A stretch of 64,000 bases of DNA. Source: Streptomyces sp. SJL17-4. GTDB taxonomy: Bacteria; Actinomycetota; Actinomycetes; Streptomycetales; Streptomycetaceae. The translations under genes were made by a program, and so were the position numbers. Numbering within the stretch: the stretch's first letter is position 1; every line of letters starts with the position of its first letter. This document shows positions 1 to 64,000 of the stretch, in pieces. The stretch lies in contig NZ_CP104578.1 of NCBI RefSeq assembly GCF_036826855.1, positions 3,410,001 through 3,474,000 on the forward strand, given 5' to 3'. The notes below the pieces were generated by a model. It worked only from the letters and a program-made list of their open reading frames with translations. It was not told the origin of the DNA and made no database searches.

Positions 1-300
1 CCGCCGCCCGCCCAGTGGTGCTCGCCCGGCTACTGGCGGACGGAGCAGCACCTGGACTCGTGGGTGGCCACCGGGTACAGCCCCAACGACAGCTTCGAGT
101 CCGCATTCGGCCGTGAGCCCACGCTGACCCCCCTGGGAGAAGACCAGGCCCCGGACAACCCGACCCTGCACGATGTCGTCGACAACCCCCAGTGGTTCGG
201 CGGTGACGACACCAACGCGGTCGCCGACCTGCTGAGCGACGCCCACCCCGACATCAACTACCAGGGCGTACGCGTCCAGAACAGCTGCCCGCTGAACTGA
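1..300 (+). CDS. C-terminal end of a secreted protein with a CTPGFWK-like domain (partial)
   Basis: The reading frame is open from base 1 and stops at 298-300, so only the last 99 residues are present. The visible part carries CSPGYWR, then a WVATGYSPNDSF segment and a closing section with a DLLSDAHPDINY-like stretch. This matches the recurring CTPGFWK/W domain found near the C-terminus of many extracellular bacterial proteins; its function is unknown. Two cysteines (in CSPG and near the end, SCPLN) fit an extracytoplasmic protein. The start, signal peptide and any other domain lie outside the window. Confidence 0.7.
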   Translation, partial: PPPAQWCSPGYWRTEQHLDSWVATGYSPNDSFESAFGREPTLTPLGEDQAPDNPTLHDVVDNPQWFGGDDTNAVADLLSDAHPDINYQGVRVQNSCPLN

Positions 301-349
301 TCGAAGCAGCGGCGGCCCGCGCGTCGGGCCGCCGCCCCGAAGGAACCCG

Positions 350-1090
350 ATGGAAACCTCCAGCGACGCCACCGCCGTACGTCCGATCAGTGCGGTCCCG
401 CCGCAGTCCCCGCCTCCGCCGGGCCCGGACGACGGCGAACCGGTGCCCCCCGCGCGGGACGAGGCCCCCCGGTGGTCCCGCGTCTCGGTCGCCGCCCTGA
501 CCACCACCGCCGCACTGCTGGCCTGCGCCCTGGTGACGCACCTGGGCATGCTCTTCCTGAGCGTCGCCCCGCCCAACGCCCTGACCGTGGAACACCACGA
601 CACCGTCGACGCCTACGTCCAGCCGGAGTTCGGCCAGGACTGGAAGCTGTTCGCGCCGAACCCGATGCAGCGCAACGAAGCCGTAGGGGCCCGGGTGAAC
701 ACCCTGGCCGCGAACGGCCGCCCCCGCGCGAGCGAGTGGATCAACCTCACGGACCGGGACATCGAGACGATCCGCGGCAACCCGGCCCCCAGCCACGTCG
801 ACCAGAACATGCTGCGCCGCGCCTGGGACACGTACATCGCCACGCACAGCGTGACGGACGACCGCCCCAAGGGCGCGCGCGGGACGATGGCCCGCGACTA
901 CCTCAAGCGCGTGGTGCTCCAACGCCTCGGCCGTACCTGGCAGGGCGAGCGCATCGTGTCGCTCCAGGTCGGCGGCCGGTTCACGATGGTGGACCCGCCC
1001 GCGTGGAGCTCCGAACAGCCCTCCGACACCACCGAGTACCGGCTGCTTCCCTGGTGGACGGTGACCGATCAGGACCACAGGAGCCTGTGA
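350..1090 (+). CDS. DUF5819 family membrane protein
   Basis: Protein of 246 residues with a proline-rich cytoplasmic N-terminus, one membrane segment at about residues 45-70, and an exported domain containing FGQDWKLFAPNPMQRN, typical of the DUF5819 family. A GAAGGA ribosome site lies 7 nt before the ATG. The downstream HTTM gene begins 1 nt after its stop, and these two families are regularly adjacent in Streptomyces, so they probably form a membrane complex. The biochemical role is not known. Confidence 0.8.
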   Translation: METSSDATAVRPISAVPPQSPPPPGPDDGEPVPPARDEAPRWSRVSVAALTTTAALLACALVTHLGMLFLSVAPPNALTVEHHDTVDAYVQPEFGQDWKLFAPNPMQRNEAVGARVNTLAANGRPRASEWINLTDRDIETIRGNPAPSHVDQNMLRRAWDTYIATHSVTDDRPKGARGTMARDYLKRVVLQRLGRTWQGERIVSLQVGGRFTMVDPPAWSSEQPSDTTEYRLLPWWTVTDQDHRSL

Positions 1091-1091
1091 C

Positions 1092-2252
1092 ATGACCATC
1101 GCCACGGCCGCGCGGCCCACCGAGCGCCTCTCGCGGCTCCTGACCACGATCACCACCGTCAGGGCCCCCTACCAGGCCGCCTTCCTCAGGATCGGACTCT
1201 CCGCCGTCGTTCTGGCCTTCCTCGTGCGGGAGTGGCCTAACCGCCATGTCCTGTACGGCAACCGGAGCGCGCTCTCCTTCGACCTGGCCCAGGTCCTGAT
1301 CCGCGAAGAGGGCACCTTCACCGTGCTGGCGTGGGGAGACGACGGCCTCTGGTTCGAGACCGTCTACGCCGTGACGATCGCCGCCGCGCTCGCCGTCCTG
1401 CTGGGCTGGCGGACCCGCGGCACCTCCGTCCTGCTCATGGGCGGCGTTCTGTCGATCATCAACCGCAACACCCTCGTCGGGGACGGTGGCGACAACGTCG
1501 TCCGGATCATGGTCATCTACCTGGTCTTCACCCGCTGCGCCCAGGTGTGGTCGCTCGACGCCCGCCGCGCGCGCCGCCGGGCGGGACTGCCGGGCCACGA
1601 CCGGGCCGGCCTGCTCCTGTGGGCGGTGGCCGGGGCGGTGCTCATCCCGCTGTCCTCGCACCCCACCCGCGGCTGGGCCCTGGTCTTCTGGACCCTGTGG
1701 GCCGTCCAGGGCCTCTGGTACGCGGCGGACTTCCGGTTCCCCCGGCACGAGGCGCGTGCCGTGCTCGACGCGGCGGCCTCGATGCTCCACAACTGTGCGA
1801 TGCTCGCCATCGCGGCCCAGGTCTGCCTCATCTACGCGACCGCCGGCTGGTACAAGATCCAGGGGAGCCGGTGGCAGGAGGGCAGCGCCCTCTACTACGC
1901 CCTCCACCTCGACTACTTCGCACCGTGGCCCGCGCTCTCCGCGTTCCTGGCCGGCAGCACGCTGCTGGTCCTGGCCCTCACCTACCTCACCGTCATGGCG
2001 CAGGTGGCCTTCCCCTTCACCCTGGCCAACCGCAGGGTGAAGAACGCCCTGCTGGCCGTGATGATCGCCGAACACCTGGGAATCGCCGTCGTCCTGGGCA
2101 TCCCCTTCCTGTCGCTGGCCATGGTCGTCTGCGACGCGGTGTTCCTCCCCACGGCCTTCCTGATCGCACTCGGAGCACGCTGCGGGCGCCTCGCCGAGCG
2201 TCTGCGCAGCCTGTCCGCGCAGACGGTGCGGACTGTCGCGTCGACGGGGTGA
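1092..2252 (+). CDS. HTTM domain (gamma-carboxylase-like) membrane protein
   Basis: Protein of 386 residues with about eight hydrophobic segments. The N-terminus (RAPYQAAFLRIGLSAVVL), the FDLAQVL and NRNTLVGDGGDNV motifs and ATAGWYKIQGSRWQEGSALYY in the C-terminal half are hallmarks of HTTM proteins, which are related to vitamin K-dependent gamma-carboxylase. AGGAG lies upstream of the ATG, overlapping the end of the DUF5819 gene, so the pair is co-transcribed. In bacteria the substrate is generally unknown; the DUF5819 partner could be the modified or assisting protein, which is an inference. Confidence 0.8.
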   Translation: MTIATAARPTERLSRLLTTITTVRAPYQAAFLRIGLSAVVLAFLVREWPNRHVLYGNRSALSFDLAQVLIREEGTFTVLAWGDDGLWFETVYAVTIAAALAVLLGWRTRGTSVLLMGGVLSIINRNTLVGDGGDNVVRIMVIYLVFTRCAQVWSLDARRARRRAGLPGHDRAGLLLWAVAGAVLIPLSSHPTRGWALVFWTLWAVQGLWYAADFRFPRHEARAVLDAAASMLHNCAMLAIAAQVCLIYATAGWYKIQGSRWQEGSALYYALHLDYFAPWPALSAFLAGSTLLVLALTYLTVMAQVAFPFTLANRRVKNALLAVMIAEHLGIAVVLGIPFLSLAMVVCDAVFLPTAFLIALGARCGRLAERLRSLSAQTVRTVASTG

Positions 2253-2256
2253 CTCC

Positions 2257-2268
2257 TAGGCTGCCGGC
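2257..2268 (+). promoter_or_regulatory. -10 box of a leaderless promoter for the GNAT gene
   Basis: TAGGCT at 2257-2262 is followed by 6 nt and then ATG at 2269, with no ribosome site. This is the usual geometry of a leaderless actinobacterial promoter. The -35 element is not convincing. Confidence 0.5.
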
Positions 2269-3042
2269 ATGACCTATCGACCGACCGACGTCGAACTGCC
2301 GCGCATCCACGGCTTCCTGTCCGGCTTCCACCGTCGTCAGGCGGACCGGGTCGTCGACTTCCCCGGTGGCTTCGCCGCGCTCGACGACCGGTACACGTAC
2401 TCCCGGGGCAACAACCACGTGCTGGTCGACGGCGCGACCGACCCCGAGGCGCTGCCCGCGCGGGCCGAGGAGTTGCTCGGCCATCTTCCGTACCGGCTCG
2501 TGTACGTCGTCGACGAGGAGGTCGCGGCCGCCTGCCGGGGCCCGCTGGAGCGGGCCGGTTACGCCCATGGAACCACGTTCCTCATGCGGCACACCGGGCC
2601 GGTCCCGGCGCACGGCGGGGCCCGGAGGGTGGGTCTCGAGGAGCTGCGCGCGCCCGTCGCGGCGGCCTGGCGCCGGTTCGTGCCCGGGGTGTCCGACGAG
2701 GAGGTCCACCACCTGGTGGAGCGGCGGACGGCCCGGCTCGGGGCCGCCGAGGACGCACGGTTCCTCGCCGCGTACACCGAGGACGGCGAGGTGGCGTCGT
2801 GGGCCGACCTGTTCCTCGACCCGTCGGCCGGGATCGCCCGCGTCGAGGACCTGGTCACCGCCGAGGCACACCTCGGGCAGGGCCACGCCGGACGGGTCCT
2901 CGACACGGCGCTGCACCTCGCGGCCGAGGCCGGCTGCGATCTCCGCTTCCTGAGCGCGAACGAGGCGAAGTGGCCGCACCGCTGGTACGGGCGGAGGGGC
3001 TTCACGGTCGTCGACACCATCCACTACTTCGAGAGGGCGTAG
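2269..3042 (+). CDS. GNAT family N-acetyltransferase
   Basis: Protein of 257 residues. The C-terminal part has the acetyl-CoA binding pattern LVTAEAHLGQGHAGRVLDTAL (residues about 195-215, motif A) and ends with NEAKWPHRWYGRRGFTVV, the usual GNAT motif B. The first 100 residues form a degenerate first half, as in the two-lobed GNAT proteins of Streptomyces. The start is supported by a leaderless promoter. The next gene begins 4 nt after its stop, so the two are likely one operon. The substrate cannot be told. Confidence 0.85.
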   Translation: MTYRPTDVELPRIHGFLSGFHRRQADRVVDFPGGFAALDDRYTYSRGNNHVLVDGATDPEALPARAEELLGHLPYRLVYVVDEEVAAACRGPLERAGYAHGTTFLMRHTGPVPAHGGARRVGLEELRAPVAAAWRRFVPGVSDEEVHHLVERRTARLGAAEDARFLAAYTEDGEVASWADLFLDPSAGIARVEDLVTAEAHLGQGHAGRVLDTALHLAAEAGCDLRFLSANEAKWPHRWYGRRGFTVVDTIHYFERA

Positions 3043-3046
3043 CCGC

Positions 3047-4090
3047 ATGCCGACGCCCATACATCCGCCCAAGCCCCGCCCCGGCGACAAGGTCGCGATC
3101 GTCTCCCCGTCGGGCGGTCTGCCCGGGGTCTTCCCGCAGCCCTACACGCTCGGGCTCGACCGGTTACGGAAGGAGTTCGGCCTGATCCCGGTCGAGTACC
3201 CGACCACCCGCACCTGGGGCTCGACGCCCCGGGAGCGCGCCGCCGACCTGAACGCCGCGTTCGCCGACCCGGAGATCAAGGCCGTCATCGCGAGCATCGG
3301 CGGCGAGGACCAGATCACCGTGCTCCCCCATCTGGACCGGGAGCTGATCCGCGCCCACCCCAAGCCGTTCTTCGGGTACAGCGACAACACCAACCTCCTG
3401 CTCCTCCTACGCAACCTCGGCGTCGTGAGCTATCACGGCGGTTTGGTGATGGTGGAGCTCGGCCGGCCCGGGGCGCTCCACCCGCGGACGGTGGACTCCC
3501 TGCGGGCCGCGCTGCTCGGCTCCGGCCCGTACGAGCTGACGCCGTCGGCGGACGTCGGCGACGTCAACGGGCATTGGGGCGCGCCGGAGACCTTCGCGCG
3601 GGAACCTGCGATGGAGCCGGGCGAGGGCTGGTTCTGGCACCACGCCGACCGGGTGGTCACCGGCATCGGCTGGGGCGGCTGCCTGGAGATCCTGGCCTGG
3701 ATGCTGATGGCCGACCGGGAGATCCGGCCGGTCGAGGAGTACGCGGGGCAGGTGCTCTTCCTGGAGACCTCCGAGGAGATGCCGAGCGCCGACGAGGTGT
3801 ACCGGATCCTGCGGAACATGGGAGAGCGCGGGCTGCTGCGGCAGTTCCCCGCCCTCCTGATGGCCCGGGCCAAGAGCTGGAGCTTCGAGCAGCCGCTGGA
3901 GCCGCCGGCCCGGACCGCGTACCGGAAGGCCCAACGCGAGGCGGTGCTGCGGGCGTTGGGCGAATACGCACCCGGGACCATGGCGGTCTTCGACGTCGAC
4001 TTCGGGCACACCGACCCGCAGCTGGTGCTCCCGTGCGGTGGCCCGATCCGCGTCGACGGCCCCGCGCGGCGTATCACCGTCACGTACTGA
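3047..4090 (+). CDS. S66 family peptidase (LD-carboxypeptidase / MccF-like)
   Basis: Protein of 347 residues, full length for peptidase family S66. The nucleophile motif is FGYSDNTNLL (Ser in GYSD, about residue 110); FLETSEE near residue 245 supplies the expected Glu and DFGHTDPQLVLPCG near the end the His. Family members trim murein tetrapeptides or cleave microcin C-like aminoacyl nucleotides (MccF). GAGAGGG lies 7 nt before the ATG. Leu-40 is coded by TTA (3164-3166), the only TTA codon I found in the window, so translation may depend on the developmentally controlled bldA tRNA. Confidence 0.88.
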   Translation: MPTPIHPPKPRPGDKVAIVSPSGGLPGVFPQPYTLGLDRLRKEFGLIPVEYPTTRTWGSTPRERAADLNAAFADPEIKAVIASIGGEDQITVLPHLDRELIRAHPKPFFGYSDNTNLLLLLRNLGVVSYHGGLVMVELGRPGALHPRTVDSLRAALLGSGPYELTPSADVGDVNGHWGAPETFAREPAMEPGEGWFWHHADRVVTGIGWGGCLEILAWMLMADREIRPVEEYAGQVLFLETSEEMPSADEVYRILRNMGERGLLRQFPALLMARAKSWSFEQPLEPPARTAYRKAQREAVLRALGEYAPGTMAVFDVDFGHTDPQLVLPCGGPIRVDGPARRITVTY

Positions 4091-4183
4091 ACTCCGGCCG
4101 AACGGCGGTGCCCCGCCGGGCGATACGTAACAGAGACCGCGCGTACGACTGGCGTACACCTCTCCTTCTGAGACTGTTCTGTC

Positions 4184-4960
4184 ATGGCGCACTTCGCACT
4201 CGTGGGGCCGCCCGACGCCCGGAGACCCCGGCTCGGTCGGCCTGTTGGAGGTTCCCGCACGTCGGCGGCGGTGGGCGGCGTGGTGCTGCTCCTTCCGGAC
4301 GGCGAGCCGACATCGGGGCGGCGCGCCTCCACGCTGGCGCACGCGGCGATGCTGCCGCTCGGGCGCGGACTGGTCCGGGCGGGCCGCTCCGAGGGGCTCG
4401 TCGCCCATGTGGTGCGCTACCGGGGGCGCGGCTGGAACGGCGCCGACGCGAACCTCGCGGCGGACGCCTCCTGGGCCGTCGCCGAGGCCGTACGGCGCTA
4501 CGGCGACGTCCCGGTCTGTCTCGTCGGCCACGGCCTCGGCGGCAGGGCGGCGCTGCGGGCCGCCGGGCACGGCGCGGTCGGCGCGGTCCTCGCGCTCGCC
4601 CCGTGGCTTCCGGAGGACGACATGGCGGCGGAGCCGGAGGCCGTACGGCAGCTGGTGGGGCGCCGGGTGCTGCTCGTGCACGGCACGAACGACGCCCGTA
4701 CGGACCCGGAGTTGTCGTTCCGGTACGCCGCGCGGGCGAAGAAGGCGAACCGCGACACCTGCCGGTTCGAGGTGCACTCGGACGGACACGCGCTGCGGCA
4801 GTACGCGGACGAGGTGCGGGCGCTCGCCGCCGACTTCGTCCTCGGGGCGCTCTTCGCCCGGCCGGTCGCCCGGCCGGTGACCGACGCGATGGCCGCTCCC
4901 CCGCCGCTCGGCCTGCGGATGCCGCTCGCGGCGGGTTTCGGGGGCTCGCTCCGGAGGTGA
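4184..4960 (+). CDS. alpha/beta hydrolase
   Basis: Protein of 258 residues with an alpha/beta hydrolase core: LLLPDGE at the first strand, nucleophile elbow VGHGLGGRAALRAA, where a Gly follows His in place of the usual Ser, so the elbow reads GHGLGG, then VLLVHGTNDARTDPELS and a late His in SDGHALRQY. The missing nucleophile Ser suggests an altered or lost hydrolase activity. No ribosome site is seen before the ATG, which may be leaderless. The stop codon lies in the first copy of a 19-bp tandem repeat. Confidence 0.7.
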   Translation: MAHFALVGPPDARRPRLGRPVGGSRTSAAVGGVVLLLPDGEPTSGRRASTLAHAAMLPLGRGLVRAGRSEGLVAHVVRYRGRGWNGADANLAADASWAVAEAVRRYGDVPVCLVGHGLGGRAALRAAGHGAVGAVLALAPWLPEDDMAAEPEAVRQLVGRRVLLVHGTNDARTDPELSFRYAARAKKANRDTCRFEVHSDGHALRQYADEVRALAADFVLGALFARPVARPVTDAMAAPPPLGLRMPLAAGFGGSLRR

Positions 4961-5024
4961 GGGCTCACGCTGGAGGTGAGGGCTCACTCCGGAGGTGAGG
5001 GCTCACTCCGGAGGTGAGGGCTCC
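4949..5024. repeat. Four tandem 19-bp repeats across two convergent stop codons
   Basis: Units run 4949-4967, 4968-4986, 4987-5005 and 5006-5024; each is close to CTCCGGAGGTGAGGGCTCA, with three changes in unit 2 and one in unit 4. The first unit supplies the TGA of the plus-strand hydrolase and the third unit supplies the TGA (TCA on the plus strand) of the minus-strand LysR gene. Confidence 0.9.
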
Positions 5025-5959
5025 CGCGCGTCGGCCTCGGCCGGGAGCAGCGGCGCCGCGGGCTCCTTCGGGAGCAGATGGCCGCGCTTGCTCAGCAGGA
5101 ACTTCTTGAAGGCGGCCACCGGGGCCGTGTCCGGGTGGCCGTCCAGCCAGGCGACGCCGATCTCGCGGACCGCGCGCGGCGCGGTGACGGTGAGTTCGAC
5201 GACGCCGGGGCGCGGCACGGCCGGGGGCGGCAGCAGGGCGACGCCGAGGCCGGCGGCGACCAGGCCGCGGAGGGTCTCGGTCTCCTCGCCCTCGAAGGCG
5301 ACCCGGGGCTTGAAGCCGGCGTCCGCGCACAGGTCGTCGGTGATGCGGCGGAGCCCGTACCCCGGTTCCAGGGTCACGAAGGTCTCGTCGGCGGCCTCGG
5401 CGAGGCGGACGCGCTTGCGGCCCGCGAGCCGGTGGTCGTCGGGGACGACGAGCCGGAGCCGCTGCTCGTCGAGGCGCCGGGCGACCAGGTCGGGGGCGTC
5501 CGGCACCGGCGAGGTCAGGCAGAGGTCGAGGTCACCGGCCCGGAGACGCTCGATCATGGCCTCGCCGTAGTTCTGGACGAGGGTGAAGCGGATCTTCGGG
5601 TGGTCGACGCGGAAGGCGCGGATGAGACCGGGGACGGTCTCGGAGCCCATGGTGTGGAGGAAGCCGAAGGCGACGCGGCCCGCGGTGGGGTCGGCGTCGG
5701 CCCGTACGGTGTCGGCGGCCCGCTCCACCTCGGCGAGCGCCCGTTCGGCGGCGGTGAGGAAGCGGCGCCCGGCGGGGGTGAGGGAGACGGTGCGGCCGCG
5801 GCGGGCGAAGAGGGTGACGCCGAGGTCCTGTTCGAGCCGGACCATCGCCCGGGAGAGCGTGGACTGCGGGACGCCCATCTCGGCCGCGGCCCTGGTCACA
5901 TGCTCGTGCCGGGCGACGGCGGCGAAGTACGCGAGCCGCGGCGCGAGCAGCAGTCCCAT
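5003..5959 (-). CDS. LysR family transcriptional regulator
   Basis: Protein of 318 residues starting MGLLLAPRLAYFAAV, with GAAGAAG about 4 nt upstream. The N-terminal winged HTH (HVTRAAAEMGVPQSTLSRAMVRLEQDLG) is typical, followed by a two-lobed effector domain (residues about 95-300). It is divergent from the MFS transporter at 6079 and the shared 119-nt gap holds a dyad, the classic arrangement for a LysR protein controlling a transporter. The effector is unknown; in-frame codons upstream of 5959 extend into the intergenic region and are not believed. Confidence 0.9.
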   Translation of the reverse strand: MGLLLAPRLAYFAAVARHEHVTRAAAEMGVPQSTLSRAMVRLEQDLGVTLFARRGRTVSLTPAGRRFLTAAERALAEVERAADTVRADADPTAGRVAFGFLHTMGSETVPGLIRAFRVDHPKIRFTLVQNYGEAMIERLRAGDLDLCLTSPVPDAPDLVARRLDEQRLRLVVPDDHRLAGRKRVRLAEAADETFVTLEPGYGLRRITDDLCADAGFKPRVAFEGEETETLRGLVAAGLGVALLPPPAVPRPGVVELTVTAPRAVREIGVAWLDGHPDTAPVAAFKKFLLSKRGHLLPKEPAAPLLPAEADAREPSPPE

Positions 5960-6007
5960 GTCTTCTTCGTTACTGTTCGGTGACAGGCGATGCTGTGACC
6001 TGTACTC

Positions 6008-6043
6008 ATGCACCATGGGAACGATTACAGCAGTTCCGTGCAT
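6008..6043. promoter_or_regulatory. Dyad in the LysR/MFS divergent promoter region
   Basis: ATGCAC (6008-6013) and GGAAC (6018-6022) are mirrored by GTTCC (6033-6037) and GTGCAT (6038-6043). The spacing is slightly asymmetric. Its position between the two divergent genes fits a LysR box. A good promoter for the MFS gene follows: TTGGAC at 6043-6048, 18 nt, TACGTT at 6067-6072, then 6 nt to ATG. Confidence 0.6.
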
Positions 6044-6078
6044 TGGACGCATGAAGCGGGGCGTCCTACGTTCGTGAC

Positions 6079-7362
6079 ATGCCTTCCGCCAGTACCAAGG
6101 CGGCCGCCACCCACGCGTCCGCCGACACCCGCCTCGCCCCTGCCGACACCCGCCTCGCCCCCGGCGCCGCCGGTTACCGCCGCATGAGCCTCGCGTTCTT
6201 CGCCGCCGGCCTCGCCGCCTTCGCGCTCCTCTACTCCACACAGGCCCTCCTCCCGGCCATCTCGGCCGAGTTCGGCGCCACCGCCTCCGCCGCCTCCTGG
6301 ACGGTCTCGGCCGCGACCGGCGCCCTCGCCCTGTGTGTGCTGCCGCTCAGCGCCCTCTCCGAGCGCTTCGGGCGACGCGCGATGATGATCGCCTCCCTGT
6401 CCGTCGCGGTCGGCATCGCCCTCCTCGTGCCGCTCGCCCCGAACCTGGAGTCCCTGATCGCCCTCCGCTCGATCCAGGGCGCCGCGCTCGCCGGGCTGCC
6501 GGCCTCCGCGATGGCCTTCCTCGCCGAGGAGGTCCGCCCCAAGGCGCTGATCGCCGCGATCGGTCTGTTCGTGGCGGGCAACTCGATCGGCGGCATGAGC
6601 GGCCGTCTGGTGACGGGCTGGGTGGCCCAGATGTGGGGCTGGCGGGCGGGTCTGGCCGCGGTCGGTCTGACGTCCCTGCTGTGCGCGCTGGCCTTCCGGG
6701 CGCTGCTGCCGAAGGCACGGCACTTCACGCCCGGCACGCTCGACCCGAAGGCGCTCGCCCGGACCGTGCGGACGCACCTCGCGGACCCGCTGCTCATGCG
6801 GCTCTACGTGATCGGCGCCCTGTTCATGACGGTGTTCGGCGCGGTGTACACCGTCATCGGCTACCGCCTGGTCGAGGCCCCGTTCTCGCTGCCGCAGGGC
6901 GTGATCGGCTCGATCTTCCTGATCTACCTGGTCGGTACGGTCTCCTCCGCGGCCGCGGGCCGGCTCGTCGGCCGGCTCGGCCGGCGCGGGGCGCTCTACC
7001 TGGCGGTCTCGACCACCGCCGCGGGCCTGCTGCTCTCGCTCTCCGACGCGCTGCCCGCGGTCCTCGCGGGCCTCGTCCTGATCACCGCCGGCTTCTTCGC
7101 GGGCCACGCGGTCGCCTCCTCCTCGGTGAGCCGTACGGCCACGACGGGCCGCGCGCAGGCCTCGGCGCTCTACCAGTCGGCGTACTACATCGGCAGCAGC
7201 GCGGGCGGCACGCTCGGCGCGATCGCGTTCCACGCGGGCGGGTGGGCCGGCACGGTCCTGATCGGCCTCGTCGCGGTCCTCGGCGTCGTCTCGGTGACGC
7301 TGTACGGCAGCCACAGCGCGCGCGTGGAGGCGCGGCGGGTCCAGCTCGTCACATCCTGCTGA
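6079..7362 (+). CDS. MFS transporter (YnfM-like)
   Basis: Protein of 427 residues with 12 predicted membrane segments. The loop 2-3 signature LSERFGRRAMM follows segment 2, and the sequence YSTQALLPAISAEFGATASAASWTVSA is characteristic of the YnfM-type drug/metabolite exporters. A 21-bp tandem duplication (6121-6162) repeats ADTRLAP in the N-terminal tail. Transcription appears leaderless. Control by the divergent LysR protein is inferred from position. The exported compound is unknown. Confidence 0.88.
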   Translation: MPSASTKAAATHASADTRLAPADTRLAPGAAGYRRMSLAFFAAGLAAFALLYSTQALLPAISAEFGATASAASWTVSAATGALALCVLPLSALSERFGRRAMMIASLSVAVGIALLVPLAPNLESLIALRSIQGAALAGLPASAMAFLAEEVRPKALIAAIGLFVAGNSIGGMSGRLVTGWVAQMWGWRAGLAAVGLTSLLCALAFRALLPKARHFTPGTLDPKALARTVRTHLADPLLMRLYVIGALFMTVFGAVYTVIGYRLVEAPFSLPQGVIGSIFLIYLVGTVSSAAAGRLVGRLGRRGALYLAVSTTAAGLLLSLSDALPAVLAGLVLITAGFFAGHAVASSSVSRTATTGRAQASALYQSAYYIGSSAGGTLGAIAFHAGGWAGTVLIGLVAVLGVVSVTLYGSHSARVEARRVQLVTSC

Positions 7363-7391
7363 TTCCGGCGGATTCCGCTGCAACTGAGTCG

Positions 7392-7430
7392 CTCCCCCTG
7401 ACGTCCTGACTGATAGGACTCAAGGGGGAG
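7392..7430 (+). promoter_or_regulatory. Hairpin that hides the ribosome site of the next gene
   Basis: CTCCCCCT (7392-7399) can pair with AGGGGGAG (7423-7430), and GTCCT (7403-7407) with AGGAC (7415-7419). The right arm is the Shine-Dalgarno sequence of the L,D-transpeptidase starting at 7440. It could also act as the terminator of the MFS gene, since it lies 30 nt after that stop. Confidence 0.6.
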
Positions 7431-7439
7431 TTGACGATC

Positions 7440-8147
7440 ATGAAGAGAATCGCGGGTCGAATAGGGAAGAGAGCGGGAATCGCGGCCGGCCTCACCTCAC
7501 TGGTGGTGCCGATGACGATCGCGCTCGGTGCGGCTCCGGCGCAGGCGGCGTCCTGCAACGTGACGACGGGCCCGTACCAGAAGCAGGTGGAGAAGTTCCT
7601 CGGGCGGACCGTCGACGGCCGCCAGTCGCTCGCCGACTGCCAGGCCATCCAGGCCTTCCAGCGGAAGCACGGCATCACCCCGACCGCGGGGTACGCCGGG
7701 ACGATCACCTGGCGCACGATGAACACGATGATCCAGCAGAAGGCGGCGGGGTCCAACCCCAACAAGGACCGCAAGTGTCCGACCAACCGGGGCCGGATCG
7801 CGTGCGTCGACCTCACCCGCCAGCTGAGCTGGATCCAGGACGGCTCGCGCCTCAAGTACGGGCCCGTGCCGGTCCGTACGGGCAAGGACGGCACCGAGAC
7901 CCGGACCGGGTCGAAGAAGATCTACTGGCGGAACATCAACCACTGGTCGACGATCTACCACGTCTCCATGCCGTACTCGCAGTTCTTCGACGGCGGGCAG
8001 GCCTTCCACTCGACGACCAAGTCCATGTGGAACCCGCCGGGTTCCGGCGGCTGCGTCAACATGCGCTCGGCGGACGCCAAGGCGTACTGGAACCTGCTCA
8101 GGAACGGCGACGACGTCTTCATCTACGGACGCAAGCCGGGAACCTGA
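7440..8147 (+). CDS. Secreted L,D-transpeptidase with peptidoglycan-binding domain
   Basis: Protein of 235 residues. A Sec signal peptide (twin basic start, hydrophobic core, cleavage after APAQA) is followed by a divergent peptidoglycan-binding domain (residues about 40-95) and a YkuD domain. The catalytic region reads AFHSTTKSMWNPPGSGGCVNMRS: the His of HSTT and the catalytic Cys are present, but SHGC is changed to SGGC. The ATG at 7440 was chosen over an in-frame TTG at 7431 because GGGGGAG ends at 7430. It should form 3-3 crosslinks in the wall if active. Confidence 0.85.
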   Translation: MKRIAGRIGKRAGIAAGLTSLVVPMTIALGAAPAQAASCNVTTGPYQKQVEKFLGRTVDGRQSLADCQAIQAFQRKHGITPTAGYAGTITWRTMNTMIQQKAAGSNPNKDRKCPTNRGRIACVDLTRQLSWIQDGSRLKYGPVPVRTGKDGTETRTGSKKIYWRNINHWSTIYHVSMPYSQFFDGGQAFHSTTKSMWNPPGSGGCVNMRSADAKAYWNLLRNGDDVFIYGRKPGT

Positions 8148-8180
8148 CCCCGACTGTCAGTCGGCTGCGGTAGCTTCCCT

Positions 8181-8209
8181 CTCACCGGCACCGAACGGGT
8201 GCCGGTGAG
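8181..8209 (+). terminator. Strong hairpin between the transpeptidase and sigma-factor genes
   Basis: CTCACCGGCACC (8181-8192) pairs perfectly with GGTGCCGGTGAG (8198-8209) around a short loop. It may end the transpeptidase transcript. A possible -10 (TAGCTT, 8171-8176) just upstream leaves open that it starts the sigma-factor leader instead. Confidence 0.55.
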
Positions 8210-8231
8210 GGGTGAGTGGGGTGTGGACCCG

Positions 8232-9203
8232 ATGAGCGACGCCGCGACCGCGACGACCGACCAACTCGACACGTACCGCCGGGAGCTGACCGGTTACTGC
8301 TACCGGATGCTCGGGTCCTCCTTCGAGGCCGAGGACGCGGTGCAGGACACGATGGTGCGGGCCTGGAAGGCCATCGACTCCTTCGAGGGGCGCTCCTCAC
8401 TGCGGTCCTGGCTCTACCGGATCGCCACCAACGTCTGTCTGGACGCGCTGAACGCGGGCAACCGGAGGGCACGGCCGATGGACCTGACCGCTCCGACGCC
8501 GGTCGCGCAGGCGCAGCTCGTCAAGCAGCCGGAGATCACCTGGCTGGAGCCGATTCCCGACGGGCGGGTACTGCCCTCGGTCGCCGACCCGGCGGAGACG
8601 GCCGTCTCCCGGGAGACCGTACGGCTCGCGTTCGTGGCCGCGCTCCAGCATCTGCCGCCGAAGCAGCGGGCGGTGCTCATCCTGCGGGAGGTGCTCGCCT
8701 GGAAGGCGAGCGAGGTCGCCGAGCTCCTCGACACCTCCGTCGCCTCGGTCAACAGCGCCCTCCAGCGGGCCCGCGCGACGCTGGCCGAGCAGGCGCCGGC
8801 CGCCTCCGACACGGCCAACCCGCTCGACGAGGAGCAGAAGGCGCTCCTCGAGCGGTACGTCGCCGCGTTCGAGGGCTACGACATGAAGGCGCTGACCGCG
8901 CTCCTCCACGAGGACGCGACCATGTCCATGCCGCCGTACGACCTCTGGCTCCAGGGGCACGACGACATCGTCGGCTGGATGCTGGGCGTCGGCGAGGTGT
9001 GCGCCGGCTCGAAGCTGGTGCCGACCGTGGCGAACGGCTCCCCGGCGTTCGCGCAGTACCACCCGGACCCGTCGGGCGGCTTCAGCCCGTGGGCGCTGAT
9101 CGTCCTGGAGCTGCGCGACGGCAAGGTCGCCGGGATGGACTTCTTCCTGGACACCGAGCGCTGGTTCCCGCTCTTCGACCTGCCGGCCCGGCTGGAGGTC
9201 TAA
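8232..9203 (+). CDS. ECF sigma factor with C-terminal SnoaL-like domain (SigG type)
   Basis: Protein of 323 residues. Sigma region 2 ([40 protein letters not shown] is the pattern at residues 20-60) and region 4 ([40 protein letters not shown]) flank a linker with [14 protein letters not shown], typical of the SigG-like family. The last 110 residues form a SnoaL-like domain, which in related sigma factors replaces a separate anti-sigma protein. ATG 8232 was preferred to an upstream GTG at 8199 because GTGAGGGG lies just before it. A convergent STAS gene ends 6 nt away. Confidence 0.87.
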
Positions 9204-9209
9204 ACACCT

Positions 9210-9485
9210 CTAGAGCCCGAGCGTCCCGTCGAGGCCGGTGAGCAGGAGCAGGGCCCGGAGGTCGGGTCCCGCTCCGTGGAAGCGGATCCGATGCCCCCGC
9301 CGCCCGGCGGCGAGTTTCAGCCGGGCGAGGGCGTCGACGGCGGCGAGGTCGGCGGGCGCGAGCGCGCCGACCTCGCAGACCACCTCCCCCGGCGGGGCGG
9401 CCCGGATCTCGGCACAGAGTTGCGCCACCTCGTCCCCGGTGGGGCGGGCGGTCAGGGTCACGACGAGCGGTTGACTGGTGTCCAC
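9210..9485 (-). CDS. STAS domain protein (anti-sigma antagonist-like)
   Basis: Protein of 91 residues, the length of one STAS domain. The pattern is beta strand LVVTLTARP, EVVCEVGALAPADLAAVDALARLKLAAGRRGHRIRFHGAGPDLRALLLLTGLD, which matches lone STAS proteins of Streptomyces. The usual phosphorylatable Ser after the D-S/T-S motif is not seen (LAPADLAAVDAL), so regulation by a kinase is doubtful. The start is a GTG. Its neighbour is a sigma factor, but it is convergent, so a link is only suggestive. Confidence 0.75.
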   Translation of the reverse strand: MDTSQPLVVTLTARPTGDEVAQLCAEIRAAPPGEVVCEVGALAPADLAAVDALARLKLAAGRRGHRIRFHGAGPDLRALLLLTGLDGTLGL

Positions 9486-9550
9486 ATGCCTGGTGACCGG
9501 CGGAGGGACCGGAACTCATCGGTGCCCGGCCACCGCATAGGCTCTGGATC

Positions 9551-10204
9551 ATGACTCACGAGCCTGTCGAACTGGTGATCTTCGACTGTGACGGTGTTCT
9601 GGTGGACAGCGAGCGGCTCTACTGCCGCGTGGACCGGGAGGTGTTCGCGTCCCTCGGGGCGGAGTTCACCGAGGCGGAGGTGGTCGAGTACTTCGTCGGC
9701 TCGTCCCACGAGATGCTCACCGCGATCGTGGAGGAGCGCCGTGGCCGCCCGCTGGAGCCCGGCTGGCAGGCGCCCTTCAGGCAGCGGTACGACGACGTGC
9801 TCGACGCGGAGCTGACGGCGGTGGAGGGCGTCACGGACGTCCTGGACGCCCTGAAGGTCCCGTACTGCCTCGCCTCCAACAGCAGCCACGCCGGGATACG
9901 GAAGAACCTGGGGCGGACGGGTCTGCTCGACCGCTTCGAGGGCCGGATGTTCAGCGCCCATGACGTCGCCCGGGGCAAGCCGGCTCCGGACCTCTTCCTG
10001 CACGCCGCGGCCACGATGGGCGTCCCGCCGGAGCGCTGCGCGGTGGTGGAGGACAGCCCGTACGGCGTGCAGGCGGCCCGCGCGGCCGGCATGCGCGCTT
10101 TCGGCTACTGCGGCGGGCTGACGCGCGCCGACCGGCTGATGGGCCCGCACACGGTGGTCTTCGACGACATGCGGGAGCTGGTGGGGCTGCTCGGGCGCAA
10201 CTAA
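9551..10204 (+). CDS. HAD superfamily phosphatase (beta-phosphoglucomutase-like)
   Basis: Protein of 217 residues. Motif I is FDCDGVLVDSE, motif II is LASNSSH, motif III is the Lys in RGKPAPDLF and motif IV is VVEDSPYGVQAARAAGM; all are intact. The cap domain sits between motifs I and II, as in the PGM-like group that dephosphorylates sugar phosphates. TAGGCT at 9538-9543 lies 7 nt before the ATG with no ribosome site, so the mRNA is probably leaderless. The stop codon overlaps that of the convergent Uma2 gene by 4 bp. Confidence 0.9.
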   Translation: MTHEPVELVIFDCDGVLVDSERLYCRVDREVFASLGAEFTEAEVVEYFVGSSHEMLTAIVEERRGRPLEPGWQAPFRQRYDDVLDAELTAVEGVTDVLDALKVPYCLASNSSHAGIRKNLGRTGLLDRFEGRMFSAHDVARGKPAPDLFLHAAATMGVPPERCAVVEDSPYGVQAARAAGMRAFGYCGGLTRADRLMGPHTVVFDDMRELVGLLGRN

Positions 10205-10791
10205 CCGAAAGGGAAGTTGCTGGTGTCGATCGTGAGGTCGAAGGGGACGGGGATGTGGATCTCCTCGCCAAACTTGCCCCTCTGGAGCTCCTGGTAGACG
10301 TCACCCTTGGGTTCCCCGTAGAGCGTGACGGTCGGACCGGCGGGAGCGAAGCGGTCAATGAGGAGATAGAGCGGCACCTGGGCCTCCGCATAGGCAGCCG
10401 CTTTGTTCATCCTGTCGTAGCTCGCATTGGAGAGCGACGTGATCTCTACAATCAGTTCAGCCGCCGTGAGGGGCGCGGACTCGCTCCCTTCCAGCTCGGC
10501 CACGGCGCTTTCCGGCATGACGACGAGATCCGGGACATAGAGGCGGCCACGCGACGGGTGGGAGACTCCCAGCGTTTGGTAGACCCCCCAGTCGTCGGGG
10601 ACCACCGTGTACAGCCTGCGGTGGACCTTCTCGGCGATACGGTTGTGCGGCGCGGCGGGCGGTGGTGTCACAACAATGATCCCATCGATGATCTCCACCT
10701 TGCTGCCCTCGGGCCAGTCCGACTCCTCCCAGAAGCGGACAAGCTCGTCCCAGTGCGGGCCCGGAGCGGGATCGACGGGGAGTGCACTCAT
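10201..10791 (-). CDS. Uma2 family restriction-endonuclease-like protein
   Basis: Protein of 196 residues of the Uma2 (DUF820) family, a PD-(D/E)XK fold. The characteristic parts are EIIDGIIVVTPPPAAPHNRIAEKV, LYVPDLVVMPES and ELIVEITSLSNASYDRMNKAAAYAEAQVPLYLLID, where the P-D and V-E-I plus a downstream K-Y/R pattern form the presumed active site. AAGGAG lies 6 nt before the ATG. Streptomyces genomes carry many copies; the biological role is not established. Confidence 0.9.
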   Translation of the reverse strand: MSALPVDPAPGPHWDELVRFWEESDWPEGSKVEIIDGIIVVTPPPAAPHNRIAEKVHRRLYTVVPDDWGVYQTLGVSHPSRGRLYVPDLVVMPESAVAELEGSESAPLTAAELIVEITSLSNASYDRMNKAAAYAEAQVPLYLLIDRFAPAGPTVTLYGEPKGDVYQELQRGKFGEEIHIPVPFDLTIDTSNFPFG

Positions 10792-10891
10792 GGCGGTCTC
10801 CTTTTCGGTGTGACACCGATCCCAGCATGCCGAACGGGACCGGTGATGGTCCACCGGTCCCGTTCACCCGAACGTGTCAGACGCATATGCC

Positions 10892-12169
10892 TCAGGCGAT
10901 GCGGTCCAGGACGATCGGGTTCGGGGTGAACTCCGTGCCCGGGGCCGCGATGTCCCAGGCCGCGTCCAGGGACTTCAGGGCGTAGTCGAACTTCTCCGGG
11001 GTGTCCGTGTGCAGGGTCAGCAGCGGCTGGCCCGCCGTCACCGTGTCGCCCGGCTTCGCGTGGAGCTCGACGCCCGCGCCCGCCTGCACCGGGTCCTCCT
11101 TGCGGGCGCGGCCCGCGCCCAGGCGCCAGGCGGCGATGCCGATGTCGTAGGCGTCCAGGCGGGTGAGGACGCCGGTCGACGGGGCCGTGACGACGTGCTG
11201 CTCGCGCGCGACCGGGAGCGCCGCGTCCGGGTCGCCGCCCTGGGCCGCGATCATCCGGCGCCAGTGGTCCATCGCCGAGCCGTCGGCCAGCGCCTTCGCC
11301 GGGTCCGCGTCCTTGATGCCGGCCGCTTCGAGCATCTCGCGGGCCAGCGCGATGGTCAGCTCGACGACGTCCGCCGGGCCACCGCCCGCGAGGACCTCGA
11401 CCGACTCGCGGACCTCGAGGGCGTTGCCCGCGGTGAGGCCGAGCGGGGTGGACATGTCGGTGAGCAGCGCGACCGTCTTCACGCCGCTGTCGGTGCCGAG
11501 GCCGACCATCGTGGAGGCCAGCTCACGGGCGTCCTCGATGTTCTTCATGAACGCGCCGGTGCCGACCTTGACGTCGAGGACCAGGGAGCCGGTGCCCTCG
11601 GCGATCTTCTTCGACATGATCGAGGAGGCGATGAGGGGGATCGCCTCGACCGTGCCCGTGACGTCGCGGAGCGCGTACAGCTTCTTGTCGGCGGGGGCCA
11701 GGCCGTCGCCCGCCGCGCAGATGACCGCACCGGTGGTGTCGAGGACGTGCAGCATCTCCTCGTTGGAGAGCAGCGCGCGCCAGCCCGGGATGGACTCCAG
11801 CTTGTCGAGCGTGCCACCGGTGTGGCCGAGGCCGCGGCCGGAGAGCTGCGGGACGGCCGCGCCGCACGCGGCGACGAGCGGGGCGAGCGGGAGGGTGATC
11901 TTGTCGCCGACGCCGCCGGTGGAGTGCTTGTCGGCGGTCGGGCGGGAGAGGGAGTCGAAGTTCATGCGCTCGCCGCTCGCGATCATCGCGGCCGTCCAGC
12001 GGGCGATCTCCGCGCGGTTCATGCCGTTCAGCAGGATGGCCATGGCCAGGGCGGACATCTGCTCGTCGGCGACCGCACCGCGGGTGTACGCGTCGATGAC
12101 CCAGTCGATCTGCTCCGGGCTCAGCTCGCCCTTGTCCCGCTTCGTGCGGATGACGGAGATGACGTCCAT
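10892..12169 (-). CDS. deoA: Thymidine phosphorylase
   Basis: Protein of 425 residues, the usual length. It splits thymidine or deoxyuridine with phosphate to the base and deoxyribose 1-phosphate. The phosphate and substrate motifs are present: ADKHSTGGVGDKITLPLAPLVAACG near residues 80-105 (family signature with KHSTGG), SGRGLGHTGGTLDKLESI, and DVKVGTGAFMK. GAAAGAGG precedes the ATG at 12169. A strong terminator separates it from cdd upstream, and a palindromic operator lies 14 nt before the start, so it has its own regulated promoter. Confidence 0.95.
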   Translation of the reverse strand: MDVISVIRTKRDKGELSPEQIDWVIDAYTRGAVADEQMSALAMAILLNGMNRAEIARWTAAMIASGERMNFDSLSRPTADKHSTGGVGDKITLPLAPLVAACGAAVPQLSGRGLGHTGGTLDKLESIPGWRALLSNEEMLHVLDTTGAVICAAGDGLAPADKKLYALRDVTGTVEAIPLIASSIMSKKIAEGTGSLVLDVKVGTGAFMKNIEDARELASTMVGLGTDSGVKTVALLTDMSTPLGLTAGNALEVRESVEVLAGGGPADVVELTIALAREMLEAAGIKDADPAKALADGSAMDHWRRMIAAQGGDPDAALPVAREQHVVTAPSTGVLTRLDAYDIGIAAWRLGAGRARKEDPVQAGAGVELHAKPGDTVTAGQPLLTLHTDTPEKFDYALKSLDAAWDIAAPGTEFTPNPIVLDRIA

Positions 12170-12182
12170 GGTGGTGCCTCTT

Positions 12183-12196
12183 TCTACGCGCATAGA
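12183..12196. promoter_or_regulatory. Operator site 1 (deoA), consensus TCTACGCGCGTAGA
   Basis: TCTACGCGCATAGA is a 14-bp palindrome with one imperfect base pair, directly upstream of the deoA ribosome site. Near-identical sites occur at 16737-16750 and 17960-17973, always in front of genes of the nucleoside system. Confidence 0.7.
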
Positions 12197-12207
12197 GGGG
12201 GAAAGGA

Positions 12208-12244
12208 GGAGCGGCCCTTCCCATCGTGCCGGAAGGGCCGCTCC
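12208..12244 (-). terminator. Terminator between cdd and deoA
   Basis: A perfect 14-bp stem (GGAGCGGCCCTTCC at 12208-12221 and its complement at 12231-12244) with a 9-nt loop lies 5 nt after the cdd stop. On the minus strand a pyrimidine-rich run follows. Confidence 0.85.
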
Positions 12245-12249
12245 GAGGT

Positions 12250-12654
12250 TTACTTCGCGAGGTGGTCCGGGCCGAATGCCTGCGGCAGCATGTCGGCGAG
12301 CGTCACGAACCCGGCGGGCGTCTCCAGGACGAGCTCGGGGCCCCCGAACTCGTACAGCAGCTGCCGGCAGCGGCCGCACGGCACCAGGGACTCGCCGTGG
12401 CCGTCGACGCACACGAAGTGCGTGAGACGCCCGCCGCCGGTCGCCTGGAGCGCCGAGACGAGCCCGCACTCGGCGCACAGGCCGAGGCCGTACGAGGCGT
12501 TCTCCACGTTGCAGCCGGAGACCGTCCGCCCGTCCTCGACACGGGCCGCCGCGCCGACGGGGAAGCCCGAGTACGGGGCGTACGCGCGGGACATGGCCTC
12601 GCGCGCCGTGACCCGCAGGGCCTCCCAGTCGGCCTCGGAGAGGGCGGTCGTCAC
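12250..12654 (-). CDS. cdd: Cytidine deaminase
   Basis: Protein of 134 residues, a typical homotetrameric zinc cytidine deaminase. Catalytic motif CNVENASYGLGLCAE (Cys then His is replaced by Cys in this class) and PCGRCRQLLYE provide the three zinc cysteines; Glu in CAE is the proton shuttle. It converts cytidine and deoxycytidine to the uracil forms, which deoA can then process when deoxy. The GTG start overlaps the stop of the upstream permease as GTGA, so the two are translationally coupled. Confidence 0.95.
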   Translation of the reverse strand: MTTALSEADWEALRVTAREAMSRAYAPYSGFPVGAAARVEDGRTVSGCNVENASYGLGLCAECGLVSALQATGGGRLTHFVCVDGHGESLVPCGRCRQLLYEFGGPELVLETPAGFVTLADMLPQAFGPDHLAK

Positions 12655-13913
12655 TTGCCCTGGCCCTTGCGGTAGGGCAGGCCGTCCGCCTTCGGCATGC
12701 GCAGGCGCTGCGCCGACAGGGCGAGCACGAGCAGGGTGGTGACGTACGGGGCCGCGTCGACGAACTGGCTCGGGACCTCGTCGGTCAGCGCGTACCAGAG
12801 GAAGAAGCCGCCGGAGAAGGCCGCGGAGATCACGCCGACCACGTACTTCTTCTTGTACAGCTGCCACAGGGCGGCGACCAGCAGGAGCACGGCGACGAGC
12901 AGCAGCAGCGCGTGGACGTTCTCGGCGCCGCCGCGGAGCTTGAGGCTGTCGGTGAAGCCGAAGAGGCCCGCGCCGAGCGCCATGCCGCCGGGCATCCAGT
13001 TGCCGAAGATCATCGCGGCGAGACCGATGTAGCCGCGGCCGCCGGTCTGGCCCTCCTGGTAGATGCCGGTGGAGACGATCGCGAGGAACGCGCCGCCGAG
13101 ACCCGCGAGGGCGCCGGAGACGGTGACGGCGATGTACTTGTACTTGTAGACGTTCACGCCGAGGGACTCGGCGGCGACCGGGTTCTCACCGCAGGAGCGC
13201 AGGCGCAGGCCGAAGGCGGTGCGCCAGAGCAGCCACCAGGTGGCCGGGATCAGCAGCAGGGCGACGATCGTCAGCAGCGACAGGTTCGTCACCAGGCCGC
13301 CGAGGATGCCGGCCAGGTCGGAGACGAAGAACCAGTGCTTGCCCTGGACATCGGTCAGCCAGTCCGAAAGGCCCGGCACCGTGATCTCGTAGATCTGGTC
13401 GATGCGGGGGGACTGCTTGGAGGAGCCGCCCTCGGCCTCGGCGAACGTGAAGTTCGACAGGTACTGGGTGAAGCCGACCGCGAGGATGTTGATCGCCACA
13501 CCGGAGACGATGTGGTTCACGTTGAACGTGACGGTGATGATCGCGTGCAGCAGACCGCCGAGCGCACCGCCGAGGAGACCGACGAGGACACCCGTCCAGG
13601 GGCCCCACTGGTATCCGGCCCAGGCGCCGAACCAGGTGCCGAGCACCATCATGCCTTCGAGGCCGATGTTGACGACGCCCGCGCGCTCGGCCCACAGACC
13701 GCCGAGACCGGCGAGACCGATCGGCACGGCGAGCTTGAGCGCACCCGAGACCTGACCCACCGAGGTGAGGTCGTTGGCCCCGGAGACGGCCCGGACGAAG
13801 GAGAAGAGCAGGAGACCGGCCGCGACGATCAGCATGATCCACGGCAGGGTGAGCTTGCGGCGTCCGCCGCCCTTGGGCGCGGCGCTCGGCTTGGTGACAG
13901 TGCCGGTGCTCAT
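12651..13913 (-). CDS. Nucleoside ABC transporter permease 2 (BranchedC/NupQ type)
   Basis: Protein of 420 residues with about ten membrane segments. The family motif region is AERAGVVNIGLEGMMVLGTWFGAWAGY, followed by GENPVAAESLGVNVYKYKY, which is the cytoplasmic EAA-like loop in this permease class. It starts as ATGA over the stop of permease 1 and is coupled by GTGA to cdd. Together with permease 1, the ATPase and the BMP lipoprotein it forms a nucleoside importer of the BmpA-NupABC kind. Confidence 0.92.
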   Translation of the reverse strand: MSTGTVTKPSAAPKGGGRRKLTLPWIMLIVAAGLLLFSFVRAVSGANDLTSVGQVSGALKLAVPIGLAGLGGLWAERAGVVNIGLEGMMVLGTWFGAWAGYQWGPWTGVLVGLLGGALGGLLHAIITVTFNVNHIVSGVAINILAVGFTQYLSNFTFAEAEGGSSKQSPRIDQIYEITVPGLSDWLTDVQGKHWFFVSDLAGILGGLVTNLSLLTIVALLLIPATWWLLWRTAFGLRLRSCGENPVAAESLGVNVYKYKYIAVTVSGALAGLGGAFLAIVSTGIYQEGQTGGRGYIGLAAMIFGNWMPGGMALGAGLFGFTDSLKLRGGAENVHALLLLVAVLLLVAALWQLYKKKYVVGVISAAFSGGFFLWYALTDEVPSQFVDAAPYVTTLLVLALSAQRLRMPKADGLPYRKGQGK

Positions 13914-15028
13914 GCCGAGACCTCCTTGTCGGTCTTGATGGCGCCGCCGGCGGCGAGTTCCTCGCCGACCTTCTGCTGCTGGCGACGGAGGCCGTAACGG
14001 CGGACGAGCTCGTACGAGACGACGACCGCGATCACGATGATGCCCTGCATGATCTTGGTGATCTCCTTCGGGTAGCCCTCGGTGTCCAGCGACGAGGAGG
14101 CCTTGTCGAGGAACGCGAAGAGCAGGGCCGCGAAGAAGATGCCGACCGGGTGGTTCCGGCCGAGCAGCGCGATGGTGATGGCGGTGAAGCCGACACCGAC
14201 GGGGAAGTCGAGGCTGTACGTGTGGGACTCGCCGAGCAGCGTCGGCATGCCGGCGAGGCCTGCCAGCGCACCCGAGAGCAGCATCGAGGTGAGGATCATC
14301 CTCTTGGCGTCGACGCCGCTGGCCTGGGCGGCGGACTCGCTGGCGCCGGTGGCGCGCAGGTCGAAGCCGAACCGGGTGCGGTTGAGGACGAACCAGTAGA
14401 CGACGCCGAGGGCGAGCGCGACGAAGGTGAAGCCGTAGATGACTCCGTTGCCCTCGCCCATGTCGATGCCGGGGAACCAGCCGGACTCGGAGATCTCGCC
14501 GGTGGTGAGGTTGTTCGATCCCTCCGGCTGGACGCCGAAGTTCTTCGGCAGGATCAGCCAGGCCACCAGCGAGGTCGCGATGGCGTTCAGCATGATCGTC
14601 GAGACGACCTCGGAGACACCGCGGGTGGTCTTCAGGATGCCGGCGATGCCGGCCCAGAAGGCGCCGGTCAGCATCGCGACGAGCACGATGAGCAGGATGT
14701 GCAGCGGGCCGGGCAGCTCGATCGAGGCGCCGACGAGGGCCGAGACCATCGCCGCGAGCCGGTACTGGCCGTCGACACCGATGTTGAAGAGGTTCATCCG
14801 GAAGCCGATGGCCACGGCCAGGGCTGCCAGGTAGTAGATCCCCGTCTGGTTGACGATCAGGACCTGGATGTCCGCGAACCCGGCGTTGTCGATCATCAGC
14901 GTGATCGGCTCGATCGGGTCGAGGCCCGTCGCGAGCAGCACCAGCACGGTGAGCACGAACGAGGAGACCAGGGCGAGGACCGGTCCGGCCGCGCCCAGGA
15001 TCAGCTTGTCCTTGTCGAATTTCATCAT
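13910..15028 (-). CDS. Nucleoside ABC transporter permease 1
   Basis: Protein of 372 residues with 8-9 membrane segments. It shares the same fold as permease 2, with GFRMNLFNIGVDGQYRLAAMVSALVGA as the paired motif and DLRATGASESAAQASGVDAKRM as the cytoplasmic coupling loop. The ATG overlaps the ATPase stop (ATGATGA), and its own stop overlaps the start of permease 2. Confidence 0.92.
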   Translation of the reverse strand: MMKFDKDKLILGAAGPVLALVSSFVLTVLVLLATGLDPIEPITLMIDNAGFADIQVLIVNQTGIYYLAALAVAIGFRMNLFNIGVDGQYRLAAMVSALVGASIELPGPLHILLIVLVAMLTGAFWAGIAGILKTTRGVSEVVSTIMLNAIATSLVAWLILPKNFGVQPEGSNNLTTGEISESGWFPGIDMGEGNGVIYGFTFVALALGVVYWFVLNRTRFGFDLRATGASESAAQASGVDAKRMILTSMLLSGALAGLAGMPTLLGESHTYSLDFPVGVGFTAITIALLGRNHPVGIFFAALLFAFLDKASSSLDTEGYPKEITKIMQGIIVIAVVVSYELVRRYGLRRQQQKVGEELAAGGAIKTDKEVSA

Positions 15029-16737
15029 CGGGCGTCACCGTCTTCGGGCTCTTCGTTGCCTTCGAGGTGACCGCTGGCCGCGCCGGTCATGGCGGAGCCC
15101 AGCTCCTCGGGCGTGATGGTGGCGGGGGCGGCGTCCGCGACGAGCTTGCCGCGGTACATGACCCGGAGGGTGTCGGAGAGGCCGATCAGCTCGTCCAGGT
15201 CGGCGGAGATCAGCAGCACCGCGAGACCCTCGCGGCGGGCGTCCCGGATCGCGTCCCAGATCTGCGCCTGCGCGCCGACGTCCACACCGCGGGTGGGGTG
15301 GGCGGCGATCAGGAACTTGGGCGCGTGGCTCATCTCGCGGCCGACGATCAGCTTCTGCTGGTTGCCGCCGGAGAGGGAGGCCGCGGTGACGTCGATGCCG
15401 GGGGTGCGCACGTCGTACTCGCGCACGATCCGCTCGGTGTCCTTGCGGGCGGCCTTCGGGTCGAGGATGCCGCGCTTGGAGTTGGGCTCCTCGGTGACGT
15501 GGCCGAGGATGCGGTTCTCCCAGAGGGGGGCTTCGAGGAGCAGGCCGTGGCGGTGGCGGTCCTCGGGGATGTAGCCGATGCCGCCCTCGCGGCGCTTGCG
15601 CACCGAGACCTTGGAGATGTCCCGGCCGTCGAGGGTGATGACGCCCGCGTCGGGGGTGGCCATGCCCATGAGGGTCTCGATGAGCTCGGTCTGGCCGTTG
15701 CCCTCGACACCGGCGATGCCGAGGATCTCGCCCTTGTGGATCGTGAGGGAGATGTCGTCGAGGAGCTTGCGGCCCGCGGCCGTCTCCTCCAGCACGACGA
15801 CGGCCCTGGCCGGGTCCGGCGGTGCGGCGCTGGTCAGCGGGGCGGCGGCCGCGGCACCGGCCTCGGTCAGCGTCAGGTTCCGGACCTGGAGCATCGGGAC
15901 GGTGGTGACCGTCGACTCGCGGGTCTCGGGCGAGGGCAGCTCGCTGCCGACCATCAGCTCGGCGAGCTGCTTGGTGGTGGCGGTCTTCGGGTCGGCGGTG
16001 CCGACGGTGGTGCCCCGGCGGATGACGGTGATGTCGTCGGCGACCTTCAGGACCTCGCCCAGCTTGTGCGAGATGAAGATGACGGTCAGGCCCTCGGACT
16101 TGAGCTCGCGCAGGTTGTCGAAGAGCGCGTCGACCTCCTGCGGGACGAGCACGGCGGTCGGCTCGTCGAGGATGAGGATCTTGGCGCCGCGGTAGAGGAC
16201 CTTGAGGATCTCCACACGCTGCCGGTCGGCGACGCCGAGGTCCTCGACGAGGGCGTCGGGGCGGACCCCGAGGCCGTACGCGTCGGAGATCTCCCGGATC
16301 TTCTTCCGCGCCTTGGCGCCGATGCCGTAGAGCTTCTCGCCGCCGAGGACGACGTTCTCCAGGACGGTGAGGTTGTCGGCGAGCATGAAGTGCTGGTGCA
16401 CCATGCCGATGCCGCGCGCGATGGCGTCACCGGGGCTGGAGAAGGTGACCTGCTGGCCGTCGACCGCGATGGTGCCCTCGTCCGGCTTCTGCATGCCGTA
16501 GAGGATCTTCATGAGGGTCGACTTGCCGGCACCGTTCTCGCCGATGAGGGCGTGCACGGTGCCCTTGCGGACCGTGATCGCGATGTCCTTGTTGGCGACG
16601 ACGCCGGGGAATCGCTTGGTGATGCCGTGCAGTTCTACGGCAGGGGGGCTGGACGCGTTGATGACGCACTCTCCTTGGCCGGAAGGAGTGGGAGCGGGAG
16701 GGCAGGGCGGGGTGAAGTTATCGTGCCAGGGAGACAT
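15025..16737 (-). CDS. Nucleoside ABC transporter ATPase (double NBD)
   Basis: Two ATP-binding domains in one chain, as in ribose and nucleoside importers. NBD1 has GENGAGKSTLMKIL (Walker A), a degenerate signature (EDLGVADRQRVEILK) and ILILDEPTAVL (Walker B). NBD2 has GVEGNGQTELIE, SGGNQQKLIVGRE and a weak Walker B (FLIAAHPTRGVDVGAQ). The start is unclear: the only standard in-frame start is ATG at 16737 (570 residues), which overlaps an operator, while the best ribosome site (AAGGAG, 16671-16676) points at an ATC codon at 16660-16662. Confidence 0.9.
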   Translation of the reverse strand: MSPWHDNFTPPCPPAPTPSGQGECVINASSPPAVELHGITKRFPGVVANKDIAITVRKGTVHALIGENGAGKSTLMKILYGMQKPDEGTIAVDGQQVTFSSPGDAIARGIGMVHQHFMLADNLTVLENVVLGGEKLYGIGAKARKKIREISDAYGLGVRPDALVEDLGVADRQRVEILKVLYRGAKILILDEPTAVLVPQEVDALFDNLRELKSEGLTVIFISHKLGEVLKVADDITVIRRGTTVGTADPKTATTKQLAELMVGSELPSPETRESTVTTVPMLQVRNLTLTEAGAAAAAPLTSAAPPDPARAVVVLEETAAGRKLLDDISLTIHKGEILGIAGVEGNGQTELIETLMGMATPDAGVITLDGRDISKVSVRKRREGGIGYIPEDRHRHGLLLEAPLWENRILGHVTEEPNSKRGILDPKAARKDTERIVREYDVRTPGIDVTAASLSGGNQQKLIVGREMSHAPKFLIAAHPTRGVDVGAQAQIWDAIRDARREGLAVLLISADLDELIGLSDTLRVMYRGKLVADAAPATITPEELGSAMTGAASGHLEGNEEPEDGDAR

Positions 16738-16750
16738 CTACACGCGTAGC
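16737..16750. promoter_or_regulatory. Operator site 2 (ABC ATPase)
   Basis: TCTACACGCGTAGC, a 14-bp near-palindrome with the same consensus as sites 1 and 3. Its left edge overlaps the upstream ATG candidate of the ATPase gene. Confidence 0.65.
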
Positions 16751-16782
16751 GCTGCCGAAAAATGAAAACCCGTACGGGAATG

Positions 16783-16821
16783 GGGCCCGGCCCCGGTGGG
16801 GGTCCCACCGTTGCCGGGCCC
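16783..16821 (-). terminator. Terminator or attenuator between the BMP lipoprotein and ATPase genes
   Basis: GGGCCCGGC (16783-16791) pairs with GCCGGGCCC (16813-16821); inside it CGGTGGG (16794-16800) pairs with CCCACCG (16804-16810). On the minus strand it is followed about 15 nt later by TTTTCATTTTT. It lies 21 nt after the lipoprotein stop and probably makes the binding protein more abundant than the transporter. Confidence 0.8.
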
Positions 16822-16842
16822 TGGGTCAGTGACCTGCTGTCC

Positions 16843-17898
16843 TTACGGAGCGGTCTTGACCGTGATCTTGCCGTCGATGATGTCCTTCTTCGCCTTGTCC
16901 ACCGCGGCGATGAGGTCCGTCATCTTCTTGTACTCCGGGTTGGAGTCGGCGAGGGCGACGCCGTCCGTGGCGAGGCCGTAGCGGACCTCACCGGTCTGCG
17001 GCTTGCCGTCCTTGACCGACTTGATCAGGTTGAAGACGGAGTCCGAGACGTCCTTGGTGACCGAGGTCAGGATGCTGGCCTTGTACGAGGCCAGACCCGG
17101 CTGGTTGTACTGGTCGGAGTCGACGCCGATCGCCCACTTCTTGGCGGCCGAGGCGGCCTCGATCGAGCCGGAACCGGCCAGACCGGCGGCGGCGTAGATC
17201 ACGTCGGCGCCCTTGTCGAGCTGGCCCTCCGCGGCGGCCTTGCCGAGGTCGGGCTTCGAGAAGCCGTCGAAGTTCGGCGGCTGGGTCAGGTACTGGACGA
17301 GCACCTTCGCCTTGGGGTTGGTGTCCTTGACGCCCTGCGCGAAGCCCGCCTCGAACTTCTTGATCAGCGGAACCTCGACACCGCCGATGAAGCCGACCGT
17401 GCCGGACTTGGACGCCTTGGCGGCGGCGACGCCGGCCAGGTAGGAGCCCTGCTCCTCGTTGAAGACGAGGTTGGCGATGTTCGGGCCGGTCTTCGACGTG
17501 TCGTCGATGAGACCGAAGGTGGTCTTCGGGTAGGCCTTGGCGACCTTCTCGATGGCCGGGGCGTAGGCGAAGCCGACGCCGATGACCGGGTTGTTCCCGG
17601 CGCGGGCGAGAGCGGTGAGGCGCTGCACCTTGTCGGCGTCGCCCTCACCCTCGGAGGGCTCGGCCTCGGAGCCCTTGACACCGAGCTCGTCCTCGGCCTT
17701 CTTGAGGCCCGCGTAGGCGGCGTCGTTGAACGACTGGTCGCCGCGGCCACCGATGTCGTACGCGATGGCGGCCTTGGTCGCCTTGGAGTCCGTGCTCGAG
17801 GAGCCGGAGTCCGTCGAGGACTTGCCACACGCGGTGGCAGAGAGGGCGAGCGCCGCGGAGGCGATGCCCACGGTCGTGATCCTGGTGATCCGGCGCAA
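16843..17898 (-). CDS. BMP family nucleoside-binding lipoprotein
   Basis: Protein of 351 residues. A lipoprotein signal peptide ends at about residue 24 (LSATAC), followed by a Ser/Asp linker and a periplasmic-binding fold of the BMP/PnrA family: AIAYDIGGRGDQSFNDAAYAGL, GVGFAYAPAIEKVAKAYPKT, FNEEQGSYLAGVAAA and VDSDQYNQPG. These proteins capture purine or other nucleosides for the adjacent transporter. TTG at 17898 is the start, with GAAGGGA 8 nt upstream. It is the first gene of the set and has operator site 3 upstream. Confidence 0.9.
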   Translation of the reverse strand: MRRITRITTVGIASAALALSATACGKSSTDSGSSSTDSKATKAAIAYDIGGRGDQSFNDAAYAGLKKAEDELGVKGSEAEPSEGEGDADKVQRLTALARAGNNPVIGVGFAYAPAIEKVAKAYPKTTFGLIDDTSKTGPNIANLVFNEEQGSYLAGVAAAKASKSGTVGFIGGVEVPLIKKFEAGFAQGVKDTNPKAKVLVQYLTQPPNFDGFSKPDLGKAAAEGQLDKGADVIYAAAGLAGSGSIEAASAAKKWAIGVDSDQYNQPGLASYKASILTSVTKDVSDSVFNLIKSVKDGKPQTGEVRYGLATDGVALADSNPEYKKMTDLIAAVDKAKKDIIDGKITVKTAP

Positions 17899-17959
17899 GA
17901 GGAGGGTCCCTTCAAGACTGACCGAAAGCGCCTCTTCCGGCGCTGGTTTCGCGGCGATC

Positions 17960-17973
17960 GTAACGCGCGTAGA
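17960..17973. promoter_or_regulatory. Operator site 3 (BMP lipoprotein)
   Basis: GTAACGCGCGTAGA is a copy of the 14-bp nucleoside operator. On the minus strand a possible -10 (TACGAT, 17957-17962) overlaps its edge, so a bound repressor would block the promoter. Confidence 0.65.
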
Positions 17974-18202
17974 TGTCAGTTAAAGACCCGTTCATGAGTC
18001 GTTATCGGATCGTCGCGAACCGGCCAGTCGAGGCGACCGGGGGCGTTCGGCCCGGTACCGCCGGTTATATCTCCGGGTCCGGGCGCCGGGGAGGGGGGCC
18101 GGGGGCGCCACGCCGGGCCGTTGGACCGAAGGGGGGACGCCGGTCGACCGGACGGATGAGGGGTCCGTCCGGCCGGAATCAGAACCGCCGTTTGGCGTGA
18201 AA
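17974..18202. other. Intergenic stretch upstream of the BMP lipoprotein gene
   Basis: No gene is supported here. A GC-rich hairpin can form from GGCGCC at 18082-18087 and 18104-18109 and may terminate the minus-strand amidohydrolase gene, which ends at 18203. The rest holds the upstream promoter region of the lipoprotein gene. Confidence 0.5.
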
Positions 18203-19414
18203 TCAGCGCTTTGGTGCCGCGTCGAGCAGCGCCGCGGCCGTGAAGAGCTCCACCCCGGCCTCGATGCAGCGCTCGTCCACGTCGAAGTCGCCGGCGTGGA
18301 GGTCACGGACGCGGGAGTCGCCGGGGGTACGGACACCCAGGCGGGCCATGGCGCCGGGGACGTGCTCCAGGTACCAGGAGAAGTCCTCGCCGCCGAGGCT
18401 CTGCTCGGTGTCCTCGATCGCGTGCGGTCCGCGGCGGGCGGTCATCGCGGCCTGGAGCAGTTCGGTGACGGCCGGGTCGTTGACGACCGGCGGGACACCG
18501 CGCACGTAGGTGACGGTCGACTTGGCCCGGTGCAGGGTCGCGATCTCGTCGATGGCCGCGTGCACCAGATCGGGCGCCTCCCGCCAGGTGGGCAGGTCGA
18601 GGCAGCGGACGGTGCCGGAGAGCTCGGCGTGCTGCGGGATGACGTTGCAGGCGTGGCCGGACTCGATACGGCCCCAGGTGACCGAGAGCCCGGAGCGGGC
18701 GTCGACGCGGCGGGACAGGACGGCGGGGACGTCGACGGCGACCCGGGCGGCGGCGGTGACGAGGTCGGTGGTGAGGTGCGGGCGGGCGGTGTGGCCGCCG
18801 GGCCCGTCGAGGGTGACCTCGAGACGGTCGCAGGCGGAGGTGATGGGGCCGGGGCGGAGCCCGATCTTCCCGGCGTCCACCCGGGGGTCGCAGTGGACGG
18901 CGATGATCCGGCCGACCCCGTCCAGGACGCCGGCCTCGACGACGTCGGCGGCGCCGCCGGGGAGGACCTCCTCGGCGGGCTGGAAGAGCAGCCGCACGGG
19001 GGCGGGGAGGAGGCCCTGCCGGTCGAGCTCGGCGAGGACGAGTCCGGCGCCGAGGACGGTGGTGGTGTGGACGTCGTGTCCGCAGGCGTGGGCGCGGTTG
19101 GCCACGGTGGAGTGGTAGGCGACGGTCTTGACGTCGGGGATGGGCAGCGCGTCGAGGTCGGCGCGGATCGCGAGCATCGGCCGCTCGGGGTCCGGGGTGC
19201 CGATGTCACAGATGAGCCCGGTGCCGCCCGGCAGGACCTTCGGCGCGAGGCCGGCCGCCTCCAGGCGGGCCTTGAGCGCGGCGGTCGTACGGAACTCCTG
19301 GTTCCCGAGCTCCGGGTGCATGTGCAAGTCCCTGCGGAAGGCGATCAGTTCGACGCGCAGGGGTTCGGACAGCGTTCCGGGCAGGGTGACGGAGCCTGGC
19401 TCACGGGACTTCAA
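18203..19414 (-). CDS. M20 family amidohydrolase (AbgB/hippurate hydrolase-like)
   Basis: Protein of about 403 residues. Metal ligands of the M20D class are present: RRDLHMHPELGNQE, HACGHDVHTTTVLG, LLFQPAEEVLPGGA, and a late GGEDFSWYLEHVPG with the final His replaced by the usual D-F pattern. Such enzymes remove acyl groups from amino acids or related amides. TTG at 19414 has AAAGGG 8 nt before it; GTG at 19423 is in frame but leaves no room for a ribosome site. It is not clearly linked to the flanking clusters. Confidence 0.85.
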   Translation of the reverse strand: MKSREPGSVTLPGTLSEPLRVELIAFRRDLHMHPELGNQEFRTTAALKARLEAAGLAPKVLPGGTGLICDIGTPDPERPMLAIRADLDALPIPDVKTVAYHSTVANRAHACGHDVHTTTVLGAGLVLAELDRQGLLPAPVRLLFQPAEEVLPGGAADVVEAGVLDGVGRIIAVHCDPRVDAGKIGLRPGPITSACDRLEVTLDGPGGHTARPHLTTDLVTAAARVAVDVPAVLSRRVDARSGLSVTWGRIESGHACNVIPQHAELSGTVRCLDLPTWREAPDLVHAAIDEIATLHRAKSTVTYVRGVPPVVNDPAVTELLQAAMTARRGPHAIEDTEQSLGGEDFSWYLEHVPGAMARLGVRTPGDSRVRDLHAGDFDVDERCIEAGVELFTAAALLDAAPKR

Positions 19415-19539
19415 CTGGTTCACCCTTTGAAGGGTAGGCCTCCAGAGAGGTCAACTGCCCGTTGATCACGAAAAGTTCAGCCCGTTAGGGGAAAGAATCT
19501 CGGTACGGCAGGCATGAAGCCCGTTCCATATGGGTACGC

Positions 19540-20760
19540 TCAGCCGAATTCGAGCCGATCGGTCTGGGTCGCCGTCCGTGAGGTGAGCCGGTCGACCTCG
19601 TGGGCCGCCGTGCCCGTCACACCGGACAGGAAGCCCTGGGCGCGCGGGGAGGCGGTGGCCCGCAGCCACTCGGGCGAGATCTCGCAGACCGCGACCTTCA
19701 CCCCGGTGCCGGCGAGGGCCAGCGGCAGGGTGTGCACCACCGTGGACGGAAAACTGACGACCGTACGGCCGATGGGGCCGCGGCGGGCGATCAGCTCCAG
19801 CGGCAGCTCCGGGCGGACCACCTGGAGGCCCGTCTCGACCGCGATCCGGTGCAGCTTCTCGGCGCTCTCCCTGCGGTGCGCGAAGTAGCGGGTGGCCCCG
19901 TGGGTGCGGGCGAGCTCCGCCACCACCCGGTCGTAGTGGTCGGCGTCGACCACCCCCGTCTCCACCAGCGAGGTCCCCACCAGGTCCGCGCCGCCGGTGA
20001 GCAGCGGCGGGCCGAAGCGGGCCCGGGTCCAGGCGTAGGAGTTCTCGGTGACCGTGATGCCCTCGGGGACCTCGACGGGCAGCGAGGTGAAGATCTCGAC
20101 CGTACGGCCGGAGGTCGGGGCGAGGCGCTTCTTGGCGAGCAGGGTCACCGGGGCGAGCACCAGCTCGCGCGGGTCGAGACCGCTGCTCCTGCGGTGCCAG
20201 CGCACCAGGCGCTCGCCGCGGCCGACCTGGGCGGCGTACTCCATGGTGGCGGTGCCGTCGTCGACCACCGTCAGATGCCGGGGGCCGAAAAGGGTGAGGA
20301 GGAGCTGGACGTACCGGGAGAACGGGTCCCCGATGATCACCCGCTCCGCCGAGCGCAGCGGCCGGGCGAGCTCCCGCAGAGTACGGACGAGCGCGCCCCG
20401 GCCGCCACGGGCCTCCTGCCAGTGGACGGTGAGGCCCTCGTCGCGGGCCAGCTGGGCCATTCGGCGCAGCTGGCCCCGCGACATGGGGTCGGTCGGCGAG
20501 AGGACGACGACCGTCAGGGCGGGTGCGGGCTTTGCCGCACCCTGGGTGGCGTCCGTCGAGCGGGGCGCCCGCACGGACGCACCGGCGTCCGTGGAGTCGG
20601 GCGCCGCGGTGACCGCGCCGGCGGGCACGGCGTCCGCCGAGCCGTGCGTGCCGGCGGGTGCCGCGGTGGGCGCAGCCGAGGCGGGAGCCTGGGTGTGCGC
20701 CCACTCCAGGACGTTGAGGAGCTGGACCGGGCTCTCGACGAACGCCAGCTGCCTGGTCAT
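19540..20760 (-). CDS. Sialyltransferase-like glycosyltransferase (nonulosonate polymer)
   Basis: Protein of 406 residues. It begins QLAFVESPVQLLNVLEWAH, like bacterial sialyl/polysialyltransferases, and has the two weak motifs of that fold: VVDDGTATMEY (D/E-D/E-G) and a YFAHRRES plus SFPSTVVHTLPL region near the HP and S/T motifs. An Ala/Pro-rich insert (residues 25-75) is low complexity. The ATG overlaps the stop of the nonulosonate synthase gene by 4 bp. It likely transfers the activated nonulosonic acid; the exact family is uncertain. Confidence 0.65.
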   Translation of the reverse strand: MTRQLAFVESPVQLLNVLEWAHTQAPASAAPTAAPAGTHGSADAVPAGAVTAAPDSTDAGASVRAPRSTDATQGAAKPAPALTVVVLSPTDPMSRGQLRRMAQLARDEGLTVHWQEARGGRGALVRTLRELARPLRSAERVIIGDPFSRYVQLLLTLFGPRHLTVVDDGTATMEYAAQVGRGERLVRWHRRSSGLDPRELVLAPVTLLAKKRLAPTSGRTVEIFTSLPVEVPEGITVTENSYAWTRARFGPPLLTGGADLVGTSLVETGVVDADHYDRVVAELARTHGATRYFAHRRESAEKLHRIAVETGLQVVRPELPLELIARRGPIGRTVVSFPSTVVHTLPLALAGTGVKVAVCEISPEWLRATASPRAQGFLSGVTGTAAHEVDRLTSRTATQTDRLEFG

Positions 20761-21650
20761 GCGGCGACGAGGCCCTGGACCCGGCGGAGCTTCTTCATCG
20801 GGCCGAGCTCCGACTCGTAGACCTTCTTGACGCCGTCACCGAGGGCGGTCTCGATGGTGCGGATGTCGCGGACCAGGCGCTGCAGGCCCTGGGGCTCGAC
20901 GGAGGCGGCCTGGTCGGAGCCCCACATGGCGCGGTCGAGGGTGATGTGACGCTCGACGAAGGTGGCGCCGAGGGCGACGGCGGCCAGCGTGGTCTGGAGG
21001 CCGGTCTCGTGGCCGGAGTAGCCGATCGGGACGTTGGGGTACTCCTCCTGCAGCGTCTGGATGACGCGCAGGTTGAGCTCCTCGGCCTTGGCCGGGTACG
21101 TCGAGGTGGCGTGGCAGAGCAGGATGTTCGCGCTTCCGAGGACCTCGACGGCGTGACGGATCTGCTCCGGCGTCGACATGCCGGTGGAGAGGATGACCGT
21201 GCGGCCGGTGGCGCGCAGCGAGCGCAGCAGCTCGTCGTCGGTGAGGGAGGCCGAGGCGACCTTGTGGGCCGGGACGTCGAACTTCTCCAGGAAGGCGACG
21301 GCCTCGGTGTCCCACGGGGAGGCGAACCAGTCGATGCCGCGCTTCTTGCAGTGCTCGTCGATGGCGCGGTACTGGGTCTCGTCGAACTCGACGCGGTGAC
21401 GGTAGTCGATGTACGTCATCCGGCCCCAGGGGGTGTCCCGCTCGATGTCCCACTGGTCGCGCGGGGTGCAGATCTCGGGGGTGCGCTTCTGGAACTTGAC
21501 GGCGTCGCAGCCGGCCTCGGCGGCCACGTCGATCAGCGCGAACGCGTTGTCGAGGTCACCGTTGTGGTTGATGCCGATCTCGCCGGTGATGTAGACGGAG
21601 TGGCCCGGGCCTGCGGTCTTGTCGCCGAGGGTGCGGATACGGGTGTTCAT
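20757..21650 (-). CDS. NeuB-type nonulosonic acid synthase (probably Kdn or Kdn-9-phosphate)
   Basis: Protein of 297 residues. It condenses phosphoenolpyruvate with a hexose (phosphate) to a nine-carbon keto acid. Family motifs are all present: GEIGINHNGDLDNA, CDAVKFQKRTPE, FASPWD, STGMSTPEQI, CHATSTYPA, GYSGHETG and ERHITLDR. The C-terminal SAF (antifreeze-like) domain that completes the active site in sialic acid synthases is absent. AAGGATC precedes the ATG. The fused phosphatase of the next gene suggests a 9-phosphate product. Confidence 0.88.
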   Translation of the reverse strand: MNTRIRTLGDKTAGPGHSVYITGEIGINHNGDLDNAFALIDVAAEAGCDAVKFQKRTPEICTPRDQWDIERDTPWGRMTYIDYRHRVEFDETQYRAIDEHCKKRGIDWFASPWDTEAVAFLEKFDVPAHKVASASLTDDELLRSLRATGRTVILSTGMSTPEQIRHAVEVLGSANILLCHATSTYPAKAEELNLRVIQTLQEEYPNVPIGYSGHETGLQTTLAAVALGATFVERHITLDRAMWGSDQAASVEPQGLQRLVRDIRTIETALGDGVKKVYESELGPMKKLRRVQGLVAA

Positions 21651-21661
21651 GGTGCTGATCC

Positions 21662-22846
21662 TTAGGAGTTGGGGGTGTTGAGCTCGGGTCCGAGGAGCCA
21701 GGCGGCGATCTCGCGGATCGCCCCCGAGCCACCCGGGGTGACGGTGACCGCGCGGGCCGCGGCCCGTACGGAGTCGTGCGCGCTGCTCACCGCGATGGGC
21801 CAGCCGACGAGGTGGAAGCAGGGAAGGTCGTTGACGTCGTTTCCGGCGTAGAGCACGCGCTGCGGGTCGATGCCCTCGGCCTCGCACCACTCCTTGAGAG
21901 CCCGGTCCTTGCGGTCGATGCCGTGCAGGACGGGGATCTTGAGCTTGCGGGCGCGGGCGGCGACGACGGCGTTCTGCTCGGTGGAGAGGATGAGGACGGG
22001 CAGTCCGGCGCGGCGCAGGGCGGCGATGCCGAGGCCGTCGCCGCGGTGCGCGGAGACGAACTCGCGTCCCTCGGCGTCCAGGTGGACCCGGTCGTCGGTC
22101 TGCGTGCCGTCGAAGTCGAGGACGACGGCGTCGACGTCCGCGAAGCCGGGGGTGGCCGGGGTGTCGAGGAGCGGCGCGAGGGCGCGGGCGCGGGCCAGGT
22201 CGTGCGGGTCGTCGATCTCCAGGACCCGGGCGGGGTCGGTGACGACGAGCGCCGTACGGCCGAAGAAGCGGTGCTTGTGGGTGCGGAAGCCGACCGCGTC
22301 CATCGCGTAGACGGCGCCGGTCTCCAGGTACTCGGGCTCCCGGTCCTGGCGGCGGGGGCGGTGCGCCTTGTCGTGGTTGACGCCGGTCGCGCCGTCCTCG
22401 ACCGTCTCGCGCCAGAGGAAGCCGTGCGACGGGGCCGCGGTGAAGGCCGTGTCGGCGGCACCGGAGGTGATGCGCTCGACGGTCTCGGCGACCTCGGCGG
22501 AGCTGAGGAAGGGGCTGGTGCACTGGACGAGGAGGACCACGTCGGCCGGGCGGCCGTGGGTGGCCTCGAAGGCGTCCATGGCGTGCAGGACCGCGGCCTC
22601 GCTGGTGGCGGTGTCGCCGGCGATCTCGGCGGGACGCTGTACTGCCTCGGCCCCCGCGGTGCGGGCGGCGGCCGCGATGCCGGCGTCGTCGGTGGAGACC
22701 ACGACGTGGGTGACGGCGCGGGCGCCCAGGCAGGCCCGGACGGCGCGGGCGACCAGGGGGACTCCGGCCACCGGGGCGAGGTTCTTGGCGGGCACGCCCT
22801 TCGAACCGCCCCTCGCGGGGATCACGGCGAGCACGGTGGTGGTCAT
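21662..22846 (-). CDS. CMP-nonulosonate synthetase fused to a HAD phosphatase
   Basis: Protein of 394 residues. The N-terminal half is an acylneuraminate cytidylyltransferase with IPARGGSKGVPAKN (CTP binding) and LVQCTSPF. From about residue 237 a KdsC-like HAD domain follows with all four motifs: LDFDGTQTDD, ILSTEQN, the Lys of GIDRKDRALKEW and YAGNDVNDLPCF. One protein can thus dephosphorylate the 9-phosphate and activate the sugar to the CMP form. The same domain order occurs in animal CMAS. The ATG overlaps the upstream stop (TGATG). Confidence 0.88.
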   Translation of the reverse strand: MTTTVLAVIPARGGSKGVPAKNLAPVAGVPLVARAVRACLGARAVTHVVVSTDDAGIAAAARTAGAEAVQRPAEIAGDTATSEAAVLHAMDAFEATHGRPADVVLLVQCTSPFLSSAEVAETVERITSGAADTAFTAAPSHGFLWRETVEDGATGVNHDKAHRPRRQDREPEYLETGAVYAMDAVGFRTHKHRFFGRTALVVTDPARVLEIDDPHDLARARALAPLLDTPATPGFADVDAVVLDFDGTQTDDRVHLDAEGREFVSAHRGDGLGIAALRRAGLPVLILSTEQNAVVAARARKLKIPVLHGIDRKDRALKEWCEAEGIDPQRVLYAGNDVNDLPCFHLVGWPIAVSSAHDSVRAAARAVTVTPGGSGAIREIAAWLLGPELNTPNS

Positions 22847-24165
22847 CAGAGTTCTCCCAGACGGCGGATGACGGGGGCGACGCGTTGCACGCCGTGGCGG
22901 TACGCGCCCCGCGCGGCCTCCCGGACGACCTTGCGCAGGCCGCTTTCGCGGGGCTCCGGCGCGGTGACGTCCAGGCGGTGGCGGGCGAGGATCCCGGGCA
23001 GGTAGCCGGGCGCCGTCTCCGTTGTGTAGTAGGGGGTGATCGGGGGGAGCGCGGGAAGCGCCAGAAGCTCGGTGACCCGGTCGCGGGCCGCGTCGAAGGC
23101 GCCCTCGTACGAGCCTCCCCCTACGCCTGACGGAGTGGGGGGACCCCCAGCGGCCACGCCCTGCCGGGCGAGCCAGGTCTCGTCGGGCGTCGGGGCGAGC
23201 CCCTTGTCGAGCCGGTCGAAGGAGGTGAGCAGACCGGAACCGACGAAGTGGTGGTTGCCGAGCACCTCGCGGACCCCGAGGTCGGTGAGGATCGCGGTGG
23301 GGATGCGCCGGTGGAGGGCTTCGAGGGCCGCCGTCGAGGAGACGGTCACCAGCAGGTCGGTACGGTCGAGGACCTCGCCCATGTGCCCGTACGCGAGCCT
23401 GAAGTTGGCCGGCGGGTCGAGCTCGCGGACCAGCTTCTGGAACGGGTACTCCTCCAGGTGCGTGGTGTGTTCGCCCGGCTTGGAGCGGAGCTTGAGGAGC
23501 ACCTCGCGGCCCGGGTGGAGCCGGGCGTGCTCGATCAGGCGCCGCAGCACGTAGGCGCGTTCGGCCCGGGTGACCGGCACGGACGGCTGGGCGGCGAAGA
23601 CCAGGGTGTCGCGGCCTGCTTCCGGGGTGTGTGGGGCGCCGCCCAGGAAGGGCAGTGCCGCCTCGACGACCGAGTCGGCCCCGGCGCCCACTCCCTCGTA
23701 CACGGCGCGGAAACGCTCCGCGTCGTGACGGGAGTTGGCGAGGACGACGTCGGCGCCGTGACGCAGCAGCAGACCGTCGGTCAGCTTCTCGTAGACGACG
23801 CCGACATAGCCGGTGACGACCACGGGGCGCCGTTCGAGGCCCAGATCGGCGAGACCCTGGAGGACGGCCCGTACGGTGCCTCCGACGAGAGCGAGGACGA
23901 CGACGTCGTATCCCTCGCCGCGCGTCTCCGCGTCCCGTACCGCGCGCAGGAATTCAGCCCCCGTCACCTCGCGCGGGGTGGTGGTGGACACCCCGGTCTC
24001 GGCGAGCTGGCGTTCGGTGGGGGTTGCCCGTCCGCGCAGGACGAATCCGGTGGGTTCGGCGGTTGCCGTGGTGATGCGGCGCGCCGTGAGGGCGCCCCAT
24101 TTCCACCGGGTGTCGGAGTCGGCGAGTACGGCGACCCGTACCGCTTCTCTGGTACTTGCTGGCAC
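22846..24165 (-). CDS. DUF6716 putative glycosyltransferase
   Basis: Protein of about 439 residues with a GT-B-like layout; it opens VRVAVLADSDTRWKWGALTARR and contains RRPVVVTGYVGVVYEKLTDGLLLRHGADVV, KLRSKPGEHTTH and VTVSSTAALEALHRRIPTAIL. It is first in the minus-strand operon of nonulosonate genes. GTG at 24165 lies 7 nt after TAGCGT and is taken as a leaderless start; a GTG at 24213 is in frame but has no signal. A 38-bp repeat-like insertion at 23113-23150 adds a Gly/Pro stretch. Confidence 0.7.
   Translation of the reverse strand: MPASTREAVRVAVLADSDTRWKWGALTARRITTATAEPTGFVLRGRATPTERQLAETGVSTTTPREVTGAEFLRAVRDAETRGEGYDVVVLALVGGTVRAVLQGLADLGLERRPVVVTGYVGVVYEKLTDGLLLRHGADVVLANSRHDAERFRAVYEGVGAGADSVVEAALPFLGGAPHTPEAGRDTLVFAAQPSVPVTRAERAYVLRRLIEHARLHPGREVLLKLRSKPGEHTTHLEEYPFQKLVRELDPPANFRLAYGHMGEVLDRTDLLVTVSSTAALEALHRRIPTAILTDLGVREVLGNHHFVGSGLLTSFDRLDKGLAPTPDETWLARQGVAAGGPPTPSGVGGGSYEGAFDAARDRVTELLALPALPPITPYYTTETAPGYLPGILARHRLDVTAPEPRESGLRKVVREAARGAYRHGVQRVAPVIRRLGEL
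23113..23150. repeat. REP-like palindromic element inside the DUF6716 gene
   Basis: A 38-bp segment with a CTCCCCC arm and a GGGGGGACCCCC arm around ACGCCTGACGGAG. Similar C-run/G-run palindromes are scattered between genes in Streptomyces. Here it is in frame and encodes the low-complexity PPTPSGVGGGS segment. Confidence 0.5.
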
Positions 24166-24384
24166 GTCGAGGACGCTAGAAGGGCATTCCGCTTTTCGGC
24201 CCAACTGAGACACAACAAACGGTGAACAGAGCCTCTCCTCCTGTTGAAGTGGGTCGTGAACCGGACGTATCGGGGCTGATTTTCCCTGCCGGGAAAGGCG
24301 GTTAATCGGCCCGCCGCTTCGTGTTCACCAAAGAGATGCCCGACGGTCGGTGGGAATGCCGGGACGGCACCTAGCGTCAACCGC
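24166..24384. promoter_or_regulatory. Divergent leaderless promoters of the nonulosonate locus
   Basis: TAGCGT lies 7 nt before the minus-strand GTG (24173-24178) and again 7 nt before the plus-strand GTG (24372-24377). The gap is less GC-rich than its surroundings and holds GGTGAACA (24221-24228), a GTGAAC near 24254 and the inverse TGTTCACC (24322-24329), possible sites for a shared regulator. Confidence 0.6.
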
Positions 24385-25443
24385 GTGGTCAAGCTCTCCG
24401 TCGTCGTGCCGTTCTTCAACGTGCAGACATACGCCCCCGACACCCTCACCAGCCTGCGGGCCAACGCCCGGGAGGACTTCGAGTTCCTGCTCGTCGACGA
24501 CTGCTCGTCGGACGGGACTCCGGAGATCCTCGAACGGGCCGCGCGCGAGATCCCGGGTGCCGTCCTGATCAGGCACGAGCACAACGGGGGCCTCGCCACC
24601 GCCCGGAACACCGGCCTCGACGCCGCTCGCGGCGAGTACCTCACCTTCCTCGACGGGGACGACTGGCTCGCCCCTGGCTACTACTCCCGCCTGGTCGCCG
24701 CCGCCGAGGACCTCGGCTGCGACTTCCTGCGCACCGACCACGTCTCCGTCACCGGCAGGAACCGCGGCATCCGCCGCGCGCCGGTCCCCCGGCGCGGCGA
24801 GGTGCTGAACCCGCGGGACGCGATCCTGCCGGCGCACCGGACGACCTCGGTCGACTACCCGTACGCCTGGGCGGGGATCTACCACCGGCGGCTCCTCGAC
24901 CGCGGTCTGCTGCACTTCACGCACGGACTGCGGACCGCCGAGGACCGGCCCTGGATCTGGCGACTGCACCGCGAGGCGAAATCGTTCGCCGCGATCGGAG
25001 AACTCGGCGTCTTCTACCGGCGCGGAGTGGCGACCTCCCTCACTCAGATCGGCGACATACGGCAATTGGATTTCATCCGCGCATTCGACCAGGTGATCGA
25101 GGAGACCGCGAAGGACAAGGACGCCGACCTTCTTCTTCCGAAGGCCGTCCGCACCTATTGCGCGGTGATTTCCCATCACATCGGCTCGATCGAACGCTTC
25201 GAGCCGGACGTCGCCCGCCAGTTGAAGGCGATGAGCGCGGGCGCGCTGCGGCGCATGCCGCAGGACGTCCTCGACGAGGCCCTCACGGCGATGGGCGGGG
25301 ACCGCGCGACGATGCTGCGGAAACTGCGGCGCCGCCGCCCGGCACCACCGCCGACACCGGGCACGGGCACGGGCCCGGCCACCGGTCCCGGCACCGGCAC
25401 CGGCACCGGCACCGGCTCGGCCTCCGCGGAGGTGGCCGCGTGA
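24385..25443 (+). CDS. Family 2 glycosyltransferase
   Basis: Protein of 352 residues. The GT-A nucleotide-sugar domain is clear: KLSVVVPFFNVQTY, LLVDDCSSDGTPEIL, NGGLATARNTGLDAARGEYLTFLDGDDWL (DXD). The C-terminus ends in a Gly-Thr-Pro tail coded by tandem CACCGG units. GTG start is leaderless. It overlaps the next gene by 4 bp. It likely adds a hexose to the cell-wall glycopolymer made by the divergent operon; the donor and acceptor are unknown. Confidence 0.88.
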   Translation: MVKLSVVVPFFNVQTYAPDTLTSLRANAREDFEFLLVDDCSSDGTPEILERAAREIPGAVLIRHEHNGGLATARNTGLDAARGEYLTFLDGDDWLAPGYYSRLVAAAEDLGCDFLRTDHVSVTGRNRGIRRAPVPRRGEVLNPRDAILPAHRTTSVDYPYAWAGIYHRRLLDRGLLHFTHGLRTAEDRPWIWRLHREAKSFAAIGELGVFYRRGVATSLTQIGDIRQLDFIRAFDQVIEETAKDKDADLLLPKAVRTYCAVISHHIGSIERFEPDVARQLKAMSAGALRRMPQDVLDEALTAMGGDRATMLRKLRRRRPAPPPTPGTGTGPATGPGTGTGTGTGSASAEVAA

Positions 25444-26786
25444 GCACCCGCCGCACCACCCAGATCTTCTGCGCCTCCACCCTCTACGGCGCGGTGACGA
25501 TCGCCGCCGCCCTGGACAGCGGCAGCTTCGGCCCCGCCGACCGCCGGATCCTCCTCGTCACCAACAACGCGGCCGTGCCGGAGACCACCCCGCCCCTCGA
25601 CCAGGCCGAGGGCTTCGAGCGGCTGCGCGGCCGCTTCGACTCCGTCCTGTCGTGGAACGAGACGATCTCCCCGCTCCACCCGGGCGGCTGGACCCCCCGG
25701 GCGAGCGACCTGCCGCTCCTCCAGCGCCATCTGCGCAAGGTCTGGGACCTCGGCGACGACCGCGTCGAACTCGCCCTGGAATCGATCCAGGTCACGCCCG
25801 CGCTCGCCATCGCCCAGCTGCTGCCCGACGCGCCCATCACCGTGTACGCCGACGGCCTGATGAGCTACGGGCCGACCCGCAACAAGATCGACCCGCTGAT
25901 CGGCGGCCGCGTCGGCCGGCTCCTCCACCTGGACCTCGTCCCCGGTCTCGCCCCGCTGCTGCTCGCCGAGTTCCAGGCCGTACCGGAGGCCGTACCGACG
26001 GAGGCGTTCACCAAGTGCGTCGACGAGCTGGCCGGGCCCGCCGCCACGGCCGCCTCCGAGGACGGGCCCGTACTGCTCCTCGGCCAGTACCTCGCGGCGC
26101 TCAACCTGCTGACCGTCGCCGAGGAGGAGGGGCTGCACCTGCAGATGGTCCGGGGCGCGGTCGCCCGGGGCCACCGGCGGCTCGTCTTCAAGCCGCACCC
26201 GACGGCACCCGACACCTGGTCGAAGGCGCTGGTGCAGGAGGCGGCAGCGCTCGGCGCCGAACTGACCGTCGAGGACCGGCCGGTACTCGCCGAGGTGCTC
26301 TACCGCGAGCTGCGGCCCGCCCTCGTCGTCGGCTGCTTCTCCACGGCGCTGCTCACCGCGCGGACCTTCTACGGACTGCCGGTCGCCCGGGTCGGCACCC
26401 GGAACCTGCTGGAGCGGCTCACCCCCTTCCAGAACAGCAACCGCATCCCGCTCACCGTCGTGGACGCGGTCGTGCCACCCCTGGAGGACGGGGCGGAGGC
26501 CGGGGCGGGGGCCGGCGCGGAGGACGGCGGCGCGATCGGCACCGCCCAGCTGAACGACCTGGTCGCGGCGGTCGGCTTCGCGATGCAGCCGAAGATCCGG
26601 CCGGACCTGCGGGAGCCGGCGGTACGGCACCTGTCCGGGCCGTTCGCCGAGCGCACCCGGCACCACTTCACCCGCCGCCGCCTCACCGTCCTCGACCTGC
26701 CCGGCGGCATCCCGCTCCCCCGGCACCCCAGGGTCCGCCGCCTGGCGCGGCGCGCACTGCGGCTGCGCAAGGCGCTGAAGCGATAG
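25440..26786 (+). CDS. Polysialyltransferase family protein
   Basis: Protein of 448 residues resembling the bacterial alpha-2,8-polysialyltransferase family. It starts TQIFCASTLYGAVTIAAAL and shows VYADGLMSYG (D-G motif), LVFKPHPTAP (HP motif, about residue 258) and VVGCFSTALLTA (S/T motif, about residue 300). The GTG overlaps the stop of the family 2 glycosyltransferase. It is the best candidate for the enzyme that polymerises or attaches the CMP-activated nonulosonic acid. A convergent terminator follows. Confidence 0.75.
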   Translation: MSTRRTTQIFCASTLYGAVTIAAALDSGSFGPADRRILLVTNNAAVPETTPPLDQAEGFERLRGRFDSVLSWNETISPLHPGGWTPRASDLPLLQRHLRKVWDLGDDRVELALESIQVTPALAIAQLLPDAPITVYADGLMSYGPTRNKIDPLIGGRVGRLLHLDLVPGLAPLLLAEFQAVPEAVPTEAFTKCVDELAGPAATAASEDGPVLLLGQYLAALNLLTVAEEEGLHLQMVRGAVARGHRRLVFKPHPTAPDTWSKALVQEAAALGAELTVEDRPVLAEVLYRELRPALVVGCFSTALLTARTFYGLPVARVGTRNLLERLTPFQNSNRIPLTVVDAVVPPLEDGAEAGAGAGAEDGGAIGTAQLNDLVAAVGFAMQPKIRPDLREPAVRHLSGPFAERTRHHFTRRRLTVLDLPGGIPLPRHPRVRRLARRALRLRKALKR

Positions 26787-26808
26787 CGGTACGCCGCGCC
26801 ACGAACGG

Positions 26809-26842
26809 CGGGCCCGGGCCCCGTGCGGGGGACCCGGGCCCG
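26809..26842. terminator. Bidirectional terminator
   Basis: CGGGCCCGGG (26809-26818) pairs with CCCGGGCCCG (26833-26842). It lies between the convergent polysialyltransferase and MerR genes. Confidence 0.8.
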
Positions 26843-26857
26843 CAGGCGTGTCAGGTG

Positions 26858-27679
26858 TCAGGCGCGGACGATGGCCTCCTGGATCTCCGTCACCCACTGC
26901 GAGCGGTCCTCGGGGCATTCCAGGTACAGCTCGCGCGCGTAGTACCGCGTCTCGTACCCGTTGGCCTCGATCCAGCGGGCCAGCGTCTGCGCGGTCGGCA
27001 GGATGGTGTCCATCGAGCCCCGGTGGACGACGGTCGCCGCCTCCTCGATGCCGGGCAGCACGTGCACCTCGACGCCCTCCACGGCCGTCCCCTCCGGGAC
27101 GGTCATGCCGGCGTGCACGAGGACCGAGCCGTCGCCCCTGCCCGCGTCCTCGTAGTACGCGATCCCCGGGCCGAATCCGGTGAGCCCGGCGGCCTCCAGA
27201 CGGCCGCACAGCTCGTCGTACAGGGGCCCGATGACCGGGCCGATGTCGTGCGGGCCGAAGCTCGCGGCGACCGCGCTCAGCTCCGCGATCCGGACGGCGG
27301 GGATGTTCTTGACGACGACGTCCTGGGTGGACATGCGTCCCTCGCTCTCGATGGCTCGGAGCCGCGCGCCGACCTGGGCGAGCCGTGCCCGCGCCTCCGT
27401 CAGGGCCGCTTCCAGCTCGGCCTGACGGAGCCGCAGCATGCCCCGCAGCTCGTCCGCGTCGATCGTCTCGTCGAGGATCGCCCCCACCTGTTCGAGGGTG
27501 AAGCCGAGGTCCTTGAGCGCGATGACGCGGTTGAGCAGGGCGAGCTGGTCCGCCGTGTAGAAGCGGTAGCCCGAGTGCGGGTCGACCCGGGCCGGGCGCA
27601 ACAGCCCGATGGCGTCGTAGTGACGCAGCATCCGGACCGACACCCGCCCGTGCCGCGCGAAGTCTCCGATGGTGAACAT
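26858..27679 (-). CDS. MerR family regulator with GyrI-like effector domain
   Basis: Protein of 273 residues. The N-terminal winged HTH is FTIGDFARHGRVSVRMLRHYDAIGLLRPARVDPHSGYRFYTADQL, followed by a dimer helix and a C-terminal AraC/GyrI-type small-molecule domain (residues about 125-270). This is the BltR/BmrR-like arrangement for sensing lipophilic compounds. AGGAG lies before the ATG. A dyad at 27699-27715 in a long-spacer promoter fits autoregulation. The LysE exporter gene ends just upstream on the same strand. Confidence 0.9.
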   Translation of the reverse strand: MFTIGDFARHGRVSVRMLRHYDAIGLLRPARVDPHSGYRFYTADQLALLNRVIALKDLGFTLEQVGAILDETIDADELRGMLRLRQAELEAALTEARARLAQVGARLRAIESEGRMSTQDVVVKNIPAVRIAELSAVAASFGPHDIGPVIGPLYDELCGRLEAAGLTGFGPGIAYYEDAGRGDGSVLVHAGMTVPEGTAVEGVEVHVLPGIEEAATVVHRGSMDTILPTAQTLARWIEANGYETRYYARELYLECPEDRSQWVTEIQEAIVRA

Positions 27680-27689
27680 GACGACTCCT

Positions 27690-27720
27690 ACGACACGGCC
27701 TCACACGGTGTGAGGGTCAA
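27690..27720 (-). promoter_or_regulatory. MerR-type promoter with 17-bp operator
   Basis: On the minus strand TTGACC (27715-27720) is followed 19 nt later by a poor -10 (TGTCGT, 27690-27695). The perfect palindrome CCTCACAC-G-GTGTGAGG (27699-27715) fills the spacer. A 19-bp spacer with a central dyad is the hallmark of MerR-controlled promoters. The -35 overlaps the stop codon of the LysE gene. Confidence 0.65.
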
Positions 27721-28373
27721 GCTGCGCTGCTGAGGGAGAGTTTCGCGGCGAAGCCGAGGAAGAGGGCGCCGGCGGCGGAGGTGGCGCCCGCCGAGAGGCG
27801 TCGGCGGCGGCGGAACGCGGCGGCGAGGCGGGTGCCGCCGAATATCAGCATCGTGAGGTAGAGGAAGCTGCCGATCTCCAGGAGCGTGCCGAGGACCAGG
27901 AAGGAGAGGGCCGGGTAGGCGTACGCCGGGTCCACGAACTGCACGAAGAAGGAGATCAGGAAGAGGATCGCCTTCGGGTTGAACAGACTGATGACGAGCG
28001 CCCTGCGGTACGGGTTCTCCCCCGCGGCCGCCTGTGCCTGTTCGGTCTCCTCGGTCGGCGTCTCCCCGCGCGAGCGCCACATCTCCCGGGCCGAGCGCAG
28101 CATCCCGTACGCCATCCAGGCCAGATAGCCCGCGCCCGCGTACTTCACGATCATGAAGAGCAGGGGGGTGGTCTGGAGGAGGGAGGCCGCGCCGAGCGCG
28201 GCCAGCGTCATCAGGACGGCGTCGCCGGTGAAGACTCCGGCGGCGGCCTTGTACCCGGTCCGGGTGCCCTTGCGGGCGGCGACGGACAGCACGTACAGGG
28301 AGTTCGGCCCCGGCAGGAGAATGATGAGGACGAGGCCCACGAGATAGGTCGGAAGATCGGTGACACCCAGCAT
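27717..28373 (-). CDS. LysE/LeuE family amino-acid exporter
   Basis: Protein of 218 residues with about six membrane segments. LPTYLVGLVLIILLPGPNSLYVLSVAARKG is the typical N-terminus with the conserved PGP, and ALVISLFNPKAILFLISFF is the second family signature. It exports an amino acid or related compound. It lies upstream of, and in the same direction as, the MerR gene. Confidence 0.9.
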   Translation of the reverse strand: MLGVTDLPTYLVGLVLIILLPGPNSLYVLSVAARKGTRTGYKAAAGVFTGDAVLMTLAALGAASLLQTTPLLFMIVKYAGAGYLAWMAYGMLRSAREMWRSRGETPTEETEQAQAAAGENPYRRALVISLFNPKAILFLISFFVQFVDPAYAYPALSFLVLGTLLEIGSFLYLTMLIFGGTRLAAAFRRRRRLSAGATSAAGALFLGFAAKLSLSSAA

Positions 28374-28432
28374 GAAGCGGAGTGTCGCATGTCAGTACGA
28401 CGCTCCGCCTGCGTGTTTCGTATCGCGGAAGA

Positions 28433-30013
28433 TCAGAACGCGTCGGTGGGGACGTATGTGCCCCAGACCTCGCGCAGCGCGTCGCAGACCTCTCCGACGG
28501 TGGCGCGGGCCTTGAGGGCGTCCTTCATCGGGTAGAGGACGTTGTCGGTTCCCGCGGCCGCCTTCCTCAGCTCCGCGAGGGCCGCGTCCACCGCCGCCGC
28601 GTCGCGCCCGGCCCGCAGGGCGGCGAGCCGCTCGGCCTGCTGGGCCTCGATCGCCGGGTCGACGCGCAGCGGCTCGTACGGCTCCTCGACGTCGATCGTG
28701 TAGCGGTTGACGCCGACGACGACCCGTTCGCCGCTGTCGGTCTCCTGCGCGATCCGGTACGCCGAGCGCTCGATCTCGCCCTTCTGGAAGCCGCGCTCGA
28801 TGGCGCTGACCGCGCCGCCCATCTCCTCGACCCGGCCCATCAGCTCCAGGGCGGCCGCCTCGACGTCGTCGGTCATCCTCTCCACGACGTACGAGCCGGC
28901 GAACGGGTCCACGGTCGCGGTCACGTCCGTCTCGTACGCCAGGACCTGCTGGGTGCGCAGGGCCAGGCGGGCGGACGTGTCCGTCGGCAGGGCGATCGCC
29001 TCGTCGAAGGAGTTGGTGTGCAGCGACTGCGTCCCGCCGAGCACGGCGGCGAGCCCCTGGACGGCGACGCGGACGAGGTTGACCTCGGGCTGCTGGGCGG
29101 TCAGCTGCACCCCCGCGGTCTGGGTGTGGAAGCGGAGCATCAGCGACTTGGGGTTCTCCGCGCCGAACTCGTCCTTCATGACCCGGGCCCAGATCCTGCG
29201 GGCCGCCCGGAACTTCGCGACCTCCTCCAGGATCGTCGTACGGGCCACGAAGAAGAAGGAGAGCCGGGGTGCGAAGTCGTCGACGTCCATCCCCGCGGCG
29301 ACGGCGGTCCGCACGTACGCGATGCCGTCGGCCAGGGTGAACGCGATCTCCTGCGCGGGCGAGGCTCCCGCCTCCGCCATGTGGTACCCGGAGATCGAGA
29401 TGGTGTTCCACCTCGGGATCTCGGCCCGGCAGTACTTGAAGATGTCCGCGATCAGCCGGAGGGAGGGCTTGGGCGGAAAGATGTAGGTGCCGCGGGCGAT
29501 GTACTCCTTCAGCACGTCGTTCTGGATCGTGCCGGTCAGCCGGTCCGCCGGGACCCCCTGCTCCTCGCCGACCAGCTGGTACATCAGTAGGAGGAGGGCG
29601 GCGGGGGCGTTGATCGTCATCGACGTGGAGACCTTGTCCAGCGGGATGCCGTCGAACAGGATCCGCATGTCCTCGACCGAGTCGATCGCCACCCCCACCT
29701 TGCCGACCTCGCCCGAGGCGATCGGCGCGTCCGAGTCGTGGCCCATCTGTGTCGGCAGGTCGAAGGCGACGGAGAGGCCCATGGTGCCGTTGGCGATCAG
29801 CTGCTTGTACCGGGCGTTGGACTCCACCGCGGTGCCGAAGCCCGCGTACTGGCGCATCGTCCACGGCCGGCCGGTGTACATCGACGGGTACACCCCGCGC
29901 GTGAAGGGGTACGCGCCCGGCTCGCCCAGCTTCTCCACCGGATCCCAGCCCTCCAGCGCCTCCGGTCCGTAGACCGGCTCGATGGGCAGTCCCGACTCCG
30001 ACTCGCGCGCCAT
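28433..30013 (-). CDS. Methylmalonyl-CoA mutase family catalytic subunit
   Basis: Protein of 526 residues holding only the TIM-barrel CoA domain; the cobalamin-binding domain is missing and must come from a separate protein. Sequence landmarks include [65 protein letters not shown] and [12 protein letters not shown]. The Tyr in QYAGF and the Arg in IARGTY match the residues that select methylmalonyl-CoA rather than isobutyryl-CoA. GGGAGG lies 8 nt before the ATG. No partner subunit or G-protein chaperone is in the window. Confidence 0.9.
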
Positions 30014-30136
30014 TGGCTGTGCCTCCCGATGCGATGGGCCCTTCCCCACAGCATGCGCGGATCGTGACCTGGGCGCGCAACCACACACGCGCGGGAAGCA
30101 TCCCTAGGTACAGACGAATCATCCCGGGGGGCAACA

Positions 30137-31027
30137 ATGAAGCGGTCTTCTTCCGTCATACGCAGAGCGGTCCTGGCAGCGGCCTCGGTGGCCCTCGCCG
30201 CGGGCTGTACGGCCCAGGCGGCCGGCTCCGGAGGCGGCTCCGGGAGCCCGACGAACGCGCCGACGACCGCGGCCCCCGTACCGACCGACGCCCCCACCGA
30301 GGACGGCAAGCCCCCGTCCCCCTCGGCGAGCACCGCGACGCCCACCGACGCGCCCACGGAGACGCCGTCCGGAACCCCTTCCGAGACGCCGGGGCCCAAG
30401 GCCCTGATGGGCGACGGGGACGAGAGCGAGCAGGTCCGTGAGCTCCAGGCACGGCTGCGGCAGCTCGGGTACTTCGACCGGGCGCCCACCGGCTTCTACG
30501 GGACGATGACGGCCGGATCGGTCAAGGCCTTCCAGAAGAAGCAGGGTCTGCCGCGGACGGGTTCGGTCGACGAGACGACCTGGCAGCGGCTGCTCGGCGC
30601 GAGCCGGAAGCCGACCGCGGACGAGCTGAAGCCGTCGACGACCAACGAGCTGGACACCCCCGACGCGCGGTGCATGACGGGCCGGGTGCTGTGCATCAGC
30701 AAGGAGAGCCGGACCCTCGCCTGGATGATCGACGGCAAGGTCGTCTCGTCGATGGACGTCCGCTTCGGCTCGGAGAACACCCCGACCCGCGAGGGCACGT
30801 TCACCGTCGAGCGCAAGGTCCGGCAGGACTGGTCGCGGCTGTACCACACGCCGATGCCGCTCTCGATGTACTTCAGCCGCGGCCAGGCGGTGCACTACTC
30901 GTCGGACTTCGCGGCCCGCGGCTACAACGGGGCCTCGCACGGCTGCGTCAACGTCCGGGACCGGGCCAAGCTCACGACCCTCTTCGACCAGGTGAAGGTC
31001 GGCGACAAGGTCGTCGTCCACTGGTGA
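30137..31027 (+). CDS. L,D-transpeptidase lipoprotein
   Basis: Protein of 296 residues. A lipoprotein signal ends at ALAAGC (residue 24); a Pro/Thr linker spans about residues 30-85, then a peptidoglycan-binding domain (VRELQARLRQLGYFDRAPTGFYGTMTAGSVKAFQKKQGL) and a YkuD domain. The active-site motif HYSSDFAARGYNGASHGCVNVR is complete. It should form 3-3 peptidoglycan crosslinks at the outer membrane face. Ribosome site GGGGGG before the ATG. It is divergent from the mutase gene. Confidence 0.92.
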   Translation: MKRSSSVIRRAVLAAASVALAAGCTAQAAGSGGGSGSPTNAPTTAAPVPTDAPTEDGKPPSPSASTATPTDAPTETPSGTPSETPGPKALMGDGDESEQVRELQARLRQLGYFDRAPTGFYGTMTAGSVKAFQKKQGLPRTGSVDETTWQRLLGASRKPTADELKPSTTNELDTPDARCMTGRVLCISKESRTLAWMIDGKVVSSMDVRFGSENTPTREGTFTVERKVRQDWSRLYHTPMPLSMYFSRGQAVHYSSDFAARGYNGASHGCVNVRDRAKLTTLFDQVKVGDKVVVHW

Positions 31028-31047
31028 TCCAGGAGGGGAAGAGAGAG

Positions 31048-31086
31048 GGCGCGGGTGGGACCGGGGGAACGTGTCCCACCCGCGCC
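31048..31086. terminator. Terminator after the second transpeptidase gene
   Basis: GGCGCGGGTGGGAC (31048-31061) pairs perfectly with GTCCCACCCGCGCC (31073-31086). It separates convergent genes. Confidence 0.8.
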
Positions 31087-31183
31087 ATGTGCGCGGAGCC
31101 GTAGGTACGGGGGGAACCCCGGCTCACTGCGCGGCCGATGACCAGTCGGCACATTCAGTACTGCGCCGACGGGTCCAGAAGTG

Positions 31184-32347
31184 TTACACCGGGAGCGGAA
31201 CGCGTGCGTCGACGCCGATTCCGAGGGGCAGTACGGCGGTGAGTCCGGCGACATCGGGGGCCGAGGACCGGACCGTGTCGCGGCGGTCCACCGCGCTGTC
31301 GCCGCCCCCGCCGTCGCGGCCGCCGTTGCGCCCGTCGTCGTTCCCGTCGCCCTTGGGGTCCGTGTCCGAGTCGTCGTTCGAGCCGTCGTTCGCGCCGTCC
31401 TTGCCGCCGCCGTCCTCGGGCGCGGCCGTGCCGCCGCCGAGGATCCGGTCGCAGTAGCGGCGCAGGGTCTCGCCGTCGCGCAGGGCGCTCGTGAGCCCCT
31501 TGCGACCGGCGGCGTCGAGCTTCCCCGAGCGGAAGTCCCGGCAGGCCTTGAGGGCCTTCTCGCGTGACGCGGTGCCGCTCGCGTCACCGCCTGTGCCGCC
31601 GCTCGTGCCGGCGCTCGTGCCGCTGTCCGTACCGCCGTCCGTGCCGCCGTCCGTGCCGCCGGACTCCTGGCCCGGTCCGGCCGGGTCCGTGCCGGTGCCC
31701 GAGGTGCTCCCGTCCGGCCGCGGGGTGCCCGTCCCCCAGGTGTCGGTGCCGTGCCCGTCGGGGGTTCCGGTGGACGGCGGGGTGGTGCCGGTGCCGGCCG
31801 AGGGGGACGCGCCGGGCGTGCGGTCACCGCCGTCGCCCGGTTCCGTCGAGGGCGCCTCGGGGTCCTTGCGTATGCCGGGGTCCTCCGAGACGAGCGGGTC
31901 GGCGTTCTCGCCCGCCGTGACGGAGCTGGCGGGCGCGGGACCCACCATGGGCAGCACACCCGTTCCCGCGGCGACGGCGACCCCTCCTACGGTGACGGCG
32001 GCGACCGCGGCGGCGAGTCCGTACCGGACGGAGCGTCCCCAGCGGGGGCGCCGGGCGGGCACGGGGGCGAGGCGCACCCGGCCGAGTTCGGCGTGTTCGG
32101 TGCGGCCGGCGGCGACCGCGGCGGCGCGCGCGGCGTGGGCCTCGCGGAAGGCGGCGAGCGCGGCGGCCTCGCCCGGGAGTTCGGTGCGCGCGGCGGGCGG
32201 GACGACCGGGGTACGGGCCGCGTCGAGGGCTCCGGCCAGGCGCTCGGCCCGGGAACGCGCATGGTCGTCGAGGGCGTCGACCGGCTCGCCGCGGAGCAGC
32301 CGCTCCGCGGCCTCCTGGTCGAGCCACTGGTACCGCTCGTCGGCCAT
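31184..32347 (-). CDS. Membrane protein partner of an ECF sigma factor (anti-sigma candidate)
   Basis: Protein of 387 residues. The first 100 residues are cytoplasmic (RYQWLDQEAAERLLRGEPVDALDDHARSRAERLAGALDAART), one membrane segment follows (YGLAAAVAAVTVGGVAVAAG, about residue 110), then a long Gly/Ser/Thr/Asp-rich exported region with TDGGTDGGTDSGT repeats and a short folded part (KALKACRDFRSGKLDAAGRKGL). The ATG overlaps the sigma stop (TGATG). Genetic position suggests control of the sigma factor, but no zinc-binding HXXXCXXC motif is present. Confidence 0.65.
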   Translation of the reverse strand: MADERYQWLDQEAAERLLRGEPVDALDDHARSRAERLAGALDAARTPVVPPAARTELPGEAAALAAFREAHAARAAAVAAGRTEHAELGRVRLAPVPARRPRWGRSVRYGLAAAVAAVTVGGVAVAAGTGVLPMVGPAPASSVTAGENADPLVSEDPGIRKDPEAPSTEPGDGGDRTPGASPSAGTGTTPPSTGTPDGHGTDTWGTGTPRPDGSTSGTGTDPAGPGQESGGTDGGTDGGTDSGTSAGTSGGTGGDASGTASREKALKACRDFRSGKLDAAGRKGLTSALRDGETLRRYCDRILGGGTAAPEDGGGKDGANDGSNDDSDTDPKGDGNDDGRNGGRDGGGGDSAVDRRDTVRSSAPDVAGLTAVLPLGIGVDARVPLPV

Positions 32348-33105
32348 CACATGTCCTTCTGCGTACGCGGACGCGATTGCGTCACACCGCCGGGGGCCAC
32401 CGGCCCCGGCACGCGCCCGCGTTGCGGAGGCACACCGTCCAGCGGGACGACGGCCTCACCTGCGCCGTCGGCCCCGGCCGTCTCGCCGTCGACCCCGAGG
32501 AGTTCGGCAAGCTTCTTGAGGCCGCGGTGGGCCGCGGTGCGGACGGCTCCGGGGCGTTTCCCCAGGGTGTCGGCGGCGGTCTTGGCGTCGAGGCCGACGA
32601 CGACGCGCAGGACGACCGCCTCGGCCTGGTCCTGCGGGAGCTGGGCGATCAACTGCATGGTGTGGCCGGTGGCCAGCGCCTCCAGGGCTTCGCCCGCGGT
32701 GTCGGACGCGGCGGGCTTGTCGGTGAGTTCGGTCTCGTCGGCGCCGACTGCGGGGCGCCTGCCGCGCATGCGGATGTGGTCGAGGGCGCGGTTGCGGGCG
32801 ATCCGGGCCGCCCAGCCGCGGAAGCGGTCCGCGTCGCCGTCGAAACGGTCGAGGTCGCGGGCTATCTGGAGCCAGGCCTCCGAGGCGACGTCCTCCGCCT
32901 CGGTGTCGCCGACCAGTGTGCGTATGTAACCGAGCAACCGTGGATGCACGGCGCGATACACAGTACGGAACGCGTTCTCGTCCCCGTCCTGCGCAGCGAG
33001 CACCGCGGCCGTCAGCTCCGCGTCGTCCCCCAGCACTCCCCAAACCCTGTTCGTCGGTCGCGTCGGTCGCGTCGTCGCTTCATCGCGGCCGGTCACCACC
33101 GCCAC
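32347..33105 (-). CDS. ECF RNA polymerase sigma factor
   Basis: Protein of 252 residues. Region 2 is FRTVYRAVHPRLLGYIRTLVGDTEAEDVASEAWLQIARDLDRFDGDADRFRGWAARIARNRALDHIR, and region 4 is LPQDQAEAVVLRVVVGLDAKTAADTLGKRPGAVRTAAHRGLKKLAELL. Extra tails at both ends are low complexity. The GTG start has GAGG close upstream. It is coupled to a membrane protein gene and probably regulated by it. Confidence 0.88.
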   Translation of the reverse strand: MAVVTGRDEATTRPTRPTNRVWGVLGDDAELTAAVLAAQDGDENAFRTVYRAVHPRLLGYIRTLVGDTEAEDVASEAWLQIARDLDRFDGDADRFRGWAARIARNRALDHIRMRGRRPAVGADETELTDKPAASDTAGEALEALATGHTMQLIAQLPQDQAEAVVLRVVVGLDAKTAADTLGKRPGAVRTAAHRGLKKLAELLGVDGETAGADGAGEAVVPLDGVPPQRGRVPGPVAPGGVTQSRPRTQKDM

Positions 33106-33383
33106 GCCGCCTCGCGCATCTGCACGCTACGTCGTGTCGCGGTTCCGCGTCCACGCGGTCCGGGGTCTTTGTGCAACTTGCAACCTTCGGGCGGCGGTGA
33201 GCGGGATGCCTCCGGCGCGCCCGCGGTGTGACACAAAGCGCGCTCCCGGCGCTGAATGGAGTACGGAGCCGTGCTGCGGCTCCGTGGACGACGGCCGGGG
33301 TCTCTCCTGTGGGGGGTGGCGACCCCGGCCGTCTCCCTTTTTCCCTCCCCTTTCCCCTCTCCGTCCCCCACCCTCACCCCAGG
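33106..33383. other. Intergenic stretch before the HTH-ClpN gene
   Basis: No gene is supported in this region. It is GC-rich with pyrimidine runs (33340-33380) and holds the promoter side of the sigma-factor gene at its left end. Confidence 0.5.
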
Positions 33384-33427
33384 TGTCAACCGACAGTTGA
33401 CAGTGAAGAGGCGTCAACCTACGGTTG
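33384..33427 (+). promoter_or_regulatory. Leaderless promoter with two operator dyads
   Basis: TTGACA (33397-33402), 17 nt, TACGGT (33420-33425), then 6 nt to ATG 33432. TGTCAAC-N5-GTTGACA (33384-33402) covers the -35, and CAACC-N3-GGTTG (33415-33427) covers the -10. Both dyads share the CAAC/GTTG core. Confidence 0.8.
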
Positions 33428-33431
33428 CCTC

Positions 33432-34181
33432 ATGACGAATCCAGTCGGCCCGAACATCCCTGTCCGTCTCGACGAACTCATCGACGCGATCAAGAAGGTC
33501 CACACGGACGCCCTGGAACAGCTCTCCGATGCCGTCATGGCGGCGGACCACCTCGGCGATGTCGCCGACCACCTCATCGGCCACTTCGTGGACCAGGCCC
33601 GGCGCTCCGGCGCCTCCTGGACCGACATCGGCCGCAGCATGGGCGTCACCCGCCAGGCGGCCCAGAAGCGGTTCGTGCCCAAGGACCCGGACGCGGAGAA
33701 GATGGTCCCGAGCGCCGGGTTCAACCGCTTCACCCCCCGCGCCCGGAACGTGGTGATGGCCTCCCAGAACGAGGCCACGGCCGTCGGCAACGGCGAGATC
33801 ACCACCGGCCACCTGGTACTCGGCCTGCTCGCCGAGCCCGAGGGGCTCGCGGCGTTCTGGATCCAGACGAAGGGCGTGACCCTCGACCAGGTCCGCGAGG
33901 CCGCCGCCGCGACCCTGCCGCCGGCCGTCGACGATCCGCCCACCCTCGTCCCGTACGACGCGGCGGCGAAGAAGATCCTGGAGCTGACGTTCCGCGAGGC
34001 GCTGCGCCTCGGGCACAACTACGTCGGCACCGAGCACATCCTGCTCGCGCTCCTGGAGTACGAGGACGGTACGGGTGTCCTGACCGGCCTCGGCCTCGAC
34101 AAGGCGACGGCGGAGCGGGAGATCTCCGAGACGATCGCCTCGGTGGCGATCCCGGCCCCCGCCCCGGAGGAACAGGCCTGA
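33432..34181 (+). CDS. HTH and Clp N-terminal domain protein
   Basis: Protein of 249 residues. The first 80 residues include RRSGASWTDIGRSMGVTRQAAQKRF, a helix-turn-helix. The rest has two repeats of the Clp N-domain: FTPRARNVVMASQNEATAVGNGEITTGHLVLGLL and AAKKILELTFREALRLGHNYVGTEHILLALLE. No AAA domain follows, so it is not a Clp ATPase; it may sense or bind Clp substrates, or act as an autoregulator on the dyads in its own promoter. That role is an inference. Confidence 0.85.
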   Translation: MTNPVGPNIPVRLDELIDAIKKVHTDALEQLSDAVMAADHLGDVADHLIGHFVDQARRSGASWTDIGRSMGVTRQAAQKRFVPKDPDAEKMVPSAGFNRFTPRARNVVMASQNEATAVGNGEITTGHLVLGLLAEPEGLAAFWIQTKGVTLDQVREAAAATLPPAVDDPPTLVPYDAAAKKILELTFREALRLGHNYVGTEHILLALLEYEDGTGVLTGLGLDKATAEREISETIASVAIPAPAPEEQA

Positions 34182-34185
34182 GGCC

Positions 34186-34755
34186 TCAGGAGGTGCGGGC
34201 CCGGCGGGAGACGACCGCGCGCAGCACCCGGCCGCCCTCGACGGAGAGTTCACGGGCCCGGCGCAGACCGGTCGGGCCGTGGGCGACCGAGTCGAGGACG
34301 GCCTGCTGACGGCGGAGTTCTCCCGCGAGCAGCGGGCCCGCGCCGTCCGCGTCGCCGGCCCGGCAGCGCTCGACGAGACCGTCGGGCAGCTCGGCGGCGT
34401 CGTACCGGCCGTGCAGCGCGAGGGCGGTGACGGAGCACGCGTCGGCCCAGGCGCGCAGGGCCTCGGCCGTCCAGGCCGCCGGGGCGTACGCCAGCATGCC
34501 GCGTACGGCTCCGGCGTCCGGGCCGTCGGCGCCCAGTTCCCCGTCCAGTTCGACCCGGGCCTTGGCGACGGCCTCGCCCCAGGCCTCGCCGTCGCCGCGC
34601 GCGACGGCGGCCCACACGGGGCGCAGGGTGTCGCCCCGGTCGCCGACGAGCAGCGGGAGGCAGCGGTCGAGGCAGGCGAGACCGGCCGCGGCCAGGCCCC
34701 GCTCGTCGGCCCCGTCGATCAGTTCCAGCAGGCTCCGGCCCGTCGCCGACGTCAT
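34186..34755 (-). CDS. Conserved hypothetical protein
   Basis: Protein of 189 residues, acidic and Ala-rich, mainly helical, with no membrane segment or motif I recognise. It is convergent with the HTH-ClpN gene, whose stop lies 4 nt away. Codon use is typical of a real Streptomyces gene. Confidence 0.6.
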   Translation of the reverse strand: MTSATGRSLLELIDGADERGLAAAGLACLDRCLPLLVGDRGDTLRPVWAAVARGDGEAWGEAVAKARVELDGELGADGPDAGAVRGMLAYAPAAWTAEALRAWADACSVTALALHGRYDAAELPDGLVERCRAGDADGAGPLLAGELRRQQAVLDSVAHGPTGLRRARELSVEGGRVLRAVVSRRARTS

Positions 34756-34883
34756 GGACGCCTCCTTGCCACCCGATGCGGACGCAGTACTTCCACTACT
34801 GCGCCGGGGGGCGCTTTTTCGTCACTGCGCGGCCGGAATCATGCCAGTGGCTTCGGTGTGCTGCATAGAGGTCGGGCAGCGCT

Positions 34884-35306
34884 CTACGGCACCCCGTGGG
34901 TGTTGTCGTTGAACACCTCGACCGGGCACTTGGCCCGAGTGGCCCGCGCGCCGTCCTTGATCCGGCCGTCACTCGTCACCAGCGGCACGTCGTATCCCTC
35001 GGCGAGCGCGACGTACACGGCGTCGTACGCGGTGAGGTTCGCGTACAGCTCACGCACCCGCGGCAGCAGAAACAGGTGCTCCGACCTGCGCAGCGGGAGT
35101 TCCGCGAACGCCTTGCAGGCGTCTTCCAGTTCCCGGTCGGTCAGCTTGCCGCCGCGATGCCTTCCCAGGAGCGCGGACATCACCTCGACGTCCACCAGAT
35201 ACGGGGCCAGCAGCCGCTCGCCCTTCACCCGTCGCCTCAGCGCCGTGCCGACCGGCCCCGCGTCGGAGAGCAGCATCACCAGCGCACCGGCGTCCACGAC
35301 GATCAC
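34884..35306 (-). CDS. PIN domain toxin (VapC)
   Basis: Protein of 140 residues. The four acidic PIN residues are visible: IVVDAGALVMLL, LVDVEVMSALLGR, LTAYDAVYVALAE and LVTSDGRIKDG. Such proteins are ribonucleases held in check by the paired antitoxin. The GTG overlaps the antitoxin stop as GTGA. Confidence 0.9.
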   Translation of the reverse strand: MIVVDAGALVMLLSDAGPVGTALRRRVKGERLLAPYLVDVEVMSALLGRHRGGKLTDRELEDACKAFAELPLRRSEHLFLLPRVRELYANLTAYDAVYVALAEGYDVPLVTSDGRIKDGARATRAKCPVEVFNDNTHGVP

Positions 35307-35533
35307 TCGCGCCGCCTCCCCCGGTCGAGGTCGTCGAGCACGTCCTTCGTGGAGAGCCGCGCCGTGACCCGGTCCTGGATCCGGTCGACCACGTCCTCCA
35401 GCGACGGCGTCGCAGCCTCCTGCTCCAGCAGCGTCCGCGCATACGCCTGCAGGGACTGCCGGTTGCGGGCGGCCCGTATCTTCAGCTCGGTCAGCGCCTC
35501 TTCGGACAGGTCGCGCACATAGAGAGTGGCCAT
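35303..35533 (-). CDS. Ribbon-helix-helix antitoxin (FitA/VapB-like)
   Basis: Protein of 76 residues. MATLYVRDLSEEALTELKIRAARNRQSLQAYARTLLEQEA is the RHH DNA-binding domain; the tail (LSTKDVLDDLDRGRRRE) should bind the toxin. The ATG lies 6 nt after TAGTCT (35541-35546), consistent with a leaderless mRNA. Operator octamers lie just upstream. Confidence 0.9.
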   Translation of the reverse strand: MATLYVRDLSEEALTELKIRAARNRQSLQAYARTLLEQEAATPSLEDVVDRIQDRVTARLSTKDVLDDLDRGRRRE

Positions 35534-35540
35534 GCGACAA

Positions 35541-35571
35541 GACTAGCCGCATTGCTAGCACTCTGCTAGCA
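35541..35571. promoter_or_regulatory. Antitoxin operator with phased CTAG cores
   Basis: Two perfect palindromes TGCTAGCA at 35553-35560 and 35564-35571 are one helical turn (11 bp) apart; a third core CTAG lies at 35543-35546 within the presumed -10 box. RHH antitoxins bind such tandem short palindromes. Confidence 0.75.
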
Positions 35572-35579
35572 CCTCCGGG

Positions 35580-37208
35580 TCAGCGCACCTGCGTCGCCAG
35601 CGCGCTGAACTGGTTCCAGGTCAGCGTCGGGGTCCGCGCGTCCCAGACCTTCTGGGCGAGGGCCGTCAGGGGCATCCGGATGCCGTTCGCCACCTGCGCC
35701 TGCGTCTGGGCGGCCGACAGGTCGCACCAGACCGCGAACCGGGCACCCAGGATCTGCGGGTCGTACCGCGCGGCCACCGGTGTCGTGCCGCGCAGGACCA
35801 GCGGGGTCCACTGCTCGTAGATGCGGCGGCCCGTGGGGTACGTGAACTGGTTCGGCTCGCCGAGGACGTAGTACAGGTACTCGTCGTTGAGGTTCACGAC
35901 CCTGCGGCCCTCGGCCAGGTACTCCGCGGGCGGCCGCGCGCCGATCTCCTTGCCCGTCCAGTACTCGACCTCGATGCGCTGGTCGGCGGTGACGACGCCG
36001 CCGCGGAAGAAGCCGTCGTTCCAGGCCTTGGCCGTCTTCCCGGCCGCGCGCACGACGGCGGCGCGGTCGTTCAGCCAGCCCTCCGCGAGGTCCTGGACAC
36101 CGGCCTGGGGCCCGTACCTCTGCCGGGCGGCCGTGGCCAGCTGCGGGTACGAGGTGGAGGGGCTGCGGACGGTCAGCGCCTGGTACTCGTCGGCGCCGAC
36201 GTGGAACCAGCCGCCGGGGAAGAGCGCGGAGTACTCGCGCAGCAGATCGTCGACGATCTGCGCCGAGGCCGGCTTCGAGATGTCGATGGCGCCCTGCCGT
36301 GGGACCCCCTGGACGTTGCGCAGCTGGAGGTCCGGGTGGGCGCGCAGGACGGCGCCGAGGTGTCCGGGCGAGTCGATCTCGGGCACGACGGTGATGTGCA
36401 GGCTCTGCGCGAGGGCGAGGATCCGGCGGACCTCGGCCTTGCTGAGGTGCTGGGCGGAGACGATCTCGGGGTGGGAGTCCGAGGCGATCCGGAAGCCCTG
36501 GTCGTCGGAGAAGTGCAGACCGAACTGGTTCAGCTTGAGGTCGGCCATCTCGCGGAGCCGGTCCTCGATCCAGCCCGCGGTGAAGTACTTGCGGGCGATG
36601 TCGACGTTCAGTCCGCGCTGGGGCTTCGCGGGCGCGTCGGTGACGACGCCCTCGGGCATCGCGCCGGTGCCCTTCACCGACTGCTTGAGGGTGCGGGTGC
36701 CGTAGAAGACCCCGGCCTCGTCGGGGCCGGTGATCCGGACCCGGTTGTCGCGGACGGTCAGGGTGTACGACTCGCGGGCGCCGGTCCCGCCGAGCGCCAG
36801 CTCGACGTCCCCGGGCCCGGCGGCGACGGTCCCGCGGTACGGGATGCCGAGCTCCCCGGCGAGCAGCCTGCCCTCGTCGGCGAGGCCCGCGCTGTTCGCC
36901 GCGACGACGACTCCGGCGGGGGCCGCGGGCTTCCAGCCGGGGCCTCGGGCGGCCTCGTGGTCGCGGACCGCGGGGATGGTGCGGGGCGCGGTCGAGAGCG
37001 GGTAGGTCCCGGTCGGCGTGGGCGTCGGGCTGGGCGGGGCGCTGGTGGGCACCGCGCTCGCGGACGTACCGGAGGTCGTGCCGGAGGCGGCGGACGTGCC
37101 CGAGCCGGACGGTGATCCGTTGGAGCAGGCCGCCACGGTGGCCAGTGCCACCGCCGTCGCCAGAAGTGCGGGGCCCTTGTGGGGCCCTCGTATGGAGTAC
37201 CGCATCAT
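35580..37208 (-). CDS. GH20 beta-N-acetylhexosaminidase lipoprotein
   Basis: Protein of 542 residues. A lipoprotein signal (ATVAACS) is followed by a Ser/Thr/Pro linker to about residue 65, the GH20b domain and the catalytic barrel. WFHVGADEYQ holds the Asp-Glu pair of family 20; RGLNVDIARKYF, HFSDDQGFRI and VVPEIDSPGHLGA are family motifs. It releases terminal N-acetylglucosamine or galactosamine from chitin or wall fragments. GGGAGGA lies before the ATG pair 37205-37208. Confidence 0.92.
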   Translation of the reverse strand: MMRYSIRGPHKGPALLATAVALATVAACSNGSPSGSGTSAASGTTSGTSASAVPTSAPPSPTPTPTGTYPLSTAPRTIPAVRDHEAARGPGWKPAAPAGVVVAANSAGLADEGRLLAGELGIPYRGTVAAGPGDVELALGGTGARESYTLTVRDNRVRITGPDEAGVFYGTRTLKQSVKGTGAMPEGVVTDAPAKPQRGLNVDIARKYFTAGWIEDRLREMADLKLNQFGLHFSDDQGFRIASDSHPEIVSAQHLSKAEVRRILALAQSLHITVVPEIDSPGHLGAVLRAHPDLQLRNVQGVPRQGAIDISKPASAQIVDDLLREYSALFPGGWFHVGADEYQALTVRSPSTSYPQLATAARQRYGPQAGVQDLAEGWLNDRAAVVRAAGKTAKAWNDGFFRGGVVTADQRIEVEYWTGKEIGARPPAEYLAEGRRVVNLNDEYLYYVLGEPNQFTYPTGRRIYEQWTPLVLRGTTPVAARYDPQILGARFAVWCDLSAAQTQAQVANGIRMPLTALAQKVWDARTPTLTWNQFSALATQVR

Positions 37209-37436
37209 TCGGAATCCTCCCGTACGGCGGACGGTCGGGCCAATCGGGGGACACGACGGAGCCTCGACCGGAACACATTCGTCCATCACCTGTTCCGAAA
37301 CTCTCCCTTCCGGGTGAAATTCGCGCATCCGTCGGACACTTCCCTCGTCCCGTCGGTAACGTTGCGTCACACCCACCCCATCGCGCCCGTCCCGCGCGCG
37401 GTTCGCCCCACCCGTCCCGGAGTACCGGAGCCCACG

Positions 37437-38006
37437 CTGACCAGCGACACCCATGTCCCCTGCCGCAAGCCGGGCTCCACGGACACCCCCGCCATACCCG
37501 CCCAGAACCAGGGCCCCTCCGTCCGCGGCCTCGCGGGCTTCAACGCCGCCTCGCCCGTCGAGGCCGAGGCCCTGCTCCTGTCGTGCTGCCACAGCCTCCG
37601 CTGGGCCGAACGGGTGGCGGCGCACCGTCCGTACCCCACCGTCGACGCGCTGCTCGCCGCCGCCGACGAGGCCGGGTACGACCTGCCCCGCGCCGACCTC
37701 GACGAGGCCCTGGCCGCCGAGTCCTCGGCGCTGCCGCACCCCGACGCGCCGCCGGCCGCGCGGACCGCCCTGCGGGCCGCCCACGCCGCGTACGAGAGCA
37801 GCTTCGGACACGCGTTCGTGATCAGCCTCGACGGAGTGCGGCCCGGGGAGCGTCTCGACCAGGTATTGGCAGGCATTCGGTCACGTCTCGGCAACGAACC
37901 GGAGGAGGAACGCGTGATCGCCGCCGAGGAACTGAGGCGGCTCGCCCGCGCACGGCTGGCGTTCCGCCTCACGGAGGTCCTCACACCGCGACACTCCGGG
38001 CCGTGA
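37437..38006 (+). CDS. OHCU decarboxylase-like (UraD-like) protein
   Basis: About 189 residues from a CTG at 37437 that has GGAG 6 nt upstream; no ATG or well-placed GTG is in frame, and a TTG at 37362 is the alternative. The body matches UraD proteins of uric acid breakdown: FNAASPVEAEALLLSCC, PYPTVDALLAAADEA, LPHPD and YESSFGHAFVISLDG, ending RLGNEPEEERVIAAEELRRLARARL. The His of LPHPD is kept but the following Ser-x-x-Glu segment of the active site is deleted, so activity is doubtful. No other urate gene is near. Confidence 0.65.
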   Translation: MTSDTHVPCRKPGSTDTPAIPAQNQGPSVRGLAGFNAASPVEAEALLLSCCHSLRWAERVAAHRPYPTVDALLAAADEAGYDLPRADLDEALAAESSALPHPDAPPAARTALRAAHAAYESSFGHAFVISLDGVRPGERLDQVLAGIRSRLGNEPEEERVIAAEELRRLARARLAFRLTEVLTPRHSGP

Positions 38007-38198
38007 ATCCGTCCGGAATACGGCGATTCCGCCCTGTGCGATAGTCCGTCCGTGCCTGTTTGATCACACCGATGGACCCCGCGCGAGCGAACCGACAAGT
38101 CGTCGCTACGATGACCGGGGCCGGTGGACCGTACCCGGCCGGGTCAGACCGACAGAGAAGCCGGCCGACCCTGATCCCCGCTCCCGGAGGGTTTTTCC

Positions 38199-38579
38199 GT
38201 GCCGGCTGGAACGCTGTACCGCGGCCGGGAAGGAATGTGGAGCTGGGTGGCTCATCGAGTCACCGGCGTCCTCATCTTCTTCTTCCTGTTCGTACACGTG
38301 CTGGACACCGCTCTCGTCCGCGTCTCCCCCGAGGCGTACGACGAGGTCGTCGCGACCTACAAGACGCCGATCGTCGCTCTTCTGGAGTACGGCCTCGTCG
38401 CAGCCATCCTCTTCCACGCGCTGAACGGCCTCCGGGTCATCGCCGTGGACTTCTGGTCCAAGGGCCCGCGCTACCAGAAGCAGATGCTCTGGACCGTCGT
38501 GGGCATCTGGGTCGTGCTGATGGCGGGCTCGCTGTACCCCGTCCTCGGCCACGCCGCACGTGAACTGTTCGGGAGCTGA
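38199..38579 (+). CDS. sdhC: Succinate dehydrogenase cytochrome b subunit SdhC
   Basis: Protein of 126 residues with three membrane segments. SWVAHRVTGVLIFFFLFVHVLDTAL carries the quinone/haem region with SxxHRxTG, and LFHALNGLRVI gives another haem-side His. GTG start with GGAGG 8 nt upstream. First gene of sdhCDAB. Confidence 0.93.
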   Translation: MPAGTLYRGREGMWSWVAHRVTGVLIFFFLFVHVLDTALVRVSPEAYDEVVATYKTPIVALLEYGLVAAILFHALNGLRVIAVDFWSKGPRYQKQMLWTVVGIWVVLMAGSLYPVLGHAARELFGS

Positions 38580-38587
38580 CGCCAGAT

Positions 38588-39067
38588 ATGTCTGCTGACA
38601 CCACCTCCACCACGATCGGTCCCGTCGAGGGCGGCGCCCACTACGACGTGGACAACCCCGCGCCGTACATCGAGGCCCCCCGCAAGCGCACCGGCAAGAC
38701 CCCGCGCGCGACCCGCGGCAACTTCGAGATGGCCGCGTGGCTCTTCATGCGCCTCTCGGGCGTGGTCCTCGTCGTCCTGGTCCTCGGTCACCTGCTGATC
38801 CAGCTCTTCCTGGACGGCGGCGTCTCCAAGATCGGCTTCGCCTTCGTGGCCGGCCGCTGGGCGTCCCCGTTCTGGCAGGTCTGGGACCTGCTGATGCTCT
38901 GGCTCGCCATGCTGCACGGCGCCAACGGCCTCCGTACCGTCATCAACGACTACGCGGAGCGGGCCAACACGCGCCTGTGGCTCAAGGGCCTGCTGTACAC
39001 CGCCACGGTGTTCACCATCCTTCTGGGCACGCTGGTGATCTTCACCTTCGACCCGAACATCCGCTAG
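38588..39067 (+). CDS. sdhD: Succinate dehydrogenase membrane subunit SdhD
   Basis: Protein of 159 residues with three membrane segments after a 50-residue tail. FMRLSGVVLVVLVLGHLLIQLF and AMLHGANGLRTVINDY carry haem-ligand type His residues. It anchors the SdhAB catalytic pair to the membrane with SdhC. Confidence 0.92.
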   Translation: MSADTTSTTIGPVEGGAHYDVDNPAPYIEAPRKRTGKTPRATRGNFEMAAWLFMRLSGVVLVVLVLGHLLIQLFLDGGVSKIGFAFVAGRWASPFWQVWDLLMLWLAMLHGANGLRTVINDYAERANTRLWLKGLLYTATVFTILLGTLVIFTFDPNIR

Positions 39068-39092
39068 GCACGGGGCTGAGGTAATCCACGTC

Positions 39093-40847
39093 ATGAAGAT
39101 CCACAAGTACGACACCGTCATCGTCGGCGCCGGTGGCGCCGGCATGCGCGCCGCCATCGAGTCGACGAAGCGCAGCCGCACCGCCGTGCTGACGAAGCTC
39201 TACCCCACCCGGTCCCACACGGGCGCCGCGCAGGGCGGCATGGCCGCCGCGCTCGCCAACGTGGAGGAGGACAACTGGGAGTGGCACACCTTCGACACGG
39301 TCAAGGGCGGTGACTACCTGGTCGACCAGGACGCCGCCGAGATCCTGGCGAAGGAGGCCATCGACGCCGTCCTCGACCTGGAGAAGATGGGCCTGCCGTT
39401 CAACCGGACCCCGAACGGCACCATCGACCAGCGCCGCTTCGGCGGCCACTCCCGCAACCACGGCGAGGCGCCGGTCCGCCGGTCCTGCTACGCCGCGGAC
39501 CGCACCGGTCACATGATCCTCCAGACGCTGTACCAGAACTGCGTCAAGGAGGGCGTGGAGTTCTTCAACGAGTTCTACGTCCTGGACCAGCTGATCACCG
39601 AGGTCGACGGCGTCAAGAAGTCCGCCGGCGTGGTCGCGTACGAGCTGGCCACCGGCGAGATCCACATCTTCCAGGCCAAGGCCGTGATCTACGCCTCCGG
39701 CGGCACGGGCAAGTTCTTCAAGGTGACCTCCAACGCGCACACCCTCACGGGTGACGGCCAGGCGGCCTGCTACCGCCGCGGTCTGCCGCTGGAGGACATG
39801 GAGTTCTTCCAGTTCCACCCGACGGGCATCTGGCGCATGGGCATCCTGCTGACGGAGGGCGCCCGTGGTGAGGGCGGCATCCTCCGCAACAAGGACGGCG
39901 AGCGCTTCATGGAGAAGTACGCGCCGGTCATGAAGGACCTCGCGTCCCGTGACGTCGTCTCGCGCTCCATCTACACGGAGATCCGCGAGGGCCGCGGCTG
40001 CGGTCCCGAGGGCGACCACGTCTACCTGGACCTGACGCACCTCCCGCCGGAGCAGCTCGACGCCAAGCTCCCGGACATCACCGAGTTCGCCCGTACGTAC
40101 CTCGGCATCGAGCCGTACACGGACCCGATCCCGATCCAGCCCACCGCGCACTACGCCATGGGCGGCATCCCGACCAACGTCGAGGGTGAGGTCCTGGCGG
40201 ACAACACCACCGTCGTCCCGGGCCTGTACGCGGCCGGCGAGGTCGCCTGTGTCTCCGTGCACGGCGCCAACCGTCTGGGCACCAACTCGCTGCTCGACAT
40301 CAACGTCTTCGGCAAGCGGTCCGGCATCGCCGCCGCCGAGTACTCCGCCAAGCACGACTTCGTCGAGCTGCCGGAGAACCCTGAGTCCCTGGTCGTCGCG
40401 CAGATCGAGAAGCTGCGCAACTCCACGGGCAACGAGCGGGTGGCCGACATCCGTCGTGAGCTCCAGGAGACGATGGACGCCAACGTGATGGTGTTCCGTA
40501 CGGAGCAGACCATCAAGACGGCCGTCGAGAAGATCGCCGAGCTGCGCGAGCGCTACGAGAACGTGTCCATCCAGGACAAGGGCAAGCGCTTCAACACGGA
40601 CCTCCTGGAGGCCATCGAGCTGGGCAACCTGCTCGAACTGGCCGAGGTCATGGCCGTCTCGGCCCTGGCGCGCAAGGAGTCCCGCGGCGGTCACTACCGC
40701 GAGGACTACCCGAACCGCGACGACGTCAACTTCATGCGCCACACCATGGCGTACCGCGAGGTCGGCGAGGACGGCTCCGAGACCGTCCGTCTCGACTACA
40801 AGCCGGTCGTCCAGACCCGCTACCAGCCGATGGAGCGTAAGTACTGA
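39093..40847 (+). CDS. sdhA: Succinate dehydrogenase flavoprotein subunit
   Basis: Protein of 584 residues, full length. VIVGAGGAGMRAAIE is the FAD-binding start, SHTGAAQGGMAAAL the motif with the covalent FAD histidine region (FGGHSRNHGEAPVRRSC), HPTGIW and HGANRLGTNSLLD complete the substrate and FAD sites. It oxidises succinate to fumarate. Stop overlaps sdhB start. Confidence 0.97.
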   Translation: MKIHKYDTVIVGAGGAGMRAAIESTKRSRTAVLTKLYPTRSHTGAAQGGMAAALANVEEDNWEWHTFDTVKGGDYLVDQDAAEILAKEAIDAVLDLEKMGLPFNRTPNGTIDQRRFGGHSRNHGEAPVRRSCYAADRTGHMILQTLYQNCVKEGVEFFNEFYVLDQLITEVDGVKKSAGVVAYELATGEIHIFQAKAVIYASGGTGKFFKVTSNAHTLTGDGQAACYRRGLPLEDMEFFQFHPTGIWRMGILLTEGARGEGGILRNKDGERFMEKYAPVMKDLASRDVVSRSIYTEIREGRGCGPEGDHVYLDLTHLPPEQLDAKLPDITEFARTYLGIEPYTDPIPIQPTAHYAMGGIPTNVEGEVLADNTTVVPGLYAAGEVACVSVHGANRLGTNSLLDINVFGKRSGIAAAEYSAKHDFVELPENPESLVVAQIEKLRNSTGNERVADIRRELQETMDANVMVFRTEQTIKTAVEKIAELRERYENVSIQDKGKRFNTDLLEAIELGNLLELAEVMAVSALARKESRGGHYREDYPNRDDVNFMRHTMAYREVGEDGSETVRLDYKPVVQTRYQPMERKY

Positions 40848-41605
40848 TGGCTACCCCCGTACTGGACAAGGTCGAGGCGGACTCCGCCGCCTCCCCCTAC
40901 ATCACGGTCACGATGCGGATCCGCCGCTTCAACCCCGAGGTGTCGGACGCGTCGGTCTGGGAGGACTTCCAGATCGAGATCGACCCGAAGGAGCGTGTGC
41001 TCGACGCCCTCCACAAGATCAAGTGGGACGTCGACGGCACGCTGACCTTCCGTCGCTCGTGCGCGCACGGCATCTGCGGCTCGGACGCGATGCGGATCAA
41101 CGGCAAGAACAGGCTCGCCTGCAAGACGCTGATCAAGGACATCAACCCCGAGAAGCCGATCACGGTCGAGGCCATCAAGGGCCTCACGGTCCTCAAGGAC
41201 CTCGTGGTCGACATGGAGCCCTTCTTCCAGGCGTACCGGGACGTCATGCCGTTCCTGGTCACCAAGGGCAACGAGCCGACGCGCGAGCGTCTGCAGTCCG
41301 CCGAGGACCGCGAGCGCTTCGACGACACCACCAAGTGCATCCTGTGCGCCGCGTGCACGTCGTCCTGCCCGGTCTTCTGGAACGACGGCCAGTACTTCGG
41401 TCCGGCCGCGATCGTCAACGCGCACCGCTTCATCTTCGACTCGCGTGACGAGGCCGGCGAGCAGCGCCTGGAGATCCTGAACGACAAGGACGGCGTGTGG
41501 CGTTGCCGCACGACGTTCAACTGCACGGACGCCTGCCCGCGTGGCATCGAGGTCACCAAGGCGATCCAGGAAGTCAAGCGCGCGCTGATCACGCGTCGCT
41601 TCTGA
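40847..41605 (+). CDS. sdhB: Succinate dehydrogenase iron-sulfur subunit
   Basis: Protein of 252 residues. RRSCAHGICGSDAMRINGKNRLAC binds the 2Fe-2S cluster; CILCAACTSSCPVFW and CTDACPRGIEVTKAI bind the 4Fe-4S and 3Fe-4S clusters. It passes electrons from SdhA to menaquinone at SdhCD. The ATG overlaps the sdhA stop (TGATG). Confidence 0.97.
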   Translation: MATPVLDKVEADSAASPYITVTMRIRRFNPEVSDASVWEDFQIEIDPKERVLDALHKIKWDVDGTLTFRRSCAHGICGSDAMRINGKNRLACKTLIKDINPEKPITVEAIKGLTVLKDLVVDMEPFFQAYRDVMPFLVTKGNEPTRERLQSAEDRERFDDTTKCILCAACTSSCPVFWNDGQYFGPAAIVNAHRFIFDSRDEAGEQRLEILNDKDGVWRCRTTFNCTDACPRGIEVTKAIQEVKRALITRRF

Positions 41606-41616
41606 TCACTGGCGTT

Positions 41617-41642
41617 CCAGGAGCCGGGTTCCCGGCTCCTGG
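41617..41642 (+). terminator. Terminator of the sdh operon
   Basis: CCAGGAGCCGGG (41617-41628) and CCCGGCTCCTGG (41631-41642) form a perfect stem with a minimal loop, 11 nt after the sdhB stop. Confidence 0.9.
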
Positions 41643-41716
41643 TTCGGTGTTTCGGCCCGCTTCTGTACGCTGCGGCGTGCAGGAGCGGGCTTTTTCTTTG
41701 TGAAGGACGGGGACTG

Positions 41717-42229
41717 ATGAGCGAGCCGAATCCTTACCGGTCGGAGGAGTACGAGTGGGGACCCGGGCAGCAGCAGCCGGGCCAGCCCGCCTACGGGTAC
41801 CCGCACCCTCCGGCGTACCAGCCGACCCTGCCGGCCGGGGTGCCGGTGCCGCCGCAGCAGGTGCCCGGTGTGCCGCAGGGCGGCGGCGCGCCGCTGCTGA
41901 GCCTCGGTGACATCACCGTGGTGGGCGACCAGATCATGACGCCGGCCGGCCCGATGCCGCTCAAGGGCGCGGTGTGGAACGCGATGGACATGTCGCGGAC
42001 CGAGGAGAAGATGCCCACGGTCGCGATCGTGCTCGCGGTCATCTTCTTCATCTTCTGCCTGCTCGGCCTGCTGTTCCTGCTGATGAAGGAGAAGACGACC
42101 ACCGGCTTCATCCAGGTCACGGTGACCAGCGGCGGCCGTCACCACTCCACGATGATCCCGGCGCGCGGCCCGGACACCTTCAACTGGGTGATGGGTCAGC
42201 TCAACTACGCGCGGTCGCTCAGCATGTGA
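41717..42229 (+). CDS. Conserved single-span membrane protein
   Basis: Protein of 170 residues. A Pro/Gln/Tyr-rich cytoplasmic N-terminus (about 60 residues) leads to LGDITVVGDQIMTPAGPMPL, then one membrane segment (TVAIVLAVIFFIFCLLGLLFLLM, about residue 110) and a short domain with GFIQVTVTSGGRHHSTMIPA. No enzyme motif. ATG with GGACGGGGAC upstream. Function unknown. Confidence 0.75.
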   Translation: MSEPNPYRSEEYEWGPGQQQPGQPAYGYPHPPAYQPTLPAGVPVPPQQVPGVPQGGGAPLLSLGDITVVGDQIMTPAGPMPLKGAVWNAMDMSRTEEKMPTVAIVLAVIFFIFCLLGLLFLLMKEKTTTGFIQVTVTSGGRHHSTMIPARGPDTFNWVMGQLNYARSLSM

Positions 42230-42293
42230 GCGTCGGTCATCGACGAGGGGGCGCCCGAGGGCGCCCCCTCCGTCGTCTCCCGGACCGCGGGCC

Positions 42294-42932
42294 CTACCAG
42301 TGGCGGGTCGGCTCCGTGGACTCCGCCTCGACCATGACGCGCCGCAGCATGCCGTTGAGGAGGACGCGCTCCTCCGGGGAGAGGACGCCGAGCAGGCGGT
42401 ACTCCTCGTGGCCGAGGACTGCCATCGCGCCGTGCCAGGTCTCGCGGCCGGCGGCGGTGAGCTCGACGACGACCCGGCGCCGGTCGGTGGTGGACTGGGT
42501 ACGGCGGATGAAGCCGCGCTTCTCCAGGGCGTCGAGGCGGCCGGAGACGGAGGCGGGGGCGAGGTCGAGGTCCTCGGCGAGCTCGGAGGGCGCGGCGCTG
42601 CCGCCCCGGCCGGCGATCTTGTGCAGGGTGTCGAACTCGTGGCGTTCCAGGTCGAAGTCGACGAGCGACTGTTCCCTGACCCGGCGGAAGTGGACGGAGA
42701 GCTTCTTCATCCGGGTGACGGCGCCTTCCACGACGGGGTCGAGGTCGGGCAGGACGGGCTGCCAACGGGCGACGTGCTCGTCGGTCCAGTCGCGCGCGGC
42801 ACGCGCTTCGCTCGGTGTACGTGCTTCGCTCGGCGTACGTGCTTCGCTCGGCGTACGTGCTTCGCTTGGCGTACGCGGTTCGCTCGGCGTACGTGCTTCG
42901 CTCGGCGTACGCGGTTCCTCGGGTTGCGCCAT
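42294..42932 (-). CDS. MarR family regulator with repetitive N-terminal tail
   Basis: Protein of 212 residues. The C-terminal 160 residues are a normal MarR: LERHEFDTLHKIAGRGGSAAPSELAEDLDLAPASVSGRLDALEKRGFIRRTQSTTDRRRVVVELT. The first 45 residues are repeats of TPSEAR coded by 18-bp tandem units. It is divergent from an MFS exporter and two palindromes lie between them, so it probably represses that exporter and itself until a ligand binds. Confidence 0.9.
   Translation of the reverse strand: MAQPEEPRTPSEARTPSEPRTPSEARTPSEARTPSEARTPSEARAARDWTDEHVARWQPVLPDLDPVVEGAVTRMKKLSVHFRRVREQSLVDFDLERHEFDTLHKIAGRGGSAAPSELAEDLDLAPASVSGRLDALEKRGFIRRTQSTTDRRRVVVELTAAGRETWHGAMAVLGHEEYRLLGVLSPEERVLLNGMLRRVMVEAESTEPTRHW
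42803..42910. repeat. Six tandem 18-bp repeats in the MarR gene
   Basis: Units of GTGCTTCGCTCGGCGTAC or one- to three-base variants run from 42803 to 42910, with a partial seventh copy after. They keep the reading frame and encode six hexapeptides (TPSEAR or TPSEPR). Confidence 0.95.
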
Positions 42933-42976
42933 GGGGTGATCGTACGTCGGCGGGCGGAGAACCACCCGGGAAGTAT

Positions 42977-43010
42977 TTCGTTGACGAATTATTCGGCACC
43001 GAAATATCCT
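42977..43010 (+). promoter_or_regulatory. MarR operators in the exporter promoter
   Basis: TTCGT-TG-ACGAA (42977-42988) and TTCGG-CA-CCGAA (42992-43003) are perfect dyads 15 bp apart. They overlap the promoter TTGACG (42981-42986), 18 nt, TATCCT (43005-43010), which is 7 nt before ATG 43018 (leaderless). Confidence 0.8.
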
Positions 43011-43017
43011 GCGGGTC

Positions 43018-44235
43018 ATGAACGCTGCCACCACCACAGCGCCCCCGCCCGCCCCGCACCCCCTCCGTACCCGTTCCTTCCGGCTGCTCTTCACCGGCCG
43101 CGCCCTCTCCCTCCTGGGCGACGCCGCCATCCCCGCCGCCCTCGCCCTCGCCGTCCTGGAGGCCACCGGCTCCACCTCGGCGCTCGCCCTGGTCCTCGGC
43201 TGCGCGATGGTCCCCAAGCTGCTCCTGCTGCCGCTCGGCGGCGTGGTCGGCGACCGGTTCGACGCCCGTACGGTCGCGCTCACCACGGATCTCGTACGCT
43301 GCGGCACCCAGCTGGTCGTCGGGCTCCAACTCCTCGGCGGTACGCCCAGCCTGGCCGTCCTCGCGGTCGCCGAGGCGCTCGGCGGCGCGGCCGGGGCCTT
43401 CGCCATGCCGACCGACTCGCCGCTGGTGAAGGGGACGGTGGCGGCCGAGTCGCTGCACCGGGCCAACGCCGCGATGAGCGTCGCCCGGAGCGCCACCCGG
43501 CTCGGCGGCCCGGCGCTCGCCGGCACCCTCGTCCTGACCGTCGGGCCGGGCTGGGCGTTCGTCCTCGACGCGGCGACCTTCGCCGCCAGCGCGCTCATCC
43601 TGACGGCGGTGAAGGTCAAGCGGGTGCCGATCCCGCGCCGCTCGATCCGCGCCGATCTGGCGGAGGGCTGGCAGGAGGTCCGCTCCCGGGACTGGTACTG
43701 GACCAGCCTGATCGGCCACAGCGCCTGGAACGGCGCCGCGGCCGTCCTGATGACCCTCGGACCCGCCGTCGCCGTGCAGCGGCTCGGCGGCGGCACCACC
43801 TGGGTCGTCCTGCTCCAGGTCGGCGCCGTCGGCTTCCTCCTCGGGGCGCTGCTCGCCGACCGCGTCACACCCCGGCGCCCGATCCTCACGGCGAACCTCG
43901 GGCTCGCCACGTACGCGCTGCCGCTGGTCCTGCTCGCGGTCGCCGCGCCCGCGCCGCTGACGATCGCGGCCTACGGGCTCGCGCAGGCGGGCCTCGGGTT
44001 CCTCTCCCCCGTCTGGGCCACCGCCGTCCAACGGGCGGTGCCCGCCCACGCACTGGCCCGGGTCACCTCGTACGACTGGCTGCTCTCGCTGGCCGCCATG
44101 CCCCTGGGATACGCGCTGGCGCCGCTCGCGGCCTCGGCCTGGGGGCCGGAGGTGCCCCTGCTGGCCGCGGCCGTCGCCGTGGGCGGCTGCTGCGCCGCGA
44201 CGGCGCTCGTGCCGGGGGTGCGGCGCTTCCGCTGA
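43018..44235 (+). CDS. MFS exporter
   Basis: Protein of 405 residues with about 12 membrane segments, of the enterobactin/macrolide exporter group (MFS_3): SFRLLFTGRALSLLGDAAIPAALALAVLEATGS, GGVVGDRFDARTVALTTDLVR. The divergent MarR gene and operators suggest induction by a toxic compound. The substrate is unknown. Confidence 0.88.
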   Translation: MNAATTTAPPPAPHPLRTRSFRLLFTGRALSLLGDAAIPAALALAVLEATGSTSALALVLGCAMVPKLLLLPLGGVVGDRFDARTVALTTDLVRCGTQLVVGLQLLGGTPSLAVLAVAEALGGAAGAFAMPTDSPLVKGTVAAESLHRANAAMSVARSATRLGGPALAGTLVLTVGPGWAFVLDAATFAASALILTAVKVKRVPIPRRSIRADLAEGWQEVRSRDWYWTSLIGHSAWNGAAAVLMTLGPAVAVQRLGGGTTWVVLLQVGAVGFLLGALLADRVTPRRPILTANLGLATYALPLVLLAVAAPAPLTIAAYGLAQAGLGFLSPVWATAVQRAVPAHALARVTSYDWLLSLAAMPLGYALAPLAASAWGPEVPLLAAAVAVGGCCAATALVPGVRRFR

Positions 44236-44259
44236 GTCGCGCGGGGGGCGGTGGCGGCG

Positions 44260-44310
44260 GTGCCGGACGCGGTGTCGGCGGCGGTGCCGGGACGCGGTGT
44301 CGGCGGCGGC
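44260..44310. repeat. Two imperfect 25-bp direct repeats
   Basis: GCGGTGCCGG-ACGCGGTGTCGGCG occurs twice in a row between convergent genes, differing by one inserted G. No gene is present in 44236-44318. Confidence 0.6.
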
Positions 44311-44318
44311 TCAGGTGC

Positions 44319-45086
44319 CTACCGGCCCGCCTCTGCCAGGAAGTCGGTGAGCAGCCGGGCCGTCTCGTCCGGGCGCTCCAGGGCGGGGAGATGTCCGGCC
44401 CAGTCGAGGTCGACGCGGCGGGCGCCGGGCAGGAGGCGGGTGAGGTCGTCGGCGACCGCCCGGAAGTCGGGGAGGTCGTGTGCGCCCACCGCGACGAGGG
44501 CGGGGACCTTGATCCCGGCGAGGTCGTCGGCGGTGACCTCGGGGGTCACGGGGTAGAACTCCTCGGGGACGGCGAGCTGGACCTCGAAGGCGTGCCGCTG
44601 CATCTCCCGGACGAGCGCGCGGGCCTCGGGGCCGGCCTCGGGGCCGAGCCAGGCCTCGACGTTGAGCTCGACGGCGCCGTCGAGGTCGCCCGCTTCGAGG
44701 AGTTCGTCCTCGCGGCCGCCCCAGGCGCGCAGTTCGTCGCTGGGCGCGAACCCGGGGATGCCGGAGGCGAGCAGGGCGAGGGCGGAGACGTGGCCGGGGT
44801 GGCGGACGGCGAGTTCCAGGGCGACCTTGCCGCCGAAGGAGGAGCCGACGACGGCCGCCCGCTCGACGCCGAGGTGGTCGAGGAGGTCGCGTACGTCGTC
44901 GGCGTGGGTGTGCGCGGCGTCGACGGGGGTGTCCCCGAAGCCGCGGAGGTCGCAGCGGACGACACGGTGTCCGGCCTCGGCGAGGGCGTGGAACTGCCCG
45001 TCCCACATCCGGCGGTCGCAGACCCCGGAGTGCAGCAGGAGAACGGTCGAAGGGCCCTGGCCGACCAGGTCATGAGAGAGCGTCAT
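44319..45086 (-). CDS. Alpha/beta hydrolase
   Basis: Protein of 255 residues. Nucleophile elbow VVGSSFGGKVALEL (Ser in GSSFGG), oxyanion strand VLLLHSGVCDRRMW, acid in VAVGAHDLPDFR and the His in WAGHLPALERP are all present. TAGGGT (45094-45099) lies 7 nt before the ATG, indicating a leaderless mRNA. Substrate unknown; similar to 3-oxoadipate enol-lactonase-like hydrolases. Confidence 0.9.
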   Translation of the reverse strand: MTLSHDLVGQGPSTVLLLHSGVCDRRMWDGQFHALAEAGHRVVRCDLRGFGDTPVDAAHTHADDVRDLLDHLGVERAAVVGSSFGGKVALELAVRHPGHVSALALLASGIPGFAPSDELRAWGGREDELLEAGDLDGAVELNVEAWLGPEAGPEARALVREMQRHAFEVQLAVPEEFYPVTPEVTADDLAGIKVPALVAVGAHDLPDFRAVADDLTRLLPGARRVDLDWAGHLPALERPDETARLLTDFLAEAGR

Positions 45087-45186
45087 TCAGCCAACCCTAG
45101 GCGGCGGGACCGCTGGTGACCAGGGGTTTCCGGAGCGGGGTGCCCGCCTGCCGTCCGCCGGTCGCCCCACCGCGCCCGCATGTGAC

Positions 45187-45244
45187 TTGAACACGTTCAA
45201 AGAGAGGTCTACAGTCATGACCAACAGCTTTTGAACGCGTTCAA
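45187..45244 (+). promoter_or_regulatory. TetR-type operators and promoter
   Basis: TTGAACACGTTCAA (45187-45200) and the perfect palindrome TTGAACGCGTTCAA (45231-45244) lie 44 bp apart, four helical turns. The first overlaps a -35 (TTGAAC), which is 17 nt from TACAGT (45210-45215). The operon contains a TetR gene, the likely repressor. Confidence 0.8.
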
Positions 45245-45257
45245 GGGAGGGTGGGGC

Positions 45258-45692
45258 ATGGACCTCACTGTCGTCGCGTACATCGTCTATCTGCTGATCA
45301 GCGTGGCCCTGACCATCTGGGTCGCACGCACACTCAGCCGCAACGGAAGGATCTTCCTCTCCGACGTCCTGCACGGGAACGAGAAGCTCGCCGACGCGGT
45401 CAACCACCTCCTGGTGGTCGGCTTCTACCTCGTCAACTTCGGCTTCGTCGCCCTCTATCTGAGCCAGGACGAAGCCGTCCTCGACGCCCGCGCGCTCTTC
45501 GAGGCGCTCTCCGTGAAGCTCGGGGTCGTCCTGCTCGTCCTCGGCGTCATGCACCTGGGGAACGTCTACGTGCTCAACAAGATCCGGCGCCGCGGGGTCA
45601 TGGAGCGCGAACAGGTGCCGCCGGTCGGCCCGCAGGGCTGGACCGCGACCCCCAAGGGCGGCCCCTGGGCCCCGCCCGCGCCCCAGGGCTGA
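45258..45692 (+). CDS. Small integral membrane protein
   Basis: Protein of 144 residues with three or four membrane segments (VVAYIVYLLISVALTIWVARTL, LLVVGFYLVNFGFVALYL, LGVVLLVLGVMHLGNVYVL). It starts at ATG 45258 with GGAGGG before it; an in-frame TTG at 45231 lies inside the operator and is rejected. First gene of an operon with a DCC-family protein and a TetR regulator. Function unknown. Confidence 0.8.
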   Translation: MDLTVVAYIVYLLISVALTIWVARTLSRNGRIFLSDVLHGNEKLADAVNHLLVVGFYLVNFGFVALYLSQDEAVLDARALFEALSVKLGVVLLVLGVMHLGNVYVLNKIRRRGVMEREQVPPVGPQGWTATPKGGPWAPPAPQG

Positions 45693-45705
45693 GGGGGCAA
45701 GCCCC

Positions 45706-46155
45706 GTGCCGACCCCCGTGGGACGTCTGACCGTGCTGTACGACGCCGACTGCCCGCTCTGTGTGCACCTCAGGCACTGGCTGCTCCGCCAGCGGCAGCT
45801 CGTCCCGCTCGACCTCGTGCCGGCCGGGTCGCAGGAGGCCCGGCGACGCTTCCCGGAGCTCGACCACACCGCGACCCTGCGGGAGATCACCGTGGTCGGG
45901 GACCGGGGCCAGGTCTACCGGGAGACCTCCGCCTGGATCGTCTGTCTCTGGGCGCTCGCCGACCACCGGGCCAAGGCCCACTGGCTGGCCACCCCGGCCG
46001 GGCAGCCCTTCGCCCGGGTGACCGTCCTGGCGGCGGCGAAGTGGCGCGAGGCCCTCAAGGGGCCGGAGGACGGCGCCGGGCACGGCGAGGCCGGGCACTC
46101 CGAGGCCGGGCACTGCGGGGACGGGCGCTGCGAGGCCCCCGTCCCGCCCGGCTAG
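45706..46155 (+). CDS. DCC family thiol-disulfide protein (DUF393)
   Basis: Protein of 149 residues. LTVLYDADCPLCVHLRHWL has the DxxCPLC motif that gives the family its name; the fold is related to thioredoxin. The last 30 residues are a Gly/His/Glu-rich tail with two more cysteines. GTG start at 45706, 13 nt after the membrane gene. Confidence 0.85.
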   Translation: MPTPVGRLTVLYDADCPLCVHLRHWLLRQRQLVPLDLVPAGSQEARRRFPELDHTATLREITVVGDRGQVYRETSAWIVCLWALADHRAKAHWLATPAGQPFARVTVLAAAKWREALKGPEDGAGHGEAGHSEAGHCGDGRCEAPVPPG

Positions 46156-46158
46156 GCT
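46153..46158 (+). promoter_or_regulatory. -10 box of the TetR gene, overlapping a stop codon
   Basis: TAGGCT lies 7 nt before GTG 46166 and its first three bases are the stop codon of the DUF393 gene. No ribosome site precedes the GTG, so a leaderless internal transcript is likely. Confidence 0.55.
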
Positions 46159-46165
46159 CGTCCGT

Positions 46166-46933
46166 GTGACGGACGTGAAGGAAGACAAGAAGGCCCCGAA
46201 GAGCGAGCAGACCCGCACGCTCATCCTCGAAACCGCGCTCCGGCTGTTCAAGGAGCGCGGTTACGACAAGACGACGATGCGGGCCATCGCCCAGGAGGCC
46301 GGGGTCTCCGTGGGGAACGCGTACTACTACTTCTCGTCCAAGGAACACCTCGTCCAGGGCTTCTACGACCGGATCGCCGAGGAACACCAGGCGGCCGTCG
46401 AGCCCATCCTGGCCGGCGGCGAGAAGGACCTCACGGCCCGGATCCGGGGGGTCTACCTCGGCTGGCTCGACATCGCGGAGCCGTACCACGAGTTCGCGTC
46501 GCAGTTCTTCAAGAACGCCGCCGACCCGGACAGCCCGCTCAGCCCCTTCTCTCCCGAGTCGGAGGGTCCGCGCGAGGCGGCGATCGAGGTCCACCGGCGG
46601 GTCATCTCCGGTGCCTCCGTGAAGGTGGACCCGGAACTCAGGGAAGCCCTCCCGCAGTTGCTGTGGCTCCAGCAGATGGGCCTGGTCCTCTTCTGGGTGT
46701 ACGACCGCTCGGAGGGCGCGGCCAACAGCCGCCGGCTGGTCGAGCGGCTCGCGCCGGTCACCGCCCGCGCGATCTCGCTCTCCCGCTTCCGCATCCTGCG
46801 CCCGCTGGTCAAGGAGACGCACGAGCTGCTCTCCGACTTCATGCCGACGGCCGCGGGAATGGCGGCCTCGGGCAAGCCCAAGAAGAGGGCGAACCCGAAG
46901 CCGCCGAAGCCGGACGGGACCCCGGAGTCGTAG
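46166..46933 (+). CDS. TetR family regulator
   Basis: Protein of 255 residues. The HTH is RTLILETALRLFKERGYDKTTMRAIAQEAGVSVGNAYYYFSSKEHLVQGFYDRI. A larger ligand domain and a Lys/Pro-rich tail follow. It closes the operon that begins at the TTGAAC operators and is the obvious candidate to bind them. The ligand is unknown. Confidence 0.9.
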   Translation: MTDVKEDKKAPKSEQTRTLILETALRLFKERGYDKTTMRAIAQEAGVSVGNAYYYFSSKEHLVQGFYDRIAEEHQAAVEPILAGGEKDLTARIRGVYLGWLDIAEPYHEFASQFFKNAADPDSPLSPFSPESEGPREAAIEVHRRVISGASVKVDPELREALPQLLWLQQMGLVLFWVYDRSEGAANSRRLVERLAPVTARAISLSRFRILRPLVKETHELLSDFMPTAAGMAASGKPKKRANPKPPKPDGTPES

Positions 46934-46951
46934 ACCCCGGAGCCCCGGGGC

Positions 46952-48505
46952 CTAGATCCAGCTGAGCTCCCACAGGCGCCAGATGCCCGTACCGTCCGTC
47001 AGGTACTGGGAGCCGGCGACCGCCTCGGTGGCGAGGACGTAGTCCTTCTTCTGCCACAGCGGGACGAGCGGCACCTCGGACGCGACCTCGCTCTGGATCT
47101 CCTTGAAGTCGGACGTCGCCCGGGAGCGGTCGCCGAACTGCTGCGTCGAGGAGATCAGCTCGTCGATCCGCTTGCTGGAGAACCCGTTGTGCAGGGTGTT
47201 CCGGGTGCCGACGAGCGGCGCGGTGAAGCTGTCGGAGTCGGGGAAGTCGGGCAGCCAGCCGACCGTGTACGCGTCGTAGGTGCCCTTCGCGTACGCCTTC
47301 TGGAACTCCGCCCACTTGACCTCGACGGTCTCGACCCGGAAGAGGCCGGTCTTCTCCAACTGCCGCTTGATCTCGGCGGTCTCGGCGCCGTAGGTGGCGT
47401 CCGCGCGGTAGCCGAAGGTGAACTTCACCGGCGTCTTGATGCCGGCGTCCTTCAGGAGCTGCTTCGCCTTCTTGGCGTCCGGCTCCGGGTTGACGTCGTA
47501 GAACGCGGTGCTGTGCCCGAGGAAGCCCTGCGGGATGAGCGAGTACAGCGGCTCGACCGTGCCCTTGTAGGCGCCGGTGGTGATCGCCGGGCGGTCGAGG
47601 ACCGCGGCGACGGCCTGCCGTACGGCCTTGTCGGCCATCGGCGAGCCGGGCCGCACGTTGAAGTTGAGGTTGCGGATCTCGGCGCTCTCCGCCTCGGTGA
47701 CCCGGATCGCGTCCTGGGGCTCCAGGGTCGAGATGAACTCCGGCGGCAGCTGCCGGTGCGTCACCTCGACCGCCTTCGCCTTCCAGGCGTCGGCGAGGTC
47801 CGCGGACTGGCCGTAGTACTTCACGCGGACCGGGCCGCCGACCTTGGTGATGGCGCCGCGGTACTTCGGGTTCGGCTCCAGGAGCGCGGACTCGCCCGCC
47901 TTGTACTCCTTGAGGACGTACGGCCCCGAGCCGTCGACCGCCGGGTCCGTCCGCAGCTTGTTCGCCGGGTAGTGGTCCTTGTCGACGATCGAACCCGCGC
48001 CCGTGGCGAGCTTCAGCGGGAACGTGGCGTCCCGGCTGCTCAGCCGGAAGGTGACCTCACGGCCCTCGGCCGAGACGCTCTTCAGGGTCGGGAAGAGGGG
48101 CTGCGGACCGACGTCCGTCTTGATGCGCAGCATCCGCTCGAACGAGTACTTGACGTCCTCGGCCGTGATCTTGCGCCCGTTCGCGAACGAGAGGTCGTCG
48201 CGGAGCGTGCACTGATAGACCGTGAGCTTCGAGCCCTGGAACTTGCAGCTCTCCGCCGCGTCCGGGACGGGGGTCGTGAACCCCGGCTTGAACGTCAGCA
48301 ACGACTGGAAGACGTTGCTGTACATGGCCCAGGAACCGGCGTCGTACGCGCCGGCCGGGTCCAGTGAAGTGACCTCGTCGGTTGTGCCGACGCTGATCGG
48401 ATCGGTCCGACCGCCGTCGGAGGGCAGGAGTTGCCAGCCCCCCACTCCGGCGGCCACCAGTACTCCACAAGTGATGAGGATCCGCAGACGGACCGTCGAC
48501 CGCAT
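46952..48505 (-). CDS. Peptide/oligopeptide ABC substrate-binding protein
   Basis: Protein of 517 residues of family 5 extracellular solute-binding proteins: ISVGTTDEVTSLDPAGAYDAGSWAMYSNVFQSLLTF, YSFERMLRI, DGSGPYVLKEY and VGWLPDFPDSDSFTAPLVG. The N-terminus has a membrane anchor or uncleaved signal (ILITCGVLVAAGVGGWQLL) rather than a clear lipobox. AAGGAAG precedes the ATG. No permease or ATPase is adjacent, so it works with a transporter coded elsewhere. Confidence 0.88.
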   Translation of the reverse strand: MRSTVRLRILITCGVLVAAGVGGWQLLPSDGGRTDPISVGTTDEVTSLDPAGAYDAGSWAMYSNVFQSLLTFKPGFTTPVPDAAESCKFQGSKLTVYQCTLRDDLSFANGRKITAEDVKYSFERMLRIKTDVGPQPLFPTLKSVSAEGREVTFRLSSRDATFPLKLATGAGSIVDKDHYPANKLRTDPAVDGSGPYVLKEYKAGESALLEPNPKYRGAITKVGGPVRVKYYGQSADLADAWKAKAVEVTHRQLPPEFISTLEPQDAIRVTEAESAEIRNLNFNVRPGSPMADKAVRQAVAAVLDRPAITTGAYKGTVEPLYSLIPQGFLGHSTAFYDVNPEPDAKKAKQLLKDAGIKTPVKFTFGYRADATYGAETAEIKRQLEKTGLFRVETVEVKWAEFQKAYAKGTYDAYTVGWLPDFPDSDSFTAPLVGTRNTLHNGFSSKRIDELISSTQQFGDRSRATSDFKEIQSEVASEVPLVPLWQKKDYVLATEAVAGSQYLTDGTGIWRLWELSWI

Positions 48506-48697
48506 TGCCGTGCTTCCTTTTTTCGTCCACCCCAGCTGCGACGGCCCCCGAATACGCCGCGATGGCGTCATCCCATCACACGAATTTCGCAAGCGGAAGG
48601 GAAAACCTTCACACCACAGGCATATGTCCGGGAAATGCGAATTTAAGTTGATGACCAGCACGTATCGGGCTCGGTGCGGGGAGTGACATCGTCCCGG

Positions 48698-49975
48698 TCA
48701 CGCCTGCTTCGAGGCGAGTTCGACGAGGGTGATGTCCGAGGGCGCCCCGACCCGGACCGGCGGTCCCCAGGCGCCCGCGCCGCGCGAGACGTACAGCTGG
48801 GTGTCTCCGTACCGTTCCAGCCCGGCGACGGTCGGATTGGCCAGTTCGGCGAGGTAGTTGCCGGGCCAGAGCTGGCCGCCGTGGGTGTGACCGGAGAGCT
48901 GGAGGTCCACGCCGTGGCGTACGGCGTCGTGGACGACGATCGGCTGGTGCGCGAGGAGCACCGCGGCGCGGGCCCGGTCGCGGTCGCCGAGCGCCCGTCC
49001 GAAGTCGGGGCCCTGGCCCTCGCTCTCCCCCGCGATGTCGTCGACGCCGGCGAGGTCGAAGCCGGCTCCTATCTCCACGCGCTCGTTGCGCAGCGGGCGC
49101 AGCCCGAGCTCACGGACGTGGTCGACCCAGGCGTCGGCGCCCGAGAAGTACTCGTGGTTTCCGGTCACGAAGAAGGAGCCGTGCCGGGCGCGGAGCCGCG
49201 CGAGGGGCTCGGCGGCGGAGCCGAGGTTCTCGACGGTTCCGTCGACGAGGTCGCCGACGATCGCGATCAGGTCGGGCTGGGTGGAGTTGATCGTGTCCAC
49301 GATGCGCTGGGTGTGGGCGCGGCCGAGGATCGGCCCGAGGTGGATGTCGGAGACGACGGCGATCCGGTAGCCGTGGGCCGCGCGGGGGACCTTGGCGAGC
49401 GGGACGGTGACCCGCTTGACCCGGGGGCCGCGCAGCACGCCGTACGTGCCGTAGCCGACGGTCCCGACGGCGGCGGCGGCCGCGGCGCCGCCGACGACCC
49501 GGGAGACGAAGAGCCGCCGGGAGACCTCGGCGGGCGTCGTGGCGACTGACGACGGGGCCGCTTCGGCCGGCTCCCCGGGGGCGGCCGGCACGTGTTCCGG
49601 CACCGGCACGGGTACGGGCGCCGCCACCGGCGCCGCCGTGGGCGCCTCGGCCTGCGCACGGCGGTCGAGCCAACGGCGCAGCAGGGGTCTGACCGCCTCG
49701 CCGACGGCCAGGGCGAGGGTCACGTACAGGAGCAGCGCGAGCCACAGGAAGCCGGGCCAGGCGACCACCTGCTGGAGCACGAACGGCGCTCCGGCACGGG
49801 CCGAGCCGAGGGCCGCGAACGACAGCAGCGGCAGCACCACGACGGCGACGGTGCCCAGTCGGCGCGGCAGGCTCCCGCGCGTCGTGACATCACGCACGAG
49901 GCGCCGCCACACGTACCAGTGCACCGCACCGAGCAGTGCGAGCACCACGATCAGAACCAGCAGGAAGACGACCAC
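48698..49975 (-). CDS. Metallophosphoesterase membrane protein
   Basis: Protein of 425 residues. Two or three membrane segments in the first 90 residues and another near residue 160 precede a calcineurin-like domain with VVSDIHLGPILG, IVGDLVDG, TGNHEYFSG and SGHTHGGQLWPG, covering all metal ligands. The GTG start overlaps the end of the broken SCO4848-family gene upstream, which would normally be its operon partner. GAGGGGG is the ribosome site. Substrate unknown. Confidence 0.9.
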   Translation of the reverse strand: MVVFLLVLIVVLALLGAVHWYVWRRLVRDVTTRGSLPRRLGTVAVVVLPLLSFAALGSARAGAPFVLQQVVAWPGFLWLALLLYVTLALAVGEAVRPLLRRWLDRRAQAEAPTAAPVAAPVPVPVPEHVPAAPGEPAEAAPSSVATTPAEVSRRLFVSRVVGGAAAAAAVGTVGYGTYGVLRGPRVKRVTVPLAKVPRAAHGYRIAVVSDIHLGPILGRAHTQRIVDTINSTQPDLIAIVGDLVDGTVENLGSAAEPLARLRARHGSFFVTGNHEYFSGADAWVDHVRELGLRPLRNERVEIGAGFDLAGVDDIAGESEGQGPDFGRALGDRDRARAAVLLAHQPIVVHDAVRHGVDLQLSGHTHGGQLWPGNYLAELANPTVAGLERYGDTQLYVSRGAGAWGPPVRVGAPSDITLVELASKQA

Positions 49976-50142
49976 GCCCGGAAACCCCCTCTTCTACCGC
50001 TCGCGCGGCCCTGACCGTTTTCGCGGCGCGCGGCGCGCACCCCACGCAACCCGAGCACTCCGAGCACCGTCCCCAGGACAAAGGACGTGACGGCAAGCAG
50101 CAGACGAACCCAGAAGTAGGCCGTCGGGTCGCCGGCGTCGTG
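49951..50142 (-). pseudogene. C-terminal fragment of the split SCO4848-family gene
   Basis: From about 50140 down to 49951 the minus strand encodes DAGDPTAYFWVRLLLAVTSF and a following VLGTVLGVLGLRGVRAA segment, matching the second half of the intact copy at 50189-50428. The frame upstream of 50142 is unrelated sequence. The N-terminal half lies 2.4 kb away at 52528-52611. About 15 residues between the two halves are missing. Confidence 0.85.
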
Positions 50143-50188
50143 CCGGATACTGGCATGACCGACCCGCCTACCCCCGGAAGGGCATCCC

Positions 50189-50428
50189 GTGAAGCTCAGC
50201 CGTCGCACGTCCTGGTTCCTGCTCGCGTTCGGTGCCTGGTCTTGGATGATCTGGATCACCTTCGCTCGGAACCTGTACAAGGACGCGAGCGGACTTGCCT
50301 TCGACGACGCGGGCGACCCGACCGCCTACTTCTGGGTGCATCTCGCCCTTGCCGTGACGTCGTTCATCCTAGGGACAGCGGTCGGCGTGATCGGCCTGAG
50401 GGGCGTGCGAGCGAACACGGGCAAGTAG
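50189..50428 (+). CDS. Intact SCO4848-family membrane protein carried by the element
   Basis: Protein of 79 residues with two membrane segments: SWFLLAFGAWSWMIWITF and YFWVHLALAVTSFILGTAVGVIGL. It begins at GTG 50189 with GGAAGGG upstream and is on the opposite strand to both halves of the broken gene. It differs from them at many positions, and its codons are less GC-biased, so it looks like a foreign orthologue, perhaps carried to replace the gene disrupted by integration. The cellular function of the family is unknown. Confidence 0.82.
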   Translation: MKLSRRTSWFLLAFGAWSWMIWITFARNLYKDASGLAFDDAGDPTAYFWVHLALAVTSFILGTAVGVIGLRGVRANTGK

Positions 50429-50743
50429 AAAGCAGAGCCCGAAGAAGGCCCCGCGCTGTCTCGCTGCCCGTCCCGGCCGCCTGCCCTTCCTGCGGCGAAG
50501 CGCCCGGGACGGGGCCTGTCCTCCCGCCCCTGCCGTCTCGCACCGCCGCGATCACGGAAGGGATGGGAAACCTGGGTGTGCGGCTGGAGTGCTCGACGTA
50601 CAGGTAGACGGCGCGGCTCACCGGTCACGCCTGTACGGCTCGGCGCACATGGGGGTGCCGGTACACGACGACGGGCGGCCCGGACTGCCGCTCCACGGTG
50701 CCCCGGTCGCCGGGACGTAGGAACCTCGTACGTTCCCCACTTC
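50429..50743. other. Non-coding remainder of the integrated element
   Basis: No credible gene is seen. Short reading frames here have no starts or family matches. An inverted pair GGGACGTA (50712-50719) and TACGTTCCC (50729-50737) precedes the XRE fragment. Confidence 0.5.
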
Positions 50744-50772
50744 GGGACGTCCTACGGCGGGCAAAACGTCCC
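50744..50772 (+). promoter_or_regulatory. Inverted repeat before the XRE fragment
   Basis: GGGACGT (50744-50750) and ACGTCCC (50766-50772), ending 1 nt before the ATG. Together with the similar pair at 50712-50737 it looks like a tandem operator. Confidence 0.55.
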
Positions 50773-50773
50773 T

Positions 50774-50935
50774 ATGAGAAACGAGCGACTACGCCTCACC
50801 ATGGCGGGCGGTGAATGGACCTTCGCAACTCTCGCCAAAGCAATAGGAGTTGACCCGAAGAGCGTTGAGCGATGGGTGAATCCGGGGCGCATTCCCAGGC
50901 GACGTGCTTGTCCATGCCGCCGTCTTCCTCCATGA
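50774..50935 (+). pseudogene. N-terminal fragment of an XRE-type regulator
   Basis: The frame from ATG 50774 reads MRNERLRLTMAGGEWTFATL, then AKAIGVDPKSVERWVNPGRI, the DNA-binding start of a well-known Streptomyces regulator family. After RIPRR the frame runs into unrelated sequence and stops, so only about 45 of the expected several hundred residues remain. Confidence 0.75.
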
Positions 50936-51010
50936 GGCGTCCTATTCTCTTCCCACTTGCTCTGCGGTCCGGCATCCCTGCGGCAGATATGTCCGGGGCT
51001 GCGCGGCGTG

Positions 51011-51322
51011 CTATCGGCTCAGCTGCGAGCGCAGAGCGGTGATGAACCAACTGAAGACCGGCGCGAGAGTAGGCGGTACCGGCCAGCCGTTGACGGTCGA
51101 CAGAAGCTGCCAGTAGCGCTCCGCCCGCGGGTCTGCACCGGCCTCCAGACGGCGGACGAGCCACCGTCGCAGCTCGGCGTCGTCGGCACGCTCGAACGTC
51201 TCGGCGTAGAGCGCGGAGAGGGAGTCGACGACCGGCGCCGCCTGGGCGGACGTCGCCTCGATTCCCGCCGCGAGAGCTTCGCCGACCTGTTGGTTCGGCG
51301 ATGGAGTTCCGGACGTGCTCAA
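51011..51322 (-). pseudogene. C-terminal fragment of an unrelated protein fused behind the integrase remnant
   Basis: A minus-strand frame ends ...[40 protein letters not shown] and a short tail. It looks like the end of a MerR- or TipA-type effector protein, but the match is weak. Its upstream part (from about 51290) is integrase DNA read in another frame, so the two were joined by a deletion. TTG at 51320-51322 is only a nominal start. Confidence 0.5.
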
Positions 51323-52492
51323 GGTGCGCCGCCGTCTCGCGCCTTTCTTCCTGGACTCCGGACAGATCCCGCTGCACCGCGAAGCGGAGTGCTGCCTCGG
51401 CCACCACTCCCTGTCCTTGTCGTCGTCCATGTCCGCGCCGGCGAGACGTGCCACACCCGTCCGGCGACGCAGTCGTCGGCGTCCTTGCGCTTGATGCTCA
51501 GCCCGCCGTGCCCCTTGGGGTTGGAGCACATGTAGTAGTCCTGTCCGCCGTTGTTCTTGCTCTGCCCCATGGATCCCGTGCAGATTCCGCAGGTGGCGAA
51601 GCGCCACCCGCTCAGGAGCGTGGGTGTGGCCTCTCCGCCGGGCTGCCTGTCGGTCCTGGCACGCTTGCTCCGCTTCTCCTGGAGCTCCAGCCACCGGGCT
51701 CCTGGGACCACTCCCCGGTGAGGTGTCAGAGGTGTCCCCGCCTCGTTCCGGGCGATCACGTTCACATACGCCTTGCCCCGCTTGACGCGTTCGCTCGCGA
51801 AGCCGCCGATGGCGGGACGGGAGAGGATCCAACGCACCGTCTGCGCACGCCACCGGATGGGGCTGTCGTCCTCCGCCACGCGTCGCTTCTTGACGGACTC
51901 CATCCGCCTCTCGGTGGCGCGTCGCGCGGCCTCACCCGGCGCGGGTACATCCTCCGCGTCCAGCGTCGTCGCGATCTTGTTGTCGGAGACTCCGGCGAAC
52001 GACATCTCCACCATGCGTTCGACGATCGCCACGTGATCCGGGTTGTCCTCGTCCGGTTCGAGGACGGAGACGACGAGATTGCCGATCTTCTCGCGCACGG
52101 CCCGCATGCCGTACGGGGCGGAGCTGGAGTGTCGGCCGCCGACCGCCTTGATCTCGTCCTTGGCCCCGCGCAGACGCTCCGCCTCGATGTCGCCGGGAGA
52201 GTTCGTCGACCACCACCACGTCGACCTCGCCCGCGCGCACGGCGGACATGAGGTCTTCGAATGACGGACGGATCACATGTGGATCCCAACCCGACCTACC
52301 CACGTCTTTGAACGTGTGAACGACCTCCCAACCACGGCTCGCCGCCAGCGCCTCACCGGCTGCCACCTGCGCTTCCGGAGACGCCTCGGACGAGTCGGGG
52401 CGCGCCTTGGACTGTCGGGCGTAGACGGCCACCCGCACGGTGTCCAGCCGCTCGGCTCCCACGGGCGAAACGAAAGGGGCCAAGGCTCTCAC
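51320..52492 (-). pseudogene. phiBT1-type large serine integrase, broken
   Basis: Minus strand in four segments. First (52492 to about 52208): TVRVAVYARQSKARPDSSEA with the catalytic Ser, up to VDVVVVDELSR. Second (about 52208-51440), in a different frame: GDIEAERLRGAKDEI, SSSAPYGMRAVREKIGNLVV, QTVRWILSRPAIGGFA, and zinc residues in CGICTGSMGQS and YYMCSNPKGHGG. Third and fourth, each in a new frame: ARLAGADMDDDKDREW and AEAALRFAVQRDLSG. Compared with phiBT1 integrase about 50 residues after DELSR and the last 170 or so are missing. It cannot be active. Confidence 0.88.
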
Positions 52493-52520
52493 CTGATCTT
52501 CTCCGTCATCGAGGCTCTAC

Positions 52521-52560
52521 AGGTTAGCTACGTATGGAAAGTGATCCAGATGAACCAGCT
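52521..52560. other. Right attachment junction (attR-like)
   Basis: AAAGTGATCCAGATGAACC at 52538-52556 is the chromosomal half of the site inside the SCO4848-family gene, close to the known phiBT1 attB. To its left the sequence changes to element DNA (GGTTAGCTACGTATGG). The integrase start lies about 45 bp away, as expected for an attP-derived end. No matching junction is found at the left end. Confidence 0.7.
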
Positions 52561-52611
52561 CCCCACCCCGAACGCGAGCAGGAACCAGGAGACGCGGCGG
52601 CTGAACTTCAT
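52528..52611 (-). pseudogene. N-terminal fragment of the split SCO4848-family gene
   Basis: From ATG 52611 the minus strand reads MKFSRRVSWFLLAFGVGSWF, then IWITFHT and a TAG at 52528-52530. It matches the first 25 residues of the family and breaks exactly at the attachment site. The remaining half is at 49951-50142. Confidence 0.88.
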
Positions 52612-52720
52612 GACCCCCGTATCAGCGTCCGTCCCACTGGCCCCGCGGACGGGTGGACGAGTCCGGCCGAACCGCCAGCCGGGGTTCGGATCCTTGTTCC
52701 GTACCTGTACGTTCACGACC

Positions 52721-54025
52721 GTGTCTGCTTCGAAGAAGACCGCTTGGGCGGTCGCTGCTGCCGTGTTCCTGCCGCTCGTCGTCGCCGTGCCCGCCCATGC
52801 GGACACGAAGGACGAGAAGGACAAGCAGCCCAAGCCCCCGAACGCGATGTCCTCGCTCGGCGGGCCGCTGCTCGGCAACCCCGGTACCCAGGTGAAGCTG
52901 GGGCCCGGTGCCCCGGTGCTGCCGAAGGAGCTGTCCGGACGGTCCTGGATCGTCGCGGACGCCGAGAACGGCCAGATCCTCGCCGCGCACAACGCGCACT
53001 GGCCGCTCGCCCCCGCCTCCACGCTCAAGATGCTCTTCGCCGACGCCCTGCTGCCGAAGTTCTCCGACGCCAAGCGCAAGCACCTCGTCACCAACACCGA
53101 CCTGGCCGGGATAGGAGCGGGCTCCAGCCTGGTCGGCATCAAGGAGAAGCAGACCTACACCGTCCACGACCTGTGGCTCGGCGTCTTCCTCCGCTCGGGC
53201 AACGATGCCGTGCACGTCCTGACCAGCATGAACAACGGTCTGCGCCAGACCGTGAAGGACATGAACGACCGCGCGGCCGAGCTCCAGGCGCTCGACACGA
53301 ACGTGGTCTCCCCGGACGGTTACGACGCCCCGGGCCAGGTCTCCTCCGCGTACGACCTGACACTCATCGCCCGCAGCGGCATGCAGAAGCCGGCCTTCCG
53401 CGAGTACGCCGCCACGCCCCGCGCCGCCTTCCCCGGCGAGCAGAAGCCGGGCAAGAAGCGCGAGACCTTCGAGATCCAGAACACCAACCGGCTGCTCACC
53501 GGTGACCTCGGCGTCGCCCCGTACCAGGGCATCGCGGGCGTCAAGAACGGCAACACCACGCACGCGGGTGCCACCTTCACGGGTGTCGCGGAGCGCAACG
53601 GCAAGGTCCTGCTCGTCACCGTGATGAACCCCTCCTCGAAGGAGCAGCACGCGGTCTACCGCGAGACCGCCCGGCTGCTCGACTGGGGCTTCGCCGCCTC
53701 CGGGAAGGTGACCCCGGTCGGCGAGCTGGTGCCGCCGCGGTCCGCCCGTACCGAAACGACCGCACCGGACGACGGCTCGGCCCCGGCGCCCGGCAAGAAC
53801 GCCTCGCAGGGCACGGTCCAGGCGGCCGCCGAGGAGCGGTCCGGCGGCATCGGGATCGCGCTCGGCGTGGCCGGCGGGGTCCTCGTCCTCCTCGCCGGTG
53901 CCGTCTTCCTGGTCAACCGCCGCTGGCCGCTGGCCGGGGCGGGGGGACGTCGTCGCCGTTCCCGCCGGAACCCGGACGTGAACCCGGACGTGAACCCGGA
54001 CGTGAACCCGGACGTGAATCCGTAG
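52721..54025 (+). CDS. D-alanyl-D-alanine carboxypeptidase (S11, PBP5-like)
   Basis: Protein of 434 residues. Signal peptide to about residue 28, then SxxK in LAPASTLKMLFADAL, SxN in RSGNDAVHVL and KNGNTTHAGATF as the KTG-like motif (here K-N-G). A membrane anchor lies near residues 385-405 (GIALGVAGGVLVLLAGAVFLV), followed by a basic tail of NPDV repeats. It removes the last D-Ala from murein pentapeptides. GTG start follows TACGTT by 7 nt (leaderless). The tail overlaps the convergent YihY gene by 113 bp. Confidence 0.88.
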   Translation: MSASKKTAWAVAAAVFLPLVVAVPAHADTKDEKDKQPKPPNAMSSLGGPLLGNPGTQVKLGPGAPVLPKELSGRSWIVADAENGQILAAHNAHWPLAPASTLKMLFADALLPKFSDAKRKHLVTNTDLAGIGAGSSLVGIKEKQTYTVHDLWLGVFLRSGNDAVHVLTSMNNGLRQTVKDMNDRAAELQALDTNVVSPDGYDAPGQVSSAYDLTLIARSGMQKPAFREYAATPRAAFPGEQKPGKKRETFEIQNTNRLLTGDLGVAPYQGIAGVKNGNTTHAGATFTGVAERNGKVLLVTVMNPSSKEQHAVYRETARLLDWGFAASGKVTPVGELVPPRSARTETTAPDDGSAPAPGKNASQGTVQAAAEERSGGIGIALGVAGGVLVLLAGAVFLVNRRWPLAGAGGRRRRSRRNPDVNPDVNPDVNPDVNP

Positions 54026-54923
54026 CGGACCCGGACTCGGACTCGGACTCGGACCGGTCGTCGGCCGCGGACTCCTGACGGGAACCCGTGGCCGTCCACG
54101 CGGCGCAGTACAGCAGCAGCTTCGCGGTGAAGTTGATCCAGAGCAGCAGGGCGACCGGGACGCCGAACGCCCCGTACATCGACTTCGCCGCGACGCCCCT
54201 CATGTAGCCGCCGAGCAGCAGCTTGAGCAGCTCGAAGCCGACCGCGCCCATCAGTGCCGCCACGACGAGCCGACGGCGCGGGGGGTGCACGCCGGGCAGC
54301 AGCGTCAGGACGTACAGCAGGACCAGGAAGGCGGCGACGACGGCGACGAGGACGGCGGCCACCTGGAGGAAGAAGCCGCCCGCCCCCTCGCTGGAGATCC
54401 CGATCCGGTCGGCGCTCCAGCCGACGGCGGTGGAGCCGAGCCAGGACGCGGCGAGCGAGGCGAGGGCCACGCCGCCGAGGCCGATCAGGATGAGCGCGTC
54501 CTTGCCCTTGAGCAGGATCGGGTTGCCCTCGATGTCGTCGAGCCCCCATACGGCGCGCAGGCACTCCCGCATGGCGCCGATCCAGCTGACGCCGGTGACC
54601 AGCAGGATCGCGCCGGCGACGAGCCCGACGGTGCCGGCGTTGTCGACCAGCCCGCCGATGTTGAGCTGGTCGGAGATGCCGGGCACCTGGTCGCTGATCT
54701 TCTCCTCGATCCTGTCGAGCTGCTCCTTGCTGAGGAGCGCCGCCCCGACCGCCGCGGCGACCGTGATCAGCGGGAAGAGCGCCAGGAAGGACAGGAAGGT
54801 GATCGCGGCGGCGAGCCGGGTCCAGTGGGCGGCGTCGAGGGTCTCGTACGAGCGCCAGGCGTGGGTCCGCATGAGTCGGGTGACCCATGGGCCGATGACG
54901 GGGAGCTTGGTCAGCCAGTCCAT
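53913..54923 (-). CDS. YihY/virulence factor BrkB family membrane protein
   Basis: Protein of 336 residues with about six membrane segments. RLAAAITFLSFLALFPLITVAAAVG and GVSWIGAMRECLRAVWGLDD are family landmarks. The C-terminal 60 residues are low complexity with GSRP repeats, read from the same 12-bp repeats that code NPDV on the other strand. ATG at 54923 has GAGGGG upstream. Function unknown in bacteria despite the historical ribonuclease BN name. Confidence 0.88.
   Translation of the reverse strand: MDWLTKLPVIGPWVTRLMRTHAWRSYETLDAAHWTRLAAAITFLSFLALFPLITVAAAVGAALLSKEQLDRIEEKISDQVPGISDQLNIGGLVDNAGTVGLVAGAILLVTGVSWIGAMRECLRAVWGLDDIEGNPILLKGKDALILIGLGGVALASLAASWLGSTAVGWSADRIGISSEGAGGFFLQVAAVLVAVVAAFLVLLYVLTLLPGVHPPRRRLVVAALMGAVGFELLKLLLGGYMRGVAAKSMYGAFGVPVALLLWINFTAKLLLYCAAWTATGSRQESAADDRSESESESGSATDSRPGSRPGSRPGSRPGSGGNGDDVPPPRPAASGG
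53969..54016. repeat. Four tandem 12-bp repeats coding on both strands
   Basis: AACCCGGACGTG is repeated four times. On the plus strand it codes NPDV at the end of the carboxypeptidase; on the minus strand it codes GSRP near the end of the YihY protein. Confidence 0.92.
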
Positions 54924-54999
54924 GTCGTACGTCTGCCCCTCGATCCGTTCGGTGCGCGGAGAGCGCGGTACGAGAATCCCCTGCCGGGGCGCGCACGCC

Positions 55000-55120
55000 C
55001 GCGAACGACATCCCGCGCGCCGCGAGCGGCCTCCCGGAGGCCGGCAGCGATACACCGGACGCCGCGAGCGACTTCCCGGAGGCCGGCAGCGACACACGCC
55101 GTGAGCGATCTCCCGTACCC
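55000..55120. repeat. Degenerate repeats upstream of the YihY gene
   Basis: The motif CGCGAGCGRCNTCCCGGAGG recurs at about 55000, 55021, 55063 and 55100, with a 42-bp step between the two best copies, each followed by CCGGCAGCGA. The region 54924-55235 otherwise holds only the divergent promoters. Confidence 0.65.
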
Positions 55121-55235
55121 CGTCGTCCGCCGGGGGCTTCGGGGATTCTTTCCCGACACTCTTTTCATCACCCATATCGACGAACCGCTCCGCAATACCG
55201 TCATAAGCGACAGAGGCGGCTATACGGTCACCCTC

Positions 55236-56612
55236 ATGGCTGTCGAGACCCACGTCCTGGACGACGACTGCGAGGCGATCACCGGCTGGGGACGCACCGC
55301 ACCGACCCTCGCGCGCGTGCGGCGGCCCCGCGGTCACGCCGAGGTCGCCGACGCCGTCCGCTCGTCCGGGGCCCGCGGCGCCATCGCCCGCGGTCTCGGC
55401 CGCGCCCACGGCGACGCCGCGCAGAACGCCGGCGGCACCGTCCTCGACATGACCGGCCTCGACCGGATCCTCGCCGTCGACGCCACCGCCGGGCTCGTCG
55501 TCTGCGAGGCGGGCGTCAGCCTGCACCGGCTCATGGAAGCGCTGCTCCCGCTCGGCTGGTTCGTCCCGGTCACCCCCGGCACCCGGTACGTGACCGTCGG
55601 CGGCGCGATCGGCGCCGACGTCCACGGCACGAACCACCGGGTCTCCGGCTCCTTCGGCCGGCACGTGACCGCGCTCGAACTCCTCACCGCCGACGGCGAG
55701 ATCAGGACCGTGCTGCCCGGCACCCCGCTCTTCGACGCCACCACCGGCGGCATGGGCCTGACCGGTGTCGTCCTCTCCGCCACCCTGCGGCTGCTGCCCG
55801 TCGAGACCACGCTCATGACCGTGGACACCGAGCGCGCCCCCGACCTCGACGAGACGATGGCCCGGCTCTCCGCCACCGACCACCGGTACCGCTACTCCGT
55901 CGCCCGGATCGACCTGCTCGCCCGGGGCGCCGCCACCGGCCGCGCCGTCCTCACGCGCGGCGACCACACCCCGTACGACGCACTGCCCCGCCGCCACCGG
56001 GCCCGCCGGGCACCTCTCGCCTTCCGCCCCGGACGGCTGCCCGCCCCGCCGCCGTACCTGCCCGGCGGGCTCGTCGGCCGTACCACCGTCGGGCTCCTCA
56101 ACGAGCTCCGGTACCGCGGGGCACCCCGCGCGCGTACCGGCGCCATCCAGTCGCTCGCCGCGTTCCTCCACCCGCTCGACGGCATCCCGCACCGGAACCG
56201 GATCTACGGGCGCGCGGGGTCCGTCCCGTACCAGTTCGTCGTCCCGTACGGGCAGGAGGAGGCCCTGCGGAGGGTGGTCCGGCGGCTCGCGGACCGCCGC
56301 TGCCCCGCCTTCCCCGCCGTCCTCCAGCGCTTCGGGGCGGGCGACCCGGGCCTGCTGTCCTTCCCCCTGCCCGGCTGGACGCTCGCCCTCGACCTGCCCA
56401 CCGGCCTGCCCGGTCTCGGCGCCTTCCTCGACTCGCTCGACGAGGAGGTCGCGGGGGCGGGCGGCCGGGTCTACCTCGCCAGGGACTCCCGCGTACGGCC
56501 GGAGACGCTGGCCGCCATGTACCCGCGGCTCGACGAGTTCCGGGCGCTGCGCGCCGCGCTCGACCCCCGGTCCGCCCTCACCTCGGACCTCTCCCGCCGC
56601 CTCGACCTCTAG
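55236..56612 (+). CDS. DprE1-like FAD oxidoreductase
   Basis: Protein of 458 residues. The FAD/vanillyl-alcohol-oxidase fold is shown by GRAHGDAAQNAGGTVLDM, CEAGVSLHRLMEALLPLGW and VGGAIGADVHGTNH, and the end RDSRVRPETLAAMYPRLDEF is typical of DprE1, which oxidises decaprenylphospho-ribose on the way to arabinose. In Streptomyces the prenyl sugar product is not settled. The position of the mycobacterial target Cys387 (GWNICVD) is Ala here (GWTLALD). TACGGT lies 7 nt before the ATG (leaderless). Confidence 0.87.
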   Translation: MAVETHVLDDDCEAITGWGRTAPTLARVRRPRGHAEVADAVRSSGARGAIARGLGRAHGDAAQNAGGTVLDMTGLDRILAVDATAGLVVCEAGVSLHRLMEALLPLGWFVPVTPGTRYVTVGGAIGADVHGTNHRVSGSFGRHVTALELLTADGEIRTVLPGTPLFDATTGGMGLTGVVLSATLRLLPVETTLMTVDTERAPDLDETMARLSATDHRYRYSVARIDLLARGAATGRAVLTRGDHTPYDALPRRHRARRAPLAFRPGRLPAPPPYLPGGLVGRTTVGLLNELRYRGAPRARTGAIQSLAAFLHPLDGIPHRNRIYGRAGSVPYQFVVPYGQEEALRRVVRRLADRRCPAFPAVLQRFGAGDPGLLSFPLPGWTLALDLPTGLPGLGAFLDSLDEEVAGAGGRVYLARDSRVRPETLAAMYPRLDEFRALRAALDPRSALTSDLSRRLDL

Positions 56613-56620
56613 GAGCCCCC

Positions 56621-57388
56621 ATGAAGGACGCCTTCGGTGCCCCGCAGTCCCTGCTCGTCCTCGGCGGCACCTCCGAGATCGGGCTCGCCACCGCCCGCCG
56701 GCTGATCGCCCGCCGTACCCGTACCGTCTGGCTGGCCGGGCGCCCCTCCCCCGCGCTCACCGCCGCCGCGGACTCATTGCGGGCGCTGGGCGCGGACGTG
56801 TACACCGTCCCCTTCGACGCCCTCGACACCGCGTCGCACGAGGAGCGGCTCGGCAAGATCTTCACCGAGGGCGGCCCTGCGGGAGATGTCGACATGGTGC
56901 TGCTCGCCTTCGGGGTCCTCGGCGACCAGGCGCGCGACGAGTCCGACCCGCTCGCCGCCGTCCGCGTCGCGCAGACCAACTACACGGGCGCGGTCTCGGC
57001 CGGTCTGGTGTGCGCGGGCGCGCTCCAGGCGCAGGGGCACGGCTCGCTGGTGGTGCTCTCGTCGGCGGCGGGCGAGCGGGCCCGCCGCGCCGACTTCATC
57101 TACGGCTCGTCGAAGGCGGGGCTCGACGTCTTCGCCCAGGGCCTCGGGGACGCGCTGCACGGCACCGGGGTGCACGTCATGGTCGTACGGCCGGGGTTCG
57201 TCCGCTCGAAGATGACGGCAGGCCGCGCGGAGGAGCCGCTCGCGACCACGCCGGAGGCGGTCGCGGCCGCGATCGAGCTGGGGCTGCGGCGGCGCTCGGA
57301 GACGGTGTGGGTGCCGGGGGCGCTGCGGATGGTGATGACGGCGGTACGACACGTGCCGAGGCCGCTGTTCCGGCGACTGCCGGTGTGA
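56621..57388 (+). CDS. DprE2-like short-chain reductase
   Basis: Protein of 255 residues. LLVLGGTSEIGLATARRL binds NAD(P), and the catalytic Ser-Tyr-Lys is seen in VVLSSAAGERARRADFIYGSSKAGLD. It should reduce the 2-keto intermediate made by the neighbouring DprE1. The gene starts 8 nt after the DprE1 stop with AGGAG in between. Confidence 0.9.
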   Translation: MKDAFGAPQSLLVLGGTSEIGLATARRLIARRTRTVWLAGRPSPALTAAADSLRALGADVYTVPFDALDTASHEERLGKIFTEGGPAGDVDMVLLAFGVLGDQARDESDPLAAVRVAQTNYTGAVSAGLVCAGALQAQGHGSLVVLSSAAGERARRADFIYGSSKAGLDVFAQGLGDALHGTGVHVMVVRPGFVRSKMTAGRAEEPLATTPEAVAAAIELGLRRRSETVWVPGALRMVMTAVRHVPRPLFRRLPV

Positions 57389-57410
57389 CGTGCTGAGGTG
57401 CTGGGGTGCT

Positions 57411-57456
57411 GACGTCGTGACGTCGTGACGTCGTGACGTCGTGACGTCGTGACGTG
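57411..57456. repeat. Tandem 8-bp repeat GACGTCGT
   Basis: Five full copies and a partial sixth lie between the convergent DprE2-like and 2H phosphoesterase genes. Confidence 0.95.
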
Positions 57457-57461
57457 CTGCT

Positions 57462-58052
57462 CTAGGCGGTGGGCGTCGGCGTGTCCACCGGGCTGCCGCC
57501 CTGCGCGGGGACCGCCGAGATGGGGCGGCCGCTGCCGAACTCGTAGTCGTACAGCTTCCGCCAGACCCCGTCCGGGCCCTGTTCGTACAGCGCGAACGAG
57601 CGGCAGGTCCAGGCCGCCTCGTACCCGGCGAGCTCCTCGAACGCCCGGTCCATCCCCTCCTCGGAGATGCCGTGCGCCACGGTGACGTGCGGGTGGTACG
57701 GGAACTGGAGCTCGCGCGCGAGGGGGCCCGCCTCGTCCCGGATCCGGTGCTGGAGCCGGTTGCAGAGGGGCACGCCCTCCTTCAGCTTCACGAAGACGAC
57801 CGGGGAGAGCGGGCGGAAGGTCCCGGTGCCCTTGAGGCGCACGGGGAACGGCTGGTGGTCGGCGGCGACACCCGCGAGGTGCGCCTCGATCTCCGGCAGC
57901 CGCTCCTCGGCGACCTCCGTCGGCGGGACCAGGGTGACGTGCGTGGGGATGCCGTACGCGGCAGGGTCCCCGAAGCCGGCGCGCCGCTCCTGGAGCAGGC
58001 TGCCGTAGGGCTCCGGGACCGCGATCGAAACGCCGAGCGTTACGGTCCCCAC
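57462..58052 (-). CDS. 2H phosphoesterase (2'-5' RNA ligase family)
   Basis: Protein of 196 residues. The two HxTx motifs are THVTLVPP (about residue 38) and PHVTVAHG (about residue 122), which form the active site of 2H phosphoesterases. It probably acts on cyclic or 2'-5' linked nucleotides. GTG start with GGAGGAG upstream. Confidence 0.9.
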   Translation of the reverse strand: MGTVTLGVSIAVPEPYGSLLQERRAGFGDPAAYGIPTHVTLVPPTEVAEERLPEIEAHLAGVAADHQPFPVRLKGTGTFRPLSPVVFVKLKEGVPLCNRLQHRIRDEAGPLARELQFPYHPHVTVAHGISEEGMDRAFEELAGYEAAWTCRSFALYEQGPDGVWRKLYDYEFGSGRPISAVPAQGGSPVDTPTPTA

Positions 58053-58143
58053 GTCGTTCTCCTCCGTCGTCGGTCGACTTGTGTCGGGTGGTGCAGCCGC
58101 CAGTGTGCGGCCTGCACCACCCTTTGGGCCAGGGTCCTTGGTC

Positions 58144-59166
58144 TCAGTGCTTGGCCGGCAGGAAGCCGATGCGCTCGTACGTCTGCGCCAGCGTCTCGGC
58201 GGCGACCGCGCGGGCCTTCTCCGCTCCCTTGGCCAGGACCGAGTCCAGCGTCTCCGGGTCGTCCAGGTATTCCTGGGTGCGGGTCCGGAACGGCGTGACG
58301 AACTCCACCATGACCTCGGCGAGATCCGTCTTCAGCGCGCCGTACATCTTGCCCTCGTAGCTCTTCTCCAGGTCCTCGACGGAGGTGGAGGTGAGCGTGG
58401 ACATGATCGTCAGCAGGTTGGAGACGCCCGCCTTGTTCTCCGGGTCGAAACGGATCACGGTGTCCGTGTCGGTGACCGCGCTCTTGACCTTCTTCGCGGT
58501 GACCTTCGGGTCGTCCAGGAGGTTGATGAGGCCCTTCGGCGTCGACGACGACTTGCTCATCTTGATCGTCGGGTCCTGGAGGTCGTAGATCTTCCCGACC
58601 TCCTTGACGATGTGCGGCTTGGGGATCGTGAAGGTGTCGCCGAAGCGTCCGTTGAACCGCTCCGCGAGGTCACGGGTCAGCTCGATGTGCTGGCGCTGGT
58701 CCTCGCCGACCGGGACCTCGTTGGCCTGGTAGAGCAGGATGTCCGCGACCTGGAGGATCGGGTAGGTGAAGAGGCCGACGGTGGCGCGGTCGGCGCCCTG
58801 CTTCGCGGACTTGTCCTTGAACTGGGTCATGCGGGAGGCCTCGCCGAAGCCGGTGAGGCAGTTCATGACCCAGCCGAGCTGGGCGTGCTCGGGGACGTGG
58901 CTCTGGATGAAGAGGGTGCAGCGCTCCGGGTCGAGACCGGCGGCGAGCAGCTGGGCGGCGGCGAGCCGGGTGTTGGCGCGCAGCTCGGCGGGGTCCTGCG
59001 GCACCGTGATGGCGTGCAGGTCGACGACCATGTAGAAGGCGTCGTGGGTCTCCTGCAGCGCGACGTACTGACGGATCGCACCGAGGTAGTTGCCGAGGTG
59101 GAACGAGCCTGCCGTGGGCTGGATTCCGGAGAGCGCGCGGGGACTGTCAGAGGCCATGGCACTCAT
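58144..59166 (-). CDS. trpS: Tryptophanyl-tRNA synthetase
   Basis: Protein of 340 residues, class I. The HIGH-type motif is [10 protein letters not shown] and the KMSKS motif is complete (TIKMSKSS). It charges tRNA-Trp. ATG at 59166 or 59157 are both possible; a weak GAGAG lies before the first. Streptomyces often has a second, resistant copy elsewhere. Confidence 0.95.
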
Positions 59167-59213
59167 TCTCTCAGGTGTGGGAACCGATCCCCGACTGCCG
59201 GTGTATCAAGAGT

Positions 59214-59831
59214 GTGAGGACGCGGGAGGGGGGCCTGGTCGACGACGAGGCCGCGGTGATCGCACGGGTACGCGCCGGAGAGCCGGAGGCGTACGCGGCG
59301 CTGGTCCGCGCGTACACGGCGGTCGCGCTGAGAGCTGCGGTGGCGTGCGGCGCGGGCGCGGAGGCCGAGGACGTGGTGCAGCAGGCCTTCTTCAAGGCGT
59401 ACCGCTCGCTCGGGCGTTTCCGGGAGGGTTCGGCGTTCCGGCCGTGGCTGCTGCGGATCGTCGTCAATGAGACCAGGAACACAGTGCGGTCGGCGGGTCG
59501 GCAGCGGGCCGTCGCCGATCGGGAGGCGGACCTCCTCGGGGGCGAGCCGCGGATACCGGAGTCGGCCGACCCGGCGGTCGCGGCGGTGGAGCGGGAGCGG
59601 AGCAGACGGCTCCTCGACGCGCTCGACGGACTGAGCGAGGACCACCGGCAGGTGGTGATCCACCGCTATCTGCTCGAGCTGGACGAGACGGAGACGGCCC
59701 AGGCGCTCGGCTGGCCGAGGGGGACGGTGAAGTCCCGGCTGAGCCGGGCGCTGAAGAAGCTGGGGCTGGTGCTCGGGGAAAACCTGACGGAAGGACCGGA
59801 AGGACCGGAGGGAGGTGAGGGGCGTGGCTGA
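59214..59831 (+). CDS. ECF sigma factor
   Basis: About 205 residues. Region 2: YAALVRAYTAVALRAAVACGAGAEAEDVVQQAFFKAYRSLGRFREGSAFRPWLLRIVVNETRN. Region 4: LSEDHRQVVIHRYLLELDETETAQALGWPRGTVKSRLSRALKKL. The start is uncertain; GTG 59214 is taken because GTG 59175 would leave only 8 bp to the divergent trpS start. It overlaps the membrane gene that follows. Confidence 0.85.
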   Translation: MRTREGGLVDDEAAVIARVRAGEPEAYAALVRAYTAVALRAAVACGAGAEAEDVVQQAFFKAYRSLGRFREGSAFRPWLLRIVVNETRNTVRSAGRQRAVADREADLLGGEPRIPESADPAVAAVERERSRRLLDALDGLSEDHRQVVIHRYLLELDETETAQALGWPRGTVKSRLSRALKKLGLVLGENLTEGPEGPEGGEGRG

Positions 59832-60636
59832 CGAGGGTCTGCCGGACGAGCTGAGGGAGCTGGGACGGCGGCTGCGGGTGCCGGACGTGGACGGGGAGTC
59901 GATGGCCGAGCGGGTGCTCGCCCAGCTCCTCGCCGAGCAGGTGCCGACGCCGGTGCCGGACTCGGCCCGCCCTCGGTGGTGGACCTCGGCGTCCGCGTCG
60001 GTACGGGAATGGGTGCGGGCGCGGTGGCGGGCCCTGGTGGCGGGCCTGACCGGGGTGCTGATCGTGCTGGTGCTCACGCCGCCGGTGCGGGCGACGGTGG
60101 CGGAGTGGTTCGGGTTCGGTGGGGTCGCCGTGCGGATCGACCCGGACGGCAGGCCTGTCCCGGGGGCCGGTGGCGCGGTCCCGGGGTGCCCGGAGCCGGT
60201 GCCCCTCGGGGAGGCGGGGCGGCTCGCGGGCTTCGAGCCGCTGATACCGGCGGCGCTCGGCGCGCCGGACGCGGTGGCGGTGACGGGGTCGGCCGAGCGG
60301 GGCCGGGCGGTGATCAGTCTGTGCTGGCGCGACGGGGAGCGGACGGTCCGGCTGGACGAGTTCCCGGCCCGGCTGGACATCGGTTTCGCCAAGCAGGTGC
60401 GGACGCAGCCGGAGTGGGTCGATCTCCCGGACGGCGCGCAGGGCTACTGGTTCGCGGCCCCGCATCTGCTGACGTTCCCGATGACGGACGGGACGGGCGC
60501 GGCCTGGACCCATGAGGTCCGCACGGCGGGCCCCACGCTCCTCTGGACGAGGAACGGGGGCGCGCTCACCTTCCGGCTGGAGGGGATACCGGACCGGGAG
60601 GAGGCCCGACGGACGGCGGAGTCGGTCGGCGGCTGA
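59824..60636 (+). CDS. Membrane protein partner of the ECF sigma factor
   Basis: Protein of 270 residues with a short cytoplasmic part (ELRELGRRLRVPDVDGESMAERVLAQLL), one membrane segment (ALVAGLTGVLIVLVLT, about residue 78) and an exported domain (EWFGFGGVAVRIDPDG onward). GTG at 59824 has GGTGAGG upstream and overlaps the sigma stop by 8 bp. By position it is an anti-sigma factor or surface sensor. Confidence 0.7.
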   Translation: MADEGLPDELRELGRRLRVPDVDGESMAERVLAQLLAEQVPTPVPDSARPRWWTSASASVREWVRARWRALVAGLTGVLIVLVLTPPVRATVAEWFGFGGVAVRIDPDGRPVPGAGGAVPGCPEPVPLGEAGRLAGFEPLIPAALGAPDAVAVTGSAERGRAVISLCWRDGERTVRLDEFPARLDIGFAKQVRTQPEWVDLPDGAQGYWFAAPHLLTFPMTDGTGAAWTHEVRTAGPTLLWTRNGGALTFRLEGIPDREEARRTAESVGG

Positions 60637-60808
60637 CGGGCGGGGCGGGCCGACGGACGGCGGAACCGGACGGCCAGCGGCCGGGGCCGGACTGCCAGCG
60701 GCCGGGGCCGGACGGCGGAACCGGTCGGCCGGGGGCCGGGGCGGGGCCGGACGGGCTCCTTCGTGGTCCGTCACGGAGAAGGCCGCCCGGGGCACCGCCC
60801 CGCGGGGG
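60637..60808. repeat. Imperfect direct repeats after the sigma-partner gene
   Basis: CGGCCGGGGCCGGAC-type units of about 20 bp recur several times (60665-60760). No gene is present. Confidence 0.6.
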
Positions 60809-62086
60809 TCAGACCGGGAGCCCCGGGGCCGGGAAGGCGGACATCAGGTCGGCGACCTCCGCGCGGACCGCGGCGAGGGTCTGCTCGTCGCCCGTGCCGG
60901 CGGCCGTGACACCGCGGTCGATCCAGTCGGCGACCAGGTCCATGTGCTCCGTGGTGAGGCCGCGGGAGGTGAGGGAGGGGGTGCCGATGCGGATGCCCGA
61001 GGGGTCGAACGGCTTCCGGGAGTCGTAGGGGACGGTGTTGTAGTTGACGACGATGCCCGCCCGGTCGAGGGCCTTCGCCGCGATCTTGCCGGGGACCTGC
61101 TTGGGGGTGAGGTCCATCAGGATCAGGTGGTTGTCGGTGCCGCCGGAGACGAGGTCGAAGCCACGGGCGAGGAGCGCCTCGGCGAGGGCCTTGGCGTTGG
61201 CGACGACGGCGTGGGCGTAGTCGCGGAAGGAGGGCAGGGACGCCTCGCGGAGGGCGACGGCGATGGCGGCGGTGGTCTGGTTGTGCGGGCCGCCCTGGAG
61301 ACCGGGGAAGACGGCCTTGTCGAGGGCCTTGGCGTGCTCCTCGCGGGACATCAGCATGGCGCCGCGCGGGCCGCGCAGGGTCTTGTGGGTCGTCGTGGAG
61401 ATGACGTCCACGTGCGGGACCGGGGACGGGTGCGCGCCGCCCGCGATCAGGCCGGCGATGTGGGCGACGTCGGCGACGAGCACGGCACCGGCCTCGCGGG
61501 CGATCTCGCCGAAGGCGGCGAAGTCGATCGTGCGGGGCAGCGCGGTGCCACCGCAGAAGATCACCTTGGGGCGCTCCTTGAGGGCGAGCTCGCGGACCTG
61601 GTCGAAGTCGATGAGGCCCGTGTCGTGGCGGACGCCGTACTGGACGCCGCGGAACCACTTGCCGGTGGCGGAGACGCCCCAGCCGTGGGTGAGGTGGCCG
61701 CCCATGGGCAGGGCCATGCCCATGACGGTGTCGCCGGGCTCGGCGAAGGCGAGGTAGACGGCGAGGTTGGCCGGGGAGCCGGAGTAGGGCTGGACGTTGG
61801 CGTGGTCGACGCCGAAGACGGCCTTGGCGCGCTCGACGGCGAGGGTCTCGACCTGGTCGATGTTCTGCTGGCCCTCGTAGTAGCGGCGGCCGGGGTAGCC
61901 CTCGCTGTACTTGTTCTGGAGGACGGTGCCGGAGGCTTCGAGGACGGCGGCGGAGACGTAGTTCTCGCTGGGGATGAGGCGCAGGGTCTCGGCCTGGAGT
62001 CGTTCCTCGGCGACGACGAGGGCGGCGAGCTCGGGGTCGGCGGCGGCGAGCGCGGGGTGCTGGTACTGGTGCTGCGGAGTGGTCAT
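60809..62086 (-). CDS. glyA: Serine hydroxymethyltransferase
   Basis: Protein of 425 residues. It interconverts serine and glycine with tetrahydrofolate. The PLP lysine is in STTTHKTLRGPRG; SEGYPGRRYYEG, LPMGGHLTHGWG and ADVAHIAGLI are conserved. GGAGG precedes the ATG. Its 5' leader carries a ZTP riboswitch, linking it to folate-dependent purine synthesis. Confidence 0.97.
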   Translation of the reverse strand: MTTPQHQYQHPALAAADPELAALVVAEERLQAETLRLIPSENYVSAAVLEASGTVLQNKYSEGYPGRRYYEGQQNIDQVETLAVERAKAVFGVDHANVQPYSGSPANLAVYLAFAEPGDTVMGMALPMGGHLTHGWGVSATGKWFRGVQYGVRHDTGLIDFDQVRELALKERPKVIFCGGTALPRTIDFAAFGEIAREAGAVLVADVAHIAGLIAGGAHPSPVPHVDVISTTTHKTLRGPRGAMLMSREEHAKALDKAVFPGLQGGPHNQTTAAIAVALREASLPSFRDYAHAVVANAKALAEALLARGFDLVSGGTDNHLILMDLTPKQVPGKIAAKALDRAGIVVNYNTVPYDSRKPFDPSGIRIGTPSLTSRGLTTEHMDLVADWIDRGVTAAGTGDEQTLAAVRAEVADLMSAFPAPGLPV

Positions 62087-62146
62087 GGTGGTGTCCTCCG
62101 GGCGTCGGCGGATCCCGGGGCACTGCGTGAGAGGCGCGGCGCCACG

Positions 62147-62162
62147 CGGGACTTCGGTCCCG
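62147..62162 (-). promoter_or_regulatory. Stable hairpin after the riboswitch aptamer
   Basis: CGGGAC-TTCG-GTCCCG on the plus strand; in the minus-strand RNA a CGAA loop closes a 6-bp stem directly after the aptamer. It could be the expression platform. Confidence 0.6.
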
Positions 62163-62163
62163 T

Positions 62164-62245
62164 GACGCCCAGGCGGGCGGCGTCTCGTGTGGTCTGCCGC
62201 GCACGGCTCCCCCGGGGTCGCTTCCCCGCGCGCCAGTCGCCGTGC
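62164..62245 (-). ncRNA. ZTP riboswitch (pfl motif) upstream of glyA
   Basis: Read on the minus strand: P1 is GCACGGC/GCCGTGC (62239-62245 with 62201-62207); inside it ACTGGCG and a GCGGGG/CCCC stem, then GGGGGAG; after a linker a hairpin GACGCC/GGCGTC (62179-62184 with 62164-62169) carries CCGCCTGGGC in its loop. CGCC of the loop can pair with GGCG to form the known pseudoknot. ZTP accumulates when 10-formyl-tetrahydrofolate is short, which makes glyA a sensible target. Confidence 0.85.
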
Positions 62246-62424
62246 GTGTTCTCAGAGTAGCGGGTGTCTTATAGGCCAGGCGCGAGCCCGGCCTGACCGA
62301 CAGGACACCCGCGGACGGCGCGGCGCGCGCGAGGTTTCCCGGTCCGGCATCCGAGCGACGATAGAAACAGGGGCCACACCCCCTCGTCGGGTCACACCCG
62401 AGCCGCAGGACGAACGGAGATCCC
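62246..62424. other. Divergent promoter region of glyA and rocD
   Basis: No gene. It contains the transcription start side of the glyA leader and the rocD promoter, with CGGAGA before the rocD GTG. An inverted pair CGGGTGTC (62261-62268) and GACACCCG (62304-62311) is visible. Confidence 0.5.
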
Positions 62425-63630
62425 GTGTCGAGCACACAAGACGCGATCGCTTCGGCGGAGGCGCACAGCGCTCACAACTACCACCCCCTGCCGGTCGTCG
62501 TCGCTTCGGCGGACGGCGCCTGGATGACCGATGTCGAGGGGCGCCGCTATCTCGACATGCTCGCCGGCTACTCGGCGCTCAACTTCGGGCACGGCAACCG
62601 GCGTCTGATCGACGCGGCCAAGGCCCAGCTGGAGCGGGTGACGCTGACGTCGCGCGCCTTCCACCACGACCGGTTCGCCGAGTTCTGCTCCCGGCTCGCC
62701 GAGCTGTGCGGGAAGGAGGCGGTACTGCCGATGAACACCGGCGCGGAGGCCATCGAGACGGCCGTGAAGACCGCCCGGAAGTGGGGGTACGAGGTGAAGG
62801 GCGTGCCGGACGGGCACGCGAAGATCGTGGTGGCGGCGAACAACTTCCACGGCAGGACGACGACGATCGTCAGCTTCTCCACGGACCACGAGGCGCGGGA
62901 CCACTTCGGTCCGTACACGCCGGGGTTCGAGATCGTGCCGTACGGGGACCTGACGGCGATGGAGGCGGCGGTCACCGAGAACACGGTGGCGGTGCTGCTC
63001 GAACCGATCCAGGGCGAGGCGGGGGTCCTGGTCCCGCCGGCCGGCTATCTGGCGGGGGTGCGGGAGCTGACCCGTCGGCGGAACGTGCTGTTCATGGCGG
63101 ACGAGATCCAGTCGGGTCTGGGCCGGACGGGCCGGACGTTCGCGTGCGAGCACGAGGGCGTGGTGCCGGACGTGTACATCCTGGGGAAGGCGCTGGGCGG
63201 CGGGGTAGTGCCGGTGTCGGCGGTGGTCGCCGACCGGGATGTGCTCGGGGTGTTCAGGCCGGGTGAGCACGGGTCGACGTTCGGCGGGAATCCGCTGGCC
63301 TGCGCGGTGGCCCTGGAGGTGATCGCGATGCTGCGGACGGGCGAGTACCAGGAGCGGGCGGCGGAGCTGGGCGAGCACCTGCACGCGGAGCTGGGGCTGC
63401 TCGTGGGCGGAGGTGCGGTGGAGGCGGTGCGCGGCCGTGGGCTGTGGGCGGGGGTGGACGTGGCGCCCTCGCACGGCACGGGCCGGGAGATCTCGGAGAA
63501 GCTGATGGAGCGGGGGGTCCTGGTGAAGGACACCCACGGCTCGACGATCCGGATCGCGCCGCCGCTGGTCATCTCGAAGGAGGACCTGGACTGGGGTCTG
63601 GAGCAGCTGCGGGGCGTGCTGTCGGCCTGA
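62425..63630 (+). CDS. rocD: Ornithine aminotransferase
   Basis: Protein of 401 residues, class III PLP aminotransferase. VLPMNTGAEAIETAVKTARKWGY, FHGRTTTIVSFS, FMADEIQSGLGRTG and the PLP lysine in YILGKALGGGVVPVSA are present, all in the rocD style. It converts ornithine and 2-oxoglutarate to glutamate semialdehyde and glutamate. GTG start. Confidence 0.93.
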   Translation: MSSTQDAIASAEAHSAHNYHPLPVVVASADGAWMTDVEGRRYLDMLAGYSALNFGHGNRRLIDAAKAQLERVTLTSRAFHHDRFAEFCSRLAELCGKEAVLPMNTGAEAIETAVKTARKWGYEVKGVPDGHAKIVVAANNFHGRTTTIVSFSTDHEARDHFGPYTPGFEIVPYGDLTAMEAAVTENTVAVLLEPIQGEAGVLVPPAGYLAGVRELTRRRNVLFMADEIQSGLGRTGRTFACEHEGVVPDVYILGKALGGGVVPVSAVVADRDVLGVFRPGEHGSTFGGNPLACAVALEVIAMLRTGEYQERAAELGEHLHAELGLLVGGGAVEAVRGRGLWAGVDVAPSHGTGREISEKLMERGVLVKDTHGSTIRIAPPLVISKEDLDWGLEQLRGVLSA

Positions 63631-63708
63631 GGGCGAGAGCCCTGGACTCCCCTGGCGGTGCGGCCGAAAACCGCCCGCAAGGGGGGCATCGACAGTAGGA
63701 TCAGATAC

Positions 63709-63969
63709 ATGAGCGGTAGCAAGAAGTACTCGATCAGCCTGCCCGAGGATCTCGCGGAGAGTGTGCGGAGCCGAGTCGGGTCGGGTGGCTTCTCCGCATA
63801 CGTGGCAGAGGCTCTGGAACATCGGCTCGCCATGGAGCGGCTCCGGGAGATTGTGGCCGACTTCGAGATCGACAACGACCCGCTGACCGAGGAGGAGCTC
63901 AAGGCCGCCCGTGACGAGCTGCGCCATCACGCGTCAGGCGCGGACGACGCCCGCGAGGCTGCCGCCTGA
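63709..63969 (+). CDS. Antitoxin of a second toxin-antitoxin pair
   Basis: Protein of 86 residues. KKYSISLPEDLAESVRSRVGSGGFSAYVAEALEHRLAMERL is a ribbon-helix-helix domain; the acidic tail should bind a toxin. TAGGAT (63696-63701) lies 7 nt before the ATG (leaderless). The stop overlaps the next start (TGATG). Confidence 0.8.
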   Translation: MSGSKKYSISLPEDLAESVRSRVGSGGFSAYVAEALEHRLAMERLREIVADFEIDNDPLTEEELKAARDELRHHASGADDAREAAA

Positions 63970-64000
63970 TGGCGGGGACGCTTCTGCTGGACAGCGAAGG
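63969..64000 (+). CDS. Start of a toxin gene, probably PIN domain (partial)
   Basis: Only 10 codons are inside the window: MAGTLLLDSEG. The early Asp in a hydrophobic strand (LLLDSE) and the overlap with an RHH antitoxin suit a PIN-type ribonuclease. The rest lies beyond the window. Confidence 0.5.
   Translation, partial: MAGTLLLDSE

Follow-up and report, generated by a model that had tools for sequence, protein, structure and literature searches.

A relic of a phiBT1-type integrase element in Streptomyces sp. SJL17-4 that probably carried a replacement for the SCO4848-family gene it split

Some mobile elements carry the 3' or 5' end of the gene into which they insert and so restore it (tRNA, guaA, and prfC type), and designed home-and-rescue or toxin-antidote gene drives link a selfish insertion in a conserved gene to a rescue copy. 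Serine-recombinase AICEs integrated within protein genes have been reported, and the accessible portions of that description do not mention a target-gene copy among the cargo (PMC3218068). Serine-recombinase mobilizable elements are described, in the accessible part of a review, as disrupting dispensable genes (PMC5704250). The pNG vectors, as presented in the available sections of a review, are phiBT1 vectors in which the SCO4848 promoter drives SCO4849, a gene carried for neutral insertion, and the same text attributes the phenotypes of phiBT1 vectors to polar effects on SCO4849 (PMC7460540).

We describe here a locus within a window of 64,000 nucleotides (the whole stretch of DNA that was analyzed) that, judged from its sequence, is very probably the relic of an element with a phiBT1-type integrase, inserted in codon 24 of a SCO4848-family gene and bearing a second complete copy of that gene as a replacement. 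Phage phiBT1 (Lomovskayavirus) shares the target gene, the integrase family, and the GT crossover core with the window element but has no SCO4848 copy, and its integrase branches separately from those of the elements. Elements of the tRNA, guaA, and prfC type likewise insert into a gene without loss of gene function. In contrast to them, the cargo here is an entire gene, inverted and with a start of its own, not an end re-fused to a host half. The pNG vectors resemble these elements in carrying a gene to make phiBT1 insertion neutral, but they are man-made and carry the downstream SCO4849, not SCO4848. Unlike designed home-and-rescue drives, the present elements are natural, bacterial, and integrase-based, and recombinase resistance of their copy is hypothetical. 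In the openly accessible literature, some of it available as partial text, we found no description of rescue copies of this kind.

The split gene and the insert

One SCO4848-family gene is present on the minus strand in two parts 2.4 kb apart. The N-terminal remnant (52537..52611) spans codons 1-25 and matches family NF046117 with 26 bits, below the cut-off of 45; the C-terminal remnant (50032..50141) spans about codons 39-75, matches with 45 bits, and has lost its stop codon. In the close relative G004 the gene is unsplit, and the two halves match it at 95% over 189 nt and 93% over 192 columns; the profile matches and this alignment agree with the initial annotation, which had proposed a single gene in two such parts. 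G004 and the surveyed canonical loci hold one unsplit gene rather than two halves, so that the refuting condition set out with the initial annotation did not arise. Because the C-terminal piece has no stop codon, the frame that continues as far as 49951 does not represent host coding sequence; the C-terminal part proposed earlier therefore stands, but its extent to 49951 does not. The open frame of the N-terminal remnant continues to a stop at 52528, and its conserved Trp17 is altered. As orientation markers we used the neighboring metallophosphoesterase gene (48698..49975, minus strand, open reading frame intact), which we take to be at the SCO4849 position, and a D-Ala-D-Ala carboxypeptidase-like gene (52721..54025, plus strand), presumably at the SCO4847 position.

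The insert between the halves (50142-52536) is a decayed phiBT1-type serine-integrase element. At its right junction lies the att core TGGATCACTTTC (gene strand, minus; 52537..52548), with the crossover AC inside (GT on the other strand). Host homology in the alignment with G004 ends at this core (GAAAGTGATCCA, 52537-52548), where the junction had been placed before. An identical core is present at both element ends in G370, supporting integration at the GT-core attB in SCO4848 in that genome, and the element ends of G598 diverge immediately after AC. In the window, the right att end is retained and the left end is deleted. The left junction is eroded, as had been recognized, but by the G004 alignment the loss amounts to about 40 bp of host sequence or about 13 codons, not 15. 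The leftover of the element's left end (50142..50188) measures 47 bp, about half of the roughly 97 bp that separate the copy from the host C-half in G370 and G395.

The integrase remnant lies on the minus strand in four pieces, which in the numbering of the G370 integrase cover residues 1-106, 154-400, 401-416, and 417-453. The first is the resolvase domain (52175..52492) and the second the recombinase domain (51451..52191, with a zinc ribbon match below cut-off); the last two occupy two frames (51294..51451), and the remainder of the C terminus is unrecognized. Residues 107-153 and about 454-582 were not found in the window. The domain matches PF00239 and PF07508 are above cut-off and PF13408 is just below it. 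Being broken in pieces, the integrase is predicted to be inactive. Its longest piece is 65-66% identical to the phiBT1 integrase (64.9% over 219 residues in one comparison), and phiBT1 is the only phage match to this piece at an E value of ≤1e-5. Likewise, phiBT1 is the only phage match to the G370 integrase at ≥60% identity; this integrase and that of G395 are full length. The split gene and the integrase similarity bear out the initial reading, in which the attachment gene of phiBT1 contains a decayed element with an integrase of the phiBT1 type. That reading overlooked, however, a full copy of the split gene within the insert.

This complete SCO4848-family gene (50189..50428, plus strand; 79 codons, GTG start, 101.7 bits) is inverted relative to the split host gene. 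A scan of the whole genome gave just three SCO4848-type matches at an E value of ≤0.001, the two halves and this intact copy. A ribosome-binding-site-like GGAAGGG, read off the sequence, precedes the copy (50176..50182, plus strand), and a -10-like GATACT (50146..50151, plus strand) lies 43 nt upstream of its start. GATACT is found 41 to 46 nt upstream of the start in 14 of the 16 inverted copies surveyed below (chance, 0.0009 per shuffled sequence). The copy is under purifying selection, with a median dN/dS of 0.15 for inverted copies (120 pairs) and 0.19 for canonical genes (400 random pairs). Since the element brings a full inverted copy of the gene that it splits, the gene looks replaced rather than merely destroyed.

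The insert further contains the 5' part of a truncated helix-turn-helix cargo gene (50774..50935, plus strand), whose product shares 60% identity over 42 residues with a protein from the cargo of the G527 element. No phage structural genes were detected among nine insert open reading frames compared with PHROGs, which matched only integrase/invertase and transcription-regulator families, and six window open reading frames scanned with Pfam gave no match to an AICE replication initiator (RepSA, RepAM, or Prim-pol).

Recurrence, carriers, and descent

The same plan of host N-half, integrase, cargo, inverted intact copy, and host C-half recurs in other genomes. Eleven genomes (G000, G248, G357, G370, G395, G409, G598, G707, G712, G527, and G582) have an integrase at least 55% identical to that of phiBT1 or G370 at an E value of ≤1e-60, and in all 11 a SCO4848 copy stands at the opposite element end, convergent with the integrase. 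Both host halves are recognizable in nine of them; G409 retains only a 14-residue C piece and G248 neither half.

We additionally surveyed gene orientation at 155 loci, a nonrandom sample of chosen genomes plus loci from three match lists. Among the 152 loci with a full copy, 136 were canonical and 16 inverted, with no conflicting markers at any locus, the calls for G289 and G335 resting on one marker. G172, G204, and G399 have no full copy and were excluded from the gene tree, as was the canonical G034; 135 canonical genes were thus used for the gene tree and for the codon, attB, dN/dS, and promoter-box counts (136 with G034). G399 (assembly 55% complete) adds one more inverted copy to the 16, in this case frameshifted. 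At least 17 of 392 sampled Streptomyces genomes therefore have an inverted element-type copy at the phiBT1 attB (16 plus G399), a lower bound, orientation having been read in a minority of the others. No SCO4848 match was found in 13 of the 392 genomes, some of them fragmented assemblies, indicating that SCO4848 is not strictly essential. Scanning named genomes with the phiBT1 integrase gave just distant matches in MAGs (4 loci at 23 to 27%). No such element was found on plasmids, where the single integrase match was a 5.2-kb record labeled Escherichia coli, probably a cloning vector.

The bodies of the carriers vary from a prophage of about 41 kb through an 8-kb RepSA element to a bare 2.2-kb integrase-plus-copy unit. 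The G707 carrier has prophage genes, with a terminase closest to that of phage Attoomi (81%); the G598 carrier shares with AICEs a RepSA initiator (523.8 bits) and GntR and HTH-DUF5753 proteins; the 2.2-kb carrier of G395 consists of integrase and copy alone. The integrase does not need a copy, as phiBT1 and two IMG/VR relatives (0 of 3 viral records, which may be fragments) are without one, and a search of phage records including phiBT1 gave no SCO4848 match.

The copy might instead be a passenger that is beneficial in itself (through extra dose, a variant membrane protein, or phage exclusion), any rescue being incidental. It does have its own promoter-like box and leader, which the host gene does not, and its protein sequence differs. 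However, all 11 integrases above are accompanied by a copy of their own target gene, and no other cargo is common to all elements whose cargo was read, although G370 and G527 both have HTH and NUDIX genes. The frame of the copy is also preserved in G000, G015, G294, and G323, where integrase and host halves have decayed or are absent; G399 is the exception. We consider a passenger unlikely.

In the gene tree, a single branch (SH-aLRT, 99) separates the 16 inverted Streptomyces copies from the 135 host copies, with a support of 98 when codons 13-26 are omitted. This bears on whether the locus could be an ordinary decayed phiBT1-like insertion, the second copy having arisen independently when the host gene was duplicated by chance or inverted locally. 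The copy does lie at the same locus in inverted orientation, as a local rearrangement might leave it. However, the host C-fragments cluster with host genes and not as sisters of the adjoining copies, and the same inverted layout reappears in scattered hosts. In a second genus, TGG at codon 19 is kept in 5 of 5 copies and is absent from 27 of 27 hosts of that and one other genus. The joint descent of copy and integrase in the main groups also argues against such an event. We rejected local duplication or inversion on the gene trees and regard this explanation as highly improbable.

Inclusion of the second genus led to two changes for the copies on a DNA tree, not one (60 of the 135 canonical genes, chosen at random, being included), and a short protein tree with both genera needed one change (support, 79), so that the copies of the two genera may have had one origin or two. 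The integrase and copy trees both unite G598 with G357 and G527 with G582 and G558, and both place G370 near G000. They conflict at G346, which the integrase tree places between G370 and G000, and support is weak at several forks. The phiBT1 integrase groups with its two viral relatives on a branch of their own (support, 99). On a flanking-gene tree of 151 genomes, with G335 dropped for too few columns, G399 counted as inverted, and G034 as canonical, orientation changes 11 times, at least 8 of these changes being forced by starred branches. Architecture, recurrence, joint integrase-copy descent in the main groups, horizontal spread, and purifying selection on the copy have been demonstrated. 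We propose insert-and-rescue elements as a working class defined by a full target-gene copy that is separate from the host gene, co-inherited with the integrase, and under purifying selection, all of which these genomes show, and that would be expressed and complement the split gene.

The attB of the copies

A further possibility, which we regard as rather doubtful, adds self-resistance to insertion and rescue: recoding would have put the attB of the copy beyond use by the integrase, by analogy with designed home-and-rescue drives, so that the element could not insert into its own copy, and phiBT1-type phages would be excluded too. TCN occupies codon 18 in all 16 copies, where 128 of 135 Streptomyces hosts have AGY; at codon 24, 15 of the 16 copies have ACC and 123 of the 135 hosts have ACT. 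Identity of the attB to the host consensus is 72 to 81% in copies and at least 75% (median, 92%) in hosts, with the left half and core most divergent in copies. However, hosts of other genera have TCN at codon 18 (27 of 27) and ACC at codon 24 (24 of 27), so the derived state at these codons may be that of the Streptomyces hosts rather than that of the copies. The crossover dinucleotide is the same in copies, and when 195 windows were ranked by change, the complete 36-bp attB window came 97th. In addition, the available text of one study reports that the phiBT1 integrase uses pseudo-attB sites of 27 to 48% identity (PMC5937489). Recoding as an established feature was rejected on the other-genus hosts at codons 18 and 24 and the unremarkable 36-bp window. 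It is kept as a rival because codon 20 remains copy specific: all 24 copies read RTG there, compared with none of the 135 Streptomyces hosts and 3 of the 27 from other genera.

Proposed course of insertion and its meaning

The reading that we prefer, a relic whose element brought a replacement, would involve an int-attP-rescue module that breaks a gene and supplies a substitute. As a circle, the element would have attP between the integrase gene and the copy, both pointing away from it; integration would place the integrase behind the host N-half and the copy, inverted and with its own promoter-like box, beside the host C-half. Expression of the copy could then substitute for the split gene, which would make the insertion cheap. 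Once the integrase decayed, loss of the copy would mean loss of the gene, so that the flipped copy would be kept and persist while the remainder eroded. The window would represent a late stage, with a dead integrase, decaying host halves, and an intact copy. Several observations count against this scheme: polarity on SCO4849 has no evident remedy in an inverted SCO4848 copy, the inverted copy in G399 is frameshifted, phiBT1 and its two viral relatives are without a copy, some genomes have no SCO4848 match, the copies need two changes on the DNA tree once the second genus is included, and the integrase and copy trees conflict at G346.

More tentatively, the module may be a natural bacterial home-and-rescue drive, swapped between phages and plasmid-like elements, that replaces a conserved gene with a version unusable by its own integrase and by phiBT1-type phages, decays, and leaves the host dependent on it; this is possible but rather unlikely. 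If true, core genes could be exchanged between species by insertion rather than by homologous recombination.

Elements with a full-length integrase, such as G370 and the G707 prophage, make the rescue idea directly testable. The recurrence is also relevant to the phiBT1 attB as a vector site, given the inverted element-type copies there. Where a phage or element family carries a complete substitute, its target gene need not be dispensable, and insertion may spare the host the loss of the gene. The locus illustrates how mobile DNA can replace a conserved gene and turn it around, its own later erosion leaving the inverted orientation as a fossil.

A split attachment gene and its intact counterpart

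In the canonical Streptomyces order, the SCO4848-family gene, which encodes a membrane protein and is the attachment gene of phiBT1, is flanked by a carboxypeptidase-like gene in divergent orientation and a metallophosphoesterase gene on its own strand. In the window, which is part of a complete 8.5-Mb chromosome, this host gene is in two parts. Codons 1 to 25 run up to 52537, within the core TGGATCACTTTC, and the C-terminal part restarts at 50141, 2.4 kb beyond. Aligned to the unsplit gene of a relative (G004), the split gene lacks about 40 bp of host sequence and its stop codon, and the conserved Trp17 is altered. The insert contains a large serine integrase in pieces, the longest of them 65 to 66% identical to the phiBT1 integrase. 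The split and the integrase agree with the initial annotation, which described a decayed insertion at 49951 to 52611, but that annotation overlooked a complete SCO4848-family gene within the insert (50189 to 50428, on the strand opposite to the host halves; family profile NF046117, 101.7 bits). A GATACT box lies 43 nt upstream of this copy, GGAAGGG precedes its GTG start, and it is the sole intact family member detected in a genome-wide search. A truncated helix-turn-helix gene (50774 to 50935) shows 60% identity over 42 residues to cargo of the element in G527, a genome of another genus.

We searched for related integrases with the phiBT1 protein against 392 Streptomyces genomes and with that of genome G370 against 394 family genomes (both E ≤ 1e-60). 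Eleven genomes contained an integrase with 55% identity or more to either query; the remaining matches were at about 51% or below. In all 11, an SCO4848 copy occupies the opposite end of the element, in convergent orientation to the integrase. Both host halves were recognized in 9 of the 11; only a 14-residue C-terminal piece was found in G409, and none in G248. The arrangement in the window is a system shared with these relatives. The core is preserved at both ends of the G370 element, and the arms around it form an imperfect inverted repeat as judged by eye. The two ends of the G598 element diverge immediately after AC, which fits an AC/GT crossover; GT is the reported phiBT1 core dinucleotide (PMC5937489).

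The carriers differ. The G395 element (about 2.2 kb) is scarcely more than integrase and copy, the 5.6-kb G370 element has HNH and NUDIX genes, the G346 element has radical-SAM and MFS genes, and the 8-kb G598 element encodes RepSA, GntR, and HTH-DUF5753 proteins. In G707 (loci L239, L240, and L230), a prophage of about 41 kb is inserted at SCO4848 with the copy aboard; it has terminase, portal, head protease, capsid, minor tail, and primase genes, and its terminase is nearest to that of phage Attoomi (81% identical). Two of the 11 carriers, as well as the decayed G558, belong to another genus of the family (g27). The constant part is the integrase, the att site, and the copy. The cargo of the G582 element includes a phosphotransferase-family gene (APH, PF01636; L233:16341-17318).

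Integrases, phages, and AICE-type elements of these kinds are already known. phiBT1 vectors with an added gene are man-made. Our literature searches found no description of natural elements with a whole replacement of the split gene; because most subscription papers lay outside their coverage, this falls short of proof of novelty.

Descent, spread, and maintenance of the copy

Our non-random sample comprised 155 loci, 152 with a full copy. By flanking marker genes, 136 of these were canonical and 16 inverted, with no marker conflicts. In a DNA tree of 151 copies, one branch set off all 16 inverted genes (SH-aLRT, 99, and 98 without codons 13 to 26), and host C-terminal fragments from element-bearing genomes clustered with host genes. 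Judging by these trees, the inverted copy is not derived from the adjoining host gene. A tree of the two flanking genes required 11 changes between inverted and canonical labels, at least 8 of them forced by starred branches, which indicates that the inverted copies spread horizontally. For example, the flanking proteins share 97% identity over 473 columns between G357 (inverted) and G244 (canonical), and 92% between G315 (inverted) and G342 (canonical). Integrase and copy are co-inherited in the main groups common to both trees (G598 with G357; G527 with G582 and G558; G370 near G000); the position of G346 conflicts. phiBT1 and two viral relatives formed their own branch of the integrase tree (support, 99), and no SCO4848 copy was found in these three records.

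When g27 genes were included, four separate groups emerged (support, 71 to 94), one each for the host genes and the element copies of either genus, but the tree did not establish that the element copies of both genera form one clade. Recent capture of the present host's gene is an unlikely origin for the g27 copies, since codon 19 is TGG in 24/24 copies and in 0/27 other-genus host genes. Two further SCO4848-type genes of the second genus (L243 in G566 and L244 in G564) share the strand of the carboxypeptidase gene. No gene fragments or integrase were found in their 1.5-kb flanks, and they are probably cleaned-up element copies.

Selection acts on the copy, with a median dN/dS of 0.15 for inverted copies (120 pairs) versus 0.19 for canonical genes (400 random pairs). 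The remainder of the element decays: the integrases of G000, G248, G357, G294, G346, G114, G712, and G558 are broken or partial, that of G409 has one internal stop, and G015 and G323 have the copy with no integrase match found. Counter to this pattern of a kept copy amid decay, G399 has a frameshift in the inverted copy itself. A promoter of its own and a leader longer than that of the host gene seem likely for the element copy, since GATACT lies 41 to 46 nt upstream of the start in 14 of 16 inverted copies but no more than 22 nt from it in 115 of 135 canonical loci. This suggests that the host transcript is leaderless and those of the element copies are not.

Codon usage at the attachment site and a model of replacement

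At attB codons 18, 20, and 24, the copies differ from Streptomyces hosts almost without exception. These differences could reflect recoding for self-resistance to the integrase. Codon 20 distinguishes the copies, with RTG in 24/24 copies versus 0/135 Streptomyces hosts and 3/27 other-genus hosts. However, this reading is weakened because the 36-bp attB window ranked only 97th of 195 windows for change and because other-genus hosts match the copies' state at codon 18 (27/27) and codon 24 (24/27). The unusual state may be that of the Streptomyces hosts rather than that of the copies. At codon 24, the crossover, the Thr codon ACT is kept in 123 of 135 canonical Streptomyces loci (e.g., L087); ACT is a rare codon, and none of the 61 Thr codons counted in three of the window's flanking genes is ACT. 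All 135 canonical genes have GGG at two Gly codons (alignment columns 62 and 69). These codon counts point to unusual synonymous constraint on canonical SCO4848 genes, which might be explained by the conserved antisense RNA reported across the phiBT1 site (PMC3765725).

Replacement of the split gene by the copy faces two objections. Phenotypes of phiBT1 vectors have been ascribed to loss of the downstream gene SCO4849 (PMC7460540), a loss that an inverted copy of SCO4848 would not by itself make up for. An SCO4848 match is also absent from 13 of 392 Streptomyces genomes (G061, G074, G136, and 10 others); either the gene is sometimes lost or it is missing from a fragmented assembly. In L083 (G172) and L084 (G204), the match, canonical in position, breaks off near residue 46, away from the att core, and no metallophosphoesterase was found in the fetched 15 to 16 kb.

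Beyond the site, the architecture, co-inheritance in the main groups, mobility, and selection, which the data above demonstrate, we propose that the integrase inserts attP into attB at codon 24 of SCO4848 and that the carried copy would take over from the split gene, making the insertion tolerable. Once the integrase is lost, the copy would be the only intact gene and would therefore be retained, so that an inverted SCO4848 gene would mark a former insertion.
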